64,000 nucleotides of DNA from Acidimicrobiia bacterium. GTDB taxonomy: Bacteria; Actinomycetota; Acidimicrobiia; Acidimicrobiales; Bin134. Location: positions 32,095 to 96,094 of the forward strand of contig VYCQ01000039.1 in NCBI GenBank assembly GCA_009843865.1, written 5' to 3'. Below the pieces are notes generated by a model. That model was not told the origin of the DNA, ran no database searches, and worked only from the letters and a program-made list of their open reading frames with translations. Positions 1 to 64,000 of the stretch are shown one piece after another. Position numbers and translations under genes: made by a program. Each line of letters begins with the position of its first letter. Within the stretch, counting starts at the first letter, position 1.

Positions 1-689
1 GTAAAGAATCTCTACAAGAAGAATTTTTTCATACCTTCAATTCATTACATGAAGTAAACAAACAAATTGTGCTTACCAGCGATCGACCGCCTGACGCGAT
101 GTCAACTCTTGAAGATCGAATGACTAGTCGCTTTAAAATGGGATTGCTTACTGATATTCAACCACCAGATATAGAAACACGTCTAGCAATTTTACGTAAG
201 AAAGCAGAACTTACTAATTGCACAATCGATGATGAAGTTCTTATTTTTGTTGCTAGCAACATTCAAGACAACATAAGAGAATTAGAAGGTGCCCTTACTC
301 GATTAACCGCTTATTCTAGTTTTAATAAAAAACCTTTAGACCTAGATCTAGCTAAATATGTACTTCGAGATATCACTATTAATAATCAACCCAAAATTAT
401 TACTGCTGATACTATCCTACAAGCTACATCTGCAATGTTTAGAATTCGTATTGATGATATCATTGGCCCACATCGACAACGACCATTAGTTAAAGCTCGT
501 CAAATTGCTATGTATGTATTTCGTAATCTTACAGAATTGAGTTATCCAGATATTGGACGAATATTTGGTAATCGAGATCACACAACAGTCATTCATGCAG
601 TTCAAAAAATTGAAGCACAAATGACCAAAGAACCTGAGATCTTCAATCAAATAAACGAGTTAATACATAATATCAAAAATACTCAATAA
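1..689 (+). CDS. dnaA: Chromosomal replication initiator DnaA, 3' part (5' truncated by window edge)
   Basis: Reading frame is open from base 3 (KESLQEEFFHTFNSLHEVNKQIVLTSDRPP...), then the AAA+ C-terminal part and DnaA domain IV helix-turn-helix (RQIAMYVFRNLTELSYPDIGRIFGNRDHTTVIHA). The listed start at 69 is internal. Confidence 0.97.
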   Translation, partial: KESLQEEFFHTFNSLHEVNKQIVLTSDRPPDAMSTLEDRMTSRFKMGLLTDIQPPDIETRLAILRKKAELTNCTIDDEVLIFVASNIQDNIRELEGALTRLTAYSSFNKKPLDLDLAKYVLRDITINNQPKIITADTILQATSAMFRIRIDDIIGPHRQRPLVKARQIAMYVFRNLTELSYPDIGRIFGNRDHTTVIHAVQKIEAQMTKEPEIFNQINELIHNIKNTQ

Positions 690-927
690 CACTACTTGGG
701 GATAACATGATAACAAATCTGGGAATAAATTCATTAACTTGGTGGATTACTTCAAATATTTACACACCCAACCCAATAATCATCTACATCAATCAACAAA
801 CTGTAGATACTATTAAAACAATTATTCCCTATTTGAACAGGTAAAATACGATTTTTCCACATTTCCACTGCCCTACTATAACTACAATAATTTTTAATAT
901 AAACAGGTAAAGAGGGAAGGTTAACCT
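690..927. other. AT-rich dnaA-dnaN intergenic region, candidate oriC
   Basis: Position between dnaA and dnaN, AT-rich; one TTTTCCACA (853-861) and a near-box TTATCCCCA on the minus strand (~698-706). Few boxes, so weak support. Confidence 0.3.
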
Positions 928-2022
928 GTGAAATTCCGATGTGAACGAGATGCCCTTGTAGAAGGGCTATCTACAACAGCACGAATAGCAACCAATAAAA
1001 CTGGTTATCAACTTGTTCTTTCTGGAGTACATGTAAGTCTTGTAGATAATGAATTGACTTTGACTGCTACTGATAGAGAATTGGTAATAAGGGTTTGCTT
1101 AACCGTAAACGGTCAAAACGATGGTGAAACAGTATTACCTGCTCGGTTGGCTAGTGATGTACTTAGATCTTTGAATTCCGGCGCGGTGAATGTGGAATTA
1201 AAAGAACAGATAGTGAAAATTGATGCGTCACAATGCAATTTTCATTTGAATACCATGAACCCTGCTGATTTTCCACAAATAAATGTTCTTGAAGGTGATC
1301 CAGTAGTAATTAAGGCAGATAAGTTTCAAGCAGCAATACGTCAAGTAGTTCAAGCTGCTTCTTCAGATGAGTCACGCCCAGTGCTTACTGGAGCTTTGAT
1401 GGCTGCGGATGAGAATGGTTTACGCTTAGTGACAACTGATTCATATCGTTTAGCTCTTTGTGACTTAGATGATGTACAAGTACTTGAATCAGGTAAAAGC
1501 GTGTTAGTGCCATCAAGAGCTTTACAAGAAATAATTCGCTTATTAGAAAATGTTGAGGATATCAATTTATGGTTTAGTGAAAAAGAAGCAGCATTTAGTA
1601 TTCAAAATATTATGATTATTACTCGTTTGATTGAAGGAGATTTTCCTAGCTATCAAAGTTTAATTCCAGATCATCAACCTAATCATCTAACACTTAATCG
1701 TGAAAACTTTATTAATGCAGTACGTCGAATACGATTGATGGCTTCTGATTCAATACCTATTCGTCTTAATATGTCAAAAAACGGTTTAGAATTATCAGCA
1801 GGTACTGAAGAATTGGGGAAAGCAACTGAACACATAGAAGCTGAATTTGAAGGTGAAGAACTTACTGTAGCTTTTAATCCAGAATATTTAATTGATGGTG
1901 CAGAAGCAGCTCCTGGTAAAGAGATTGTACTTAATACAGTAGATGGATTAAAACCAGCAGTTATCAGAGCATCTGAAGCAAAAGATTATTTGTATTTGTT
2001 AATGCCTGTACGGATTAATTAA
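928..2022 (+). CDS. dnaN: DNA polymerase III subunit beta (sliding clamp)
   Basis: Full-length 364 aa beta-clamp, C-terminus YLYLLMPVRIN, directly after dnaA. Confidence 0.97.
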   Translation: MKFRCERDALVEGLSTTARIATNKTGYQLVLSGVHVSLVDNELTLTATDRELVIRVCLTVNGQNDGETVLPARLASDVLRSLNSGAVNVELKEQIVKIDASQCNFHLNTMNPADFPQINVLEGDPVVIKADKFQAAIRQVVQAASSDESRPVLTGALMAADENGLRLVTTDSYRLALCDLDDVQVLESGKSVLVPSRALQEIIRLLENVEDINLWFSEKEAAFSIQNIMIITRLIEGDFPSYQSLIPDHQPNHLTLNRENFINAVRRIRLMASDSIPIRLNMSKNGLELSAGTEELGKATEHIEAEFEGEELTVAFNPEYLIDGAEAAPGKEIVLNTVDGLKPAVIRASEAKDYLYLLMPVRIN

Positions 2023-2035
2023 CCTCAGGCATTGA

Positions 2036-3133
2036 GTGCGTTTACAAAAACTGTGGTTATCTAATTATCGTAATTATCACCAGCTCAATCTTAATATTCC
2101 TCCTGGTATCAGTCTTTTCATAGGACGTAATGGCGAAGGTAAAACAAATCTTTTAGAAGCTGTTTTTTATCTTGCTACTATGAGTTCATTTCGTACTACG
2201 AATTTAGAAACTTTAATTTTTACTGAAGGACAACTATCTAAAATATCAAATGAAGCAATTATACGTGGTGAAGTTATAGCTGGTGGTCGTGAATTACTTT
2301 TAGAGGCTGCAATTCGACAATCAGGTCGATCACGATTTCAGTTAAATCGTCAAAAAATTCATCGTCGAGATTTATTAGGTATTATGCCTATTTCTATGTT
2401 TGTTCCAGATGATCTTGCTTTATTAAAAAGCAGTCCTGCTGAACGTAGACGTTTTTTAGATGAAACTTTGGTACACATAAATCCGCGTTTACATACAATA
2501 CAAATAGAGATGGAAAGCATTTTACGTCATCGAAACGCATTGTTGCGTCAATCAGAAGGTAGATTAGATGGTATTGATGAAACTACTTTAAATATTTGGG
2601 ATCACAAATTTATAACTGTAGGTGAACAACTTGGAAAAGCTCGACGTAATTTAGTTAAACAACTAGCACCTCGAGTATCTGATACTTATTGCAAGATTGT
2701 ATCACAAAAAGTAACAGTAACTGTAGATTATCAATCTGTATGGCAACCAGGAGAACTGCAAATTGCTTTAGCTGATAATCGTAAAGAAGACTTACGTCGT
2801 GGAGTAACTACCGTTGGGCCTCATCGTGACGATCTTAATTTATTCATCAATGATAAACCTGCTAGAACACATGCTTCACAAGGTGAACAACGTACATTAG
2901 CATTAACACTACGTCTTGCAGCACACCAGGAATTGGCTGAGGTGACTGGAGAAGCACCTTTGCTATTACTTGATGATGTGTTTTCTGAACTTGATGAAGA
3001 ACGTATCCGCGGTGTGTTAGCAACTTTGGTTGCTGAACAGACTTTGCTCACAGCTACAGGAAAATTGCCAGTAGATCTTGCTTACGATGCTTGTTTTAAA
3101 GTTAGAGCTGGTGAGGTTATGCTTGAAACATGA
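2036..3133 (+). CDS. recF: DNA replication/repair protein RecF
   Basis: Walker A GRNGEGKTNLLEA, N-terminal LQKLWLSNYRNY, LLLLDDVFSELDEER; follows dnaN. Confidence 0.96.
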   Translation: MRLQKLWLSNYRNYHQLNLNIPPGISLFIGRNGEGKTNLLEAVFYLATMSSFRTTNLETLIFTEGQLSKISNEAIIRGEVIAGGRELLLEAAIRQSGRSRFQLNRQKIHRRDLLGIMPISMFVPDDLALLKSSPAERRRFLDETLVHINPRLHTIQIEMESILRHRNALLRQSEGRLDGIDETTLNIWDHKFITVGEQLGKARRNLVKQLAPRVSDTYCKIVSQKVTVTVDYQSVWQPGELQIALADNRKEDLRRGVTTVGPHRDDLNLFINDKPARTHASQGEQRTLALTLRLAAHQELAEVTGEAPLLLLDDVFSELDEERIRGVLATLVAEQTLLTATGKLPVDLAYDACFKVRAGEVMLET

Positions 3134-3158
3134 TGTTTATCTGAATTAATGATCTGAG

Positions 3159-3500
3159 GTGGTTGTTAAGATGAGCTGGGAACCTTTGAAGCAATCTGAT
3201 GAGCCTAGGCTGGTTGGTGAGATTCTAGAGCAAGTTGCATCAAGTTGGCAGGTTTCTAGCATTGAGGTCTTACAACTAATTTTTGGCTCTTGGGAAGACT
3301 TAGTAGGTCCTATTTTGGCAACTCATGCGACCCCGATGCGTTTGTATAATAAAGAGCTTACCGTAGTAGTGGATGACCCTGTTTGGGCAACTGAGATGAA
3401 GTTTTTTAGCGCTGACCTTGTAAGCAGGATAAACGTTCAAACCTCGCAGCAATCTGTAGCTTCAGTACGAGTGAAAATAGGATATATGGTTTCATCTTGA
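3159..3500 (+). CDS. DUF721/DciA family protein
   Basis: WEDLVGPILATHATPMRLYNKELTVVVDDPVWATEMKF is typical of DUF721; position between recF and gyrB as in other actinobacteria. Confidence 0.85.
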   Translation: MVVKMSWEPLKQSDEPRLVGEILEQVASSWQVSSIEVLQLIFGSWEDLVGPILATHATPMRLYNKELTVVVDDPVWATEMKFFSADLVSRINVQTSQQSVASVRVKIGYMVSS

Positions 3501-3571
3501 TCTGGCTTCTCAAAGTTTACTTTAAATCTATTTTTAGTGAGCCAGATAACTCAAAAACATTGCTAAAATGA

Positions 3572-5551
<1,980 letters not shown>

Positions 5552-5597
5552 ATATTGCTGATGGGGTGCCTGTTTTCAAGTAGGCGAAAGGAGTTCT

Positions 5598-8063
5598 GTG
5601 CCTGACGACATCGAAGAACTTAGCGAACCCGAAGGTCAAGCGGATGGGATGGTTCAAGATATAGACATCCAAACTGAAATGGAACAGTCCTTTTTGGATT
5701 ATGCCATGTCAGTTATTACCTCTAGAGCGCTGCCCGATGTGCGTGATGGGCTTAAGCCTGTGCATCGACGCATTCTTTGGGGAATGTACGATCAGGGAAA
5801 TCGGCCAAATCGTCCTTATGTGAAGTGTGCTCGGGTGGTTGGCGATGTAATGGGCAAGTATCATCCGCATGGCGACCAGGCTATTTATGATGCACTAGTG
5901 CGATTGGGCCAGCATTTTTCATTGCGGCATCCGTTAATTGATCCTCATGGCAATTTTGGAACACCCAATGAACCTCCTGCTGCTATGAGATATACCGAAT
6001 GTCGTCTCCATGATCTTGCCATGCGTTTATTAGATGGTATTGATGAGCAGACCGTAGATTTTGCTGAGAACTTTGATGCCACTGAGCAAGAGCCCATTGT
6101 GCTTCCCTCACGGTTTCCTAATTTGTTGGTCAACGGGAGCCAAGGAATAGCTGTTGGTATGGCTACTAATATTCCGCCACACAATTTAGGAGAGGTGATT
6201 GACGCGGTTACCTATTTGTTAGATAACCCTGATGTTGGTAACGAAAAATTAATGGAGTTTGTAAAAGGGCCAGATTTTCCTACTAAAGGGCATGTGATGG
6301 GAACTCAGGGTATTTATGATGCCTATACCACTGGTCAAGGTACCATCAGAGTACGAGCTAATGCTGAAATTGTTGTAGACGGCAATAAACAGCGAATTGT
6401 TGTTACTGAAATTCCCTATCAGACAAGCGCTGAAGTCATCGAAAAAAAGGTGGCTGAGCTTGTGAACAAGCGGACAGTAGACGGTATTCGTCAAATTCAT
6501 AACGAATCGGCTAAAGGTAAAATCAAGCTGGTATTTGATTTAAAACGTGATGCATCGGCTTCTGTGGTGCTTAACAACCTTTACAAGCATTCTCCACTAC
6601 AGATCAATTTTTCTGTGAACATGGTGGCATTGGTGGACGGCGTACCACGAACAATGACGCTACGAGATTGCTTGGCAGCCTACGTTGACCATCAAAAAGA
6701 GGTTGTGCGACGTCGCACTGAACATCGTCTTGGTGAAGCTCGTCGTCGTGAGCACATCTTAGAGGGGCTAGTACGAGCAGTGGACATGATCGATGAGATC
6801 ATTGCTGCTATTCGTCAATCTGAGAATAGGGCTTCTGCTCGCATAGTGCTAATGGGTAAGGGGTATGAGTTCAGCGAAATACAGGCTAATCATATTTTAG
6901 ACATGCCTCTTGGGAGGCTTACGCAGCTAGGTCGTAAAGAACTGACTGATGAACTAGAGCAAAAGCGGTTGCTTATTGCTGAGCTGGAAGAAATTTTGGC
7001 TAGCGAGGCAAGGCTTAAAAGAGTAATTTGTGAGGAGCTTACAGAGATTAGAAAAACTTACGCTAATGAGCGTCATACTCAGATTTTGGCAGATGAGGGT
7101 GACATCGATCTTGAGGCGTTAATTGATGACGAAGAGCTTGTGTTTAGTTTGACGGCTGCGGGTTACGCTAAGACAGTTGCACCCGATGAATTTAAAATTC
7201 AAGGTCGGGGTGGCAAAGGAGTTATTGGTGCCAACCTCAAAGACGGTGACTATATCGTCAACCTTGTCTGTACTACTGCTCATTCTTATTTATTGTTCTT
7301 TACCAACATGGGCAGGGTGTTTCGTATTAAGGCCCATGAGGTGCCTCGCACAAGCCGTACCGCAAGGGGGATTGCCATTGTTAATTTGTTGCAGTTAGCC
7401 CTAGATGAGTCGATTTCAGCGGTTATTGACACCCGTGATTATGAAACGATGCGGTATTTGTTGTTTGCGACCCGTCGTGGGCTGGTGAAACGCACCAAGT
7501 TTTTGGAATACGATAAGTCGCGCTCTAAGGGTCTTATTGCTCTCAATTTGCGTGAGGGTGATGAGCTAGTGCGGGTCATTCCCACTACTGGTAATGATGA
7601 TGTTTGTTTGGTAAGTGCTAAGGGACACCTTGTGCGTTTTTCAGAACAAGAGGTTCGTGCCATGGGTCGTAATGCAGCTGGGGTGCGTGGAATGAAATTG
7701 GCTGATGATGATGCGGTGGTGGCAGCTACTGCCGTGCGAGCTGGTGATCACATGCTTTTAGTTAACAATACAGGTGTTGCAAAACGGGTTGAGTTAGATG
7801 GTTTTATGGCCAAGCATCGTGGTATTCGCGGTGTTATTGCTATGAGGTTTCCTCGTGAAGGTGGACAGGTGGTGGCAGCTAGGGTTGTCTTACCATCTGA
7901 TGAGGTGTTCGCTGTGGCATCTAACGGTGTCACTATACGATTAGAAGTGTCCACCGTTTCGTTGCAGGGGCCATATGCCAGAGGTGTACGAATGATGAAT
8001 TTGCCAGAAGGAGAGAGCTTGGCAGCTATCGCACCTGTTTTTATTGATGAAGAGAACTGTTAG
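5598..8063 (+). CDS. gyrA: DNA gyrase subunit A
   Basis: YAMSVITSRALPDVRDGLKPVHRRILWGMYD, active-site AAMRYTECRL, GyrA C-terminal beta-pinwheel repeats. Confidence 0.98.
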   Translation: MPDDIEELSEPEGQADGMVQDIDIQTEMEQSFLDYAMSVITSRALPDVRDGLKPVHRRILWGMYDQGNRPNRPYVKCARVVGDVMGKYHPHGDQAIYDALVRLGQHFSLRHPLIDPHGNFGTPNEPPAAMRYTECRLHDLAMRLLDGIDEQTVDFAENFDATEQEPIVLPSRFPNLLVNGSQGIAVGMATNIPPHNLGEVIDAVTYLLDNPDVGNEKLMEFVKGPDFPTKGHVMGTQGIYDAYTTGQGTIRVRANAEIVVDGNKQRIVVTEIPYQTSAEVIEKKVAELVNKRTVDGIRQIHNESAKGKIKLVFDLKRDASASVVLNNLYKHSPLQINFSVNMVALVDGVPRTMTLRDCLAAYVDHQKEVVRRRTEHRLGEARRREHILEGLVRAVDMIDEIIAAIRQSENRASARIVLMGKGYEFSEIQANHILDMPLGRLTQLGRKELTDELEQKRLLIAELEEILASEARLKRVICEELTEIRKTYANERHTQILADEGDIDLEALIDDEELVFSLTAAGYAKTVAPDEFKIQGRGGKGVIGANLKDGDYIVNLVCTTAHSYLLFFTNMGRVFRIKAHEVPRTSRTARGIAIVNLLQLALDESISAVIDTRDYETMRYLLFATRRGLVKRTKFLEYDKSRSKGLIALNLREGDELVRVIPTTGNDDVCLVSAKGHLVRFSEQEVRAMGRNAAGVRGMKLADDDAVVAATAVRAGDHMLLVNNTGVAKRVELDGFMAKHRGIRGVIAMRFPREGGQVVAARVVLPSDEVFAVASNGVTIRLEVSTVSLQGPYARGVRMMNLPEGESLAAIAPVFIDEENC

Positions 8064-8114
8064 TGTAAGTACAAACTTCCCCATATTAGAAGCCTTAATG
8101 TAGGGGAGCTTTAC

Positions 8115-8486
8115 TTGGATCAGCGAGGATCTATTTCTGTGTTGGCGGCAGCACTGCTCGGGATTGTCGCAATGGGTATTGTGTTGTTTGGTCAGCTTGG
8201 TGCTCAGGGTGTGCGTCGTGCTCGGGCTGTTGCTGTTGCTGATTTGGTTGCTATGGCTGCTGCGGCTGAGCCACAAGCTACCAGGATCATTGCTGAGATC
8301 AACAACGCTAGCCTTGTCAAGTTGATCGTCGAGCCAAGGTCTATAGCTCAAATATCGGACAAGATTCAAGCTCGTCAAGATAGTTTTAGTCAGCTTATGA
8401 GCGGTAATGGATTTTCTAGCACAGTTGTAATTCGCTATGACGGGGTAATGGCTGAGGCAACCGCAGAGCTACTGATGTTGAATTGA
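8115..8486 (+). CDS. TadE-like (helicase/secretion-neighbourhood type) small membrane protein
   Basis: DQRGSISVLAAALLGIVAMGIVLFGQLGAQGVRRARAVAVADLVAMAA resembles actinobacterial TadE-like/Rv3654c-type proteins. Confidence 0.65.
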   Translation: MDQRGSISVLAAALLGIVAMGIVLFGQLGAQGVRRARAVAVADLVAMAAAAEPQATRIIAEINNASLVKLIVEPRSIAQISDKIQARQDSFSQLMSGNGFSSTVVIRYDGVMAEATAELLMLN

Positions 8487-8533
8487 TGGCGTTGCTAATC
8501 AGTTAATGTAAATTGTGGCGTACACTCTGAGTT

Positions 8534-9067
8534 GTGCCCATAGTTGATAAAGGAGCAATTGAGTCATCTACCGCAGCGGCATCTAATCCTACTGCGGGAC
8601 AACAGTCCATGAAGGTCACACCTAGTGAGTATCGGCGTGCCGTCCGTTTGCAGGCACGTAAGGTACGTCGTATTGTCCGCCATATAGAACCCTGGTCGGT
8701 TCTCAAGATTTCTTTGATTTTTTACATTTGCTTGTGGATAATTGTGATGTTGGCTGGTTTGATGTTATGGAGCGTGGCTGTGGGATCAGGCACTGTGGAT
8801 GACACTGAGTCGTTTATTGAGGAGTTGTTTGCATTACAAGAGTTTAAGTTTAATGCCAGTCAAATATTTCAAGGTTTAGCTGTTGGTGGCTTGATTTTGG
8901 TGGTAGCTGGTTCTTTCTTCAATGTGTTGTTGTGCGTTTTATTTAACCTTATTAGCGACCTTATTGGCGGTATGAGGGTGACTGTGATTGAAGAGGAGAC
9001 GGTTCGTCAGCGACCTCGAACTCGTCCACCTTTATTTCGTTGGCCTCAGCGACTTGGTAATAAGTAA
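8534..9067 (+). CDS. DUF3566 transmembrane protein
   Basis: WSVLKISLIFYICLWIIVMLAGLMLWSVAVGSGTVDDTESFIEEL...GLAVGGLILVVAGSFFNVLLCVLFNLISDLIGGMRVTV; located downstream of gyrA as in mycobacteria. Confidence 0.9.
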   Translation: MPIVDKGAIESSTAAASNPTAGQQSMKVTPSEYRRAVRLQARKVRRIVRHIEPWSVLKISLIFYICLWIIVMLAGLMLWSVAVGSGTVDDTESFIEELFALQEFKFNASQIFQGLAVGGLILVVAGSFFNVLLCVLFNLISDLIGGMRVTVIEEETVRQRPRTRPPLFRWPQRLGNK

Positions 9068-9084
9068 TCTCAAGGTCGTTCTGC

Positions 9085-9158
<74 letters not shown>

Positions 9159-9172
9159 CTAAGCTTAAGGTT

Positions 9173-9304
9173 ATGAAGATGTTGCGACGAGCTTTGATAG
9201 CTATAGGTGGCGCGGCAACTATTGCAGCTATTTTACGGATGCGGGGCATTGTGGGCACGCAGCCTCAATCAGGGGGTTGGCGACCTATCACCGGCAGTCA
9301 GTAG
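9173..9304 (+). CDS. Small 43-aa ORF with one hydrophobic segment
   Basis: MKMLRRALIAIGGAATIAAILRMRGIVGTQPQSGGWRPITGSQ; starts 15 nt after tRNA-Ile, where actinobacteria often carry a short DLW-39-type ORF. Not in the supplied ORF list (below length cut-off). Confidence 0.4.
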   Translation: MKMLRRALIAIGGAATIAAILRMRGIVGTQPQSGGWRPITGSQ

Positions 9305-9325
9305 CTTTCGGTCTTAGTACTATCT

Positions 9326-10357
9326 TTGATTGATTATTTGGGGATGCATGTATTAATTGCAGGAAATGGGGTTGTGGGTTCACGATTAGCGAGCCGTTTG
9401 ACTCAAGCTTCGGCATTGCCGATTAAACAGATCACCCTAGTAAACCGTTCGGCTCAGCGAGTTATAAGCATGCGCAGGGATCGGGACAACCAAACACAGG
9501 TTACTGCTTGGCAATTTGAAACTGATGGGTCTGCAATTGATGAGCACGGCAACTTGGATGTTGATGTGGTTGTTTTGGCAACGGCTGCTGGTAGTCAATT
9601 GCGTTTAGCTAAGCGTTTTTTAAAAGCAGGATGTTCGGTATTAGCTACCTCAGATTCATTGTCTGAAGTACGGCAGTTATTAGACATGGATGCAGCGGCT
9701 ATTAGTGATGGTGCCTTGTTGATTGTGGGGGTAGGAATGGCCCCGGGCTTGAGTGACGTTTTAGTTAGTCGAGCCGCAGAAGATCTAGACTGTGTTACAG
9801 AAGTACATGTGGCCAAGTTTGGTGCTGGTGGGCCAGCTTGTGCGCGTCAACATCATCGGGCGTTGAGTTCTTTTGCGCTGGAATGGCAAGATGGTTGGTG
9901 TCAGCAGCCTGCTGGTACTGGTCGGGAATTGTGTTGGTTTCCTAGTCCTGTAGATGCTGCTGATTGTTACAGAGCAGCGTTGGCCGATCCGTTTGTGTTA
10001 GCACGTAGGTGGCCGCAGGCTCGCAGAATTTCAGCTCGTATGGCGGCCACGCGTCGCGACCGCTTTAGTTCTTGGTTGCCGATGTTGCGATTGCCGCACT
10101 CAGAGGGCAAGTTGGGTGCGGTTCGGGTGGATGTGCGAGGACAAAAAGATGATGTTTGGATGGGACGCATTTTAGGGGCAACTGGTCCGCCTGCCTCGGT
10201 GGTTGTGGCTGTGTTGTTGAGCGTGATTCACCTTTTGGCTGCTAAGAAAATACAGGGGATAGGAGCAATGGGTTTAGCTGAGGTTGTGCTACCTAGCGAA
10301 TTTTTAGATTTGGTGCAGTTATATGGGGTGGTTAGCGAAGAGTTTGTTGGTGGCTAG
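9326..10357 (+). CDS. Saccharopine dehydrogenase-like NAD(P)-binding oxidoreductase
   Basis: Rossmann motif MHVLIAGNGVVGSRLASRLTQ; VVVLATAAGSQLRLAKRFLKAGCSVL; VGVGMAPGLSDVL. Confidence 0.7.
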   Translation: MIDYLGMHVLIAGNGVVGSRLASRLTQASALPIKQITLVNRSAQRVISMRRDRDNQTQVTAWQFETDGSAIDEHGNLDVDVVVLATAAGSQLRLAKRFLKAGCSVLATSDSLSEVRQLLDMDAAAISDGALLIVGVGMAPGLSDVLVSRAAEDLDCVTEVHVAKFGAGGPACARQHHRALSSFALEWQDGWCQQPAGTGRELCWFPSPVDAADCYRAALADPFVLARRWPQARRISARMAATRRDRFSSWLPMLRLPHSEGKLGAVRVDVRGQKDDVWMGRILGATGPPASVVVAVLLSVIHLLAAKKIQGIGAMGLAEVVLPSEFLDLVQLYGVVSEEFVGG

Positions 10358-11132
10358 AGGGGTATAGCTTGGCTAGTAGGTCTTGGTGGATTATGCCGTT
10401 GCTAGCCACCCAGTCGTTTGCTGCTGGGGTCGTTTGACCATCCCAAGTGGTAATGCGACCGCCGGCTTCAGGAATGATGACTAGCATAGGGGCGATATCC
10501 CAAAGGTTTAAGCCTGGGTCTACCATTGCATCCACTCGGCCAGTGGCTACTAGCACATAGCCATAGCCATCACCCCAGGTGCGCATGCGAGCTCCGCTTT
10601 CAGCAATTCTGGTGTAAGCATTATTGGGCCACCATTCAAACCCAGAAGCGCATAAATAAGATGTTTGTAGTTCTTGTTGTGGGCTGACAGAGCAGCGTTG
10701 ATCGTTGTAAAAACATCCTAAGCCTCGGCCAGCCCAAACAGCTTCGGCTAAGCCTGGGACATCAACCACACCTAGTGCTGGTCCTTCATCATCAAACATG
10801 GCTAGCAATGTGGTGTACAAGGGTACGCCGCGTACAAAGCTACGAGTGCCATCGATTGGGTCAATGATCCAAGTTCGCCCTGATGAGCCTTCATGTTTGC
10901 CAAACTCTTCGCCAATGATGGTATCTGTGGGAAATCGGCGAGTTAGTTCTTGTCGTAAGAAATCTTCAGCGGTTTTGTCGGCTTCAGTTACAGGAGAACC
11001 GTCTTTTTTGCGCTTTATTGTTAGATTTTGCTGTTTGAACCATTGCAGCGTTATATTCCCGGTGGCTCGAGTTAGCTCTACGGCTTCGTCTAACAGGTTG
11101 GTATTAATAGGCGTGGTGGTGTTGCTGCTCAA
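10332..11132 (-). CDS. Inositol monophosphatase family protein (histidinol-phosphatase-like)
   Basis: GEEFGKHEG, WIIDPIDGTRSFVRGVPLYTTLLAM, NLWDIAPMLVIIPEAGGRITTWDG. Confidence 0.88.
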   Translation of the reverse strand: MSSNTTTPINTNLLDEAVELTRATGNITLQWFKQQNLTIKRKKDGSPVTEADKTAEDFLRQELTRRFPTDTIIGEEFGKHEGSSGRTWIIDPIDGTRSFVRGVPLYTTLLAMFDDEGPALGVVDVPGLAEAVWAGRGLGCFYNDQRCSVSPQQELQTSYLCASGFEWWPNNAYTRIAESGARMRTWGDGYGYVLVATGRVDAMVDPGLNLWDIAPMLVIIPEAGGRITTWDGQTTPAANDWVASNGIIHQDLLAKLYPSSHQQTLR

Positions 11133-12076
11133 CTAGGGCTCACTTGGGAACGTAGCTTATCAATCTGGGTCTTAGCATCAGTCCAGGTTTTCGATAAGGC
11201 ATTTTTTTGTTGGTTGGCTTTTTTTGTAGCAGCGGGATAAGAACCCAGAAATTTCATGTCCCCATGTTTAGCCATGATGCTAGTGAGGCAGTCGGCCACT
11301 AGCTCATCGTCAATGTGGCCTTCTAGGTCGATTAAAAAACAATAATCACCCAAAGTTTTTTTGGTTGGACGAGATTCCAATTTGGTTAAGTTAATGGATC
11401 GGGCTGCGAACTCCGCCAGAATGCCCATGAGTGATCCTGATTGGTCGGAACGTTGAAACACTACGATTGAGGTTTTGTCGTTGCCGGTCGGCGCAGGCAC
11501 CCCTGAGTGTGCGACTATCACAAAACGGGTTTGGTTTTCGCTATGATCGGCAATATCACTGGCAATGAATTTTAATCCATATAGTTTTTGGGATAATGAT
11601 GTTCCAATGGCAGCGCTAGTTAGGTCTTTGGTTTTGGCTATTTCTTGAGCGGCTGCTGCTGTGGAGGTGGCAGCCACCTCCACAGCTTGGGATAGGTGTT
11701 CGTTTAAATAGCGACGACATTGTGCTGTGGCTACAGGGAAGCTTATGACCTGTGTGATTTGGTCTATTGAGGCACCGGGCTGTCCAAGCAAATGAAGGCG
11801 AACATCTAGTACCACCTCTCGTTGAATAAACAGGTCGTGTTTAAAAATGAGTGAGTCTAAAGCGACGTTTACGGTGCCCTCTATGGAGTTTTCAATAGCG
11901 GTGAACCCTAGTGTTACTGCATTGTTGGCAGTTCGTTCTAGAACTTCAGCAATGGAATGGCAAAGTTCGTGCGAGCTGTTAGTGAGATCTTGCTGAGTGA
12001 GTAGAGCTTCTTCAGTAAAGGTGCCTGAAGGTCCGAGGTAAGCAATGCTTGGTGGGGTTGATTTAGATGAACTCAC
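11129..12076 (-). CDS. pheA: Prephenate dehydratase
   Basis: IAYLGPSGTFTEEALL, GFTAIENSIEGTVNVALDSL, ACT domain with ESRPTKKTLGDYCFLIDLEGH. Confidence 0.94.
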   Translation of the reverse strand: MSSSKSTPPSIAYLGPSGTFTEEALLTQQDLTNSSHELCHSIAEVLERTANNAVTLGFTAIENSIEGTVNVALDSLIFKHDLFIQREVVLDVRLHLLGQPGASIDQITQVISFPVATAQCRRYLNEHLSQAVEVAATSTAAAAQEIAKTKDLTSAAIGTSLSQKLYGLKFIASDIADHSENQTRFVIVAHSGVPAPTGNDKTSIVVFQRSDQSGSLMGILAEFAARSINLTKLESRPTKKTLGDYCFLIDLEGHIDDELVADCLTSIMAKHGDMKFLGSYPAATKKANQQKNALSKTWTDAKTQIDKLRSQVSPS

Positions 12077-12164
12077 TGTTAGCAGGATAGTAGCGATAGG
12101 GTTGGTGGTTGGTATGAGTGAATTTTGTTTAGGGTAAATTGTAGAGATTATTGCCAGCTGATTA

Positions 12165-13007
12165 TTGCCAAAATTGTGGTATTTAAGAATTGGCTCACAC
12201 AGTGGGGTTCCTACGGTGGATGAAGCTCTGATTCACCAATTGCTAGAAGATGTGCGTCTCGGCACGCTTACACCGGATGATGCTTTGTTGCAGTTGCGTG
12301 TTTTGCCGTTTGTTGATTTGGGATTTGCTCGTGTGGATCATCATCGTAAGTTGCGTCAAGGGTTTGGTGAGGTCGTATATGGACCTGGTAAATCTCCCGA
12401 TCAATGCGCGGCTATTGTTGCTGAGTTGCTAAGTCAGCCCACAGGGCCTGTTTTGTTAACCCGAGCTACATCTGAACAGGTTGTTGTTGCTTTAGAACGT
12501 AATGTTGATGGCAATAAGTATGAGCATGTTAGGGGTTGGCATACGGTGGTTTGGCGTCGGGCAGACGAACGTTTTGAACGCGTGGTGCTTGCTGTTGCGG
12601 GTACTGCTGATCTTCCGGTTGCTGATGAGTGTGCTGCGGTGTTGATTGCTCATGGGTTGACACCTACTCGCTTAAATGATGTGGGAGTGGCTGGGTTGCA
12701 TCGGCTCTTAACCGAAATAGAAACGCTGCTTGTTGCTGATGTGGTGGTGGTGGTGGCTGGCATGGAGGGAGCTTTGGGATCGGTGGTGGGGGGATTGACC
12801 TCGGCACCGGTGATAGCAGTGCCTACTAGTGTTGGTTACGGTTCATCGTTAGAGGGCGTGACCGCTTTGTTAGCTATGTTGTCTTCATGTGCTGCTGGAG
12901 TGACGGTGGTGGGAATTGATAATGGTTTTGGGGCAGGGTGCGCTGTGTTGCGTTTGTTGTTAAAGCAACAACAAACCACGTTGGTATCGGGTGTGGCTAA
13001 TGGGTGA
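12165..13007 (+). CDS. larB: Nickel pincer cofactor biosynthesis protein LarB
   Basis: FARVDHHRKLRQGFGEVVYGPGKSPDQ; VVVVAGMEGALGSVVGGLTSAPVIAVPTSVGYG (AIR-carboxylase-like); next to larC. Confidence 0.92.
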   Translation: MPKLWYLRIGSHSGVPTVDEALIHQLLEDVRLGTLTPDDALLQLRVLPFVDLGFARVDHHRKLRQGFGEVVYGPGKSPDQCAAIVAELLSQPTGPVLLTRATSEQVVVALERNVDGNKYEHVRGWHTVVWRRADERFERVVLAVAGTADLPVADECAAVLIAHGLTPTRLNDVGVAGLHRLLTEIETLLVADVVVVVAGMEGALGSVVGGLTSAPVIAVPTSVGYGSSLEGVTALLAMLSSCAAGVTVVGIDNGFGAGCAVLRLLLKQQQTTLVSGVANG

Positions 13008-14190
13008 GCCGTGCAACATTGCCTGGTTTCATTGTTTTAGTGGGATAGCTGGAGACATGGCCTTGGGGTCGTTGATTGATGCAGGTGCTGGTATTGATGA
13101 AGTTCGTCGAATATGTGAGTTGTTACCTGTAGGCGGCTGGGCCTTGCAGGCTCATCCAACTCAGCGAAACGGTGTGGCTGCTACAGATGTGCGGGTTGTT
13201 GCTAGTGAAACCTCGGTGGTACGCACGGCGGGTCATATTAATGCGCTTATTGGTGAAGCACGTTTACCTGATCGGGTAGCAGATCGGGCCTTGGGGATTT
13301 TTGCAGCATTAGCTCAGGCGGAAGGTAAGCTGCACAGGCGACCTGTTGAGCAAGTTCATTTTCATGAGGTGGGTGGTTTGGATGCGATTGTGGATGTGGT
13401 GGGTACTTGCGCGGCATTAGAAGTGTTAGATGTTGATGAGGTTTATGCCAGTGCTGTAGCTGTGGGACGTGGAATGATTCGCAGTGCTCATGGGCTGTTG
13501 CCCAACCCGTCGCCAGCAGTAACCGAGTTGCTGGTTGGATGTCCGACCTATGGCTTAGATGTGGGTTTAGAGTTGACCACCCCTACCGGTGCGGCGATTT
13601 TAGCAGCGCTTAGCGGTGGTTGGGGAGCAATGCCAGCCATGACGATTTCTGCTAGCGGATTTGGTGCTGGTGATAACGAGTTAGAAGATCGTCCCAATCT
13701 AACTCAGGTTGTGTTAGGAGTTGTCGCAGCGCAGAAGCCGCAAGGTCAGCCTGTAATGTTGTTTGAAACCAATGTTGATGATATCAGCGGTGAAAGCTTG
13801 GCTTTTGCTGTATCGGCTTTGCTTTCTGCGGGGGCTTACGATGCTTGGATCACGCCAATTGTGATGAAGAAGGGTCGCCCAGCTTATGTGGTAAGTGCAT
13901 TAGCAGACTTTGCTGTTGGCGATCAGGTGGCGGCAACCTTAGCGAGTGAAACTGGCACATTGGGGGTGCGAGGACGGCTCATCGAAAGGTGGCCTCAGGC
14001 CCGCTTGGAACATGAGGTGGATGTTAACGGATGTCGTATTCAGATCAAGGTAGGAGCTGGTCGGGTGAAAGTAGAACACGATGAAGCGGTGCGTGCAGCT
14101 AAATTGTTGGGGTTACCTGCCCGTGAGGTGGTTTCGTTGGCAGAGCATGCTTGGCACCAGCGAGGTGGTGACGGGGAGCCTGTAGCGTGA
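12991..14190 (+). CDS. larC: Nickel pincer cofactor biosynthesis protein LarC
   Basis: IAWFHCFSGIAGDMALGSLIDAGA; VHFHEVGGLDAIVDVVG; ELTTPTGAAILAAL; ETNVDDISGE; MKKGRPAYVVSAL. Confidence 0.94.
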   Translation: MWLMGEPCNIAWFHCFSGIAGDMALGSLIDAGAGIDEVRRICELLPVGGWALQAHPTQRNGVAATDVRVVASETSVVRTAGHINALIGEARLPDRVADRALGIFAALAQAEGKLHRRPVEQVHFHEVGGLDAIVDVVGTCAALEVLDVDEVYASAVAVGRGMIRSAHGLLPNPSPAVTELLVGCPTYGLDVGLELTTPTGAAILAALSGGWGAMPAMTISASGFGAGDNELEDRPNLTQVVLGVVAAQKPQGQPVMLFETNVDDISGESLAFAVSALLSAGAYDAWITPIVMKKGRPAYVVSALADFAVGDQVAATLASETGTLGVRGRLIERWPQARLEHEVDVNGCRIQIKVGAGRVKVEHDEAVRAAKLLGLPAREVVSLAEHAWHQRGGDGEPVA

Positions 14191-14211
14191 TTGAGATGTG
14201 GGGTTATTGAG

Positions 14212-14295
<84 letters not shown>

Positions 14296-14348
14296 TAGGC
14301 ATGACGTTGTCAGCGTACAAGACCTAGAAGCACTACTAAAATGATTCG

Positions 14349-15128
14349 TTGATGATTCGGTTGTTATCGGCGCAAGCTACTCATAAAGGTAAACGTTTAA
14401 GAAACGAGGATTCGGCTTACGCGAGCGAGCAACTTTGTGCGGTTGCGGATGGTCTAGGAGGCCATAAAGCAGGAGACATTGCATCCAAGTTAGTTGTGGA
14501 AACTCTTGTTGAGGGCTGTAATGCTGCTGTGACGGGTCGCAGTAGGTTTCGCATTCCTGTTTTGCGTCGTTATGCATCGCTTAATGTGCCTTCAGTTGCG
14601 GGATTGTTGAATGTGATAGAAGACGTGAACCAAGAGGTTTGGGAACAATCAAGCTCGGTTCCTCACCTTAGAGGCATGAGCAGCACTTTGTGTGTTTTAG
14701 CTGTGGTTGAGCGCGACTCTCGAGAGTTGTTAGCGGTAGTGAATGTCGGAGATTCGCGGGTCTATTGTTGTGATGACAGTGGACTTTCGCAGATAACCCA
14801 AGATCACACGGTAAAGCGAGAGGTAATGATGGCAGGTCTTGATTTAAACCTGCTGCAAAAGAGCGAACTTTATAATCTTAGTCGAGCGGTAGGGTTTGAA
14901 GAAAAAGTGGTAGTCGATGAATGGATTTTGGATCCTGCTGATGGTACACGTTATTTACTTTGTTCAGATGGGCTTACTAGTGAGGTTTCAGACTCAACGA
15001 TTTATGCCATCTTACGAAAGTTTTCTGTCCCTCAAGAAGCCGCAAACGCCTTGGTGCAACAGGCATTACAAAACGGTGGACGAGACAATGTCACGGCGGT
15101 CGTGGTTGATTTACAGGAAATCACATGA
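14349..15128 (+). CDS. PP2C-type serine/threonine phosphatase (PstP-like)
   Basis: THKGKRLRNEDSAY, VADGLGGHKAGDIAS, VVNVGDSRVY, LLCSDGLTSEVSD, GGRDNVTAVVVDL; next to pknB-like kinase. Confidence 0.92.
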   Translation: MMIRLLSAQATHKGKRLRNEDSAYASEQLCAVADGLGGHKAGDIASKLVVETLVEGCNAAVTGRSRFRIPVLRRYASLNVPSVAGLLNVIEDVNQEVWEQSSSVPHLRGMSSTLCVLAVVERDSRELLAVVNVGDSRVYCCDDSGLSQITQDHTVKREVMMAGLDLNLLQKSELYNLSRAVGFEEKVVVDEWILDPADGTRYLLCSDGLTSEVSDSTIYAILRKFSVPQEAANALVQQALQNGGRDNVTAVVVDLQEIT

Positions 15129-15181
15129 CCCTCATAATGAAAACGATAAGGGGAAAATGATAAGGGAACTTCAGCTTCGCC

Positions 15182-17482
15182 ATGTCTGATGTAGATTTTG
15201 AAATTCTTGGTGGTCGTTACCAACTACATGGTCAGGTTGCTCGTGGAGGTATGACCGATGTGCTTTTGGGCTACGACACTTTGTTGTCGCGTGTGGTTGC
15301 CATTAAGCGATTATTGCCCGAGTTTGCTACTGATTTGAGCTTTGTAGAGCGGTTTCGACGTGAGGCCACTGCTGCTGCCAACCTGAATCATCCCAACATA
15401 GTAGAGGTGTATGACTGGGGTTCTGATGCTGGCACCTACTACCTGGTGTTGGAATACATTAAGGGTAAGAGCTTGGCTGAGCTGATTAGCACCAAGGGGC
15501 CGTTTGCGGCTGATCGAGCAGTAGAAATCATCACGCATGTTGCTGCTGCTTTGGGTTTCGCTCACAACAACGGTGTGATCCATCGAGATATTAAGCCGGG
15601 CAATGTGTTGCTATCTGTTGATGGCAAAGTGAAGGTGACGGATTTTGGTATTGCTATTGCTGTTTTAGATGCTGCTGATTCCAATCTCACCAAGATCGGT
15701 TCGGTGATGGGCACAGCCACATATTTTTCACCCGAACAGGCCCAAGGCAAGACATTGGATCGTCGCAGTGATCTGTATTCCCTTGGAGTGGTGTTCTACG
15801 AAATGCTATGCGGACGACCACCGTTTACCGGTGATACCTCGGTGGTGGCGGCCTATAAGCATGTACAAGAGGCAGTGCCAACTCCGGCTTCTAGGGGCAT
15901 TATGCTGCCGAAGTCTTTGGAAGCTATCAACATGAAATTGCTTGCTAAGGATCCAGCTCAGCGTTATCCCACAGCTGAAGATCTACAGCAGGATTTACGC
16001 CGTTATCGTGCTGAGCAGAATCAGCGCGTACTAGACACCTCAACATCTTCACTAGCTTCGGCATCTGTACGACCTCCAGACTCGGGGTCGCCTCAATCAG
16101 TAGCTAGCCAGCAGCCACATGTTTCGCAGTCAGAACCGGTTTTGGAGTCGTCTTCTACTGTTGGGTTGTTTACCGTGGCAGTGATGGCTTTTGTGGCTAT
16201 CGCGGTATTGCTCTTTTTTGTTTTATCCAATGTGCTTGATAACGGTAACGATAATCGCCCACCCGTAGCTTCTACTCCGTTACCGGTAGTTGAAGTGCCT
16301 AATGTGGTTGGTTTGACAAGTCAGGTTGCCACCACTGAATTGAGAGGCTTAGGACTGCTGGTGAGGCAAGTGATGGAGGTTAGTCAGTCAGTGCCCGTTG
16401 GGCAGATTATATCCCAACGTCCAGAAGCTACGGCTGAGCTAGAGGTGGGTGGAACAGTTCAAATATTTATCAGTTCAGGAGCACCTCCTATTGAGGTGCC
16501 TGGTGTGGTGGGCGAGTTCGCCAACGATGCTACTCGTTTTTTACAAGACAGGGGATTAGCCGTTGAGTTGATGGTTGATGATGACTCTACTGCTCCTGAA
16601 GGTCAGGTAATTCGCCAAGATCCTTCCCCTGGTAGTGAGGTGAGCCCTGGAACCTCTGTGATACTTTATGTTGCTGGAGGGCCTTTGGCGGTTGAGGTTC
16701 CTGATGTGGCGGGAATGACACCGGTGCGGGCCACTCAGGTACTATCGGAACTCGGTTTTGTAGTAAGCGAGGAGTTAATAAAAGAGTTTTCCGCGGAGGT
16801 GTCGGATGGTCTTGTGGTAGGCACTAAACCAGCGCCTCCAGTGTTGTTGTTGCCCGACACTACCATTCAACTTGTTATTTCTATAGGACCTGAATCTATT
16901 GAGGTGCCTAATCTTTTAGGATTTACGGCCTCCGTTGCTGTTGCGATACTTGAGGAATTAGGTTTTGTCCTGAATGAGACAGTTACTGCATGTAACTCAA
17001 ACAACGTTGTGCCTGCTCCAAATGCTTTAATACAGGAGCAGATTCCGCTGGCGGGTGAGCAACATCCGCTTGGCACTGAGGTGACGGTTTGCGTGGGCAT
17101 TGAAACAATTTTTTTAACGCCTACTCAATCTCCATCAAATCCTGATGGGGCAACTTCTCCTGGATCTCAGCCAGCGGTGACCCAAGCAATGCGCGAAGCT
17201 CGTAATGCCGCAGCTCGTATAAATGCTAAAGCTATAGCTGCTGGCAGACAGCGAGGAGCGCTAGGCAGTGTCGCAAATTGGGTGGCTCTCTCCAACAGTT
17301 TTCAAACAGAATGCGTTCAACTGGAGGTGACCTTTGCAGATATACCTGGGATCACTACTAGTTGGAACTTGCAATCCCCTTATCCAATGCCAGCAAGCGC
17401 TGCAACTGCTACTAATTGGGTAGAAGGATTAGATGGCGACCTAGCAGGTGTTGATGATGGTTGTGTGGTTTCTTGGAGCTAA
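15182..17482 (+). CDS. pknB: PknB-like transmembrane Ser/Thr kinase with four PASTA-like repeats and a C-terminal extension
   Basis: Kinase motifs VIHRDIKPGNVLL, VTDFGIAIA; TM segment VGLFTVAVMAFVAIAVLLFFVLSNV; four VEVPxVxG... PASTA units; ~120 aa extension after the last PASTA. Confidence 0.93.
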   Translation: MSDVDFEILGGRYQLHGQVARGGMTDVLLGYDTLLSRVVAIKRLLPEFATDLSFVERFRREATAAANLNHPNIVEVYDWGSDAGTYYLVLEYIKGKSLAELISTKGPFAADRAVEIITHVAAALGFAHNNGVIHRDIKPGNVLLSVDGKVKVTDFGIAIAVLDAADSNLTKIGSVMGTATYFSPEQAQGKTLDRRSDLYSLGVVFYEMLCGRPPFTGDTSVVAAYKHVQEAVPTPASRGIMLPKSLEAINMKLLAKDPAQRYPTAEDLQQDLRRYRAEQNQRVLDTSTSSLASASVRPPDSGSPQSVASQQPHVSQSEPVLESSSTVGLFTVAVMAFVAIAVLLFFVLSNVLDNGNDNRPPVASTPLPVVEVPNVVGLTSQVATTELRGLGLLVRQVMEVSQSVPVGQIISQRPEATAELEVGGTVQIFISSGAPPIEVPGVVGEFANDATRFLQDRGLAVELMVDDDSTAPEGQVIRQDPSPGSEVSPGTSVILYVAGGPLAVEVPDVAGMTPVRATQVLSELGFVVSEELIKEFSAEVSDGLVVGTKPAPPVLLLPDTTIQLVISIGPESIEVPNLLGFTASVAVAILEELGFVLNETVTACNSNNVVPAPNALIQEQIPLAGEQHPLGTEVTVCVGIETIFLTPTQSPSNPDGATSPGSQPAVTQAMREARNAAARINAKAIAAGRQRGALGSVANWVALSNSFQTECVQLEVTFADIPGITTSWNLQSPYPMPASAATATNWVEGLDGDLAGVDDGCVVSWS

Positions 17483-17541
17483 TGTCGTTACACGATGTTG
17501 CTGGTTAGCATGACGTAAGCGAATGCAGCTAAGACAAACTG

Positions 17542-18123
17542 TTAGGTTGTAGTCGCATTTAAGAAGTTTTGTAGCAAGTTGTGGCCTGTTGAGGTCAAAA
17601 TAGATTCGGGATGAAATTGCACTCCTTCCACGGGGTGTTGGCGATGGCGTAATCCCATCACTAACCCGTCATCGGTTTCTGCGGTAATTGTTAGGACATC
17701 GGGCACAGAAGACCGTTCTATGATTAGGGAGTGGTAGCGGGTGGCTTGAATAGGATTGGGTAATCCTGTAAAAACTCCTTCGCCTTTGTGGTGAATTAAT
17801 GAGGTTTTGCCATGCATCACATAAGGGGCTCGTACAATCGTTCCTCCGAATACTTCTCCTAGACACTGCAACCCTAAGCACACGCCTAGCATTGGTTTGT
17901 GACCACAGAATTGCTGGATCAAGGCATTGCTTACACCAGCATCAGCAGGTCGTCCGGGGCCTGGGCTGATTAGCACACCATCAGGGTTTAATCCCACGGC
18001 ATCATTTATCGAAATGGCATCACTGCGGTAAACCATGGGTTCAGCACCTAATTCGCCTAGATATTGAACCAGGTTGTATACGAACGAGTCGTAGTTGTCG
18101 ATTACTAAGATACGTGGTTTCAC
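17542..18123 (-). CDS. pabA: Glutamine amidotransferase component of anthranilate/aminodeoxychorismate synthase
   Basis: [59 protein letters not shown]. trpG versus pabA cannot be separated from sequence alone; synteny with pknB/crgA favours pabA/trpG of the mycobacterial locus. Confidence 0.92.
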
Positions 18124-18190
18124 TACAGCCAGAATATCTTGGCTTTGTTCAACGCGTGATGAGGATTACTCCGGGTCTATCCTTAGGGAC

Positions 18191-18466
18191 ATGGTTAAGC
18201 CTGTGAAACGCAGAGTACAAGGTGGTCGCGTAACTCCTCGGGGAACCCGGCCTGAGAATGAAGTCACGCCTCGGGTGTCGATGTCATCTGAAAAGATCAG
18301 CCCAATATGGGTACCCGTGCTGATGTTTACTTTGCTGGCGTTGGGTGCAATTGTGATTATTTTGAATTATGTAGCGTTGCTACCTGGTGACACCAGCAAC
18401 TGGTATTTGATGGCAGGGCTTGGTTTGTTGTTAGCGAGCATGATTGTGGCTACACAGTTACATTGA
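18191..18466 (+). CDS. crgA: Cell division protein CrgA
   Basis: SPIWVPVLMFTLLALGAIVIILNYVALLPGDTSNWYLMAGLGLLLASMIVATQLH is characteristic; synteny with pabA/pknB. Confidence 0.92.
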   Translation: MVKPVKRRVQGGRVTPRGTRPENEVTPRVSMSSEKISPIWVPVLMFTLLALGAIVIILNYVALLPGDTSNWYLMAGLGLLLASMIVATQLH

Positions 18467-18479
18467 GCCTGAGCCTGCT

Positions 18480-18502
18480 GAGCTTGGATCTAGATTAAGC
18501 TC
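18480..18502. terminator. Hairpin gagctt-ggatctagatt-aagctc downstream of crgA
   Basis: 6-bp inverted repeat in the convergent crgA/18569 intergenic gap; no U-tract, so terminator function is uncertain. Confidence 0.25.
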
Positions 18503-18547
18503 GAGGTCAGAACGTTAAAGTTACCATTTTGTAATTTATACCCAGAG

Positions 18548-18568
18548 TTTTCCACAGAGTGTGAATAA
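18548..18568. promoter_or_regulatory. Inverted pair of DnaA-box-like 9-mers
   Basis: TTTTCCACA (18548-18556, +) and TTATTCACA (18560-18568 on -), separated by 3 nt in an intergenic gap. Confidence 0.4.
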
Positions 18569-18874
18569 CTAGTCATGGTCTACTGGTGCTATTAGATCCA
18601 TCTCATTTTCGCAATGACTAGGGGGTTTTGGATCTTCTTCTGGTGCCATTGTTATGCGTACTTCGGCGTAACACACTGAGCAGCGATATGTAATCTTCAC
18701 TTTGCGTAGTTCTCCGGGCGGGGGTGGCGGTGGTAATGGCTGACGAATCATTAGCAATATCCCGGTGCCTATACGTATAACTAGGATGCCCACTATGATG
18801 GCGATGGAAACGCTCAACCATAGGGGCACACACCTAAGCCTATTGGTTGTTGCTACTGAGCTAATGTCGCTCAA
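18569..18874 (-). CDS. Conserved small membrane-anchored protein with zinc-ribbon-like CxxC
   Basis: N-terminal TM segment then YRCSVCYAEVRITMAPEEDPKPPSHCENEMDLIAP; actinobacterial-type conserved protein near crgA. Confidence 0.6.
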   Translation of the reverse strand: MSDISSVATTNRLRCVPLWLSVSIAIIVGILVIRIGTGILLMIRQPLPPPPPPGELRKVKITYRCSVCYAEVRITMAPEEDPKPPSHCENEMDLIAPVDHD

Positions 18875-18891
18875 GCCATTATTGTGAGTTT

Positions 18892-19404
18892 ATGGATGCA
18901 ATGAATTTGGCAATATTGATTTTGCGGGTGGGCATTGGGGGCACCTTAGTTATGCATGGCTACGGTAAGGTTTTTCAAGGGGGTGGTATTTCTGGTACAG
19001 CGGGGTGGTTTGACAGCATGGGCATGAAGCCCGGCAAGGTTCATGCTTGGATGGCGGCGCTCATTGAGATTGGCGCTGGCGTGCTGGTAGTGCTTGGTTT
19101 GTTTACTTCGCTGGCAGCAGCAGCGATGGTTGGGGTCATGGTGGTGGCAGCATGGACCGTCCATCGTCACAACGGTTTTATGATTATGCGCGAAGGCTGG
19201 GAGTACACTTTTGTGTTGGCTGTTGTAGCTATTGGCATCGCCATGTTGGGCCCAATGAAGTGGTCGTTGGATTCAATCATCGGCATTGATGATGCTTGGG
19301 ATGGTTATATAGGTTTGGCTATCGCTGGGGGAGGTGGCGTGTTGGCTGGAATTGGCCAACTTGTTTTGTTCTATCGTCCCCCTGAGTCTTTAAATCCAAG
19401 CTAA
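18892..19404 (+). CDS. DoxX family membrane protein
   Basis: ILRVGIGGTLVMHGYGKVFQGGG...GAGVLVVLGLFTSLAAAAMVGVMVVA. Confidence 0.85.
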   Translation: MDAMNLAILILRVGIGGTLVMHGYGKVFQGGGISGTAGWFDSMGMKPGKVHAWMAALIEIGAGVLVVLGLFTSLAAAAMVGVMVVAAWTVHRHNGFMIMREGWEYTFVLAVVAIGIAMLGPMKWSLDSIIGIDDAWDGYIGLAIAGGGGVLAGIGQLVLFYRPPESLNPS

Positions 19405-19424
19405 ACGAAGTGTGCATAACTGCT

Positions 19425-20597
19425 TTATGGCTGTTGGTTTTGTTCGAACAATATTTTTATTGCACCTCTACGCCCTGCTTCAGCAGCGTGGGTGATGGCT
19501 TCTTTGTAGCGGCGTAAAGGGTAACGAGCTGACACTAGTCGTTCTAAGTGGGTTGAGGTAATCAGCTCAAATCCTAGCTGAAAACTGGTGGCAGTTTGTC
19601 CGTTGGGTAGTGTTTCGGTGCCGTAAGTGTAAGCACCCACCAGTTCAGTTTCGCGATGCCATAAACCTGTTAGGTCAACTCGGGAAGGTTCGGGCATGCC
19701 TAACAGCACTATCTTGCCGCGGGGTCGGGTGATGGCTATGGCATCTGCTAGTGAAGAAGCGCTGCCTACTGCATCAATGGTGATGTCCACTCCGCTCGAG
19801 AGGTAGTTTCCTAGCATTTGACATGCGGTGACACGTCGTACTGCTCGACGAATCATCGCAGGTTCAACCACTAGATCAGCACCCAAATCGTTGGCAAGCT
19901 CTCGTTGATGCGAGTACTTGGCGGTGGCGATAATCATTCCCACTGGCGTTAGCTGCCTAAGCGCGGCTATCGAACATAATCCCATGGTTCCTGCACCTAG
20001 TACTGCTACCAGTGCATCTGGTGTTACAGCAGCTTTGAGGGCAGCATGGACTCCTCCCGCCGCAGGTTCCAGCATCACCGCGGCCTCATCACTGAGTGTT
20101 TTTGGTACCGGGTGAAGCTGGCTTTTATGGGCTACCAAGACCTCACCCCAACCCCCACCGGTACTTGCGCAGAAACCAATTTGAATGCCGTCGTCAATAA
20201 TGCCGCTTAAAAGATAGTCGTAATTATCTCCATCTCCTGGTGCGGCTCCTTCGAATGGCAATGGTCGGTTGCGGGCTGCGGGCCCTAAAACAGGTTCAAG
20301 GGCTACACGTTGTCCGTTCTCGTCAATCCCTACTACTTCATGGCCAGGCACAAAAGGAAATGACACCAACGGTTCAAAATAGCGAGAAGATCGGCCTTCT
20401 ACCGTGGCTAAGTCTGAACCGCAAATGCCGGTTAACAGGGGTCGAACTGTGTGCCAACCATCGCCTGGAAGTTCAGGTTCTGGAATATCTCTGTAGTACA
20501 GCGGGCCAATGGAACTACCTGCCCCGGGTATTAAGCGTGATGCCACCGCTGCTGCGGCGTAACGGGCCAGATTACGTTCAAAGATTAAGGCCTCCAT
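19425..20597 (-). CDS. Zinc-dependent alcohol dehydrogenase family protein
   Basis: GICGSDLATVEG, FPFVPGHEVVG, VLGAGTMGLCSIAALRQL Rossmann motif. Confidence 0.85.
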   Translation of the reverse strand: MEALIFERNLARYAAAAVASRLIPGAGSSIGPLYYRDIPEPELPGDGWHTVRPLLTGICGSDLATVEGRSSRYFEPLVSFPFVPGHEVVGIDENGQRVALEPVLGPAARNRPLPFEGAAPGDGDNYDYLLSGIIDDGIQIGFCASTGGGWGEVLVAHKSQLHPVPKTLSDEAAVMLEPAAGGVHAALKAAVTPDALVAVLGAGTMGLCSIAALRQLTPVGMIIATAKYSHQRELANDLGADLVVEPAMIRRAVRRVTACQMLGNYLSSGVDITIDAVGSASSLADAIAITRPRGKIVLLGMPEPSRVDLTGLWHRETELVGAYTYGTETLPNGQTATSFQLGFELITSTHLERLVSARYPLRRYKEAITHAAEAGRRGAIKILFEQNQQP

Positions 20598-20613
20598 TGG
20601 TTTAGTCTTGTTC

Positions 20614-21984
20614 CTAGGCGCTCAAGTAGCGAACTGGATCTTGCGGAACACCCTCATAACGGATTTCAAAGTGGAGATGAGGCCCTGTAGACCATCCTGT
20701 GTTGCCCACTGCTCCGATGATGTCTCCTAAACCTACTTGTTGACCAACTGATACTGCAAAAGTAGATAAATGAGCGTAGAGGGTAGACCACCCATCGCCA
20801 TGGTCGATCATCACTGTGTTGCCGTAACCGGTTCGAGCCTTCACTTGAATCACGGTGCCGCTAGCTGCTGCCCGGATGGGATCGCCGGTGTTGCCTCCGA
20901 TATCTATTCCAGCGTGGAAACGCTCGGTGCCAAAAATTGGATGGATGCGGTTGCCGAAGCCAGACCCTACGCTACCAGGAATTGGTTGTAAGAAGGGAGG
21001 GTTGGTGAATTCGCCACGGCTTTCACGTTCTCGCAGCGAAGCTATGCGCGCGTTACGTTCGCGCTCTAGTTCTGCTAGGCGGGCTTGGCGTTGGCGCTCC
21101 AACTCGGCCAAACGACGGCGGTCTCGTTCTTGTTGTATCTCGGCTTCGATCGCCGCAACTCCTGCATCTAAGCGGGCGATCTCATATTCGACTTCACGTT
21201 GTTCTTGAGCTTCTAGTTCAATCTGTACAAGCAGCTCGTTGCGCTTACGATCCCATTCCTCTTGGAGTTTTTTTTGAGCTTGTTGGAGTTTGTTTAGTTC
21301 TACTAGAGCCTCTTCGATGTTGGCCTGAGCTTGGGCTATTTCGAGTTGTGCTTGTTCTGCTTCTTCTACTGCAAGCTGTTGTTCGTCAAGGGCTCTACGT
21401 AGCCTGTCGATAAGCGATTGAGCATCCCCACCTAGTTCTTCAATGTAGAACTGACGACGGGCGTTTCTGTTGGGGTCGCCGTTTTGTAGTAAGAACGTAG
21501 GTTCATAAGCTAAGTCGAGGTATATCTGAACTACTTGGGCTTGTATCTGAAGTTGGATGAAGGTGATCTCTTCGCTGAGGTTTGCTGCTCGTTGCTGTGC
21601 TTCATTCACCCGTTTTTGAGCTGCGGTCTGTGCAAGTTGGACTGTGGCTAGTCGGGTGTTAGCAGCCGCTATCCAGGCGTTGATCTGCTTGAGTTGAGTA
21701 TCTAGTTCTTCGATGAGGGCTTCAGCTACGTCTAATTGTTCGATGGCGAAGAGCGCTTCTGCTTGTAAAGATGTTTGTTGAGCGCGTCGTTCTTGGATTT
21801 CTAGTTGTTTTTGTTCGATTTGTCGTTGGCGATCTTCAAAAAAAGTGTCTTGAGCTGAAGTTTCAGAAGCCATCAAGGCAAAAAGAACAAAAATCAACAT
21901 CACACCTAAGACGAGTTGGCCGCGTCTTTTTTGATGGCGTAGCCAGAAGGTAATGTTTTTTGGCGGTGGGTTATAGGTGCTCAA
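20614..21984 (-). CDS. Coiled-coil M23 family peptidase (EnvC/NlpD-like)
   Basis: Long coiled coil then GSGFGNRIHPIFGTERFHAGIDIGGNTGDPIRAAASGTVIQV...GYGNTVMIDHGDGWSTLYAHL...STGPHLHFEIRYEG. Confidence 0.93.
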   Translation of the reverse strand: MSTYNPPPKNITFWLRHQKRRGQLVLGVMLIFVLFALMASETSAQDTFFEDRQRQIEQKQLEIQERRAQQTSLQAEALFAIEQLDVAEALIEELDTQLKQINAWIAAANTRLATVQLAQTAAQKRVNEAQQRAANLSEEITFIQLQIQAQVVQIYLDLAYEPTFLLQNGDPNRNARRQFYIEELGGDAQSLIDRLRRALDEQQLAVEEAEQAQLEIAQAQANIEEALVELNKLQQAQKKLQEEWDRKRNELLVQIELEAQEQREVEYEIARLDAGVAAIEAEIQQERDRRRLAELERQRQARLAELERERNARIASLRERESRGEFTNPPFLQPIPGSVGSGFGNRIHPIFGTERFHAGIDIGGNTGDPIRAAASGTVIQVKARTGYGNTVMIDHGDGWSTLYAHLSTFAVSVGQQVGLGDIIGAVGNTGWSTGPHLHFEIRYEGVPQDPVRYLSA

Positions 21985-22005
21985 TACAACATCTTGGGTA
22001 TCAAC

Positions 22006-23025
22006 TCAGGCGGTGATTAAGGCTTCAGCTATTTGTATAGCGTTTAGGGCTGCGCCTTTGCGCAAGTTATCGCCTGCAAGAAAAAGCGCTAGTCCGTTTT
22101 TCACGGTTGGATCAACTCTGATTCTGCCCACCAAGGTTTTGTCGATTCCCGTGGCTGCCAGAGGAGTGGGTAGATTGTTCATCGATACCCCTTCGGCTTT
22201 TGCTAAAACGTGGTGGGCTTGTTCGGGTTCGATAGGTGCATCAAACTCTGTGTTGATGGCTAAGCAATGTCCGGTAAAAACTGGCACTCGTGCACAAGTA
22301 GCGCTTACTAATAAGTCAGGTAGTTCCAATATTTTGCGACTTTCCTCAGCTAGCTTGCGTTCTTCAGAGGTTTCGTTGGAGTCGTCGTCTAGCCGAGTGC
22401 CACACTCAGGTATCACATTGAAGGCGATGGGTGCAGCAAACACTGATGGCTTGGGAAATGAGGTCGTATTGTTGTCGTAGGTTAAATCAACGGCTTTATT
22501 AGCTATTTGACGTACTTGTTCATCTAACTCAGCTACTCCCGCTAAACCGCCTCCCGATACTGCTTGGTAAGAGGTATAGATCACCCGTTGCAGCCCTGCT
22601 GCTTGCGACAGCGGTTTGAGTACCGGCATAGCTACCATTGTGGTGCAGTTGGGATTAGCCACGATGCCTTTGTTTAGATTGTGTAGGGCGTGGGCATTCA
22701 CCTCGGGAACCACTAGAGGTACTTTTGGGTCCATACGCCATGCCGAAGAGTTGTCGATCATTATTGCTCCAGCGGCTGTAACTTTTGGGGCTAGCTGTTT
22801 GGAAGCATCTTTGCCCGCTGAGAAAAGAGCGATATCTATTCCCTTGTAGTTGGCTGTGGCAGCATCTTCTATCTCGTAGGTTTCATCTGCCCAGATGATT
22901 GTGCGGCCAGCCGAGCGGGTTGAGGCCATCACTCGTAAGTTTTTAACTGGGAAGCTTCGTTCTTTTAGGAGGCGTAGCATTACCCCACCAACTTGTCCGG
23001 TGGCACCCACAACCGCGACATTCAT
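22006..23025 (-). CDS. asd: Aspartate-semialdehyde dehydrogenase
   Basis: MNVAVVGATGQVGGVMLRLL, VIDNSSAWRMDPKVPLVVPEVN, GIVANPNCTTMVAM. Confidence 0.95.
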   Translation of the reverse strand: MNVAVVGATGQVGGVMLRLLKERSFPVKNLRVMASTRSAGRTIIWADETYEIEDAATANYKGIDIALFSAGKDASKQLAPKVTAAGAIMIDNSSAWRMDPKVPLVVPEVNAHALHNLNKGIVANPNCTTMVAMPVLKPLSQAAGLQRVIYTSYQAVSGGGLAGVAELDEQVRQIANKAVDLTYDNNTTSFPKPSVFAAPIAFNVIPECGTRLDDDSNETSEERKLAEESRKILELPDLLVSATCARVPVFTGHCLAINTEFDAPIEPEQAHHVLAKAEGVSMNNLPTPLAATGIDKTLVGRIRVDPTVKNGLALFLAGDNLRKGAALNAIQIAEALITA

Positions 23026-23076
23026 GGCTGCAATTCTATCTTCATTAGAACAGCTATTGGAGGTAGGTAAGAGGGC

Positions 23077-24291
23077 TTATTGAGCTAGTTCAAAGGCATC
23101 GTGAAGAGCTTGGGTGGCTGCAACGGCATCGCATTGGCGAATGATGCAGCTAATTCGGATGGGTGAGGTGGAGATCATCTCAATGTTGATTTGGTTGTTA
23201 GACAAGGTTTCAAACATTGTTGCGGCTACACCAGGGTGCGATTTCATGCCAGCACCTATCAAGCTGATCCGAGCGATTTCGGGATCAGCTGTAACGTTGG
23301 TAGCGCCAATGCTTGTAGCAAGCTTTTGGGTAATTTCATGAGCGAGCTTTACATCTGTTTCGGGTACCGTGAAAGAAATATCGGTTATTCCGTCAGCAGA
23401 GGCGTTTTGCACGATCATGTCCACGTTTACCCCAGCATTAGCCAATTCTCTAAAGAGCGCTGCTGCCACCCCTGGTCGATCAGCCACCCTATTTACGGTG
23501 ATCTTGGCTTCAGAAGTATCAGGGATTACCGAGCGGATAATGGGCTGCTCCATAGAAGCCTCCTCTTTGCCTACCCAGGTGCCTTGTTCCCAGGTGAATG
23601 CGGATCGGATATGTAGTTTGACTCCGTAGTTTTGGGCCACCTCTACCGAGCGCATGGCGGGTTTGGGGCAGCCTACTGCGGTCATCTCTAGCAGTTCATC
23701 AAAGGAGATGTTCGTCAGCTTGCGGGCATTGGAACACATTCGAGGGTCGGTGGTGAACACACCTGAAACATCGGTATAAAGCTCGCAAGCATCTGCTTTT
23801 AAAGACGATGCTAATGCCACCGCTGTGGTGTCTGAGCCGCCTCGGCCTAAGAACGTCACATCGTTGGCTGTGCTTACTCCTTGCGATCCTGCCACTACGG
23901 GCACTCTGTCGGCATTTAATGCTGCTTGAATCCTGTTGGGGTTGATTTTTAAGATTTTGGCATTGCCGTGGTTGGTATCGGTTACAAAGCCTGCCTGGCT
24001 GCCGGTGAATGAGTCCGCGGGAATGTTCATGTCGTGAAGGGCCATGCAAACCAAAGCACAGGCCTTGCGTTCGCCGGTTGTTATGAGCATGTCCCGTTCT
24101 CTTCCGGGTTGTGTTGTTGACACCGCGGCTGCCAGGGTTAGTAATTCGTCGGTTTCTTTGCCCATAGCGCTGATTACCAAGACAATTTGATCACCACGTT
24201 GTTTACAGCGGTGTATATGGTCGGCCACTTCGCGGATGCGGTCGGCATCGGTCACTGATGTGCCGCCGAACTTTTGTATTATCAAGGCCAC
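23077..24291 (-). CDS. lysC: Aspartate kinase
   Basis: MALIIQKFGGTSVTDADRI, FLGRGGSDTTAVALA, TDVSGVFTTDPR, two ACT-like regions. Confidence 0.96.
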   Translation of the reverse strand: MALIIQKFGGTSVTDADRIREVADHIHRCKQRGDQIVLVISAMGKETDELLTLAAAVSTTQPGRERDMLITTGERKACALVCMALHDMNIPADSFTGSQAGFVTDTNHGNAKILKINPNRIQAALNADRVPVVAGSQGVSTANDVTFLGRGGSDTTAVALASSLKADACELYTDVSGVFTTDPRMCSNARKLTNISFDELLEMTAVGCPKPAMRSVEVAQNYGVKLHIRSAFTWEQGTWVGKEEASMEQPIIRSVIPDTSEAKITVNRVADRPGVAAALFRELANAGVNVDMIVQNASADGITDISFTVPETDVKLAHEITQKLATSIGATNVTADPEIARISLIGAGMKSHPGVAATMFETLSNNQINIEMISTSPIRISCIIRQCDAVAATQALHDAFELAQ

Positions 24292-24449
24292 TCTAAAACG
24301 CTAGTAGCCACAGCAGGGCGCGCTTAGGGTTGTTAAGAGAGTTTTTGGCTGACATCACAGAATCTTGCCATGCATTTATTTTTCAATGTTGCTTATCTTT
24401 CATGTGCCTGGGGTCTTCTAGTATGCATTGAGTTTCTGGTGCTTCTAGA

Positions 24450-25952
24450 TTGCTGATGGTGGCTACTAACAAACGAGAGCGTCAACGTCAACGTCGTCAG
24501 GTAGCACGTCGTCAAGCTAAAGCGGTAGCAACTCGTAGCCGAATTCGTTCTAGCAGCCTCAAGTTGGCTCTAGTTGTGGTGTTTGTGGTTTTGGGGGTGT
24601 TGATATTGTGGTTGTTGTTGCGAGATGGTGGTGATGATGCTAGCAATGGCGATACTAGTAGCGAGACCAACGCAGCAGATGTGGACCTTGCAGATGTTGA
24701 GGGCAGTCAGGCATCTGAGTTCCCAACGCTAGTGCCTCCCCCTTCCCCTGGTGGTGAGTTGAGTGGTGAGGTTACGCCTTGTCCCGATCCTGAAGGTCCT
24801 GATTTTCGGGTTACCTCTTTTGAAGCGGCACCTTCTGAGTGTCTTGATTCGGCTTTGGAGTATGCTGCCGTGTTTGACACCACTTTAGGCAAGATCAGGG
24901 TTGCGTTGGATACTGAAGCAAATGTTGAAGCGGTGAATGCTTTCGTGGTGTTGGCTGATTATGACTACTACAACAACACAGCCTTCTTTTATACCGATCC
25001 TGAGGGGGGTTATATTCAAGGCGGGTCACCTAAAACCAATGATGCTAACGATCCAGGGCCGGGCTTTTCGCTCACAGCTCCGTCAGCTCAAGATTTTGGA
25101 GCATCAGAGTTGTTGTGGTCGGCTGAAGGGCCTACAACAGGGCAGCTTGTATTTACTGTCGGTCAACAATTTTCACCGTCACAACCCATATTTGGACTGA
25201 CAAGGTTGGGACTAGTCAGCGACGGCGTGGATGTAATTTCGCAAATTTTGGCTAGCCATGTAGATAACCCTGACACAACCTTCGGCGGCAGACCTGCTGA
25301 AACGGTAGAAATCCTTTCCGTTCAAATTCAGACCATCGACCCAGCTCTTGAAGGGAGTATTGACTTGAGCAATTGTCCACCATCTGACGGGTCAGGACCA
25401 ACAATTTTGGATTTTGATGCCCCTCAACCCATGTGTTTGGATGTTTCTAAGCAATATACCGCTGTGTTTGACACCACAGCTGGAGAGATGCGTGTTGCTC
25501 TTGACATGCTCAATACACCTAACACTGCTAATAATTTCGCGGTGTTAGCGCGTTATCACTATTACGATAACACCTTGTTGTTTCGCACCGATCCCAGCAT
25601 TGGCATTATTCAAGGTGGGGCACCTCATACCAATTCTCCAGCCGATCCGGGTCCAGGTTACACAATCTTAGATGAGGGGTTGGGCTTTACCTATGAGCCT
25701 GGACAAATAGTGATGGCTCGTACTGCTGAACCCAACAGCGCGAGTGCTCAGTTCTTTTTTGCGGTTAATGAAAACACTGCTCTTTTGAACGATCAGGGTA
25801 CTTATGTAGTGTTTGGGCAGATGGATGAAGATAGTCTGGTGGTGGCTGAGAGTATTTTAGATAGCCATGTTGATCAGCCGAACAATCCTTTAGGCGGGGG
25901 TCCTGATCCTCAGGTGATCGTGAATTCGGTTACTATTCACGAGACCGGTTGA
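24450..25952 (+). CDS. Membrane-anchored peptidylprolyl isomerase with two tandem cyclophilin-like domains
   Basis: TM near N-terminus; two repeats starting YAAVFDTTLGKIRVALD and YTAVFDTTAGEMRVALD; second repeat has GQIVMARTAEPNSASAQFFFAV. Confidence 0.85.
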   Translation: MLMVATNKRERQRQRRQVARRQAKAVATRSRIRSSSLKLALVVVFVVLGVLILWLLLRDGGDDASNGDTSSETNAADVDLADVEGSQASEFPTLVPPPSPGGELSGEVTPCPDPEGPDFRVTSFEAAPSECLDSALEYAAVFDTTLGKIRVALDTEANVEAVNAFVVLADYDYYNNTAFFYTDPEGGYIQGGSPKTNDANDPGPGFSLTAPSAQDFGASELLWSAEGPTTGQLVFTVGQQFSPSQPIFGLTRLGLVSDGVDVISQILASHVDNPDTTFGGRPAETVEILSVQIQTIDPALEGSIDLSNCPPSDGSGPTILDFDAPQPMCLDVSKQYTAVFDTTAGEMRVALDMLNTPNTANNFAVLARYHYYDNTLLFRTDPSIGIIQGGAPHTNSPADPGPGYTILDEGLGFTYEPGQIVMARTAEPNSASAQFFFAVNENTALLNDQGTYVVFGQMDEDSLVVAESILDSHVDQPNNPLGGGPDPQVIVNSVTIHETG

Positions 25953-25980
25953 TCAGCCACTCTGCCATCTGAGGCAAAGT

Positions 25981-26655
25981 GTGGGGGTGCCGTTAAGTCC
26001 TGAGTTCAGCCGGTGGGAGTTTCCTCCCGCATCTTCGGCTGACGATCACGGTCTTGTGGCAGTTGGTGCTGATCTGCAACCCGGCACACTGCTTAGGGCC
26101 TATAAGGCGGGAATGTTTCCTATGCCGTTGGGCCGTACCGATAAGTTGGGCTGGTGGTCTCCCGATCCTCGGGCAATTATTCCGTTGGATGCCTTGCGGG
26201 TAACTCGTTCGCTACGTCGTTCGCTACGTCGTTATCGCATCACTGCTGACGTGGCTTTTGCTGAAGTGGTGGAGGCTTGCCGTAACATAGAGCGTCCTCA
26301 TGGATGGATATCTTCAGCGGTCCGAGATGCTTACATCAGATTGCATCGGTTGGGCTGGGCACACAGCGTGGAAGCTTGGTCGGAAGAAGGTGAGTTGGTT
26401 GGTGGGCTTTATGGTGTGTCTGTGGGAGGTTTGTTTGCAGGGGAATCTATGTTTCACATCGACCGGGATGCCTCTAAAGTGGCGTTAGTTTCGTTGGTGG
26501 GACGGCTGGCCTACGGTGGGGTGCAGCGCCTTTTGGATGTACAATGGGCTACTGAGCATCTGCGAAGTCTCGGAGCAATTGAGATAGATCGTAGTGAGTA
26601 TTTGAAGCATTTGGAGTTAGCGCTAAGGCAGTCTCCAGCTCCCTGGCCTAGGTGA
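25981..26655 (+). CDS. aat: Leucyl/phenylalanyl-tRNA--protein transferase
   Basis: FPPASSADDHGLVAVGADLQPGTLLRAYKAGMFPMP, WWSPDPRAIIPL, GGLYGVSVGGLFAGESMFH. Confidence 0.95.
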   Translation: MGVPLSPEFSRWEFPPASSADDHGLVAVGADLQPGTLLRAYKAGMFPMPLGRTDKLGWWSPDPRAIIPLDALRVTRSLRRSLRRYRITADVAFAEVVEACRNIERPHGWISSAVRDAYIRLHRLGWAHSVEAWSEEGELVGGLYGVSVGGLFAGESMFHIDRDASKVALVSLVGRLAYGGVQRLLDVQWATEHLRSLGAIEIDRSEYLKHLELALRQSPAPWPR

Positions 26656-26811
26656 GTGCATCCACCAGCGACCGCTAAAGCGCCACTTGTTAGTGGGGTG
26701 CTGAAAAGATGGTGTAGGCGCATCGGATTGTGCCATTAGTGCTTGGTACGCGGCCACAATGGCAGCTACTTCTGCCTCTGTGGGTTGTGGGGTTATTTGG
26801 AGATAGTCCAC
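26623..26811 (-). CDS. Acyl-CoA carboxylase epsilon-subunit-like small protein
   Basis: ITPQPTEAEVAAIVAAYQALM...W(R/K)FSGRWWMHSPRPGSWRLP; immediately upstream of the carboxylase beta subunit on the same strand. Confidence 0.8.
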   Translation of the reverse strand: MDYLQITPQPTEAEVAAIVAAYQALMAQSDAPTPSFQHPTNKWRFSGRWWMHSPRPGSWRLP

Positions 26812-26824
26812 ACTACGCCATTTC

Positions 26825-28381
26825 TTAGAGTGGGATAACCCCGTGTTTGCGGGGTGCTAGCTCTCTATGTTTAGTGCGTAGCATCTCAAAGCCTTGAATT
26901 ACTAGTTTTCTCGTGTCAGCAGGGTCGATCACATCGTCTATGTAGCCTCGTTCAGCGGCAATATAGGGGTTGGCGTAGCGCTCGCTGTATTCCTTTATCA
27001 ATTCTTCACGGCGCTTTGTAGGATCGGCAGCCGATTGCAATTCTTGGCGGTAGATGATTTCCACAGCACCTTGGGGCCCCATGACAGCTAGCTCAGCGGC
27101 TGGCCAGGCAAATGACAGATCAGAACCCACCGATTTGGAGTCCATTATCACGTAGGCACCCCCATAAGCTTTTCTAACGATTACTTGAATGCGGGGCACC
27201 GTGGCCTCGCAATAGGCATACAGTAACTTGGCACCGTGACGAATAATACCGCCGTGTTCTTGGTCAACTCCTGGCAAAAAGCCGGGTACATCTACCAGCG
27301 TTAACAAAGGAAGATTGAAGGCATCACAGGTTCGAACGAAGCGGGCAGCTTTAGAAGACGACTCGATGTCTAATACGCCAGCAAGCACCATTGGTTGGTT
27401 GCCCACAATCCCCACGGTGTAGCCGTCAAGTCGAGCGAAGCCACACACGATGGATTTGGCCCAGTGGGCGTGATATTCTAGAAATTCGCCGTCGTCTACC
27501 ACTGCCTGCACTATTTTGCGCATGTCGTAAGGCAAGTTGGGGTTTTTGGGCATAATGTCGCGCAGTTCAGGAGTTAGACGTTTAGGATCATCGCGGGGCT
27601 GAATGCGTGGAGGTGATTCCATATTGTTAGTAGGGAGATAGTTCACCAAATTGCGAACTTCGTCTAGAACATCGGTTTCTGAGGCTCCCACAAACGTGGC
27701 TACTCCCGATTTTGTGGAATGAGAGCGGGCTCCGCCGAGGTCTTCTAGGGTGACCTGTTCGCCGGTAACCGTCTTCACCACATCAGGGCCGGTTATGAAC
27801 ATGTGTGACTTTTCGGCCACCATAAAAACGAAGTCGGTCATGGCTGGGCTGTATACAGCACCGCCAGCGCAAGGGCCGAGAATCACGCTTATTTGTGGGA
27901 TGACACCGGAGGATTTTACATTGCGGTGGAATATGCCTCCGTAGGAATCTAGTGACACTACCCCTTCTTGGATTCGAGCCCCCGCTCCGTCGTTCAGCCC
28001 TATCATGGGTACACCAACCGACATGGCTAAGTCCATCACCTTGTAGATTTTTTCTGCAAAAACTTCGCCTAATGCCCCACCAAACACCGTGAAATCTTGA
28101 GAGAACACGAACACTTTGCGACTTGCAATGGTCCCCCATCCAGTAATGACCCCATCGGTATAGGGGCGCTCGGTTAGGCCGCTATCTAAAGCTCTATGAC
28201 GGGCTAGCATGTCTAGTTCATGAAAAGAGCCTTTATCTAGTAGGTAGTCGATGCGTTCGCGGGCCAACATTTTGCCTTTTTCATGTTGGCGTTTTACTGC
28301 CCGCTCAAGACCTGCGTGCAGAGCTTCTTGTTTGCGTTGCTTCAGCTCTGCGAGGCGATCTTTCATGGAATGTGCTGGCAT
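26825..28381 (-). CDS. Acyl-CoA/propionyl-CoA carboxylase beta subunit (carboxyltransferase)
   Basis: RERIDYLLDKGSFHELDMLARHR, VFSQDFTVFGGALGEVFAEKI, GGAVYSPAMTDFVFMV, DVPGFLPGVDQEHGGIIRHGAKLLYAY. Confidence 0.96.
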   Translation of the reverse strand: MPAHSMKDRLAELKQRKQEALHAGLERAVKRQHEKGKMLARERIDYLLDKGSFHELDMLARHRALDSGLTERPYTDGVITGWGTIASRKVFVFSQDFTVFGGALGEVFAEKIYKVMDLAMSVGVPMIGLNDGAGARIQEGVVSLDSYGGIFHRNVKSSGVIPQISVILGPCAGGAVYSPAMTDFVFMVAEKSHMFITGPDVVKTVTGEQVTLEDLGGARSHSTKSGVATFVGASETDVLDEVRNLVNYLPTNNMESPPRIQPRDDPKRLTPELRDIMPKNPNLPYDMRKIVQAVVDDGEFLEYHAHWAKSIVCGFARLDGYTVGIVGNQPMVLAGVLDIESSSKAARFVRTCDAFNLPLLTLVDVPGFLPGVDQEHGGIIRHGAKLLYAYCEATVPRIQVIVRKAYGGAYVIMDSKSVGSDLSFAWPAAELAVMGPQGAVEIIYRQELQSAADPTKRREELIKEYSERYANPYIAAERGYIDDVIDPADTRKLVIQGFEMLRTKHRELAPRKHGVIPL

Positions 28382-28407
28382 GAAATGTTCAGATTACAGT
28401 TACATTC

Positions 28408-29019
28408 TTAGGTTGCGGCAAGGCGTTGTCGACCCTCTAGGGCTCGGCTAAGCGTGAGTTCGTCGGCATATTCTAAGTCGCCTCCTACAGGTAGACCGCT
28501 AGCAATTCTTGTCACGGTTACGCCTAGTGGTTCGATGAGCCGCGCTAAATACATGGCAGTGGCTTCGCCTTCGATGTTGGGGTTGGTGCAGCAAATAACT
28601 TCGATAACGTTTTCACTGTCTATGCGAGCTAACAGTTCTTTGATGCGAAGTTGATCAGGACCTACTCCGGCAATTGGATTGATGGTTCCACCTAAAACGT
28701 GGTAGCGGCCTCGGAACTCTCCAGTCTTTTCAAGCGCTACTATGTCTCGGGGTTCTTCCACTACGCAAAGTAGGGATGGATCGCGCCGATGGTCGTTGCA
28801 TAACTCGCATTGGGTGTGTTCGCTGATGTTGAAGCAGCGTTCGCAGAACCTTATTCGGGCTTTGGCTTCAGTGATTGCTCTAGCTAGTTTGGCAGCGTCT
28901 TGGGAGGATATTTGCAATAGGTGAAAGGCGATTCGTTGGGCTGATTTGGGGCCAACACCGGGCAAGCGGCCCAGCTCATCAATTAGTACCTGTACGGCAT
29001 TGGTATAAGCAGTGTTCAT
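28408..29019 (-). CDS. recR: Recombination mediator RecR
   Basis: [24 protein letters not shown], zinc-finger C-x2-C...C-x2-C, Toprim [26 protein letters not shown]. Confidence 0.96.
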
Positions 29020-29059
29020 CGCTGAGTGTGGTTCATCGTTAGAGGTAGTTTAGGTGCTG

Positions 29060-30538
29060 CTAATTGATCTGATGAGTTTGGGTTGAGGGTAAGTTGATTA
29101 GTTCAGCGCCGGGGAATGCTTCCATGAGTTGGGTGATGGTGTTTTGTGTGTTGGTTTCTGTATTTTGATCTTCAGAGCTTTGAGGCTCAGTGCCTTTAGC
29201 GTTGGCCTGTTTAGTAGCTTGGGTATGCTTTGGTTGAGCTTCTTCGGATTGTATGATTGCGGCGGCGGTGTTGTCGGTTGAAGTTGTAGATCTTTTGTTG
29301 TTAGTTTGAGCTTGTTTTAGCGCTGCTCGGGCACGATCGGGCCCTCGTGAATCGTTCAAGTTTTGTGTATTGGGTGGTTTGTCGTTGCTGGATTGTGATT
29401 GGGTGGATTCATCGCAGGAAACGGCTGGTGCCGCAGATCCACCGTGAAGCTCAAGGCGTTCTAGCCGCTCTAAGATGGCACCCGGATCGGTATCTATATC
29501 TCGATTTGTGAGTCGTCCTAAGGCCACCTCTAAATCCACTCTTGGATCAGGAGCTTGGCGCATGTCCACTAAAGCAGTTCCTAGTACTTCTAGAGCTCGG
29601 GTGAGTCTCGCAGGTGTGATTTGGTTAGCGGTTGCTTGAGCGATTTCTTGCTGAGAATCTGTAAGGTTGCTTAAATTGGCGTTCATTGCAGATAAAAAGG
29701 CGTTGCGAAGGCGCTCTAGTACTGCTTCTCCAATGATTCGAGGTTCTCGGCCAGAGCGTAAGGCTTCGTGTACTGCCACAAAAGCTGGGCCACAGTCTTG
29801 GGTAGCTAGTGCTTTGATTATGGCATCTGCTGCATCTAGTTGATCGGTGATCTCTCCCGCGGCAATGATTTGTTCTAAGGCCGATAAGGTGTCGCGTGCT
29901 GATCCCGCTCCGCGACGAACGGCGTGGTCTAGGGCTTCCTGGCTTATTTCTAGCCCCGCTTGATCTACTATCCAGCGGGCATGATTGCCAAGTACATCTC
30001 CGTCGATAAGGTTGAATTCAAGGTGTTGGGTGCGGCTGCGTATGGTGGGCACCACCTTATGTGGCTCTGTGGTGCATAGTACGAACACCACATGTTCAGG
30101 AGGTTCTTCTAGGGTTTTAAGCAGGGCATTTTCAGCGCCCTGAGTAAGCATGTGCACTTCGTCTAGTACGTATACCTTGGCCTTGCCTGGTGAACCCATC
30201 GCTACCTTGGAGATGAGGTCTCGCACATCATCGACTTTGTTGTTGGATGCGGCATCTAGCTCGATGAGATCGTAAGAGGTGTTGTTGGCGATGCTTATAC
30301 ATGATTCGCAAGTGCCGCAGGGTTCTCCGTCTCCGGGTGGGTTTATGCAGTTCAGAGCTTTGGCAAGGATGCGAGCGGTGCTGGTTTTACCGGTGCCGCG
30401 GGGGCCGCTGAACAGGTAGGCGTGGCTTACCTTGTCTTGCTGTATGGCGTTACGCAAGGCTCGTACTACTGGTTCTTGGCCGCGTAGATCGGTGAAACTG
30501 CCTGGCCGAAAACGTCGGTAAAGCGCTTGATGAGCCAT
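29060..30538 (-). CDS. dnaX: DNA polymerase III subunit gamma/tau
   Basis: ALYRRFRPGSFTDLRGQEPVVRALRNAI, YLFSGPRGTGKTSTARILAKALNC, VYVLDEVHMLTQGAENALLKTLEEPP. Confidence 0.96.
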   Translation of the reverse strand: MAHQALYRRFRPGSFTDLRGQEPVVRALRNAIQQDKVSHAYLFSGPRGTGKTSTARILAKALNCINPPGDGEPCGTCESCISIANNTSYDLIELDAASNNKVDDVRDLISKVAMGSPGKAKVYVLDEVHMLTQGAENALLKTLEEPPEHVVFVLCTTEPHKVVPTIRSRTQHLEFNLIDGDVLGNHARWIVDQAGLEISQEALDHAVRRGAGSARDTLSALEQIIAAGEITDQLDAADAIIKALATQDCGPAFVAVHEALRSGREPRIIGEAVLERLRNAFLSAMNANLSNLTDSQQEIAQATANQITPARLTRALEVLGTALVDMRQAPDPRVDLEVALGRLTNRDIDTDPGAILERLERLELHGGSAAPAVSCDESTQSQSSNDKPPNTQNLNDSRGPDRARAALKQAQTNNKRSTTSTDNTAAAIIQSEEAQPKHTQATKQANAKGTEPQSSEDQNTETNTQNTITQLMEAFPGAELINLPSTQTHQIN

Positions 30539-30641
30539 CTGTATCGACTCTACCTAACTAGAACGACACAATGTTTAAGCCACGATGTTTAAGCCAACGC
30601 TAAGATTAACTATAAGAGCCTTAGCTGGAGGCATTTATGTG

Positions 30642-30805
30642 CCTGTTTTCAAATGTGCCTGTTTTCAAATGTGATGGCCAGGCTGTCTGCGGCACACTCT
30701 AAGTTCCGCTGAGAGCTGCTGCCTCCCGGCCCTGACTCGGTTCACAGGTTAGAGTTGCACAGGACCCGACCATCACATTTCAAATCAGGTACATTCCAAA
30801 TCAGA
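30642..30805. repeat. Inverted repeat flanking the SRP RNA core; each arm is itself a 16-bp tandem duplication
   Basis: Left arm 30642-30677 (cctgttttcaaatgtg x2 + atgg); right arm 30770-30805, whose reverse complement is tctgatttggaatgta cctgatttgaaatgtg atgg. Confidence 0.8.
30671..30776 (-). ncRNA. ffs: Bacterial signal recognition particle RNA (4.5S-type core)
   Basis: Reverse complement contains gtcagg-gcc-GGGA-ggc-agcagc (GNRA tetraloop plus symmetric-loop signature) inside gatggtc...gccatc pairing; upstream of dnaX on the same strand. Confidence 0.88.
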
Positions 30806-30872
30806 TTTAAGCACAGGATACTACTAATCGGTGCTGGTTGGCCTGCTGAGCTGAAGTAAATTTGTTGTTGTT

Positions 30873-30957
30873 GGAGGGGTGCGAGAGCGGCCGAATCGGC
30901 ACGCTTGGAAAGCGTGTGTGGCATTAGTCACCGTGGGTTCGAATCCCACCCCCTCCG
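30873..30957 (+). tRNA. tRNA-Ser(GGA)
   Basis: Acceptor ggagggg/cccctcc, anticodon stem-loop cacgc-ttGGAaa-gcgtg, long variable arm, T-loop ttcgaat. Confidence 0.96.
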
Positions 30958-30971
30958 CATTTTTTGTTGAG

Positions 30972-33900
30972 CTAGATGCATTGTTGGGGGCACCCGTCTA
31001 TGTAGGTGACGGAGTTTTTGAGAGTAGCGGGAGTTCGGGGGACTTCGAAAAGAATTCCAGTGAGGTTCAGAGGATCACAAGCAGAAATGGTGATCGCTTC
31101 ATTGGTGCAGGCGCTGTGACGAGTTGTTTGGAGTAGTTCGGCTGCTGCGGGCAGTGCGAATTGTTCACCGCTTTGACCTGTTACAAAGCGTCCTCCTTTT
31201 ATGATGCCTTGATCTTCAAATCGGCGCAGTGCCTTGAGAATGTCTCGCCACGGGGTAGTGGTGGGTGAGGTTGGGTGATGGGCGAGATCGTGAAACACCA
31301 CTCCCCAGCAATTCAGCAGTTGCTGAGCGACTGCTTCGGCTAGATTGTCGTCGGGTAATGGCTCTGGTGTTGGAACTAGCGACCAGCGACCTGGTGCTTC
31401 ATCAAATTTTAGGCTGGTGTTGCTGTGATGCTTGTAGGAGGTGCGTTGTTTGCGATGCCGAGGATGTCTGCGTTGAACTTGGTTGCGGTTGAGCATTGCT
31501 CGTACTGCGGCGAAACCATCGGCAGTAAAAAGGCCAAGGGCTGTCCCGTTCCACAGGGCTCTTTTTAAATCTTCGGGCAGGCGGTGGGTGCTAACAGCTA
31601 GGTCGTTCATAAAGCTTGCACCACGTTGGTTGAGGATCTCAGCTATTTCTTGCACTGCACCAGTGTTGTATGGTTTTGGGGGGTGTGGACGCGCGGCCGC
31701 CAGCAGCCACGGCAGGTTTTCACGAAACACAAAGGCGATGGGCGTAGCTTTTCTTGGGGCCATGTTGTTTGGTGCAGTTGTTTGTGCTGGTGGCGTGAGG
31801 CGTAGCCAGACCAGTTCGCCTTGGTAGCAAAGTTCGTCTAACCACAGTGTTTGATAATCGGTTACTCGCTTAGCGATAATTTGTTGTTCCCAAGCTGCTG
31901 CGGGCAGGTCTAGACCTTGGAGTTGTCTGAGCACCTTGCTAAGCCCTGAGCGACCTCGCACCGTGGTATCCGGGGTGACGTGCTGCCATTGCAGTAGAAA
32001 GCGCATGAAGTCTTGGATGGAGCTGGGTTTGGCTGAAGCCCTTTTTTGGTGTCGACTTAGGTATGACATCCGCATCAATAAACGTCGCGAACACCAAAGC
32101 TCATCTTGGCACACCATGGCGGTACCTTGTGATTCCAAGTCAGCTAGAGCTTGGCGCACCTCTGAGCTTGTAAGACAGGTCTGATGTGATAGATCATCAG
32201 CTGATATTGGCCCGGCTATGTCTAGGTGCCCACGAACCTTGGTTGTGTTGTGGGTAGGATCAAAGGCAGTGTTGGCTAATTCAGTGGTAGACCACGTTAA
32301 CAAGCTCTCATCTAGGGTGATGCTGTTTGTGCTTTTGTTAGGTATGTGCAAGGTGCAGGCACGGCCGCGTAACTCAAGGATGTTATAAAACTCCTGCCAT
32401 TCTGGGCGGGGCATGGTACACACTAAGGAGGTGAGCAGATCGTGGAGTTCATCGGGATTGCGGGGGTTTGGTGAGGCTTCTTGAGTTACTTGGGCTACAG
32501 CATCGGGGGTGATTTGGGTTATGTGGCGGCTATCAAAGGGCGTGCTATTACTAGAGCTTGTTGAGCGGTTGCTACCAAGGTGCAATTCTCGAGAAGTGAT
32601 AGCACTGTTGGTACGACGATCGGCAATCTCGCCATCGTCTAAAAAGGCGTAGGGCTTGGCATTGAGAATTTCATGGCTAAATGGTGATGGTCCCGGTGTG
32701 TCACAGAAATGGGTTTTCACCTCGCCTGAGCGAATATCGCTTAGCAGCTTTTTTAGCCCTGTGACATCAAGTGCCTCGTGGAGGGTGTCGTGAAGGGTTT
32801 GGTGAACCAGCAGGTGGTTGGGAATGTGTATGGGGCCAGCAATGTTTTCTTGGCAGGCTGCGGCCTGAGGGAAAACAGCTGCCATGATGTCGTCTGCCTC
32901 CATACGTTGAATGGCAGGCGGCTTGCGCTTGCCACTTTTGTTGCGCAAAACCACAAGGGCTCGATTCAGGTTCCAGCGCCAACGGGTGGTGAACATGGGA
33001 GAATCTAAAACAGCCTGCTGCAGCACTTCTTCCACCGAGTCGGGATGCAAAAATTGAGGCACATCACTTAGGGGAAAACTGTGGTGGGGCCCTAGCGACA
33101 AGATGACGGCATTGTCAGTTGCAGCGGCTTGTAGCTCAAAATCGAAACGACGACAAAAACGTTTGCGCAATGCTAAGCCCATGGCGCGGTTGATGCGTCC
33201 TCCATAGGGCGAATGCACCACGAGTTGTTGGCCTCCTGTTTCATCAAAAAAACGTTCAAATACAATGTTTTGATGGTTGGGGATCACCCCGAGCGCAGCT
33301 TGGGTGGCAGCAATGTAGGTAACAGCTTGGGTGGCTGCTGTTGAAGAGATGTTGTGGGCTTGTACTAAAGCACTACTCGTTTGATCGATTGAAGTGTCGT
33401 GCAGCAGCTCATATATTTGGTTTCTTATCGACGATACCTGTTCAGATAGTTCTGTGGTTCGTGCGGGTGCCTCGCCAAGCCAGAAAGGCACAGTTGGTGG
33501 GGCATCGCCAGCATCAGACACCTTGACTGTGCCAGCCGCTACCTGTTTGATGCGCCAGGAATGCGAGCCCAGTAAGAAGATATCGCCCACCATTGATTCC
33601 ACAGCCCAATCTTCATTGACGGTGCCGATGAAGGTGTCGCTGGGTTCGGCTAGTACCCGGTAATCACCGTTCTCACCGATGGCTCCTCCGGATGTGATCG
33701 CAGCTAATCTGGCACCTCGCTTGCCTCGTACCTCTTGATTGATGATGTCGTAGTGGAGGTATGCTCCACGCGTTCCTCTTCCAGTGTCTACTCCTTTGCT
33801 GGCTTGTTCTACAGCTTGGTGGAACTGTTTTTGCGTGAGGTTGGCGTAGGGTGCTGCTTTGGTGACTATTTTGTAAAGACTGGTGATGGAGTGGCTGTTG

Positions 33901-35201
33901 TCGGCAGAGGTTTCAGCGATGATCTGTTGTACCAATATGTCTAACGGTGCAACAGGCGGGCAGATGGTGTCTAGGTGGCCTTGGTGTACAGCTTGGAGTA
34001 GGGCTAGACATTCAATGAGCTCATCTCGAGTGAGCGGAAAAAGTCTACCTTTTGGAGTTCCTTTGTGGCTGTGGTTAGAACGGCCCACCCTTTGAAGAAA
34101 GGTAGCAATGCTGCGTGGTGATCCTATTTGACATACTAAATCTACTGGACCGATATCGATACCTAGCTCTAGTGATGCAGTGGCTACTAGTGCTTTGAGA
34201 TCGCCTGCTCGTAGACGTTGCTCGGTGTTAAAGCGGCGTTCAGTGGATAAAGAGCCATGATGAGCGGCTACGGCATTTGTATCGAGGCGTGTGCTAAGTT
34301 GATGGGCGATCCGCTCGGACAAGCGACGGGTGTTAACAAATATGAGGGTGGTGTGGTGTTGAGCGACGAGTTGCGCCATGTGGTTTAACACCTGATTCAT
34401 TTGAGCTTGAGAGGCAACTGCTTCTAAGTCGTTGCCAATGAGTTCGAGGTTAATGTCCAGAGTGCGTTGATGGCCCGTGTCTACGATGGCGCAAGGGTTG
34501 CCAACCCCACAGAGCAGTTCGGCAATGGTTTGAATAGGGCGCTGAGTAGCAGAAAGACCAATACGAGTGAGACGTGTCTTGGTTACATGTTCAAGTCGCT
34601 CTAGGGTGAGAGCCAAATGACTGCCTCGTTTGTTTTGTGCAGTTGCGTGGATCTCATCCACGATCACGGTTTGTACATAGCGCAGATTTTCTCGACTTTT
34701 GGCGGCGGTTACAAGTAGGTAAAGCGATTCAGGTGTTGTGATCATGAAGTTGGGTGGTCGCTGCAACATGGCTGCTCTTGTATGGCTTGGGGTGTCGCCT
34801 GTGCGTACCGCAAGGGAGAGCTTGGGCGGTTCTATGCCCATGTTGCGTGCTATCTCAGCAATTTCGGAAAGAGGGCGCTCTAGGTTCTCGGCTATGTCGG
34901 TCGCCAATGCCTTTAGTGGTGACACGTACACAACTTGGTTGGTTTGGGCAACGGACTCGCCAGCAGCGTGGCGTTGATAGAGGTTGTCAATGGCGATTAA
35001 GAAACCTGCCAGGGTTTTTCCTGAGCCGGTGGGAGCGGCAATTAGGGTGTTGTTACCTGAAGCAATGGTAGGCCAGCCTTGGATTTGCGCTTCAGTAGGT
35101 CCCTCGGGAAAGCGTTGCTCAAACCAGGTTGCAATAGCAGGGTGGAATTGGTGGGTGTTGGGAGCGTGGGTATCTTCACTAATTTTTAATACGCTACCCA
35201 T
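30972..35201 (-). CDS. lhr: Lhr-type large ATP-dependent helicase
   Basis: 1409 aa; IAAPTGSGKTLAGFLIAID, VIVDEIHATAQNKRGSHLALTLERL, RIGLSATQRPI, GIDIGPVDLVCQIGSPRSIATFLQRVGRSNH. Confidence 0.94.
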   Translation of the reverse strand: MGSVLKISEDTHAPNTHQFHPAIATWFEQRFPEGPTEAQIQGWPTIASGNNTLIAAPTGSGKTLAGFLIAIDNLYQRHAAGESVAQTNQVVYVSPLKALATDIAENLERPLSEIAEIARNMGIEPPKLSLAVRTGDTPSHTRAAMLQRPPNFMITTPESLYLLVTAAKSRENLRYVQTVIVDEIHATAQNKRGSHLALTLERLEHVTKTRLTRIGLSATQRPIQTIAELLCGVGNPCAIVDTGHQRTLDINLELIGNDLEAVASQAQMNQVLNHMAQLVAQHHTTLIFVNTRRLSERIAHQLSTRLDTNAVAAHHGSLSTERRFNTEQRLRAGDLKALVATASLELGIDIGPVDLVCQIGSPRSIATFLQRVGRSNHSHKGTPKGRLFPLTRDELIECLALLQAVHQGHLDTICPPVAPLDILVQQIIAETSADNSHSITSLYKIVTKAAPYANLTQKQFHQAVEQASKGVDTGRGTRGAYLHYDIINQEVRGKRGARLAAITSGGAIGENGDYRVLAEPSDTFIGTVNEDWAVESMVGDIFLLGSHSWRIKQVAAGTVKVSDAGDAPPTVPFWLGEAPARTTELSEQVSSIRNQIYELLHDTSIDQTSSALVQAHNISSTAATQAVTYIAATQAALGVIPNHQNIVFERFFDETGGQQLVVHSPYGGRINRAMGLALRKRFCRRFDFELQAAATDNAVILSLGPHHSFPLSDVPQFLHPDSVEEVLQQAVLDSPMFTTRWRWNLNRALVVLRNKSGKRKPPAIQRMEADDIMAAVFPQAAACQENIAGPIHIPNHLLVHQTLHDTLHEALDVTGLKKLLSDIRSGEVKTHFCDTPGPSPFSHEILNAKPYAFLDDGEIADRRTNSAITSRELHLGSNRSTSSSNSTPFDSRHITQITPDAVAQVTQEASPNPRNPDELHDLLTSLVCTMPRPEWQEFYNILELRGRACTLHIPNKSTNSITLDESLLTWSTTELANTAFDPTHNTTKVRGHLDIAGPISADDLSHQTCLTSSEVRQALADLESQGTAMVCQDELWCSRRLLMRMSYLSRHQKRASAKPSSIQDFMRFLLQWQHVTPDTTVRGRSGLSKVLRQLQGLDLPAAAWEQQIIAKRVTDYQTLWLDELCYQGELVWLRLTPPAQTTAPNNMAPRKATPIAFVFRENLPWLLAAARPHPPKPYNTGAVQEIAEILNQRGASFMNDLAVSTHRLPEDLKRALWNGTALGLFTADGFAAVRAMLNRNQVQRRHPRHRKQRTSYKHHSNTSLKFDEAPGRWSLVPTPEPLPDDNLAEAVAQQLLNCWGVVFHDLAHHPTSPTTTPWRDILKALRRFEDQGIIKGGRFVTGQSGEQFALPAAAELLQTTRHSACTNEAITISACDPLNLTGILFEVPRTPATLKNSVTYIDGCPQQCI

Positions 35202-35384
35202 TAGCTCACATTACCTATCGCTTGCGTCACAATTTGTAAACTCATAGCTAAAGCTTTTGCTTAGAGTTGTTGGCATGAGATTAAGTGCTACCGCATCTGC
35301 GAGCGTCAATCTTGGGTTAACGATGACTACGCTGTCTTCATCTATTGCTAGGTTCAATACAGCTAGGTTGATTGAGGAGTTGCA

Positions 35385-35678
35385 GTGTTAGGTGGGTCAC
35401 AGATAATTATTTTTTTGCTGTTGGCCTTAGGTGGGGCTTTGGCAGTAGGCAATATTGCTGCTTTAGTGAATCCTCAGGGTCCAAGAAGATCTCATAGCAG
35501 GCATCGGGCTTCGCAGCATTTGGGTTCTGCTTCGTCGCGGTTGCCTTCTCAGGCGGGCGAAAGGTCGGCAGCGGTTCCTAGCAACCTAGTCAAGGTTAAA
35601 GTAGGACGTAGCTTGGTGATGATTGCTGTGGGTTTGGTGATTGTGGTTTGGGCTCTTGCCAGCCTTATTGGGGGGTGA
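35385..35678 (+). CDS. Hypothetical protein with N- and C-terminal TM segments
   Basis: 97 aa ORF: MLGGSQIIIFLLLALGGALAVGNIAALVNP...SLVMIAVGLVIVVWALASLIGG; stop codon just upstream of livG start. Confidence 0.55.
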   Translation: MLGGSQIIIFLLLALGGALAVGNIAALVNPQGPRRSHSRHRASQHLGSASSRLPSQAGERSAAVPSNLVKVKVGRSLVMIAVGLVIVVWALASLIGG

Positions 35679-35685
35679 GGCTTGC

Positions 35686-36447
35686 ATGGCATTGTTAGAC
35701 ATAGAGGGGATCACGGTGCGATTTGGTGGGGTGACTGCTTTGCGTGATCTGTCGTTTAGCGTGGAAGAGGCCAGCGTTTGTGGTTTGATTGGCCCTAACG
35801 GGGCTGGCAAGACCACCTTGTTTAATGTGGTTAGTCGGGTGTACGACGCGCAGTCCGGCTCTGTGATGTTCGCTGGAATTGATTTGTTGAGCCAGCCAAC
35901 TCATGCTATTTGCGGATTGGGCATCGGGCGCACTTTTCAGAACTTGGCATTATGGCCTGCTATGACGGTGTTGCAGAACGTGATGGTGGGTGCGCACCAT
36001 CGCTCTGGCATTGGTGCTTTGCGAGCTGCGTTGCGTTGGGGGTTGGTCTCTGAGGAAAGCGAACTAACGCAGGTGGCTTGGCATGCTTTAGAAGAGCTTG
36101 ATCTCACTGAGGTGGCTTTTCACCCTACAGTCGGACTTCCGTTTGGCACCCTTAAGAGGGTGGAGTTAGCTCGAGCTTTGGCTGCCAAGCCTCGCTTGTT
36201 GCTGCTAGACGAGCCAGCTACGGGTCTCACTCAAACCGAGGTTGGTAAGTTAGCCGATCTGCTAGTCGGGCTTGTTGAGCGTAATTGCCTCACGCTGTTG
36301 TTGGTAGAGCACCACATGGGAATGGTGATGGGAATATCCGACAAGGTGGTTGTGGTGGATTTTGGGGCCAAGATTGCCGAAGGAGCACCAGCAGAGGTGC
36401 AAAATGATCCCGCTGTAGTAGAAGCCTATTTAGGAAGTCAGCAATGA
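35686..36447 (+). CDS. livG: Branched-chain amino-acid ABC transporter ATP-binding protein (LivG-like)
   Basis: MALLDIEGITVRFGGVTALRDLSFSVEEASVCGLIGPNGAGKTTLFNVVSR; likely start at 35686 rather than 35641. Confidence 0.9.
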   Translation: MALLDIEGITVRFGGVTALRDLSFSVEEASVCGLIGPNGAGKTTLFNVVSRVYDAQSGSVMFAGIDLLSQPTHAICGLGIGRTFQNLALWPAMTVLQNVMVGAHHRSGIGALRAALRWGLVSEESELTQVAWHALEELDLTEVAFHPTVGLPFGTLKRVELARALAAKPRLLLLDEPATGLTQTEVGKLADLLVGLVERNCLTLLLVEHHMGMVMGISDKVVVVDFGAKIAEGAPAEVQNDPAVVEAYLGSQQ

Positions 36448-37247
36448 ACTTCACTGCCATGGGTTTTAAAAGCAACCAAGCGGTCGCAGATACCCAAAAC
36501 ACCCAAGATACTCAGGATGTCGATTTATTGCAGTGCGACAGCGAGTATCTGAAGGTGTGTGGCTTGCGTGCTGCTTACGGTGATGTTGGTGTGCTGCACG
36601 GCATTGACTTCTCTGTTGCAAAAGGTCAGATTGCGGTGATCTTGGGGGCTAACGGTGCGGGTAAAACCACAACATTGCGGGCTCTTACTGGCATGGTTTC
36701 CACCGAAGGGTCTATCAGGTTGGCAGGTGAGGAGTTGGTCGGTGAGCCTACCGCTGAGATCGTGCGCAGGGGGGTAGCACATGTGCCTCAGGGTAGAGGC
36801 ACTTTTGGAGATATGTCGGTTGAGGAGAACCTTCTAGTGGGGGCTTTTGTCCGCAACGATAAGCAGGTGCGTTCTGATATCGCTTATTGGTACCAAACCT
36901 TTCCTGTGTTAGGGGAACGTCGTAATCAGCCTGCGGGCAGCCTCAGTGGGGGTGAGCAGCAGATGCTTGCCATTGCTAGGGCACTTATGTTGCGCCCTTC
37001 GTTATTGCTGCTAGACGAGCCGTCTTTGGGGTTAGCTCCTATGGTTACTCGGTTTTTGTTTGAGCAGCTCAAGGCCAGCAATGCTATCGCAGGCACTACG
37101 ATGTTGGTGGTAGAGCAAAACGCTGGTTTGGCTTTGAGCGTGGCGAGTTGGGCTTATGTGTTGGAAGCTGGCGAGATGGTTCTCGCTGGTCCTGCTTGTG
37201 AGTTAGCTGTCAATGACAAGGTGCGCCGCGCCTACTTGGGTTACTGA
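36444..37247 (+). CDS. livF: Branched-chain amino-acid ABC transporter ATP-binding protein (LivF-like)
   Basis: GANGAGKTTTLRALTGMV, VAHVPQGRGTFGDMSVEENLLVGA, SLSGGEQQMLAIARALM. Confidence 0.92.
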   Translation: MNFTAMGFKSNQAVADTQNTQDTQDVDLLQCDSEYLKVCGLRAAYGDVGVLHGIDFSVAKGQIAVILGANGAGKTTTLRALTGMVSTEGSIRLAGEELVGEPTAEIVRRGVAHVPQGRGTFGDMSVEENLLVGAFVRNDKQVRSDIAYWYQTFPVLGERRNQPAGSLSGGEQQMLAIARALMLRPSLLLLDEPSLGLAPMVTRFLFEQLKASNAIAGTTMLVVEQNAGLALSVASWAYVLEAGEMVLAGPACELAVNDKVRRAYLGY

Positions 37248-37250
37248 GCG

Positions 37251-38198
37251 ATGTTGTTTTGCCGCCTGGCAACAACCTTGGGCACTTTTGACATCTCGCT
37301 TGACAAGCTTTCCGACGGGGAACTCTGGTTAGCTCAGTTCTTCAGGGGTCTGAGCGACGGTGCTACCTATGCTTCGTTGGCTTTGGCACTTGTGATGATC
37401 TATAAGTCTACCGGCTTCATTAACTTTGCCCAAGGTTCGCTGGCCTTGCTTGGAGTATATCTGGTTTATGTCTTTAGCGTGGAACAGGGTCTTCCGATAG
37501 CGGTGGCTGTGGTGTGCGCTATGGTTGCTAGCGCATTGGTGGCGATGTTCATTGAGCGCACGTTTATTCGTCCATTTCCGCCTAACAATGTGTTGCCCTT
37601 GGTGATCGTTACGTTGGGTTTGCTGCTTATCATTGATTCGGCTGTTGGCATAGTTTGGCAATTTCGTACTCGCAGCCTGCCCAGCATGTTTTCTGATAGT
37701 GCTCCAATTCAATGGGGTATTGCTCGACTTACTTGGCGCACTATTGGCAATCTCGGTGCTGTGTTTGTGGTGGTTGGGTTGCTGTATGTGTTGATGGCAC
37801 GTACCAAGATTGGTCTTGCGTTTAGGGCAGTTTCGTCAAATTTAGAATCGGCTCAGCTTATGGGGATTCGGGTGGGTTCCACTTTGGGATTCGGGTGGGC
37901 CTTGGCTGCTGCTATAGGCACACTGAGCGGTGCTTTGGTGGTACCTGACTTGCTTCTAGAACCTTCGGTGATGTTGCGAGTGCTGATCTTTTCGTTAGCT
38001 GCTGCCGCATTAGGTGGTTTGGATTCCATGGTGGGGGCGGTGTTGGGCGGTCTTGTGGTGGGCCTGACGCGTAATCTGCTGGTGACTTTTTTGGATCTCA
38101 GTGAACTAGCTCTTGCTACTGCTGTGGCAGTGATCTTGGTGGTTCTGTTGGCACGGCCTACTGGGTTTTTGGGAACTGTTCGAAGGGAGCGGGTGTGA
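37251..38198 (+). CDS. livH: Branched-chain amino-acid ABC transporter permease (LivH-like)
   Basis: FFRGLSDGATYASLALALVMIYKSTGFINFAQGSLALLGVY; multi-TM. Confidence 0.92.
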   Translation: MLFCRLATTLGTFDISLDKLSDGELWLAQFFRGLSDGATYASLALALVMIYKSTGFINFAQGSLALLGVYLVYVFSVEQGLPIAVAVVCAMVASALVAMFIERTFIRPFPPNNVLPLVIVTLGLLLIIDSAVGIVWQFRTRSLPSMFSDSAPIQWGIARLTWRTIGNLGAVFVVVGLLYVLMARTKIGLAFRAVSSNLESAQLMGIRVGSTLGFGWALAAAIGTLSGALVVPDLLLEPSVMLRVLIFSLAAAALGGLDSMVGAVLGGLVVGLTRNLLVTFLDLSELALATAVAVILVVLLARPTGFLGTVRRERV

Positions 38199-39370
38199 TG
38201 GGCCTTGCATTAGCCAAAGAGGGCAGTCGTTTGCATCGTCGTCGTCAGGTCATTGGCTGGGTTTTGTTTGCTTTAGTGGTGGTGGTGATTCCGTTTCTTA
38301 TTGCTGACACCTATAGCGCCACCATTTTTGGCAATCGCTACACGGTTGGTCTTGGTAACTTAAGCCAAGCCATTGCTTTTATGGTTGCAATTTTGGGCCT
38401 GAACATTGCCACCGGCTACAGCGGGCAGCTTTCGTTGGGTCATAGTTTTTTTGTGGGTTCGGGTGCTTACTTGACTGCTGTGTTGGTGAACGATTTTCAC
38501 TGGTCGTATTTGTCTACCCTAGTGGTGGTGGTGCCAGGCTTGTTTTTGTTTGGTGTGCTTTTTGGGTTACCAGCCTTGAGAATTCAAGGTCTTTACTTGG
38601 GTCTGTTGACCTTTGTCATGGCGACAGTGTTTCCTTCTATCATCCGGTTGGAAGAGTTGGCCGATCGCACCGGCGGTAGCAACGGGCTGTTGATCGGCAG
38701 CGATCTGGTAGCTCCCTCATGGGCACCAACAGAGACGGTAGCTGAGTGGTTGCATTCTATTCCTGGTCTAGGAGCGCGTGTGCCCGATGGTTTTACTTCT
38801 CGCCAATCAGAGGCGGTGTATAAGTATTTTTTGTTGGTTATTGTGGCAGCAGTTTGTTTTTGGTTAGTGCGCAACATTTTGGTGGGACGGGTAGGGCGAG
38901 CACTTATAGCTATTCGGGATAACCAGCTAGGAGCGGTGGCCAACGGCATTAATCTAGCTGCTTATAAGACCTTGAGCTTTGGTCTTAGCGCAGCAGTAGG
39001 AGGCGTGGCAGGCACCATGTTGGCCATGCATTCGGGTTTTGTTGGGCCTGATGAGTTTGGCTTTAATTTGGCGATTTTGCTGATAGTAGGGTCGATAGTA
39101 GGAGGCGTAGCTACGCTGCACGGGGCAGTAGCTGGCGGCCTGGTGATTCAGTTCGTGCCTCATTGGTCGGGTCAAACTCAAACGTTGCCTGGAACCGATA
39201 TTGCCCTACAAGGTCCTTATGGCGGGGTAATCCTTGGGGTTCTGTTGATCGCTATTGTCTTTGCTTTGCCTAGCGGGGCGGCTAATGGGTTTCGTCAGTT
39301 GAAGGCTCGTTTCATGCCTGTGGTTCCACAGGCACCTGCTCGGAGTGTAATTGTCAGCCCAGACGCGTAA
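38195..39370 (+). CDS. livM: Branched-chain amino-acid ABC transporter permease (LivM-like)
   Basis: LGLNIATGYSGQLSLGHSFFVGSGAYLTAVL; GRALIAIRDNQLGAVANGINLAAYKTLSFGLSAAVGGVAG. Confidence 0.92.
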   Translation: MMGLALAKEGSRLHRRRQVIGWVLFALVVVVIPFLIADTYSATIFGNRYTVGLGNLSQAIAFMVAILGLNIATGYSGQLSLGHSFFVGSGAYLTAVLVNDFHWSYLSTLVVVVPGLFLFGVLFGLPALRIQGLYLGLLTFVMATVFPSIIRLEELADRTGGSNGLLIGSDLVAPSWAPTETVAEWLHSIPGLGARVPDGFTSRQSEAVYKYFLLVIVAAVCFWLVRNILVGRVGRALIAIRDNQLGAVANGINLAAYKTLSFGLSAAVGGVAGTMLAMHSGFVGPDEFGFNLAILLIVGSIVGGVATLHGAVAGGLVIQFVPHWSGQTQTLPGTDIALQGPYGGVILGVLLIAIVFALPSGAANGFRQLKARFMPVVPQAPARSVIVSPDA

Positions 39371-39420
39371 AGTTACCTAATCTCTTGAAACGGAGGGGCA
39401 TCTTGCAGAGAGGAAATCTA

Positions 39421-40839
39421 ATGTTGAAGTCTTGGCGAATTTTGTTGGCAGTTGTGACGCTTTTAGCGCTGTTGGTTACTAGTTGTAGTAACGATGCCGA
39501 TGATGAAGCTGGCCCTGCGCTCGTTCAGCCAACTGCTGAAGCTATGGCCGAAACCACGCCTATGTCAGATGCAACTGATATGCCCGAAGCTTCTTCTGTC
39601 AACGACGACGCTGATCCAACGGTGATAGAGCTAGGTGGTGGTGCCACCATCAACCTGTCGGAGTGCCCTGAGGAATGGGATAATTACGCTGGTGTAACCG
39701 AAACAGAAATTCGAGTGGGCAGCAGCTTGCCCCGCTCAGGTGCGTTGGCTGGTTTTGGCACTGTTGCTGATGGGCTAAGCCTCTACTTCGAAGATGTGGG
39801 TCTGATTGATGGGCGTAAGGTTGTCATGATTAGTCGGGATGATGGCTACGTGCCTGCTCGCACGGTTACCAATGTGGAAGAGATGATCGATGTTGAAAAC
39901 TTGTTGGGGTTTGCCGGTATTTTGGGCAGTCCTAACAATCTGGCGGTGCGCGATGTGTTGAACGAAAACTGCATTCCGCAGCTGTTTAACCTCACCGGCT
40001 TGCCGGATTGGGGCGACCCTAATAACTATCCTTGGACCACCGGTGGGTTGATGTCTTACGATACCGAAGCTCGTGCTTGGTGTCAGCACATAGCAGACGA
40101 GATTGGTGAAGGTGCTACGGCTGCGGTGTTGGCGCTTGGGAACGATGCTGGCGAGGCATGGCGGGTTGCTTTTAACGACTGTGCGGTTGAACACGGTATT
40201 GAGGTGGTTGATGAGGTTAGTCACGATCCGCAGGCGGAATCTGTGGGTAGCAACGTAATAACTCTGGCAGCTAGTGATGCCGACGTTTTTATCGTGGCTT
40301 CTTCGGGAGCATTTTGCCCTCAGGCCGTTGCTACCGCAGCTAGTTTGGAATGGGATCCTCTTGTTTTGGTGTCTAACGGCTGTCAGAGCATCGCTTTGTT
40401 CTGGTCACCTGTTGGCCCAGCAGCAAACGGTATCCGCATGATTAATACTCAAAAGGATGTATCTGACGCTTCTTTAGTTGATGATGAATGGGTACAGTTC
40501 GTGCGCGGGTCGTTGCAAGACAAAGGTGTAGATCCTGAAGCAGCTTCTCATGCTCTGGGCTACGTCTTTGCTGAAATGCTTCATCAGGTACTTCTTGATG
40601 CCAGCAAGCTGGACGGAGGTATTAACCGCATTAATGTGATGAGGGCAATGTGGCAGTTGGACTTTATGGCTCGCGGTGCCATCGGCAACTCTTTACGTCG
40701 AATGAACGGTGCCTATGATTCTTATTTGGTAGAAGCTGGTCGTATGGAAGAACTGGTGGTGACTCAAGAGGGGGCTTACTATATGCCTGTTAGTGATGTC
40801 ATTGTTCTAGAGGGTACCACCGGCACTTTTGGGGGCTAG
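39421..40839 (+). CDS. ABC transporter substrate-binding lipoprotein (branched-chain amino-acid type)
   Basis: Lipobox LLALLVTSCSN; ETEIRVGSSLPRSGALAGFGTVADGLSLYFEDVG; ends the liv operon. Confidence 0.87.
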   Translation: MLKSWRILLAVVTLLALLVTSCSNDADDEAGPALVQPTAEAMAETTPMSDATDMPEASSVNDDADPTVIELGGGATINLSECPEEWDNYAGVTETEIRVGSSLPRSGALAGFGTVADGLSLYFEDVGLIDGRKVVMISRDDGYVPARTVTNVEEMIDVENLLGFAGILGSPNNLAVRDVLNENCIPQLFNLTGLPDWGDPNNYPWTTGGLMSYDTEARAWCQHIADEIGEGATAAVLALGNDAGEAWRVAFNDCAVEHGIEVVDEVSHDPQAESVGSNVITLAASDADVFIVASSGAFCPQAVATAASLEWDPLVLVSNGCQSIALFWSPVGPAANGIRMINTQKDVSDASLVDDEWVQFVRGSLQDKGVDPEAASHALGYVFAEMLHQVLLDASKLDGGINRINVMRAMWQLDFMARGAIGNSLRRMNGAYDSYLVEAGRMEELVVTQEGAYYMPVSDVIVLEGTTGTFGG

Positions 40840-40948
40840 CGTAAAACTCAATTTCGCAGTTCATTTTTGCTTGCACGCAGGTGCAAAACTGTCCTTGTGC
40901 CTAAGAGGGATGCTTAGGGGCGTGTCTCAGGGAGTGTTTGTCTAGCGA

Positions 40949-41770
40949 GTGCGCGTTGTGGCTTCTTCCAAAGGCGCGCGTGTAGCTTTGCATGATTTGG
41001 GTGGTAAAGGCCCGTTGGTGTTGTTTGCCCATGCCAATGGTTTTTGCGGTCAGATATGGCAACCTGTAGCTGTGCAACTTAGCCATGTGGCTAGATGCTG
41101 GGCATTGGATTTTCGGGGTCATGGTGACAGTGTGGCAGGCCCCGAGGAGGATTATCACTGGGCCAACATGGCTGATGATGTGCTAACTGCCGTTGCCATG
41201 TTGGATCCGCCACCTCGCTTAGCAGCTGGGCATTCTTTGGGTGGCGCAGCCATCTTGAAAGCGGAGTTAGCTCAACCGGGCACCTTTGATCGAGCTTGGT
41301 TGTTTGAGCCAATCGCTTTGCCAGAAGAGGCGTTATCTGAAGAAGTTATTCAAGCTTTAAGCGAGGTTGCTTTGAAGCGTCAGCGTGTTTTTGCATCTCG
41401 TCAAGTGGCTTATGAGCGTTATTCCACTCGAACACCGCTCAGCGTGTTGACTTCAGAGATTTTGCAAATCTATTTAGATTCTGGGTTTCGAGATCTCCCC
41501 GATGGCACTGTGACCATGAAGTGTGCCCCAGAAGTTGAAGCGGCAGTGGTTATGAACCTAGACATCAGCTTGTTTGATGATCTTCATAAGGTAGTTACTA
41601 AAATCACTGTGTGCGCTGGTGCCGACAGCGATCCTCCAGCTCAGTTGGCTTTCCAAATCGCTGAAGCATTACCTAATGGTAGCTATGAATGTTTTGGGCA
41701 TTTAACCCATCTTGGTCCTCTTCAAGACCCTCAAGGAGCAGCAGCTTCTATTCTGGCAAGTTTGTTTTAA
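40949..41770 (+). CDS. Alpha/beta hydrolase
   Basis: GPLVLFAHANGFCGQIWQPVAVQL, ALDFRGHGDS, AAGHSLGGAA nucleophile elbow. Confidence 0.85.
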   Translation: MRVVASSKGARVALHDLGGKGPLVLFAHANGFCGQIWQPVAVQLSHVARCWALDFRGHGDSVAGPEEDYHWANMADDVLTAVAMLDPPPRLAAGHSLGGAAILKAELAQPGTFDRAWLFEPIALPEEALSEEVIQALSEVALKRQRVFASRQVAYERYSTRTPLSVLTSEILQIYLDSGFRDLPDGTVTMKCAPEVEAAVVMNLDISLFDDLHKVVTKITVCAGADSDPPAQLAFQIAEALPNGSYECFGHLTHLGPLQDPQGAAASILASLF

Positions 41771-41821
41771 GCAGTTCCCGATGAGAACCGATACCTTCAA
41801 GGGTGGAAAACTAGGAGTTAG

Positions 41822-42154
41822 ATGAGCGTGGATTTAACCGTTGCCCGTGAAAAGACTCTTTCGCCTAGTGTTGCTGAGCGTCGCTTTAGTCAGTCAATGA
41901 TAGTTTCAGGTATCCGTTGCATGCTGGCTTACGGCGTGTTTCCGTTTGCGTTGCCGGTGTTAGGTTTTGCTGATTCGGTGGGCCCTGTTCTGGGTGTGGT
42001 AATTGGCGTGGTGGCCATTGTTTTTAATGGGCTCAGCATTCGCCGATTTTGGCGTGCCAATCACCGACTTAAGTGGCCTGTGATTACGGTGAACATCGCT
42101 GTTATTGTGCTGTTGTGCTATCTGATGATTGGTGATCTAGCTGAACTGATTTAG
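41822..42154 (+). CDS. Hypothetical membrane protein
   Basis: 110 aa with three hydrophobic segments, no recognised domain. Confidence 0.6.
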   Translation: MSVDLTVAREKTLSPSVAERRFSQSMIVSGIRCMLAYGVFPFALPVLGFADSVGPVLGVVIGVVAIVFNGLSIRRFWRANHRLKWPVITVNIAVIVLLCYLMIGDLAELI

Positions 42155-42822
42155 GCAGCGGTTACCAGAATTCGCTGGCTGGCAAAGTCACTTATGCCTA
42201 TGTGATTGCCGTTTATTTTTACTGTCATGGTTCCATCTGGTGAGGTTGCGGTGATAGCCCCTTTGACTCCTGGCATTACCGAGGAGGTTTCTAAGTAATC
42301 TAGTAGCCCATCGGCGAACTCTAGTTCTTCGGTAATTCGACAAACTACGAATTTTTCGCCAACTCTTACTGTCGCGAGTGTTTTGGTTGGGGGTGCCTGA
42401 TAGCCTGCGCCGGGGATGGGGTTGCCATGAGGACATGTTTTGGGGTTCCCCAGCATTTGGATCATTGCTTTTTCTACCAGAGGTGAGATTACATGTTCCC
42501 ATTTACCGGCTTCAGCATGGGCATCAGCCCAAGACAGCCCCAGCATTTGGGTGAGGAATACTTCTGCTAGCCGATGACGGCGCACCACTTTCTTAGCCAG
42601 GTTTAACCCTTCAGAAGATAGTTCAATGGTGCGCCCCTTAAGGGTGACTAAACCCTCTGCCTCTAAGCGGTGGATCACTTCAGACACCGCAGGACGAGAT
42701 ACCTCAAGGCGTTCAGCTATACGAGCTTGAATGACATCCACATCATCTTCAGCTAACTCAAAGATGGTTTCGCAGTACTCTTCAAAGGCCGGATGCCATT
42801 CTGGGGTTTTGTATTCAGCCAC
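42151..42822 (-). CDS. DtxR/IdeR-family metal-dependent transcriptional regulator
   Basis: EYCETIFELAEDDVDVIQARIAERLEVSRPAVSEVIHRLEAEGLV; dimerisation motif SWADAHAEAGKWEHVISPLVE; HGNPIPG. Confidence 0.92.
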   Translation of the reverse strand: MAEYKTPEWHPAFEEYCETIFELAEDDVDVIQARIAERLEVSRPAVSEVIHRLEAEGLVTLKGRTIELSSEGLNLAKKVVRRHRLAEVFLTQMLGLSWADAHAEAGKWEHVISPLVEKAMIQMLGNPKTCPHGNPIPGAGYQAPPTKTLATVRVGEKFVVCRITEELEFADGLLDYLETSSVMPGVKGAITATSPDGTMTVKINGNHIGISDFASQRILVTAA

Positions 42823-42831
42823 AAAATGAGT

Positions 42832-43734
42832 TTAGTCAGCCTCGGGGATTTGCCGCAGATGTTTTCGTAAAGCCATGGGTGCTAGTAGTTCAAAACCTTG
42901 AATGTCTATGCGGGCAAACGGCTCTAGTTGCTGGTTGGGTCGCCACCATAAGGCGTTTGGGCTCACTGAGTTCGGGCCTGTTAAGTAGCACAGGTGGCTG
43001 GCTGCCAACATAGAAGCTGAAGCATCAATGAAGGTGCTGTTAAATGAAATAGGGCACACCATTATGGTGTGTGCGGCAGGCACCGCGATGACTGCTCCCC
43101 AAGAGCTGCTTTCAGCCGTATTGCGCGCAAAGTCCAAGATATGCCCGGATACAAACAGCGAATCTCCTCCAAAAATATAGAATCCTTTGTCTGAGCTGGG
43201 TTTTTCTTGAAGCATCAAAGGTTCTTCCATCAAGGTGTTGGCCAATCCAATTGCCATGACCTCAGATTTGGATACTCTCCACCTCTTCATATAGCTACGA
43301 TCTATGGGACAGCAAGCATCGTTTAGTTTCAGCGACAAGCTGGCAAACAGCCCTAGTGGTAAAGGTGTACACACGGCATCAATGTGGTCTAAGTGTTGGG
43401 TGCTTACTATTCGCACTCGTAGGTCGGGACGTATTTGTTCGTAATTGTTCAAACGCTCGGTTAAAAGGTCAGGTGAGAACTCGTCTAAGCGGGCCATATG
43501 GCTGTAGATCGTTAACCGCCATTCGTTAGGGTCTAGCCTGCGACAGGTTTGAGCTAGGTTAGATAGTCCTAGCACGCAATCGTTATCGCAAATCGTTACG
43601 GTGCCCTGGAGTTCGTCTATGCGATATTTGCCGTAGCGGGCTTTTATCACCCCCTCTACATCGTTTAAGAAGCAGCGCGCCTGTTTAGGTGTCCACCACG
43701 GGGCCCATTGATGAAAAATAGTTGGAGTAGACAA
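42832..43734 (-). CDS. Uncharacterised ~300-aa protein
   Basis: Complete ORF (MSTPTIFHQWAPWWTPKQARCFLNDVEGVIK...), no domain recognised. Confidence 0.6.
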   Translation of the reverse strand: MSTPTIFHQWAPWWTPKQARCFLNDVEGVIKARYGKYRIDELQGTVTICDNDCVLGLSNLAQTCRRLDPNEWRLTIYSHMARLDEFSPDLLTERLNNYEQIRPDLRVRIVSTQHLDHIDAVCTPLPLGLFASLSLKLNDACCPIDRSYMKRWRVSKSEVMAIGLANTLMEEPLMLQEKPSSDKGFYIFGGDSLFVSGHILDFARNTAESSSWGAVIAVPAAHTIMVCPISFNSTFIDASASMLAASHLCYLTGPNSVSPNALWWRPNQQLEPFARIDIQGFELLAPMALRKHLRQIPEAD

Positions 43735-43814
43735 AGGTTTCTCCCTTCATCGAAAGCTAATTGTTCAACCAAACGTGCAGACAGAAGCCGCAGATAAAGG
43801 GGGAATTTCATAGT

Positions 43815-43822
43815 ATTATAAT
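43815..43822. promoter_or_regulatory. Palindromic ATTATAAT giving -10-like hexamers on both strands between divergent genes
   Basis: TATAAT at 43817-43822 (+) and at 43815-43820 on the minus strand; 21 nt before pyrE start. Confidence 0.4.
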
Positions 43823-43842
43823 TTTTTTGGTTTGGGGATCGC

Positions 43843-44487
43843 ATGTGGAAATCTTTGAAAAACTCGCGGGGCGCTAGATTAACCGGCGTGGCTTATCTCA
43901 ATTTTTCTAAAGACTTACCGGAACTCACCAAAGAGTTAACTGCCATTGTTAGTCAGCGTGGTTTGCTGCGCCTAGATGAGCCAGTGCGGTTGGCTAGCGG
44001 TGCTATGTCACAAGACTTTGTCGATATAAAGCTTGCTCTTTGTCGGTGGAGGTCTTTAGAGACGGCCTGTCAGGTGCTGCTTGCGCAGGTTCAAGCTGCG
44101 GGCATTCAGTTTGAAGTGGCAGGAGGGATGACAATGGGTGCAGACCCTTTAGCGGTGGGGGTTGCGGCTATTACCGGGGGTGGTTGGTTTTCGATTCGTA
44201 AGACTCCAAAAAAGCGTGGCACCAACCAGCTCATCGAAGGCTCGCCGCTTATGGAGGGTCAGCGGGTGCTTTTGCTTGAGGACACCACCACTACTGGTGC
44301 TTCGGCTCTTAAGGCTTTAGAAGTGGTGCGACAAACCGGAGCTCAGGTGGTGGCTGCGGCTACGGTAGTAGATCGAGGTGATACTGCACAGCGCAGCTTT
44401 GCTGTTGTGGGGGTGCCATATTTTGCGGCTCTTAATTATGACGATCTCGGAATAAAGCCGGTGTTAGCACCTATAGATGCCAACTAA
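43843..44487 (+). CDS. pyrE: Orotate phosphoribosyltransferase
   Basis: PRPP motif RVLLLEDTTTTGASALKALEVV; LRLDEPVRLASGAMSQDFVDIK. Confidence 0.85.
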   Translation: MWKSLKNSRGARLTGVAYLNFSKDLPELTKELTAIVSQRGLLRLDEPVRLASGAMSQDFVDIKLALCRWRSLETACQVLLAQVQAAGIQFEVAGGMTMGADPLAVGVAAITGGGWFSIRKTPKKRGTNQLIEGSPLMEGQRVLLLEDTTTTGASALKALEVVRQTGAQVVAAATVVDRGDTAQRSFAVVGVPYFAALNYDDLGIKPVLAPIDAN

Positions 44488-44493
44488 TTGGCG

Positions 44494-44566
44494 AGCCCGA
44501 GAGGAGAATCGAACTCCTGACCTATTCATTACGAGTGAATCGCTCTGCCGACTGAGCTACTCGGGC
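44494..44566 (-). tRNA. tRNA-Thr(CGT)
   Basis: Reverse complement gcccgagtagctcagtcggcagagcgattcactCGTaatgaataggtcaggagttcgattctcctctcgggc. Confidence 0.96.
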
Positions 44567-44588
44567 GCGGCGATTCAGCGTAGCAGCG

Positions 44589-45611
44589 TTAAATGTTAGG
44601 CAGCGACAATAAAAGTGCTTGAAGTAGCAGCGCTTCGTTGGGGTTGCATATTAAACAGGCATGAGCCTCTCTAAGGCGGGCGATAGCCACTACGCAGTCG
44701 CGTGCATGTCGCTTATTGGTCATTTGCTGGCTGTACTGCTTGGCTAAGGTAGCCATGCCAAACCGCAGTTCATCGCTTCGCAGCAGGCGTTCTTCGCGGC
44801 GATGGCGGGCATCCATTTTATGATGTTGGCGACCTTGTTTGCCGCTGTCAGCTTCGATTTGGGCTAACTCTTGCGATTCGATTTGCTGGCGAGCTTTTAG
44901 AGGTTCTTGGGCTTTGTCGATCAGGCCCTGTAGCTCATCGGTGAGCTTGGCTACCGTATGGCCGGTACCGTCCAATCTGGTTGGTATTGATGCCCACGCT
45001 GCCTTGCGTTCGTTGAGGCTTGTATCGTTGGCTAATAAACGGGCTCGGCTCAAGTCTCCTGCGGCGGCAGTTAAGATACTATCAAGGGCCTCGGCTGACA
45101 CGCCTTGCGATTCAAGGATGCGGCGCATTTCAGCATCTGGCACAGGGTCAAACTCCACTAAAACACAGCGTGAGGCCACAGTCTGATGGTTGGGCGGGAT
45201 TTCTTCGCTTAACAACACGATCACCACTGTGGACGGTGGCTCTTCAATCGTCTTTAGCAGGCTAGCCACCGCCTCTGGTTCTGCGCTGTGGAATCTGTCG
45301 CATACGATTACCTTAAAGTTGGCCTCTACTGGGGTGCGGGAAGCCTCAAAGATGATCTGATCGGCTTCTGCCACTCGCAAGCTGCGACCCTCTGGCTCGT
45401 GGATCGACAAGTCAGGATGCCGCCCCGCTAGAGCTAACCGTCGACTCCGTTCGTTAGAGCCGATGAGTGCTGAAGCAAAAGCCAGTGCGCCTTGTCGTTT
45501 ACCAGCCCCACGTGGTCCAAGAAACAGGTAAGCATGTACTGGTTGAGCAACAGCGCCTCTTAGCAGTTTGGTCGCTTTGGGTTGGCCCTCGATCTGAAGT
45601 AAGTCAGACAT
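44589..45611 (-). CDS. holB: DNA polymerase III subunit delta'
   Basis: AYLFLGPRGAGKRQGALAFASALIG, LLKTIEEPPSTVVIVLLSEEIPPNHQTVASRC. Confidence 0.88.
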   Translation of the reverse strand: MSDLLQIEGQPKATKLLRGAVAQPVHAYLFLGPRGAGKRQGALAFASALIGSNERSRRLALAGRHPDLSIHEPEGRSLRVAEADQIIFEASRTPVEANFKVIVCDRFHSAEPEAVASLLKTIEEPPSTVVIVLLSEEIPPNHQTVASRCVLVEFDPVPDAEMRRILESQGVSAEALDSILTAAAGDLSRARLLANDTSLNERKAAWASIPTRLDGTGHTVAKLTDELQGLIDKAQEPLKARQQIESQELAQIEADSGKQGRQHHKMDARHRREERLLRSDELRFGMATLAKQYSQQMTNKRHARDCVVAIARLREAHACLICNPNEALLLQALLLSLPNI

Positions 45612-46263
45612 CTAGACGTTTTTGTACAGCGGCATAAATGGTTGCTGCGACCTCTGTAACTGAGCCGTTACCGTTCACAATTACCCAATGTTTGGGGTCT
45701 TGTGTAGCTAAGGCTTGATACCCCTCTAACACTCGACGATGAAACTTAGTCATCTCAGCTTCGATGCGGTCGTTTGGCTCTGCTTGACGGGATCGTGCTG
45801 TTTGGTGGTCAACTTCTAACAACACTGTTAAGTCGCAAGCGAGGTTTTGGGTGGCGAACTGTGATAAGGCTAAAACTTCGTCGGTTCCCAACCCGCGGGC
45901 AATACCCTGATAGGCTAGTGAAGAACCAATGTAGCGATCGGTGACCACATGGGTGCCAGTTTCTAGGGTGGGACGGATTATCTCAGAGACATGCTGTGCT
46001 CTATCTGCTGCAAGCAACAGTGCCTCGGCTCGTGGGTTGGGGTTGGGCCCTTGTGGGTCTAACACTAGCGAGCGTATGATATGTCCTAGTTCGGTAGCGC
46101 CAGGCTCAAAGCTCAACCGTGCTCCGATGCGCTCAGCTAGTAGTCGAGCCTGAGTTGTTTTGCCTGTGGTTTCCCCACCTTCAAAGGCAATCAGGTATCC
46201 CTTAGTGGCATTTTTGTAGGTTGTTTGAGCTTGTTGAGGGTGTTCATTTTGGGGTTGTTTCAT
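45604..46263 (-). CDS. tmk: Thymidylate kinase
   Basis: YLIAFEGGETTGKTTQARLLAERIG, DRYIGSSLAYQGIARGLG. Start placed at the ATG overlapping the MFS stop (46263). Confidence 0.93.
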   Translation of the reverse strand: MKQPQNEHPQQAQTTYKNATKGYLIAFEGGETTGKTTQARLLAERIGARLSFEPGATELGHIIRSLVLDPQGPNPNPRAEALLLAADRAQHVSEIIRPTLETGTHVVTDRYIGSSLAYQGIARGLGTDEVLALSQFATQNLACDLTVLLEVDHQTARSRQAEPNDRIEAEMTKFHRRVLEGYQALATQDPKHWVIVNGNGSVTEVAATIYAAVQKRLDV

Positions 46264-47720
46264 TGGTGAACCTCTAGACGCGACCGGTTGCGCATAGAGG
46301 CTAAGGTCAAGAATCCAGCAGCCAGCATGATTAGGGCAGCTAGCCACAAGGTGAGGCGCACTCCAGGGATGATTACATCAAAACCAAAGACGTTTACATC
46401 TTTGTCGAAGAACTTGTCAGACAGGCCATTTAAGAACAATGCCAGTGCTGGGCCCATTAGCAGTGCCATCATTACCGATGATCTGACCAAGGTGAACAAT
46501 CCTGCAAAAACCCTGGCTCGCAAATCTTCGGTAGCGCTTTCTTGCAATAAGGTGAACCCCAGCACGTATACCGTTCCAGCACAGACACCTAGCCCACCAA
46601 CCAACAAGGCAGCACCTAGCAGTGTCCACATGGAAGTAGCTAGGAACAAACAAACTCCCGCACCAAATACTGCTGCTAGAAAGACTCGTTCTTTATGAAG
46701 GTTTTGCTGTCGGGCGCTTAACACAGCTATTCCTAAGGCTACGCCAATGCCCAAAGCCACCATAAATGCTCTGAATCCATCACCTTGGTCAACTTTTAAC
46801 ACGTCTTCAGCAAACACGGGTCCAAGTGGGATAAGCATTCCACCGCCGATCAGGCCAACTGCTAGTGCGAGGTTTACCATCCGCACGGTGGGGTTGATGA
46901 AGATATAGTTCCAGCCGGTACGTAAATCACCGAACATTTGCTTTGGTGACCACACCCTGTTGGGGGCTTCCTGTTGAATTGTTTTGGTGTGCTTTACAGT
47001 TGCAATTCTGGGTAGGGCTAATCGTAGGATTATGGCAGCTGAAGCCGTAAAAGTAGCCGCGTCGATATAGAAGGCCAATGATTCTGCGTCAATGCGTAGG
47101 AAGTCTAAGGCATCAAATTGTTTAAGCACAGAGGCCAGTCCAGCTATAGCGATAGATAGCCCTGCTGCTACAGGGAATGTACCGTAGGCCGCTACGAGCG
47201 AGAGGGAGTTCACCGCGGTCAGTTTTTCTTTTGGCACCAGATTGGGTACCGACGCTTCTTTAGCTGGAGCCCACAACAGGGCGAACGCTTCTAAGATCAA
47301 TGAAGCCAAAACAAGCTGCCAAACAAAATCTACAAAAGGCAACCACAGCAAGGTGATGGCTCGCCCTACGTCACAGATGAACATGGTGCGTTTGCGATCC
47401 CAGCGATCTACCAGCACTCCTGCTGCTGATCCGAAGACGAGCCCCGGTAAGAATCGTGCGATCATCACATAGGCAACGGAAGCTTCTGGTGTGCCCCCGC
47501 CGATGCGCTCAGCGGTAATTAAGATGGCGAACAGACCTAACCAGTCTCCGCACGAGGACAGCACCTGTGCAATCCAAAGTTTAAAGTACTGGGCACTGCC
47601 AAAAATCTGCTGGATGCGTGTGTTGGTTGAGGGTGCTATGGCCTCTGCTATGGCCTTTGTGGGCTTGTCATTTGGCACGGTGGGCCTTGGACTTACCGCC
47701 ATCTTCGGCAATCTTGTCAC
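46260..47720 (-). CDS. MFS transporter
   Basis: ~12 hydrophobic segments; FLPGLVFGSAAGVLVDRWDRKRTMFICDVGRAITLL. Start uncertain (overlaps topA 3' end). Confidence 0.85.
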   Translation of the reverse strand: MTRLPKMAVSPRPTVPNDKPTKAIAEAIAPSTNTRIQQIFGSAQYFKLWIAQVLSSCGDWLGLFAILITAERIGGGTPEASVAYVMIARFLPGLVFGSAAGVLVDRWDRKRTMFICDVGRAITLLWLPFVDFVWQLVLASLILEAFALLWAPAKEASVPNLVPKEKLTAVNSLSLVAAYGTFPVAAGLSIAIAGLASVLKQFDALDFLRIDAESLAFYIDAATFTASAAIILRLALPRIATVKHTKTIQQEAPNRVWSPKQMFGDLRTGWNYIFINPTVRMVNLALAVGLIGGGMLIPLGPVFAEDVLKVDQGDGFRAFMVALGIGVALGIAVLSARQQNLHKERVFLAAVFGAGVCLFLATSMWTLLGAALLVGGLGVCAGTVYVLGFTLLQESATEDLRARVFAGLFTLVRSSVMMALLMGPALALFLNGLSDKFFDKDVNVFGFDVIIPGVRLTLWLAALIMLAAGFLTLASMRNRSRLEVHQ

Positions 47721-50370
47721 GTCGTCGCTGAAGAAGCTCAGCGGCTCTTTGCACCGTTAGGGTTTCTACTGCATCACCTTTGCCCAACGAAGCGTTCACC
47801 ACACCGTCGGTTACATACGGGCCAAAACGTCCGTCTTTTATTACCATGGGCTGTTCTGTGGCCGGGTCGGAGCCTAGCTCTCGTAATGGTGGCTTGGTTG
47901 TTTGACCGCGGCGGCGGCGAGGCTGTGCTAAGAGCGTTAAACAGTCTTCAATAGTGATGCTGAAGATCTGTTCTTCAGATTCTAGGTTGCGGTTTTCTTT
48001 GCCGTTGGTGATGTAGGGGCCGTAGCGCCCGTTCTGTGCCAAGATTTTTTGTCCATCAACAGGGTTGGTGCCCACCACCCGTGGCAGAGATAGCAGCTTT
48101 AGTGCTTCTTCGAGAGAGATTGATTCTGTAGACATAGAAGCGAACAGCGATGCTCGCTTGGGTTTCTGAGTACTTGTTTTCTCATTCTTGTTGTTTGGGT
48201 CGTCGCCTAGCTGTACGTAAGCACCAAACCGTCCGTTGCGTGCATAAATCGGCATCTGAGTTTCGGGATCGGTGCCTAGTTGTCGGTCGCCTGTTGGTGC
48301 TGCGATGAACTGTAAGGCCTTTTCTAAGGTCAGCTCATCTGGGGGGAGGTTTTCGGGCAGGCTGGCACGATCTTCGCCGCATTGTACATAAGGCCCGTAG
48401 CGGCCCACTCGAACTTCCACTTGTTGTCCGTTGTCTTCTCCTAGTGGGAAGGTGTTTACCGCTCGCGCATCGATTTCAGCTAAGCGATCAGATACGGCTG
48501 CGCGAAGCCCGTGTTTAGCAACTCCATGTGCTGAAGAATCTTCGGGTTCATCTTTTTTAGGGCCGAAATAAAAGCGGCTTAGCCAGGGTATTGCCTCATG
48601 CTCACCTGAGGCGATGGCATCTAGGTCGTCTTCCATTTGAGCAGTGAAGGCGTAGTCCACCAGATTGGGAAAATGTTTCTCTAACAAGTTGATTACCGAA
48701 AACGCTGTAAATGACGGCACCAGCGCAGAACCCTTTTTCCATACGTAGCCTCTGTCTACGATGGTGTTCATGATGGTGGCATAGGTGGAGGGCCGTCCGA
48801 CACCTAACTCTTCTAGGCGGCGCACCAATGATGCCTCGGTGAAGCGAGCCGGGGGCTGGGTGCTGTGGCCTTCTGGTTCTAAGGTATTTATGCTGAGCTG
48901 GTCATCGGGTTTCAAAGTAGGCATGCGTCGTTCAGCAGATGATTCATCGCCTGATCTTGTTTGGCCGTTGTTAGCTTGTTCGCTGTCCTCGTCGTTGCCT
49001 TCGCTGTAAATCCGTTGAAAACCCTCATGAGTAATTACCGTGCCCGCTGCTGCAAACAACACGTCTCGGTCATCTTTAGTGGTGCCACCAAAATCTACAT
49101 GTACCGTCTCGCCTACCCTGTCGGTCATTTGTGAGGCCAGGGTGCGTTGCCAGATCAGCTCGTACACTTGGGCTTCTAATCGCGACACTTGTGTTGCAAC
49201 TTCTTCTGGTGACCGGAAACGTTCACCTGAGGGTCGAATGGCCTCATGCGCTTCTTGTGCGTTCTTTACCTTCTTGGTGTAAGTACGGGGCGCATCAGGC
49301 AGGTAGTCGTTGGTGAATCGCTCTAGCACAGCAGTCCGAGCTGCGGCTAGTGCATCATCTGAAAGTGTTGTGCTGTCGGTGCGCATGTAGGTGATGTAGC
49401 CCTGCTCATATAACGACTGAGCAGTTCGCATTGCCATAGCTGCTGATAAGCGCAGTTTGCGCCCAGCTTCTTGTTGAAAGGTAGATGTCATGAACGGTGC
49501 CGCAGGGCAACGACGGTATGGCTTTACCTCAACATTGCGAACACGCAACTCGCGGTTGGCCAAGCCATTTGCTAGAGAACGAGCTAGTTTCTCATCTAGG
49601 TGAATCAGGTTTTCGCTACGGGGTTGGCCTTGAGAATCGAAATCTCTACCGGTTGCTACCTTCATGTTGTCTAGAGCACTAAGCGATGCGGTAAATGACT
49701 TGGGATCAACAGTTTGGTCATCTTGGAGCGCTGAGAACTCTCCGCTTAAGCTCCAGTACTCGGTGACGTTGTGTGCAATGCGTTCTCGTTCACGTTCTAC
49801 CACGATGCGTGTCGCCACACTTTGTACCCGCCCTGCGGATAATCGCGGTAGCACTTTTTTCCAAAGCACAGGTGAAACTTCGTAGCCGTACAGTCGATCT
49901 AGCAAACGTCGGGCTTCTTGTGCATCTACTAGTCGCCGGTCTAGCTTTCGCGGCGATTTAATGGCTGCGCGGATGGCCGCTGACGTGATCTCATGGAACA
50001 CCATCCGCTTGACATCTACATTGGCTTTGGGTGAAAGCACCTCTAACAGGTGCCAAGCAATAGCTTCGCCTTCGCGGTCTTCATCGGTGGCAAGATACAG
50101 GGTGTCGGCCTCTTTCAAGAGTGCTTTCAGTTTGTTGATCTGCTGTTTTTTGTTGGCAGGCACCACATATAGGGGTTTGAAGTCGTTGTTAACATCAATG
50201 CCTAATCGAGCCCATGATTCATCGCGATAGGCAGCAGGGATCTCGTTGGCTTTGCTTGGCAGATCACGGATGTGGCCGATAGAGGATTCCACTATGTAGT
50301 CATTGCCAAGATAACCCGCAATGGTTTTGGCCTTGGCGGGAGATTCTACGATTACAAGAGAATTAGGCAC
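47668..50370 (-). CDS. topA: DNA topoisomerase I
   Basis: LVIVESPAKAKTIAGYLG, DEDREGEAIAWHLLE, SAGRVQSVATRIVVERE, YITYMRTDSTTLS; C-terminal topo-C repeats (RFGAYVQLGDD). Confidence 0.97.
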   Translation of the reverse strand: MPNSLVIVESPAKAKTIAGYLGNDYIVESSIGHIRDLPSKANEIPAAYRDESWARLGIDVNNDFKPLYVVPANKKQQINKLKALLKEADTLYLATDEDREGEAIAWHLLEVLSPKANVDVKRMVFHEITSAAIRAAIKSPRKLDRRLVDAQEARRLLDRLYGYEVSPVLWKKVLPRLSAGRVQSVATRIVVERERERIAHNVTEYWSLSGEFSALQDDQTVDPKSFTASLSALDNMKVATGRDFDSQGQPRSENLIHLDEKLARSLANGLANRELRVRNVEVKPYRRCPAAPFMTSTFQQEAGRKLRLSAAMAMRTAQSLYEQGYITYMRTDSTTLSDDALAAARTAVLERFTNDYLPDAPRTYTKKVKNAQEAHEAIRPSGERFRSPEEVATQVSRLEAQVYELIWQRTLASQMTDRVGETVHVDFGGTTKDDRDVLFAAAGTVITHEGFQRIYSEGNDEDSEQANNGQTRSGDESSAERRMPTLKPDDQLSINTLEPEGHSTQPPARFTEASLVRRLEELGVGRPSTYATIMNTIVDRGYVWKKGSALVPSFTAFSVINLLEKHFPNLVDYAFTAQMEDDLDAIASGEHEAIPWLSRFYFGPKKDEPEDSSAHGVAKHGLRAAVSDRLAEIDARAVNTFPLGEDNGQQVEVRVGRYGPYVQCGEDRASLPENLPPDELTLEKALQFIAAPTGDRQLGTDPETQMPIYARNGRFGAYVQLGDDPNNKNEKTSTQKPKRASLFASMSTESISLEEALKLLSLPRVVGTNPVDGQKILAQNGRYGPYITNGKENRNLESEEQIFSITIEDCLTLLAQPRRRRGQTTKPPLRELGSDPATEQPMVIKDGRFGPYVTDGVVNASLGKGDAVETLTVQRAAELLQRRRDKIAEDGGKSKAHRAK

Positions 50371-50823
50371 GGTCAGAAAGTAAAGGCTGAGTTGCTAGGG
50401 ATGTCAAGCAGACACAATAACCGGCAACATTGTCTTTAGCATCAAGCAGCCTAGTTCTTGTTAGCTTTAGGGTTCTTGATTGATGATCTTTCAGCTATTA
50501 CAGTATATTTTGTTTCCCCCGAAGCGCTTATTCGCAAAATCGGGAAGTCATGGCGACAAACACTGTTGTCTTCGAACAGCGCCGCGTACAGTTAAGGTCA
50601 GTGAACGCTGACGACCTTCTGAACCGGCTGATGGGGCTAGGAATTGCCCGTGAGATGCCTAACCGAGTTGGTATCAAGCGGTCGGTGCGAATCAATAAGA
50701 TTGAGGTGGCCATCGCTGAGAAGCCCGGCGAACGCAGCTTGCGAGCCCGGTGGCAATAGTCCACCCGTGGAAGAGCTTCATGATCTTGGTGGGGACACTG
50801 CGCGACGGTAATCTGGCCTGGGG

Positions 50824-51190
50824 GTGCCCGTTTACAACGGGGCTTTGTTCGCGGCTACCGATTTTGAGTGGGCCGAGCTTTTGGAGCGTTTGGAGCTGGC
50901 CGACCCTCATTTTGCCCGAGTTTTGTTGGCCGTGGGGCGCGATGCTGCCACCGGGCACGGCATCGATTACTCGTCGCTGGAGGTCGGCCATTTGGGGCAC
51001 ATCTATGAGGCCCTGTTTAGTTTGCGGGTGCCAACGGCCGCAACGGGCAGCAACTAGTAGAAGAGGCCGCAGGTCTTGGTCAAGTTCACAGCATTTTGCA
51101 TTGGCCGCTGATCTTTCCCCGGGTGTTTCATCGCGATCGGCCGAGTTGGTGGTATACGCCGAAGATGCCCTCACTCGTGTGTTTCCATTT
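50824..51190 (+). pseudogene. Frameshifted remnant of a type IIG/BREX PglX-like adenine-specific DNA methyltransferase
   Basis: Frame 1: VPVYNGALFAATDFEWAELLERLELADPHFARVLLAVGRDAATGHGIDYSSLEVGHLGHIYEALFSLRV then stop; frame 3: SILHWPLIFPRVFHRDRP (resembles (F)HWxLxFPEVF). No intact ORF. Confidence 0.6.
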
Positions 51191-52529
51191 GCAGGTGCTT
51201 AGTGGAAGCCGGGGGTTGTCGTTCGGTGCGAGACAATATGAGCAACCCGACCACTGCTGCGATTAGCGACCCGGCCAAAATTCCGATCTTGGACTCATCT
51301 GCGATTGAATCATCTGCAAAAGCTAGTCGGGAGATGAACAGCGACACGGTAAAGCCGATGCCAGCTACCATTGCAACGCCTATCATATGAGCACCGGCTA
51401 AAGATTTGGGAATGGTGACCCAGCCTAGCTTGTGCGCAATCCAGCAGAACAGGGTGATGCCTACTGTTTTTCCTGCAACCAACCCGATGGCTACTCCTAG
51501 GGTTACGGGCGAGGTCATCGCATCCGATAATAAGTCGCCTGACAGTTCAACCCCAGCCGCTGACAGAGCGAAGATAGGGATGATCACGTAGCTAGTAATG
51601 GGATGCAGTGTTTCTTGGATACGTAGGCTGACGGGCTGCGACTCTCGAATGTGGAACTCCACACGGCGTGCGTCATCTGAGTGGACTACATCTTGCATTT
51701 GCAGCCAGTTTGCCCAGCGGCGTGCGTCATCTTCAGATTCCAACGGTTTGGCGGGGGTAAGCAGTCCTAAGATCACCCCCGCAATCGTGGCGTGAACACC
51801 TGATTCCAATACTGCTAGCCAAAAAGCCACTCCAACCACTAGGTAAGCAGGTAAGTACCAGACATGAAGTTGGCGCATCGTTAGAATTCCACCTAGTAGC
51901 ACTCCGGCAGTAAGCAGCCAATTGCCTGATAGTTCGCCGGTGTAGTTGATGGCGATGATTAAAATCGCGCCTATGTCGTCCACGATGGCTAGCGTTAGCA
52001 AAAACAACTTCATCTGGTTAGGGATGCGGTTGCCCAACAGCGATAACACTCCTATGGCGAAGGCAATGTCGGTGGCCATCGGGATACCCCATCCGTTTTG
52101 GCCGCCTCCCCCTGAGTTAAAGGCCAAGTAGATAAGCGCTGGTACTACCATCCCGCCCAAAGCGGCCACTGCTGGTAGCGCGGCAAAGCGAGGGTCGCGT
52201 AGTTGCCCTACCACTAACTCTCTTTTGATTTCTAGGCCAACTACGAAGAAGAACACGGTCATCAGACCGTCCTGCACCATGTGTTCTAGATCGTGTGCAA
52301 AGTGGTAGTTGCCTATAGACAAAGAGATGTGAGTGTGCCAGAAGTCAAAATAGGAGTCTTGCCAAGGGGAGTTGACCCAAACAAGAGCAGCTACTGTGGC
52401 AATTAACATCAGCACACCACCAGCTGCCTGAACGGCCGCAAAGTGGTAGAGGGGTCTGCCTATGTATCTGGCTAGCCGACTAGAACCACCTAAGAAGGTC
52501 AGATCGCTCAGCAGATTTTTGTTGGGCAT
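51171..52529 (-). CDS. nhaA: Na+/H+ antiporter NhaA
   Basis: GGVLMLIATVAALVWVNSPW, MTVFFFVVGLEIKRELVVGQLRDPRFAALPAVAALGGMVVPALIYLAFN, MATDIAFAIGVLSLLG. Confidence 0.96.
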   Translation of the reverse strand: MPNKNLLSDLTFLGGSSRLARYIGRPLYHFAAVQAAGGVLMLIATVAALVWVNSPWQDSYFDFWHTHISLSIGNYHFAHDLEHMVQDGLMTVFFFVVGLEIKRELVVGQLRDPRFAALPAVAALGGMVVPALIYLAFNSGGGGQNGWGIPMATDIAFAIGVLSLLGNRIPNQMKLFLLTLAIVDDIGAILIIAINYTGELSGNWLLTAGVLLGGILTMRQLHVWYLPAYLVVGVAFWLAVLESGVHATIAGVILGLLTPAKPLESEDDARRWANWLQMQDVVHSDDARRVEFHIRESQPVSLRIQETLHPITSYVIIPIFALSAAGVELSGDLLSDAMTSPVTLGVAIGLVAGKTVGITLFCWIAHKLGWVTIPKSLAGAHMIGVAMVAGIGFTVSLFISRLAFADDSIADESKIGILAGSLIAAVVGLLILSRTERQPPASTKHLQMETHE

Positions 52530-52560
52530 TGGCGCTGAAAATAGTAGCTCAGGTGCTGCG

Positions 52561-53013
52561 CTACTCAGTCACAGCAGTGTTAGATTTTCCGACTTGGATC
52601 ACTAGCGTCACCTCGGTGCCGTTTTTGTTGCTTTGAATTTCTACTTCATCGGCGAGCACCTTCATCAAGTAGATGCCCAGACCTCTCTCAAAAGTTAAGC
52701 GATCTGGGTCGTCGGGTTCGGGTAAAGGCTGGATTTGATCGGGATAGAAGCCGCAGCCTTTGTCGGCTATGCGGAACTCAACGCGCTCTGAGTCAACTGT
52801 GCAGCGGATTTTGATGGTCTCATCAGAGCTAGCTCGGGCGTGGGCCTCAATGGCGTTGGTGGTGGCTTCGGATACTGCCACCTTGAAGTCTTCAACTTGT
52901 GTACGGCTGAGGCTTGTTTTGGTCTCAGCAGCTTCTTCCACCAGAGATCGCACCAGTGACAGGTACTTGGCTCGAGCCGGAATCTCAATGTCAAAGCTGC
53001 TGGAGTTGTTCAC
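52561..53013 (-). CDS. RsbW-like anti-sigma regulatory Ser/Thr kinase (HATPase)
   Basis: VAVSEATTNAIEAHARASSDETIKI, FRIADKGCGFYP, RGLGIYLMKVLADEVEI. Confidence 0.88.
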   Translation of the reverse strand: MNNSSSFDIEIPARAKYLSLVRSLVEEAAETKTSLSRTQVEDFKVAVSEATTNAIEAHARASSDETIKIRCTVDSERVEFRIADKGCGFYPDQIQPLPEPDDPDRLTFERGLGIYLMKVLADEVEIQSNKNGTEVTLVIQVGKSNTAVTE

Positions 53014-53420
53014 AGATCGTTGCCCGTACTGGCATCTGAGTTGGTGTTAGACGGGGCATCGGCAGCTGCGCCTTCAGTAGCTTCAGCAACTGAGGCGAAC
53101 ACATCGATGATCTGATCTAGTCGGGTCATTGCTAGAAGCTCAGCAAGCCTTGGGTTGTTTTGCACTAGGCGAATGTCACCTCCGGCACCGCGTACCCTTT
53201 TGGTGGCACCTAGTAGCACCCCTAGTCCGGTGGAGTCGATGAAGTCAACACTTGTTAGGTTTAGCACCAACTTCGGCGTAATCGTTGGCAAGCTAGCATT
53301 TATTGTGTCTAAGAGTTGCTTGCGGAACTGAGGTGCGGTGGCCATGTCGATTTCGCCGCTAATGCTTAGTACTTCCCATCCATTTTGGGAAGCAACTACA
53401 ACGTTGAAATCCATAAGCAA
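53010..53420 (-). CDS. STAS-domain anti-sigma factor antagonist (RsbV/SpoIIAA-like)
   Basis: VLSISGEIDMATAPQFRKQLLDTI, LVLNLTSVDFIDSTGLGVLLGATKRVRGAGGDIRLV; 4-bp overlap with RsbW-like gene. Confidence 0.92.
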   Translation of the reverse strand: MLMDFNVVVASQNGWEVLSISGEIDMATAPQFRKQLLDTINASLPTITPKLVLNLTSVDFIDSTGLGVLLGATKRVRGAGGDIRLVQNNPRLAELLAMTRLDQIIDVFASVAEATEGAAADAPSNTNSDASTGNDL

Positions 53421-53510
53421 TTAGCCTAGTGGTGTGTTTTGGGTTTAGTGATGTGGATTGCGATGGCAGCGAGGTTTTGCACTTCTTTATGCAGGGATTA
53501 TTTTTTTGAG

Positions 53511-53945
53511 CTATTCCACCCTTACAGTCAAGGCTTCTGTGATGGTGATATCGGGAAACAGGTGACCCACGATGGGCATCGTTGGCTTAGTTTTATAGCT
53601 GACCAACACTTTTAGGTGTTGCCCTGTGAATTGACCGCCCGAGGTTGTTACGGTGAGCCTGTTGGCATCTAGGTCGGTGGCATTTATCGCGGCGGCTGTT
53701 GCAGCTTCAGTGGTCGGGGTTATGGCGGCAGCTCGGGCAGCCTCTCGAGTGACGTGAACCACTAAGATGTGGTCGCGCACCAATAGACCTACCTGCACCA
53801 GCACTAGGATCATCGCCATGATTAATGGCAGCACCAGGGCTGTCTCAACCGCAGCCTGTCCTCGGTTTCTCAGCCGATTAGGCCGGTAATATGGCGAAAT
53901 ACCGCATCCAATAGGTTGGAGATTCTGTTGGTTCCGGTAACCCAC
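53511..53945 (-). CDS. TadE-family pilus assembly protein
   Basis: NRGQAAVETALVLPLIMAMILVLVQVGLLVRDHILVVHVTREAARAAA. Start codon uncertain; listed GTG lies inside the upstream gene. Confidence 0.85.
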   Translation of the reverse strand: MGYRNQQNLQPIGCGISPYYRPNRLRNRGQAAVETALVLPLIMAMILVLVQVGLLVRDHILVVHVTREAARAAAITPTTEAATAAAINATDLDANRLTVTTSGGQFTGQHLKVLVSYKTKPTMPIVGHLFPDITITEALTVRVE

Positions 53946-54076
53946 GACACCAGCAGCATCGCAATGGCTGCTGCGCCCATCAGCACCAGGGCATATTCGG
54001 CGGTGGCTTGTCCCCGCTGCGGTTGCAGCCTATGCAGCCATGCGTTCAGCAACAGCAGCAACTTCAGGGTCGTCAT
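53870..54076 (-). CDS. DUF4244/Flp-like small pilin
   Basis: MTTLKLLLLLNAWLHRLQPQRGQATAEYALVLMGAAAIAMLLVSWVTGTNRISNLLDAVFRHITGLIG. Confidence 0.8.
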   Translation of the reverse strand: MTTLKLLLLLNAWLHRLQPQRGQATAEYALVLMGAAAIAMLLVSWVTGTNRISNLLDAVFRHITGLIG

Positions 54077-54141
54077 TGAAGGTTTCCTCCTTTGTTTGTT
54101 CAGGATTTTGGTTATGGAGTTTTTGAGGGGGAAGAGCAACC

Positions 54142-54876
54142 TCACAGCTCATCGCGTAGTACAGCGATGGTTTCTGCTAGCGCTGGTGTCAGTGTCAGCA
54201 GCACAAAGGCCGGGAGAATGCAAAATACCAACGGCCCTAACAACCGCAGCGGCAGTCTTCTAGCTAGCTCTTCGCAACGACGATGCCGTAGCACGCGACT
54301 GTCGGCGGCGAGTTGCGCTAGGGCAGCCTCTAGGTCGGTGCCGTAGCGGTCGCTGTCGATGAGCACCCGCGTCAGATGGCGCACCGGCTCGCCGGTTGTC
54401 TTAGGTAGCGGTTCTAGTGCTTCGCTGATTCTTCGACCTTTGTTCACCTGCTGAGCTATTTCCGCGAGGCCACATCCAACTGGCCCATGAAGACGTTCAC
54501 CCACCGCGGCCACTGCCTGATGGATGTTTAGTCCCGATGAGATGGCTAGCCGTAGAAGGTCAATGGCCTCGGGTAGTTCATCGGTAATAGCAGCTTGGTG
54601 TTGTCGCTGTTGTTGCATCCGCCGACGGTGAGGTATCACCCACAATCCAACTGCAATGGCTATTCCCAGCATTGGGTGGATGGCTAACGTCACAATCGTT
54701 GCAGTGATTATTCCTGCTGCCATTTGTTTTGGGGTGAGTTGACTTGTTTGGGTTTGTGCCGACTGTGTTGCTGGCAGTTGGACTACAAGATTGCGTACCT
54801 TGCGGGGTCGGGCCTGCCAGCCCCACAGCAGCACTACAGCTACCCATAACAGTGCTAAGCCAAGAGCCAAGCTCAT
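54142..54876 (-). CDS. Type II secretion system F-domain protein (TadC-like)
   Basis: TDELPEAIDLLRLAISSGLNIHQAVAAVGER...LRRCEELARRLPLRLLGPLVFCILPAFVLLTLTPAL. Confidence 0.85.
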   Translation of the reverse strand: MSLALGLALLWVAVVLLWGWQARPRKVRNLVVQLPATQSAQTQTSQLTPKQMAAGIITATIVTLAIHPMLGIAIAVGLWVIPHRRRMQQQRQHQAAITDELPEAIDLLRLAISSGLNIHQAVAAVGERLHGPVGCGLAEIAQQVNKGRRISEALEPLPKTTGEPVRHLTRVLIDSDRYGTDLEAALAQLAADSRVLRHRRCEELARRLPLRLLGPLVFCILPAFVLLTLTPALAETIAVLRDEL

Positions 54877-54877
54877 A

Positions 54878-55639
54878 TCAGCCGCTTGTGTTGACGATGC
54901 GGCGCATCCATAACGCTCCGATTACATCCAATCCGAGGCCAATTGCTAGCACCATAAGGCCAAGATGAGTGGTGAACAAAAAGCTGCCAGCACGCGCTCC
55001 AGTGCTTGTTGCGATTATCATGAATCCTACGGGCAGCATCGCAATTATGAGTGCTGAGGCTCTGGCTTGTGAGGTGAGCGAACGCGTTTCTAATTCAAGC
55101 GCCACGCGGTCTCGTAAGGTGGTCGCCACACTGTCGATAGCTCTGGCTCTTGCCCCACCAGCACTAGCAGCAAAGGCCATGGCGGCGGCCGCGAGCTTGA
55201 TACCACTGTCGGTTCGTCGGCGAGCCCATTGTTCAAAGGCATCGGCATTGCGTACTCCGCGTCGTAGCTCCTCAGCTAATGGGGCTACTTCAGCCGCTAA
55301 CGGTGGTGTTGTGTTAGTGGCTGCTTCAATGGTGGCGGGGCCGAGTTGTAGTCCGGTACGTAACCCGCGAGCGATAGCTTCTAGAAATCCAGGAAGTTGC
55401 TTGGCTATTTTTTGTTGATGGCGGTGACGGTTCGCCCATAGTGCCAGTAGTCCTCCTGCGACTAGCGCGATGGAACCCAACAAGGCTCCGATTACTCCGG
55501 CTTGCAGCGCACCCAATCCTGCGCCACCTAGCGCTGTTACACCTACTCCTTGCCATAGCTTGGCAGCAGGTAGGTGTAAATCGGCTGCTTGCGCTAAGGC
55601 TTGAAGCCTTTGGGTGGCAAAAGCGGTTAGTTGAGCCAT
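54878..55639 (-). CDS. Type II secretion system F-domain protein (TadB-like)
   Basis: LPGFLEAIARGLRTGLQLGPATIEAA...GARARAIDSVATTLRDRVALELETRSLTSQARASALIIAMLPVGFM. Confidence 0.83.
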   Translation of the reverse strand: MAQLTAFATQRLQALAQAADLHLPAAKLWQGVGVTALGGAGLGALQAGVIGALLGSIALVAGGLLALWANRHRHQQKIAKQLPGFLEAIARGLRTGLQLGPATIEAATNTTPPLAAEVAPLAEELRRGVRNADAFEQWARRRTDSGIKLAAAAMAFAASAGGARARAIDSVATTLRDRVALELETRSLTSQARASALIIAMLPVGFMIIATSTGARAGSFLFTTHLGLMVLAIGLGLDVIGALWMRRIVNTSG

Positions 55640-56649
55640 TGGAGATCGGGTTTGGGGGCATCTGGGCTTCGAGGTGCCACTTCGGGTAGTCGCAACAACC
55701 GCTGTTCGTTGGCAATTTGGGCAAGGTGTGGCCGGGCACCACTTTGGCGACTTTTGTCGCGGCGCATTTCTGTTACTGAAGTGATGTAGCGTCCTCCTCC
55801 TGGACGACGTGCTATGTGTATTACCATGTCGATGGCAGCAGTGATCTGTTCTCGCACAGCTGCTAATGGCACCGTGCCACCGTCGAATAGCACCATCGTC
55901 TCTAGTCTGCTGATGGCATCTTCAGGGGAATTGGCATGGCATGTGGAGAGCGATCCTTCATGTCCTGTGTTCATGGCTTGCAGCATGTCTAGGGTTTCGG
56001 CACCGCGAACCTCCCCGACAATGATGCGGTCAGGTCTCATTCGCAGAGCGTTGCGCACCAGTTGACGGATGGTCACGGCTAGTACCCCGTCGTTGTCCGA
56101 GGGTCGCGCTTCAAGGCGCACGGCATGGTTGATGCCTAAGTTCAGCTCGGCAGCGTCTTCTATCGTCACAACTCGCTCGTCATCGGCGATAGAGCTAGCT
56201 AGGGCGTTCAACAAGGTTGTTTTGCCTGCTCCTGCTCCGCCTGATACCACTAAGTTGCAGCGAGTCGCTACTGCCCAGCGTAGTGTGGTCACCACGCTGG
56301 GTGGGGCGAATTCCTCTAGGGCGATCGGGCGTATAGAAAATCGGCGAATGGTTACGTATGGTCCGTCTACAGCTACGGGAGGTACCACCGCGTTGAGGCG
56401 TGACCCATCGGTGAGTCGGGCATCTACCATGGGAGAGCTGCGGTCGATTCTTCGCCCCAGTGGTGCCACGGCTCGTTCAATCAACAGTTCAATAGTTGCC
56501 GTGTCCAAGATTGTGTTGGTGGGTTGTATTTGGCCATTACGTTCAATCCAGACGGGGCCAGCACCGTTTATCATCACCTCCGTTATTGATGGGTCGCGTA
56601 GATACGGTGCAATCGCCTCGTTGTCAGATCCAGCGGTCTTCCATCCCAT
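55627..56649 (-). CDS. CpaF/TadA-type secretion ATPase
   Basis: [88 protein letters not shown]. Confidence 0.95.
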
Positions 56650-56652
56650 GGC

Positions 56653-57384
56653 TTAGCTATTCTGGGTGAGTTGGCTAAGGGCGCGTAAGGCTCGTTTGGG
56701 TATGCGGGTTCTCAGCATTCCCGCGTCTACTGCTCTGGCAATGTCGGGATCTACTGCAACGGTGGCTACCACCGATGCACCAATTGCGTGTTCGCAGTCT
56801 GAGCGGGTGAGCGCTCGGCCTGCCTCAGCTACCAAAACCACCTCACTGGGCCGCAGCGACAACTTCACCGCTCGACGCAACGATAAATAACAAGCCCGTG
56901 TCACTAGAATTGATTTGTGAGCCTCAACAACTAGCTGTCTAGATAATTGTTCTGTGGTTTGTCGTTCATCTGCTGTGTTGGCCTCAAACAAGGTGCCTGC
57001 ATCAACCACCACCAGGGGTGCTGCTGCTAGAGGTTGGGTTGTTGAAATCGTGGCGTGTTCGGCTAATGGTTCGTCAGAATCAAACCAAGCCAACAGTTCT
57101 TCGGCTCTGTTAGCATTCAATGGTCCTTGACCTCTAGGCAAAAGCGATAGGTTGGGGGTGAGTTCTTGTAGTGTTCGTTGCAAAGAATCACAAGACAAGT
57201 TGCTGTTTAACCATTCGGCTAAGCCTGAAGCCGGTTCGGGGTTGCCGAAGGATGCTGGCAGGTCGCCACACAGATCTACTAGCAAGACCGAACGACCAAG
57301 GTCTTGAGCGGCTTGCAGGCTGATAAGGGCGCTCACAACTGTGGTGCCCGTTCCCCCTTTGGTTGACCAACAGGTCAGCAACAT
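56653..57384 (-). CDS. CpaE/TadZ-like ParA-family protein
   Basis: N-terminal deviant Walker A STKGGTGTTVVSALISLQAAQDLGRSVLLVDLCGD; first gene of the Tad cluster. Confidence 0.78.
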   Translation of the reverse strand: MLLTCWSTKGGTGTTVVSALISLQAAQDLGRSVLLVDLCGDLPASFGNPEPASGLAEWLNSNLSCDSLQRTLQELTPNLSLLPRGQGPLNANRAEELLAWFDSDEPLAEHATISTTQPLAAAPLVVVDAGTLFEANTADERQTTEQLSRQLVVEAHKSILVTRACYLSLRRAVKLSLRPSEVVLVAEAGRALTRSDCEHAIGASVVATVAVDPDIARAVDAGMLRTRIPKRALRALSQLTQNS

Positions 57385-57446
57385 GACGCTCTCCGCGATT
57401 TAAGTCGCTAAGGTAAATGGGGGAATTGTAGATTAACTTATACTGA

Positions 57447-57480
57447 AAATATTATAAAAGCAACAAATATTATAAAAGCA
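57447..57480. repeat. Duplicated 16-bp element aaatattataaaagca (18-bp period) containing minus-strand TATAAT
   Basis: Exact copies at 57447-57462 and 57465-57480, upstream of the minus-strand Tad operon. Confidence 0.85.
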
Positions 57481-57532
57481 GTAGAAATTCTGTTCTAGTC
57501 AATCTAGTTTCCTCTAAGTTGATTTCCTTCAA

Positions 57533-57628
57533 GGAGGTGTTTGAGCACCTGGTGGGCTCCCCCGCCTTCAAAGCGGGTGGGACGGGTGATCCCTGTCCGG
57601 CGGGTTCGATTCCCGTCCACCTCCGCCA
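57533..57628 (+). tRNA. selC: tRNA-Sec(TCA)
   Basis: ggaggtgt...cacctccGCCA, anticodon loop ctTCAaa on cccgc/gcggg stem, long variable arm ggacggg-tgat-ccctgtcc, T-loop ttcgatt; 96 nt including encoded CCA. Confidence 0.85.
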
Positions 57629-57669
57629 AGGAAGCGGTTCGATTTGCTTGTGTATAGGAGAGGGTTGTT

Positions 57670-58368
57670 TTAGAGCAGGTGATTTAGGAGGGTTTGGATG
57701 GGGGCGACCATGCCTGTATAGAAAGGACCGAACTCTGCGTAGCGGGTTGAGACCTCGTCGTAGCGCATGGTGTAAACCACATTTTTGAGGTCGTCAGGAT
57801 GGTTGCAGAACAAGGTTACACCCCATTCGAAGTTGTCAATACCGGTGGAACCGGTGACGAGCTGGAGCACCTTGCCAGCGAAGTTGCGGCCACTGGCTCC
57901 GTGTTCGTACATCAAGGCTTTGCGTTGCTCGAAGGGTAGCTCGTACCAATTTTGTTTTGGCTTGCGACGTTTCGACATGGGGTAGAAGCACCAAGCAGGC
58001 TTTCCCTCAGGGGGTAGCTGGGGATACAACCGGGCTTGCTTGGTCTCTTCTGGCAGACCTTGTGCGTATTCCGACAACTCGGTGAGCGACACGTAAGAGT
58101 CCACGATGTTCATCCCAGCGTGGCTTAGCTGGGTTTGAAGATCTCGCAAGCGCCATAAGTCCTTGTGGAGCCCCATGACCATCAAGTCGGCTTTGTGTCC
58201 TAGTACAGCAACAGTTATCACTTGCACGCCGTGATCTTCTGCTGATTGCAAGGCTTTTATTAAGGGATCTCGTAGGGTGGTGTGGTCTACCTTGCCAAAA
58301 AGGTGTATCACACCTAATCCGATGGAGGGTTCCACAGGAGGTGACGAGTTGGCATGGGTGTGGATCAT
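57670..58368 (-). CDS. hemQ: Chlorite dismutase-family protein (HemQ, coproheme decarboxylase)
   Basis: WCFYPMSKRRKPKQNWYELPFEQRKALMYEHGASGRNFAGKVLQLVTGSTGIDNFEWGVTLFCNHPDDLKNVVYTMRYDEVSTRYAEFGPFYTG. Confidence 0.93.
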   Translation of the reverse strand: MIHTHANSSPPVEPSIGLGVIHLFGKVDHTTLRDPLIKALQSAEDHGVQVITVAVLGHKADLMVMGLHKDLWRLRDLQTQLSHAGMNIVDSYVSLTELSEYAQGLPEETKQARLYPQLPPEGKPAWCFYPMSKRRKPKQNWYELPFEQRKALMYEHGASGRNFAGKVLQLVTGSTGIDNFEWGVTLFCNHPDDLKNVVYTMRYDEVSTRYAEFGPFYTGMVAPIQTLLNHLL

Positions 58369-58414
58369 CGTTGTAAATCTTATTGGTCAGGCTTGAGATG
58401 GGCACTAAGCGAAC

Positions 58415-59731
58415 TCACTCTGTATTGCCCGAGGTTACATCTTCAACCCTTACTACGTTGAGCATACCGTCTTGTATTTTGGCCACTGCGAAACGCCCCA
58501 CCGTAGTGTCACCAACGTCATCTAGCTCTAGGGGGCCCGAGGCCCCATCGTAATCAATATCGGCTCCTTGTGCTAGTAGCGCAGCACACTGAGCAAAGTC
58601 GAAGCACTTTTGCCCGTTTCGTGTTAGCTCGGGTACCACCGCAGTTAGGTCTGGTCCCCGTGATGTACCTGCTGCTAGTGCTCCTAATGTCAACAAGATG
58701 ACACAGTCGTAGTATTGGCCTCCAAAGGCAATGTTGCCGCCTAAGGTTTCTGTGAGCCGTTGGTTGTAGTTGCTGCCTCCTGAGGCTCCGTAGACGGTGA
58801 AGCCATCTAAGGCAGTGGGGTTGCTGGGGTTTGCCTTTGTGGCTAGGTCGGCATCGTATAAGCCTGGGCCTCCGTGGATGGCGCTGGGGGGTATTCCGGC
58901 TTCCAACAAACGACGCAGTAGGCCGATACCCTCAGCGAAAGCCAATACCGTTACGGTGTCGGCTCCTATCTTTTTTACTGATAAGACAATGTCTTCAAAG
59001 TTTGAGGTGTCTTGAGAGAAAGAGATGATTTGGGAGGTAGCACCCAACTCGGCAAGGTGATTTTGTAGGAGGGTGGCTAGCGACTGCCCCCAGTCGTCGG
59101 CACGGGCCAAAATAGCCACGTTGGTAGCGCCTGTTCGGGCCATGTTGTTGGCCATGATCGGTGCATCAGAGGCTGCGGTGGTGACAGTTCTAAAAAAGAA
59201 CTCCGCATTGGCTTGGGTGCTGAAGTTGGGTGATGTGTTTGAACCTGAACATTGGGCTACTTCTGTCTCAAATAGGGTTTGAATTATCGACTGTGAAACG
59301 CCTGATGCCGCAGCTCCCAATATCACATCTGCACCTTCTCCTAAAAGACGGTTGACGGTTTCGGAAGCTACATCAGGGTCGGTGCCGGAATCGCCCTCGA
59401 TGATCCTCACCTTCCCGCCTGCTGCTCGGATGTCTTGGAGTGCTAGCCCCACAGATGTTGTCAGCGGTGGATAGAGGTAGCTGAGGGTACCGGATTCGGG
59501 TAGTACAACACCGATGGTCAACTCATTGCTATTGGCCAAGAACTCAGATGTGATGGATTGGGTTGTGCTTGACGCAGCATCCTTGCCTAGTTGTTCGGTG
59601 TCGGATTGGTTGTCTGCGGATTCGCTGGTGTTAGTGGTGCCGCCAAAGCCAGCCTGATCGGTGGGATCATTGCCACATCCTGTAGCAACAACCACAACAG
59701 CAAGCAAGATGGCCAGCAGGCGTAACAGCAT
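58415..59731 (-). CDS. ABC transporter substrate-binding lipoprotein (LivK/periplasmic-binding-protein type)
   Basis: Lipobox AVVVVATGCGN; LTIGVVLPESGTLSYLYPPLTTSVGLALQDIRAAGGKV; AAASGVSQSIIQTLFE. Confidence 0.87.
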   Translation of the reverse strand: MLLRLLAILLAVVVVATGCGNDPTDQAGFGGTTNTSESADNQSDTEQLGKDAASSTTQSITSEFLANSNELTIGVVLPESGTLSYLYPPLTTSVGLALQDIRAAGGKVRIIEGDSGTDPDVASETVNRLLGEGADVILGAAASGVSQSIIQTLFETEVAQCSGSNTSPNFSTQANAEFFFRTVTTAASDAPIMANNMARTGATNVAILARADDWGQSLATLLQNHLAELGATSQIISFSQDTSNFEDIVLSVKKIGADTVTVLAFAEGIGLLRRLLEAGIPPSAIHGGPGLYDADLATKANPSNPTALDGFTVYGASGGSNYNQRLTETLGGNIAFGGQYYDCVILLTLGALAAGTSRGPDLTAVVPELTRNGQKCFDFAQCAALLAQGADIDYDGASGPLELDDVGDTTVGRFAVAKIQDGMLNVVRVEDVTSGNTE

Positions 59732-59775
59732 TTGGGTAGGCCAGATACAACCCGATATGGAGAGGTTGTGCTGGG

Positions 59776-61474
<1,699 letters not shown>

Positions 61475-61547
61475 AGGTTACCGAGGTTTATAGAAAACGA
61501 CAACCTAAAGGGTTGAAATCAAATCGCGGCCTTCATAAAGGTTAGAT

Positions 61548-61823
61548 TTAGCCTCCTGCCACAGCAGGCACTATGGCCATTACTTGCCCATCGAGTACGG
61601 CGGTTGCCAAGCCTTCGGTGAAGCGCGCATCCTCGTCGTCTACAAACACGTTCACATAGTGGTGTAGTTTGCCTGACTCGTCGATGAGGCGGTTTTGAAA
61701 GCCAGGGTGTACAGCATCTAGGGCGGCGATCACCTCTTGTACGGTGCCTGCGGTAACTACGACTTCGCTAGCACCGCTAGCCAGAGGACGAAGAGTGGTG
61801 GGTATTCGAACAGTCACGCTCAT
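61548..61823 (-). CDS. MoaD/ThiS-family ubiquitin-like sulfur carrier protein
   Basis: VRIPTTLRPLASGASEVVVTAGTVQEVIAALDAVHPGF...VNVFVDDEDARF...IVPAVAGG with terminal GG. Confidence 0.88.
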   Translation of the reverse strand: MSVTVRIPTTLRPLASGASEVVVTAGTVQEVIAALDAVHPGFQNRLIDESGKLHHYVNVFVDDEDARFTEGLATAVLDGQVMAIVPAVAGG

Positions 61824-61929
61824 AGCGCCATGATGCTACCCGATGTATTTGCCAATAGCTGAGCTAATCAGATCTGCCGTATCAGATCTTGATACTGTTG
61901 GTCATTGACACAGCTACATCTATCGAATG

Positions 61930-62589
61930 TCAGCTTGAGCGTTGCGCTAGGTTGTCCGGGCCGATGATGATGAGCACAGAAGCATTGCCAAGTCTGTCAC
62001 GGGGGATGCCCCCCGGCGGGGGATCCGATATGACGAAGAACGGGCCTTCGTTTACTCCCAATTTAGAGGCAATGCACATGGCATCCACCTCATAGCCAGC
62101 ACGATAGTAGAAGGCTGAACCTGTCTGCGGTTGGGCATTGACAGGCGACAAGGTGACGTAGTTGAGGGTGTTCAACTCAGTCGAGAGTCGCCCTGCTGCC
62201 CCCACCACGTTTGTGGAGTTGGCAACTAGCACTTGGATGGTGGCTGGGTTACGACACAGCAGTGGTTCGTCTGAGTCGTTATTGCCTGAGCTGGGATCGT
62301 CGGGGGCTTGCGTTGCTGGAGGATCGGCGGGCTCGGGATCTTCAGAAACCTGCTGGTTATTTGAAGGGTCGTTGTCGGATGGCTCTGGAGTTTCAGCGGG
62401 TGCAGGTGATTGGGTATGTTCGCTGGGGGCTGAGGTTGCAGTAGGAGTGACTTGGCTGGTAGCGGTGGTGGAGTTGTCGTCGTCAAGCCCACGGGCCAGG
62501 ACAAAAGCACCTGCTGCTATCAGTGCTAAGACAAGCAGCATTCCTTTGAGAGCCATTTGGTTGTTGTTGGGGGCTGGGTTTAAATCCAT
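61930..62589 (-). CDS. Membrane-anchored LytR C-terminal domain protein
   Basis: N-terminal TM, Pro/Ser/Asp-rich linker, IQVLVANSTNVVGAAGRLSTELNTLNYVTLSPVNA (LytR_C). Confidence 0.75.
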   Translation of the reverse strand: MDLNPAPNNNQMALKGMLLVLALIAAGAFVLARGLDDDNSTTATSQVTPTATSAPSEHTQSPAPAETPEPSDNDPSNNQQVSEDPEPADPPATQAPDDPSSGNNDSDEPLLCRNPATIQVLVANSTNVVGAAGRLSTELNTLNYVTLSPVNAQPQTGSAFYYRAGYEVDAMCIASKLGVNEGPFFVISDPPPGGIPRDRLGNASVLIIIGPDNLAQRSS

Positions 62590-62623
62590 GATGCTTTTGG
62601 ATCCACCCTTCTATTTTGGGTCA

Positions 62624-62884
62624 TTAGCGAGACGGCTGCCAGCTAGCAGAAGTTTCACCGTATTTGGATCTTCTGCGATTATCGCGCATCCGAAGCAAGC
62701 GACGCACGACCATAGGGTCGTATTTCATGGCATCGGCATCTGCTAGTAAGTCGTTCAGTAGCTGATAATAGCGAGTAGTGGACAACTCAAAACGTTCTCG
62801 TATGGCTGCTTCCTTAGAGCCTGTTTCTTGCCACCAAGTGCGTTCGAAATCTAGGATTTGTTGATCTCGTTTCGTAAGGGCCAT
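62624..62884 (-). CDS. DUF3263 family protein
   Basis: MALTKRDQQILDFERTWWQETGSKEAAIRERFELSTTRYYQLLNDLLADADAMKYDPMVVRRLLRMRDNRRR. Confidence 0.88.
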   Translation of the reverse strand: MALTKRDQQILDFERTWWQETGSKEAAIRERFELSTTRYYQLLNDLLADADAMKYDPMVVRRLLRMRDNRRRSKYGETSASWQPSR

Positions 62885-62961
62885 TGCAATAAGCGTTGCC
62901 GACCGCAGGTCCTTATTCAAGCACCCTTTGTTAAATTGGTTCCGTATGCTTGTTGGGTAGG

Positions 62962-63034
62962 CCCGAGTAGCTCAGTTGGCAGAGCAGCTGTCTTGTAAAC
63001 AGCAGGTCGCAGGTTCGACTCCTGTCTCGGGCTC
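62962..63034 (+). tRNA. tRNA-Thr(TGT)
   Basis: gcccgagtagctcagttggcagagcagctgtctTGTaaacagcaggtcgcaggttcgactcctgtctcgggct. Confidence 0.96.
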
Positions 63035-63296
63035 AATGTGATTTGCGAGGACATGAGAAACGGGTGAAACGGCATATTACATCCACTGGGTTCGCGGAGT
63101 ATCTTCGGTCACGCATGCACGAGGTAAGTGATGGGTTAGGCCCCGTCCTGGTATGCTTATATGCATGGCCGGGCATCAGACACGACCTCGTGCTGATGGG
63201 AACGTATCAAAGCGTGGGAGAGCACCTACGAACGCTCCACCGAAGCCTCCAAACAGAAACGGCAGTTAGCGGGTTTAGCGAGAGTACACCAAGAAG

Positions 63297-63539
63297 ATGC
63301 CTAGCACCCTTCTAGGGTTGTTGGTTGCTGTCTACGCACTGATTTCCGGCTATTGCTATTACGCTGTTAGGCGAAGAACCGTTTCGACGCGTCCTGTGTC
63401 TACGGTGGTCGAGGTAGCGAATTTGTTCGTTGTGGCTATTGTGACCAACACTGCGACACTGGCGCTGTATGGAGTGCTTCAGTGGGTGCCTTGGTTTGGA
63501 GATCACTCACCGAGCGTGCTTGTTGCGTGCTTCGGGTAG
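63297..63539 (+). pseudogene. Short membrane ORF resembling the N-terminal part of DUF6338-type proteins, probably truncated
   Basis: MPSTLLGLLVAVYALISGYCYYAVRRRTVSTRPVSTVVEVANLFVVAIVTNTATLALYGVLQWVPWFG then stop. Confidence 0.4.
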
Positions 63540-63573
63540 GTCGGACAAAATTACTGGCTCTATTGTTAACACT

Positions 63574-63966
63574 GTGCCTGCGTATGACTATAGCTGCCAC
63601 ACTTGCGGTAGCCGCTTTGAGGTGATCCAGTCGTTTAGCGAGGATTCGCTTTTGGTATGCCCCGCTGCTACCTCAGCTGCAAGCCCTGCTTCTTGCACAC
63701 AGCCTGGTGTAGGCAAGGTGTCTAAGATCTTTAGTGTGCCTAGCATCACCTTTAAGGGCGAAGGCTTTTACCGCAATGACAGCGGTGCTTCTAAGGTGCC
63801 TGAATCCAAAGGCAAAGCGGTCAATGAGCCTGCTGGTTCTTCTTCTGATAATTCTGATAATAAGGCAAATAGCAAGGTTGCTTCAGACGGAGATAAGATT
63901 TCATCTTCTTCATCTGGCGAATCTGCTTTTAAATCGGTTGATAGTGGCTCAGAGCGGAAACAATAA
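63574..63966 (+). CDS. FmdB-family zinc-ribbon protein with Ser-rich tail
   Basis: GTG start: VPAYDYSCHTCGSRFEVIQSFSEDSLLVCPA...VGKVSKIFSVPSITFKGEGFYRNDS. Confidence 0.87.
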   Translation: MPAYDYSCHTCGSRFEVIQSFSEDSLLVCPAATSAASPASCTQPGVGKVSKIFSVPSITFKGEGFYRNDSGASKVPESKGKAVNEPAGSSSDNSDNKANSKVASDGDKISSSSSGESAFKSVDSGSERKQ

Positions 63967-64000
63967 GTGGTTCAACCCCTAGCTAGAGTAAGCACGCCGC

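Follow-up and report, generated by a model that had tools for sequence, protein, structure and literature searches.

The only SRP RNA gene of the genome under study probably encodes an RNA that lacks the Alu domain and carries a long helix 5 of a form shared by the entire order; the distal end of this helix appears to have been rebuilt from 16-nt tandem copies, the outer of which would be nearly neutral, and the extended stem would serve as a closing stalk. The gene is located on the minus strand of the window, that is, the whole stretch of 64,000 nucleotides analyzed here. Its core, at positions 30673-30771, was identified with cmscan as Bacteria_small_SRP (RF00169; 72 bits, E 4.5e-14), with full coverage of the model (positions 1-97) and a score above the curated cut-off of 40 bits; the initial annotation, which had assigned the locus to SRP RNA and proposed an Infernal search, was thus correct on this point. 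A single RF00169 match was found across the whole genome, and the ffh and ftsY genes are ordinary. The core contains the conserved tip for Ffh binding, GTCAGG..CCGGGAGG..AGCAGC, and the helix 8 tip, GTCAGGGCCGGGAGGCAGCAGC, aligns to RF00169 and includes the conserved internal loops and a tetraloop of the GNRA type (GGGA).

The SRP RNA gene is flanked upstream by a divergent tRNA gene, classified as Ser by its long variable arm (30873-30957, plus strand; RF00005, 50.9 bits), which adjoins it and limits the space available on that side, and downstream by dnaX (29060-30538, minus strand; a 492-aa ORF). The assembly (G000) comprises 1.79 Mb in 43 contigs, smaller than the genomes of the genus relatives, and a genome of this size also contains a selenocysteine tRNA gene (window positions 57533-57624; RF01852, 68.9 bits).

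The 186-nt minus-strand segment whose folding had been recommended forms one long hairpin (-80.9 kcal/mol, z = -7.07; none of 200 shuffles was as good). Instead of a hairpin of about 100 nt that ends near the ends of RF00169, we observed a helix that exceeds the Rfam model, both in G000 and order-wide, as the initial annotation had claimed for this locus. Extension pairs are counted here outward from the Rfam 3' end, with pairs 1-15 belonging to the inner of two modules and pairs 16-31 to the outer one; the innermost pair of the inner module, G-C, sits at the edge of the Rfam model. Among 46 other genomes of the order, pairs 1-18 are paired in register at a frequency of 0.86, compared with 0.38-0.46 when slid by up to four bases, and the pairing is 0.88 within genomes vs 0.586 +/- 0.016 between genomes (permuted). 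In an alignment of 25 genomes, changes on both sides are seen in 26 of the 28 pairs of the terminal helix, 92% of the cells are paired vs 35-47% when slid, and the covariation score is 0.648 vs 0.252 for shuffled and 0.11-0.17 for slid alignments; none of 500 shuffles was as high on any of these measures, and RNAalifold recovers the extended terminal helix unaided. The compensatory changes, together with the in-register pairing, indicate that the inner extension is an RNA structure under selection. Judging from these alignments, a helix of about 18 bp past the Rfam ends is common to the order and is older than the duplication in G000. The proposal of a selected helix therefore stands for the inner module, which pairs and covaries across the order, and not for the outer module, which is confined to G000 and for which selection had been deduced from the duplication itself.

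One mismatch recurs near a fixed site of the stem order-wide, often as C.C at extension pair 5 (A1 columns 15/128); the alternative found in the genus is G.G at pair 7 plus U.U at pair 3. This recurrent mismatch is possibly a conserved kink.

With the large SRP model (RF01854), the scores in the order do not exceed 91.8 bits and no Alu domain was detected, compared with 110-193 bits and lengths of about 260-278 nt in 34 genomes that belong to the class but not to the order and carry the Alu domain. Beyond the order, relatives mostly possess this large form of the RNA, both in the class and in the phylum sampled. Like those of many members of the order, the G000 RNA obtains its better score from the large model (88.4 bits vs 72 bits from the small model), and the match to the large model spans 180 nt vs about 260-278 nt in the Alu-bearing class members; the neighboring tRNA gene leaves little room for an Alu domain in G000. 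The long helix 5 of the large model is represented by the paired, covarying flanks, its homology being assigned by position and not by sequence. In its core hairpin, its Ffh-binding tip and the absence of the Alu domain, the G000 RNA resembles the 4.5S-type small SRP RNA (RF00169), from which it differs by a helix that continues for about 31 pairs past the Rfam ends, about 18 of these in register order-wide, and by a predicted length of about 168 nt vs 97 model positions. With the scRNA-type large SRP RNA (RF01854) it shares the long helix 5 but not the Alu domain. The simplest reading is that the SRP RNA of the order dropped the Alu domain and retained helix 5, with the homology discernible by position after the sequences had diverged.

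Our class and phylum samples (genomes G060-G132 and G133-G206, respectively) place this loss in a broader context. Low RF01854 scores (70-90 bits) were also obtained for four genomes of the family f50 (G072, G077, G081 and G112) and one genome of the family f47, so that the Alu domain may have been lost more than once, or its loss may predate the order. The family f50 is a second family of the class with an Alu-less SRP RNA and an extended helix. In the phylum sample, RF01854 scores above 120 bits were found in 48 genomes from other classes. Large SRP RNA is present in much of the sampled phylum, contrary to the statement, made in 2006, that the Alu domain is absent from all Actinobacteria (PMC1586193). 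The 17 streamlined genomes of genus g52 of the family f44 (0.9-1.1 Mb, 83-94% complete) matched neither the small nor the large SRP model; their SRP RNA may be very divergent or may have been missed by the stricter filters applied to large samples.

The distal part of the G000 helix consists of tandem modules, as delineated by a repeat finder. The left arm on the plus strand is CCTGTTTTCAAATGTG twice (30642-30657 and 30658-30673; 16/16 identical); on the minus strand, the right arm reads TCTGATTTGGAATGTA (30805-30790) followed by CCTGATTTGAAATGTG (30789-30774), 13 of the 16 nucleotides being identical. In the RNA, the inner module combines the 5' arm CCTGATTTGAAATGTG (30774-30789), part of the order-wide extended helix, with the 3' arm CACATTTGAAAACAGG (30658-30673), and the outer module combines TCTGATTTGGAATGTA (30790-30805), a second tandem copy found in G000 only, with another CACATTTGAAAACAGG (30642-30657), which has the same register and period as its counterpart in the sister genome G004. 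Tandem repeats as strong were obtained in none of 500 dinucleotide shuffles for the 5' arm and none of 300 for the 3' arm, and the 5'-arm repeat is the strongest among the order and genus genomes scanned; a 16-nt tandem in each arm of an inverted repeat had been correctly described from the outset. The same holds for the mismatches recurring at equivalent positions of the two modules, G.G at pairs 7 and 23 and A.A at pairs 11 and 27, to which an A.C at pair 16, the module junction, is to be added. The remark that most differences between the modules give G.U wobbles is true but rests on two of the three positions at which the 5' copies differ, the third being the one that yields the A.C at pair 16.

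In a tree of the first 330 residues of dnaX aligned across genus and order relatives, G000 and G004 are sisters (support 99/91), and the loci of both have a G+C content of about 52% vs 64-68% in the other loci of the genus. The 3' arm of G004 contains CACATTCGAAGCCGGG twice, followed by a worn third copy (L004:1599-1646), and the 16-nt repeat is present in this arm only; in its 5' arm, a single inner unit follows AGCAGCTGGGCTAAGGG, a leader similar to that of the genus (CATCTGGGCCGTGNG). Since the sister genome is duplicated in the 3' arm only, the two arms probably were not duplicated together, and given the genus-like leader in G004, the 5' duplication is most simply assigned to the G000 lineage. 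The comparison suggests that the 3' copies most likely came first, in the common ancestor of G000 and G004, and the 5' copy later; the changes of the lineage are present in both G000 5' copies, so the 5' copy was made after those changes. The full 3' copies are identical within G000 and within G004 and different between the two, which implies homogenization or a repeated event, and two parallel 3' duplications in G000 and G004 are possible. Measured from the -10 box to the core, the 5' arm of G000 exceeds those of the other members of the genus by only 5 nt, indicating that the older leader was replaced and not simply extended. Small tandem repeats downstream of the SRP core are also present in relatives (14, 14, 14 and 13 nt in G002, G008, G018 and G004, respectively), so replication slippage is a sufficient, and the probable, cause of the duplication. 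The 13-nt repeat of G004, CATACAGTCACCA, occupies L004:1663-1714. Six genus members have GTG at 16-nt spacing in the 5' arm, and one member without the duplication has CAC at 16 nt in the 3' arm, which is suggestive, and only that, of a shared short direct repeat acting as the slippage substrate. Templated copying, with the 3' arm giving rise to the outer 5' copy, is less likely because this copy has, at the two mismatched sites, the A and the G that are specific to the 5' arm, and it resembles the inner 5' copy more closely (13/16 vs 11/16, counted by eye).

The initial annotation took the duplication on both sides with pairing retained as a sign of a selected or coordinately duplicated helix. 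This argument is not supported: the extension spans the order and predates the duplication, G004 is duplicated in the 3' arm only, and the recurrent mismatches are a product of copying. The outer copies pair because they are duplicates of two arms that were already paired; the outer pairing and the recurrent mismatches thus follow automatically and are no evidence of selection, and the three changes since the duplication, two to wobbles and one breaking a pair, are no evidence either way. The outer module would be near neutral or mildly useful. It is unlikely, in our judgment, that this RNA helix has been growing by stepwise in-register tandem duplication in both arms, the second duplication having become fixed by restoring the pairing, and with G004 as the intermediate and G000 as the end state. 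Direct selection on the outer module, whereby the RNA requires a stalk of about 30 bp, for instance as a substrate to be measured and cut by RNase III or as a site of protein binding, and the 5' duplication was fixed by restoring the pairing of the 3' arm, we regard as quite improbable. The pairing of the outer module is worth about 8.5 kcal/mol, a stability matched by only 2 of 300 sequences obtained by shuffling the outer 5' arm, the spacing from the -10 box to the helix base in G000 stays near 10 nt, and at least seven genus members (G002, G003, G005, G008, G013, G018 and G019) possess a distal helix that is unrelated in sequence and well paired, a hint that distal pairing may be worth keeping. 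However, the outer module is present in one genome, where its pairing is automatic after duplication, the differences between the copies keep pairing twice and break it once, several genus members have only a weak distal helix, and order-level pairing beyond pair 16 is only modestly above permuted values and close to chance (0.47 vs 0.41 for pairs 17-24; largest of 1000 permutations, 0.50).

A candidate -10 box of the SRP RNA gene, TATCCT (30815-30820, minus strand), places the predicted start near 30806-30809, immediately beyond the helix base. Of 66 genomes of the genus and order, 47 have a TANNNT box between -4 and 14 nt from the helix base (median 7 nt), vs 12.7% expected from shuffles, and the transcript should therefore begin at the base of the stem. 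The consensus scan of the SRP strand revealed no sigma-70 promoter pair, and no intrinsic terminator (a GC stem followed by a U tract) was found on the minus strand. The predicted transcript, of roughly 168 nt, would start near 30808 and end near 30641; the mature RNA might not include the outer module. In Bacillus subtilis, the scRNA precursor is matured by RNase III (PMC3328962), and an RNase III gene (rnc) is present in G000. Under our preferred reading, the whole order would share an SRP RNA that has no Alu domain and whose helix 5 is long and straight, and the distal helix would have been rebuilt in this lineage from 16-nt tandem copies, in the 3' arm first, in the shared ancestor, and then in the 5' arm. 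The extended stem would act as a closing stalk that joins the ends of the precursor for trimming, possibly with RNase III-type cleavage of the stalk, and would shield the RNA ends from exonucleases. Processing and protection by such a stalk, for which length and pairing would matter rather than sequence, is the most likely role.

The flanks might instead lie outside the RNA and form a DNA-level inverted repeat, for instance a regulator site or an element that is mobile or a dispersed palindrome, and an inverted repeat with tandem units adjoining a tRNA gene would be in keeping with this; nevertheless, such an origin is highly improbable given that the both-arm module occurs nowhere else in the genome, that the inner part shows the covariation of an RNA helix into which the SRP stem runs without a break, and that the candidate promoter lies just outside the inverted repeat. 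A dispersed palindromic or mobile repeat was rejected by the genome search, which recovered the SRP locus only, plus one match with two mismatches to a single 16-mer. We give equally little credence to the 3' copies being alternative partners of the 5' arm that switch the folding of the pre-SRP RNA or the expression of the downstream dnaX: there are two identical 3' copies in G000 and two full copies and a worn one in G004, but pairing of the inner 5' with the outer 3' copy is negligible (probability sum 3e-9), so that pairing in an alternative register was rejected, and the minus strand lacks a detectable terminator. Ahead of dnaX, TAGAGT is located 8 nt from the ATG (window 30538-30560, minus strand), and TAAAGT or TAGAGT is found at this place in many relatives too, which suggests a leaderless dnaX transcript from its own promoter.

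SRP RNA is universal; to our knowledge, gain and loss of its length are little documented. We found no publication on the SRP RNA of this order in the literature searched. Here we describe an order that lacks the Alu domain and yet has a long-stemmed SRP RNA, beside Alu-bearing relatives in the same class, and, within it, one lineage whose stem grew through small duplications and whose sister genome shows the duplication in one arm only. The long helix is a selected feature of the whole order, and the module duplication a lineage-specific variant, probably produced by slippage, for which a role is possible.
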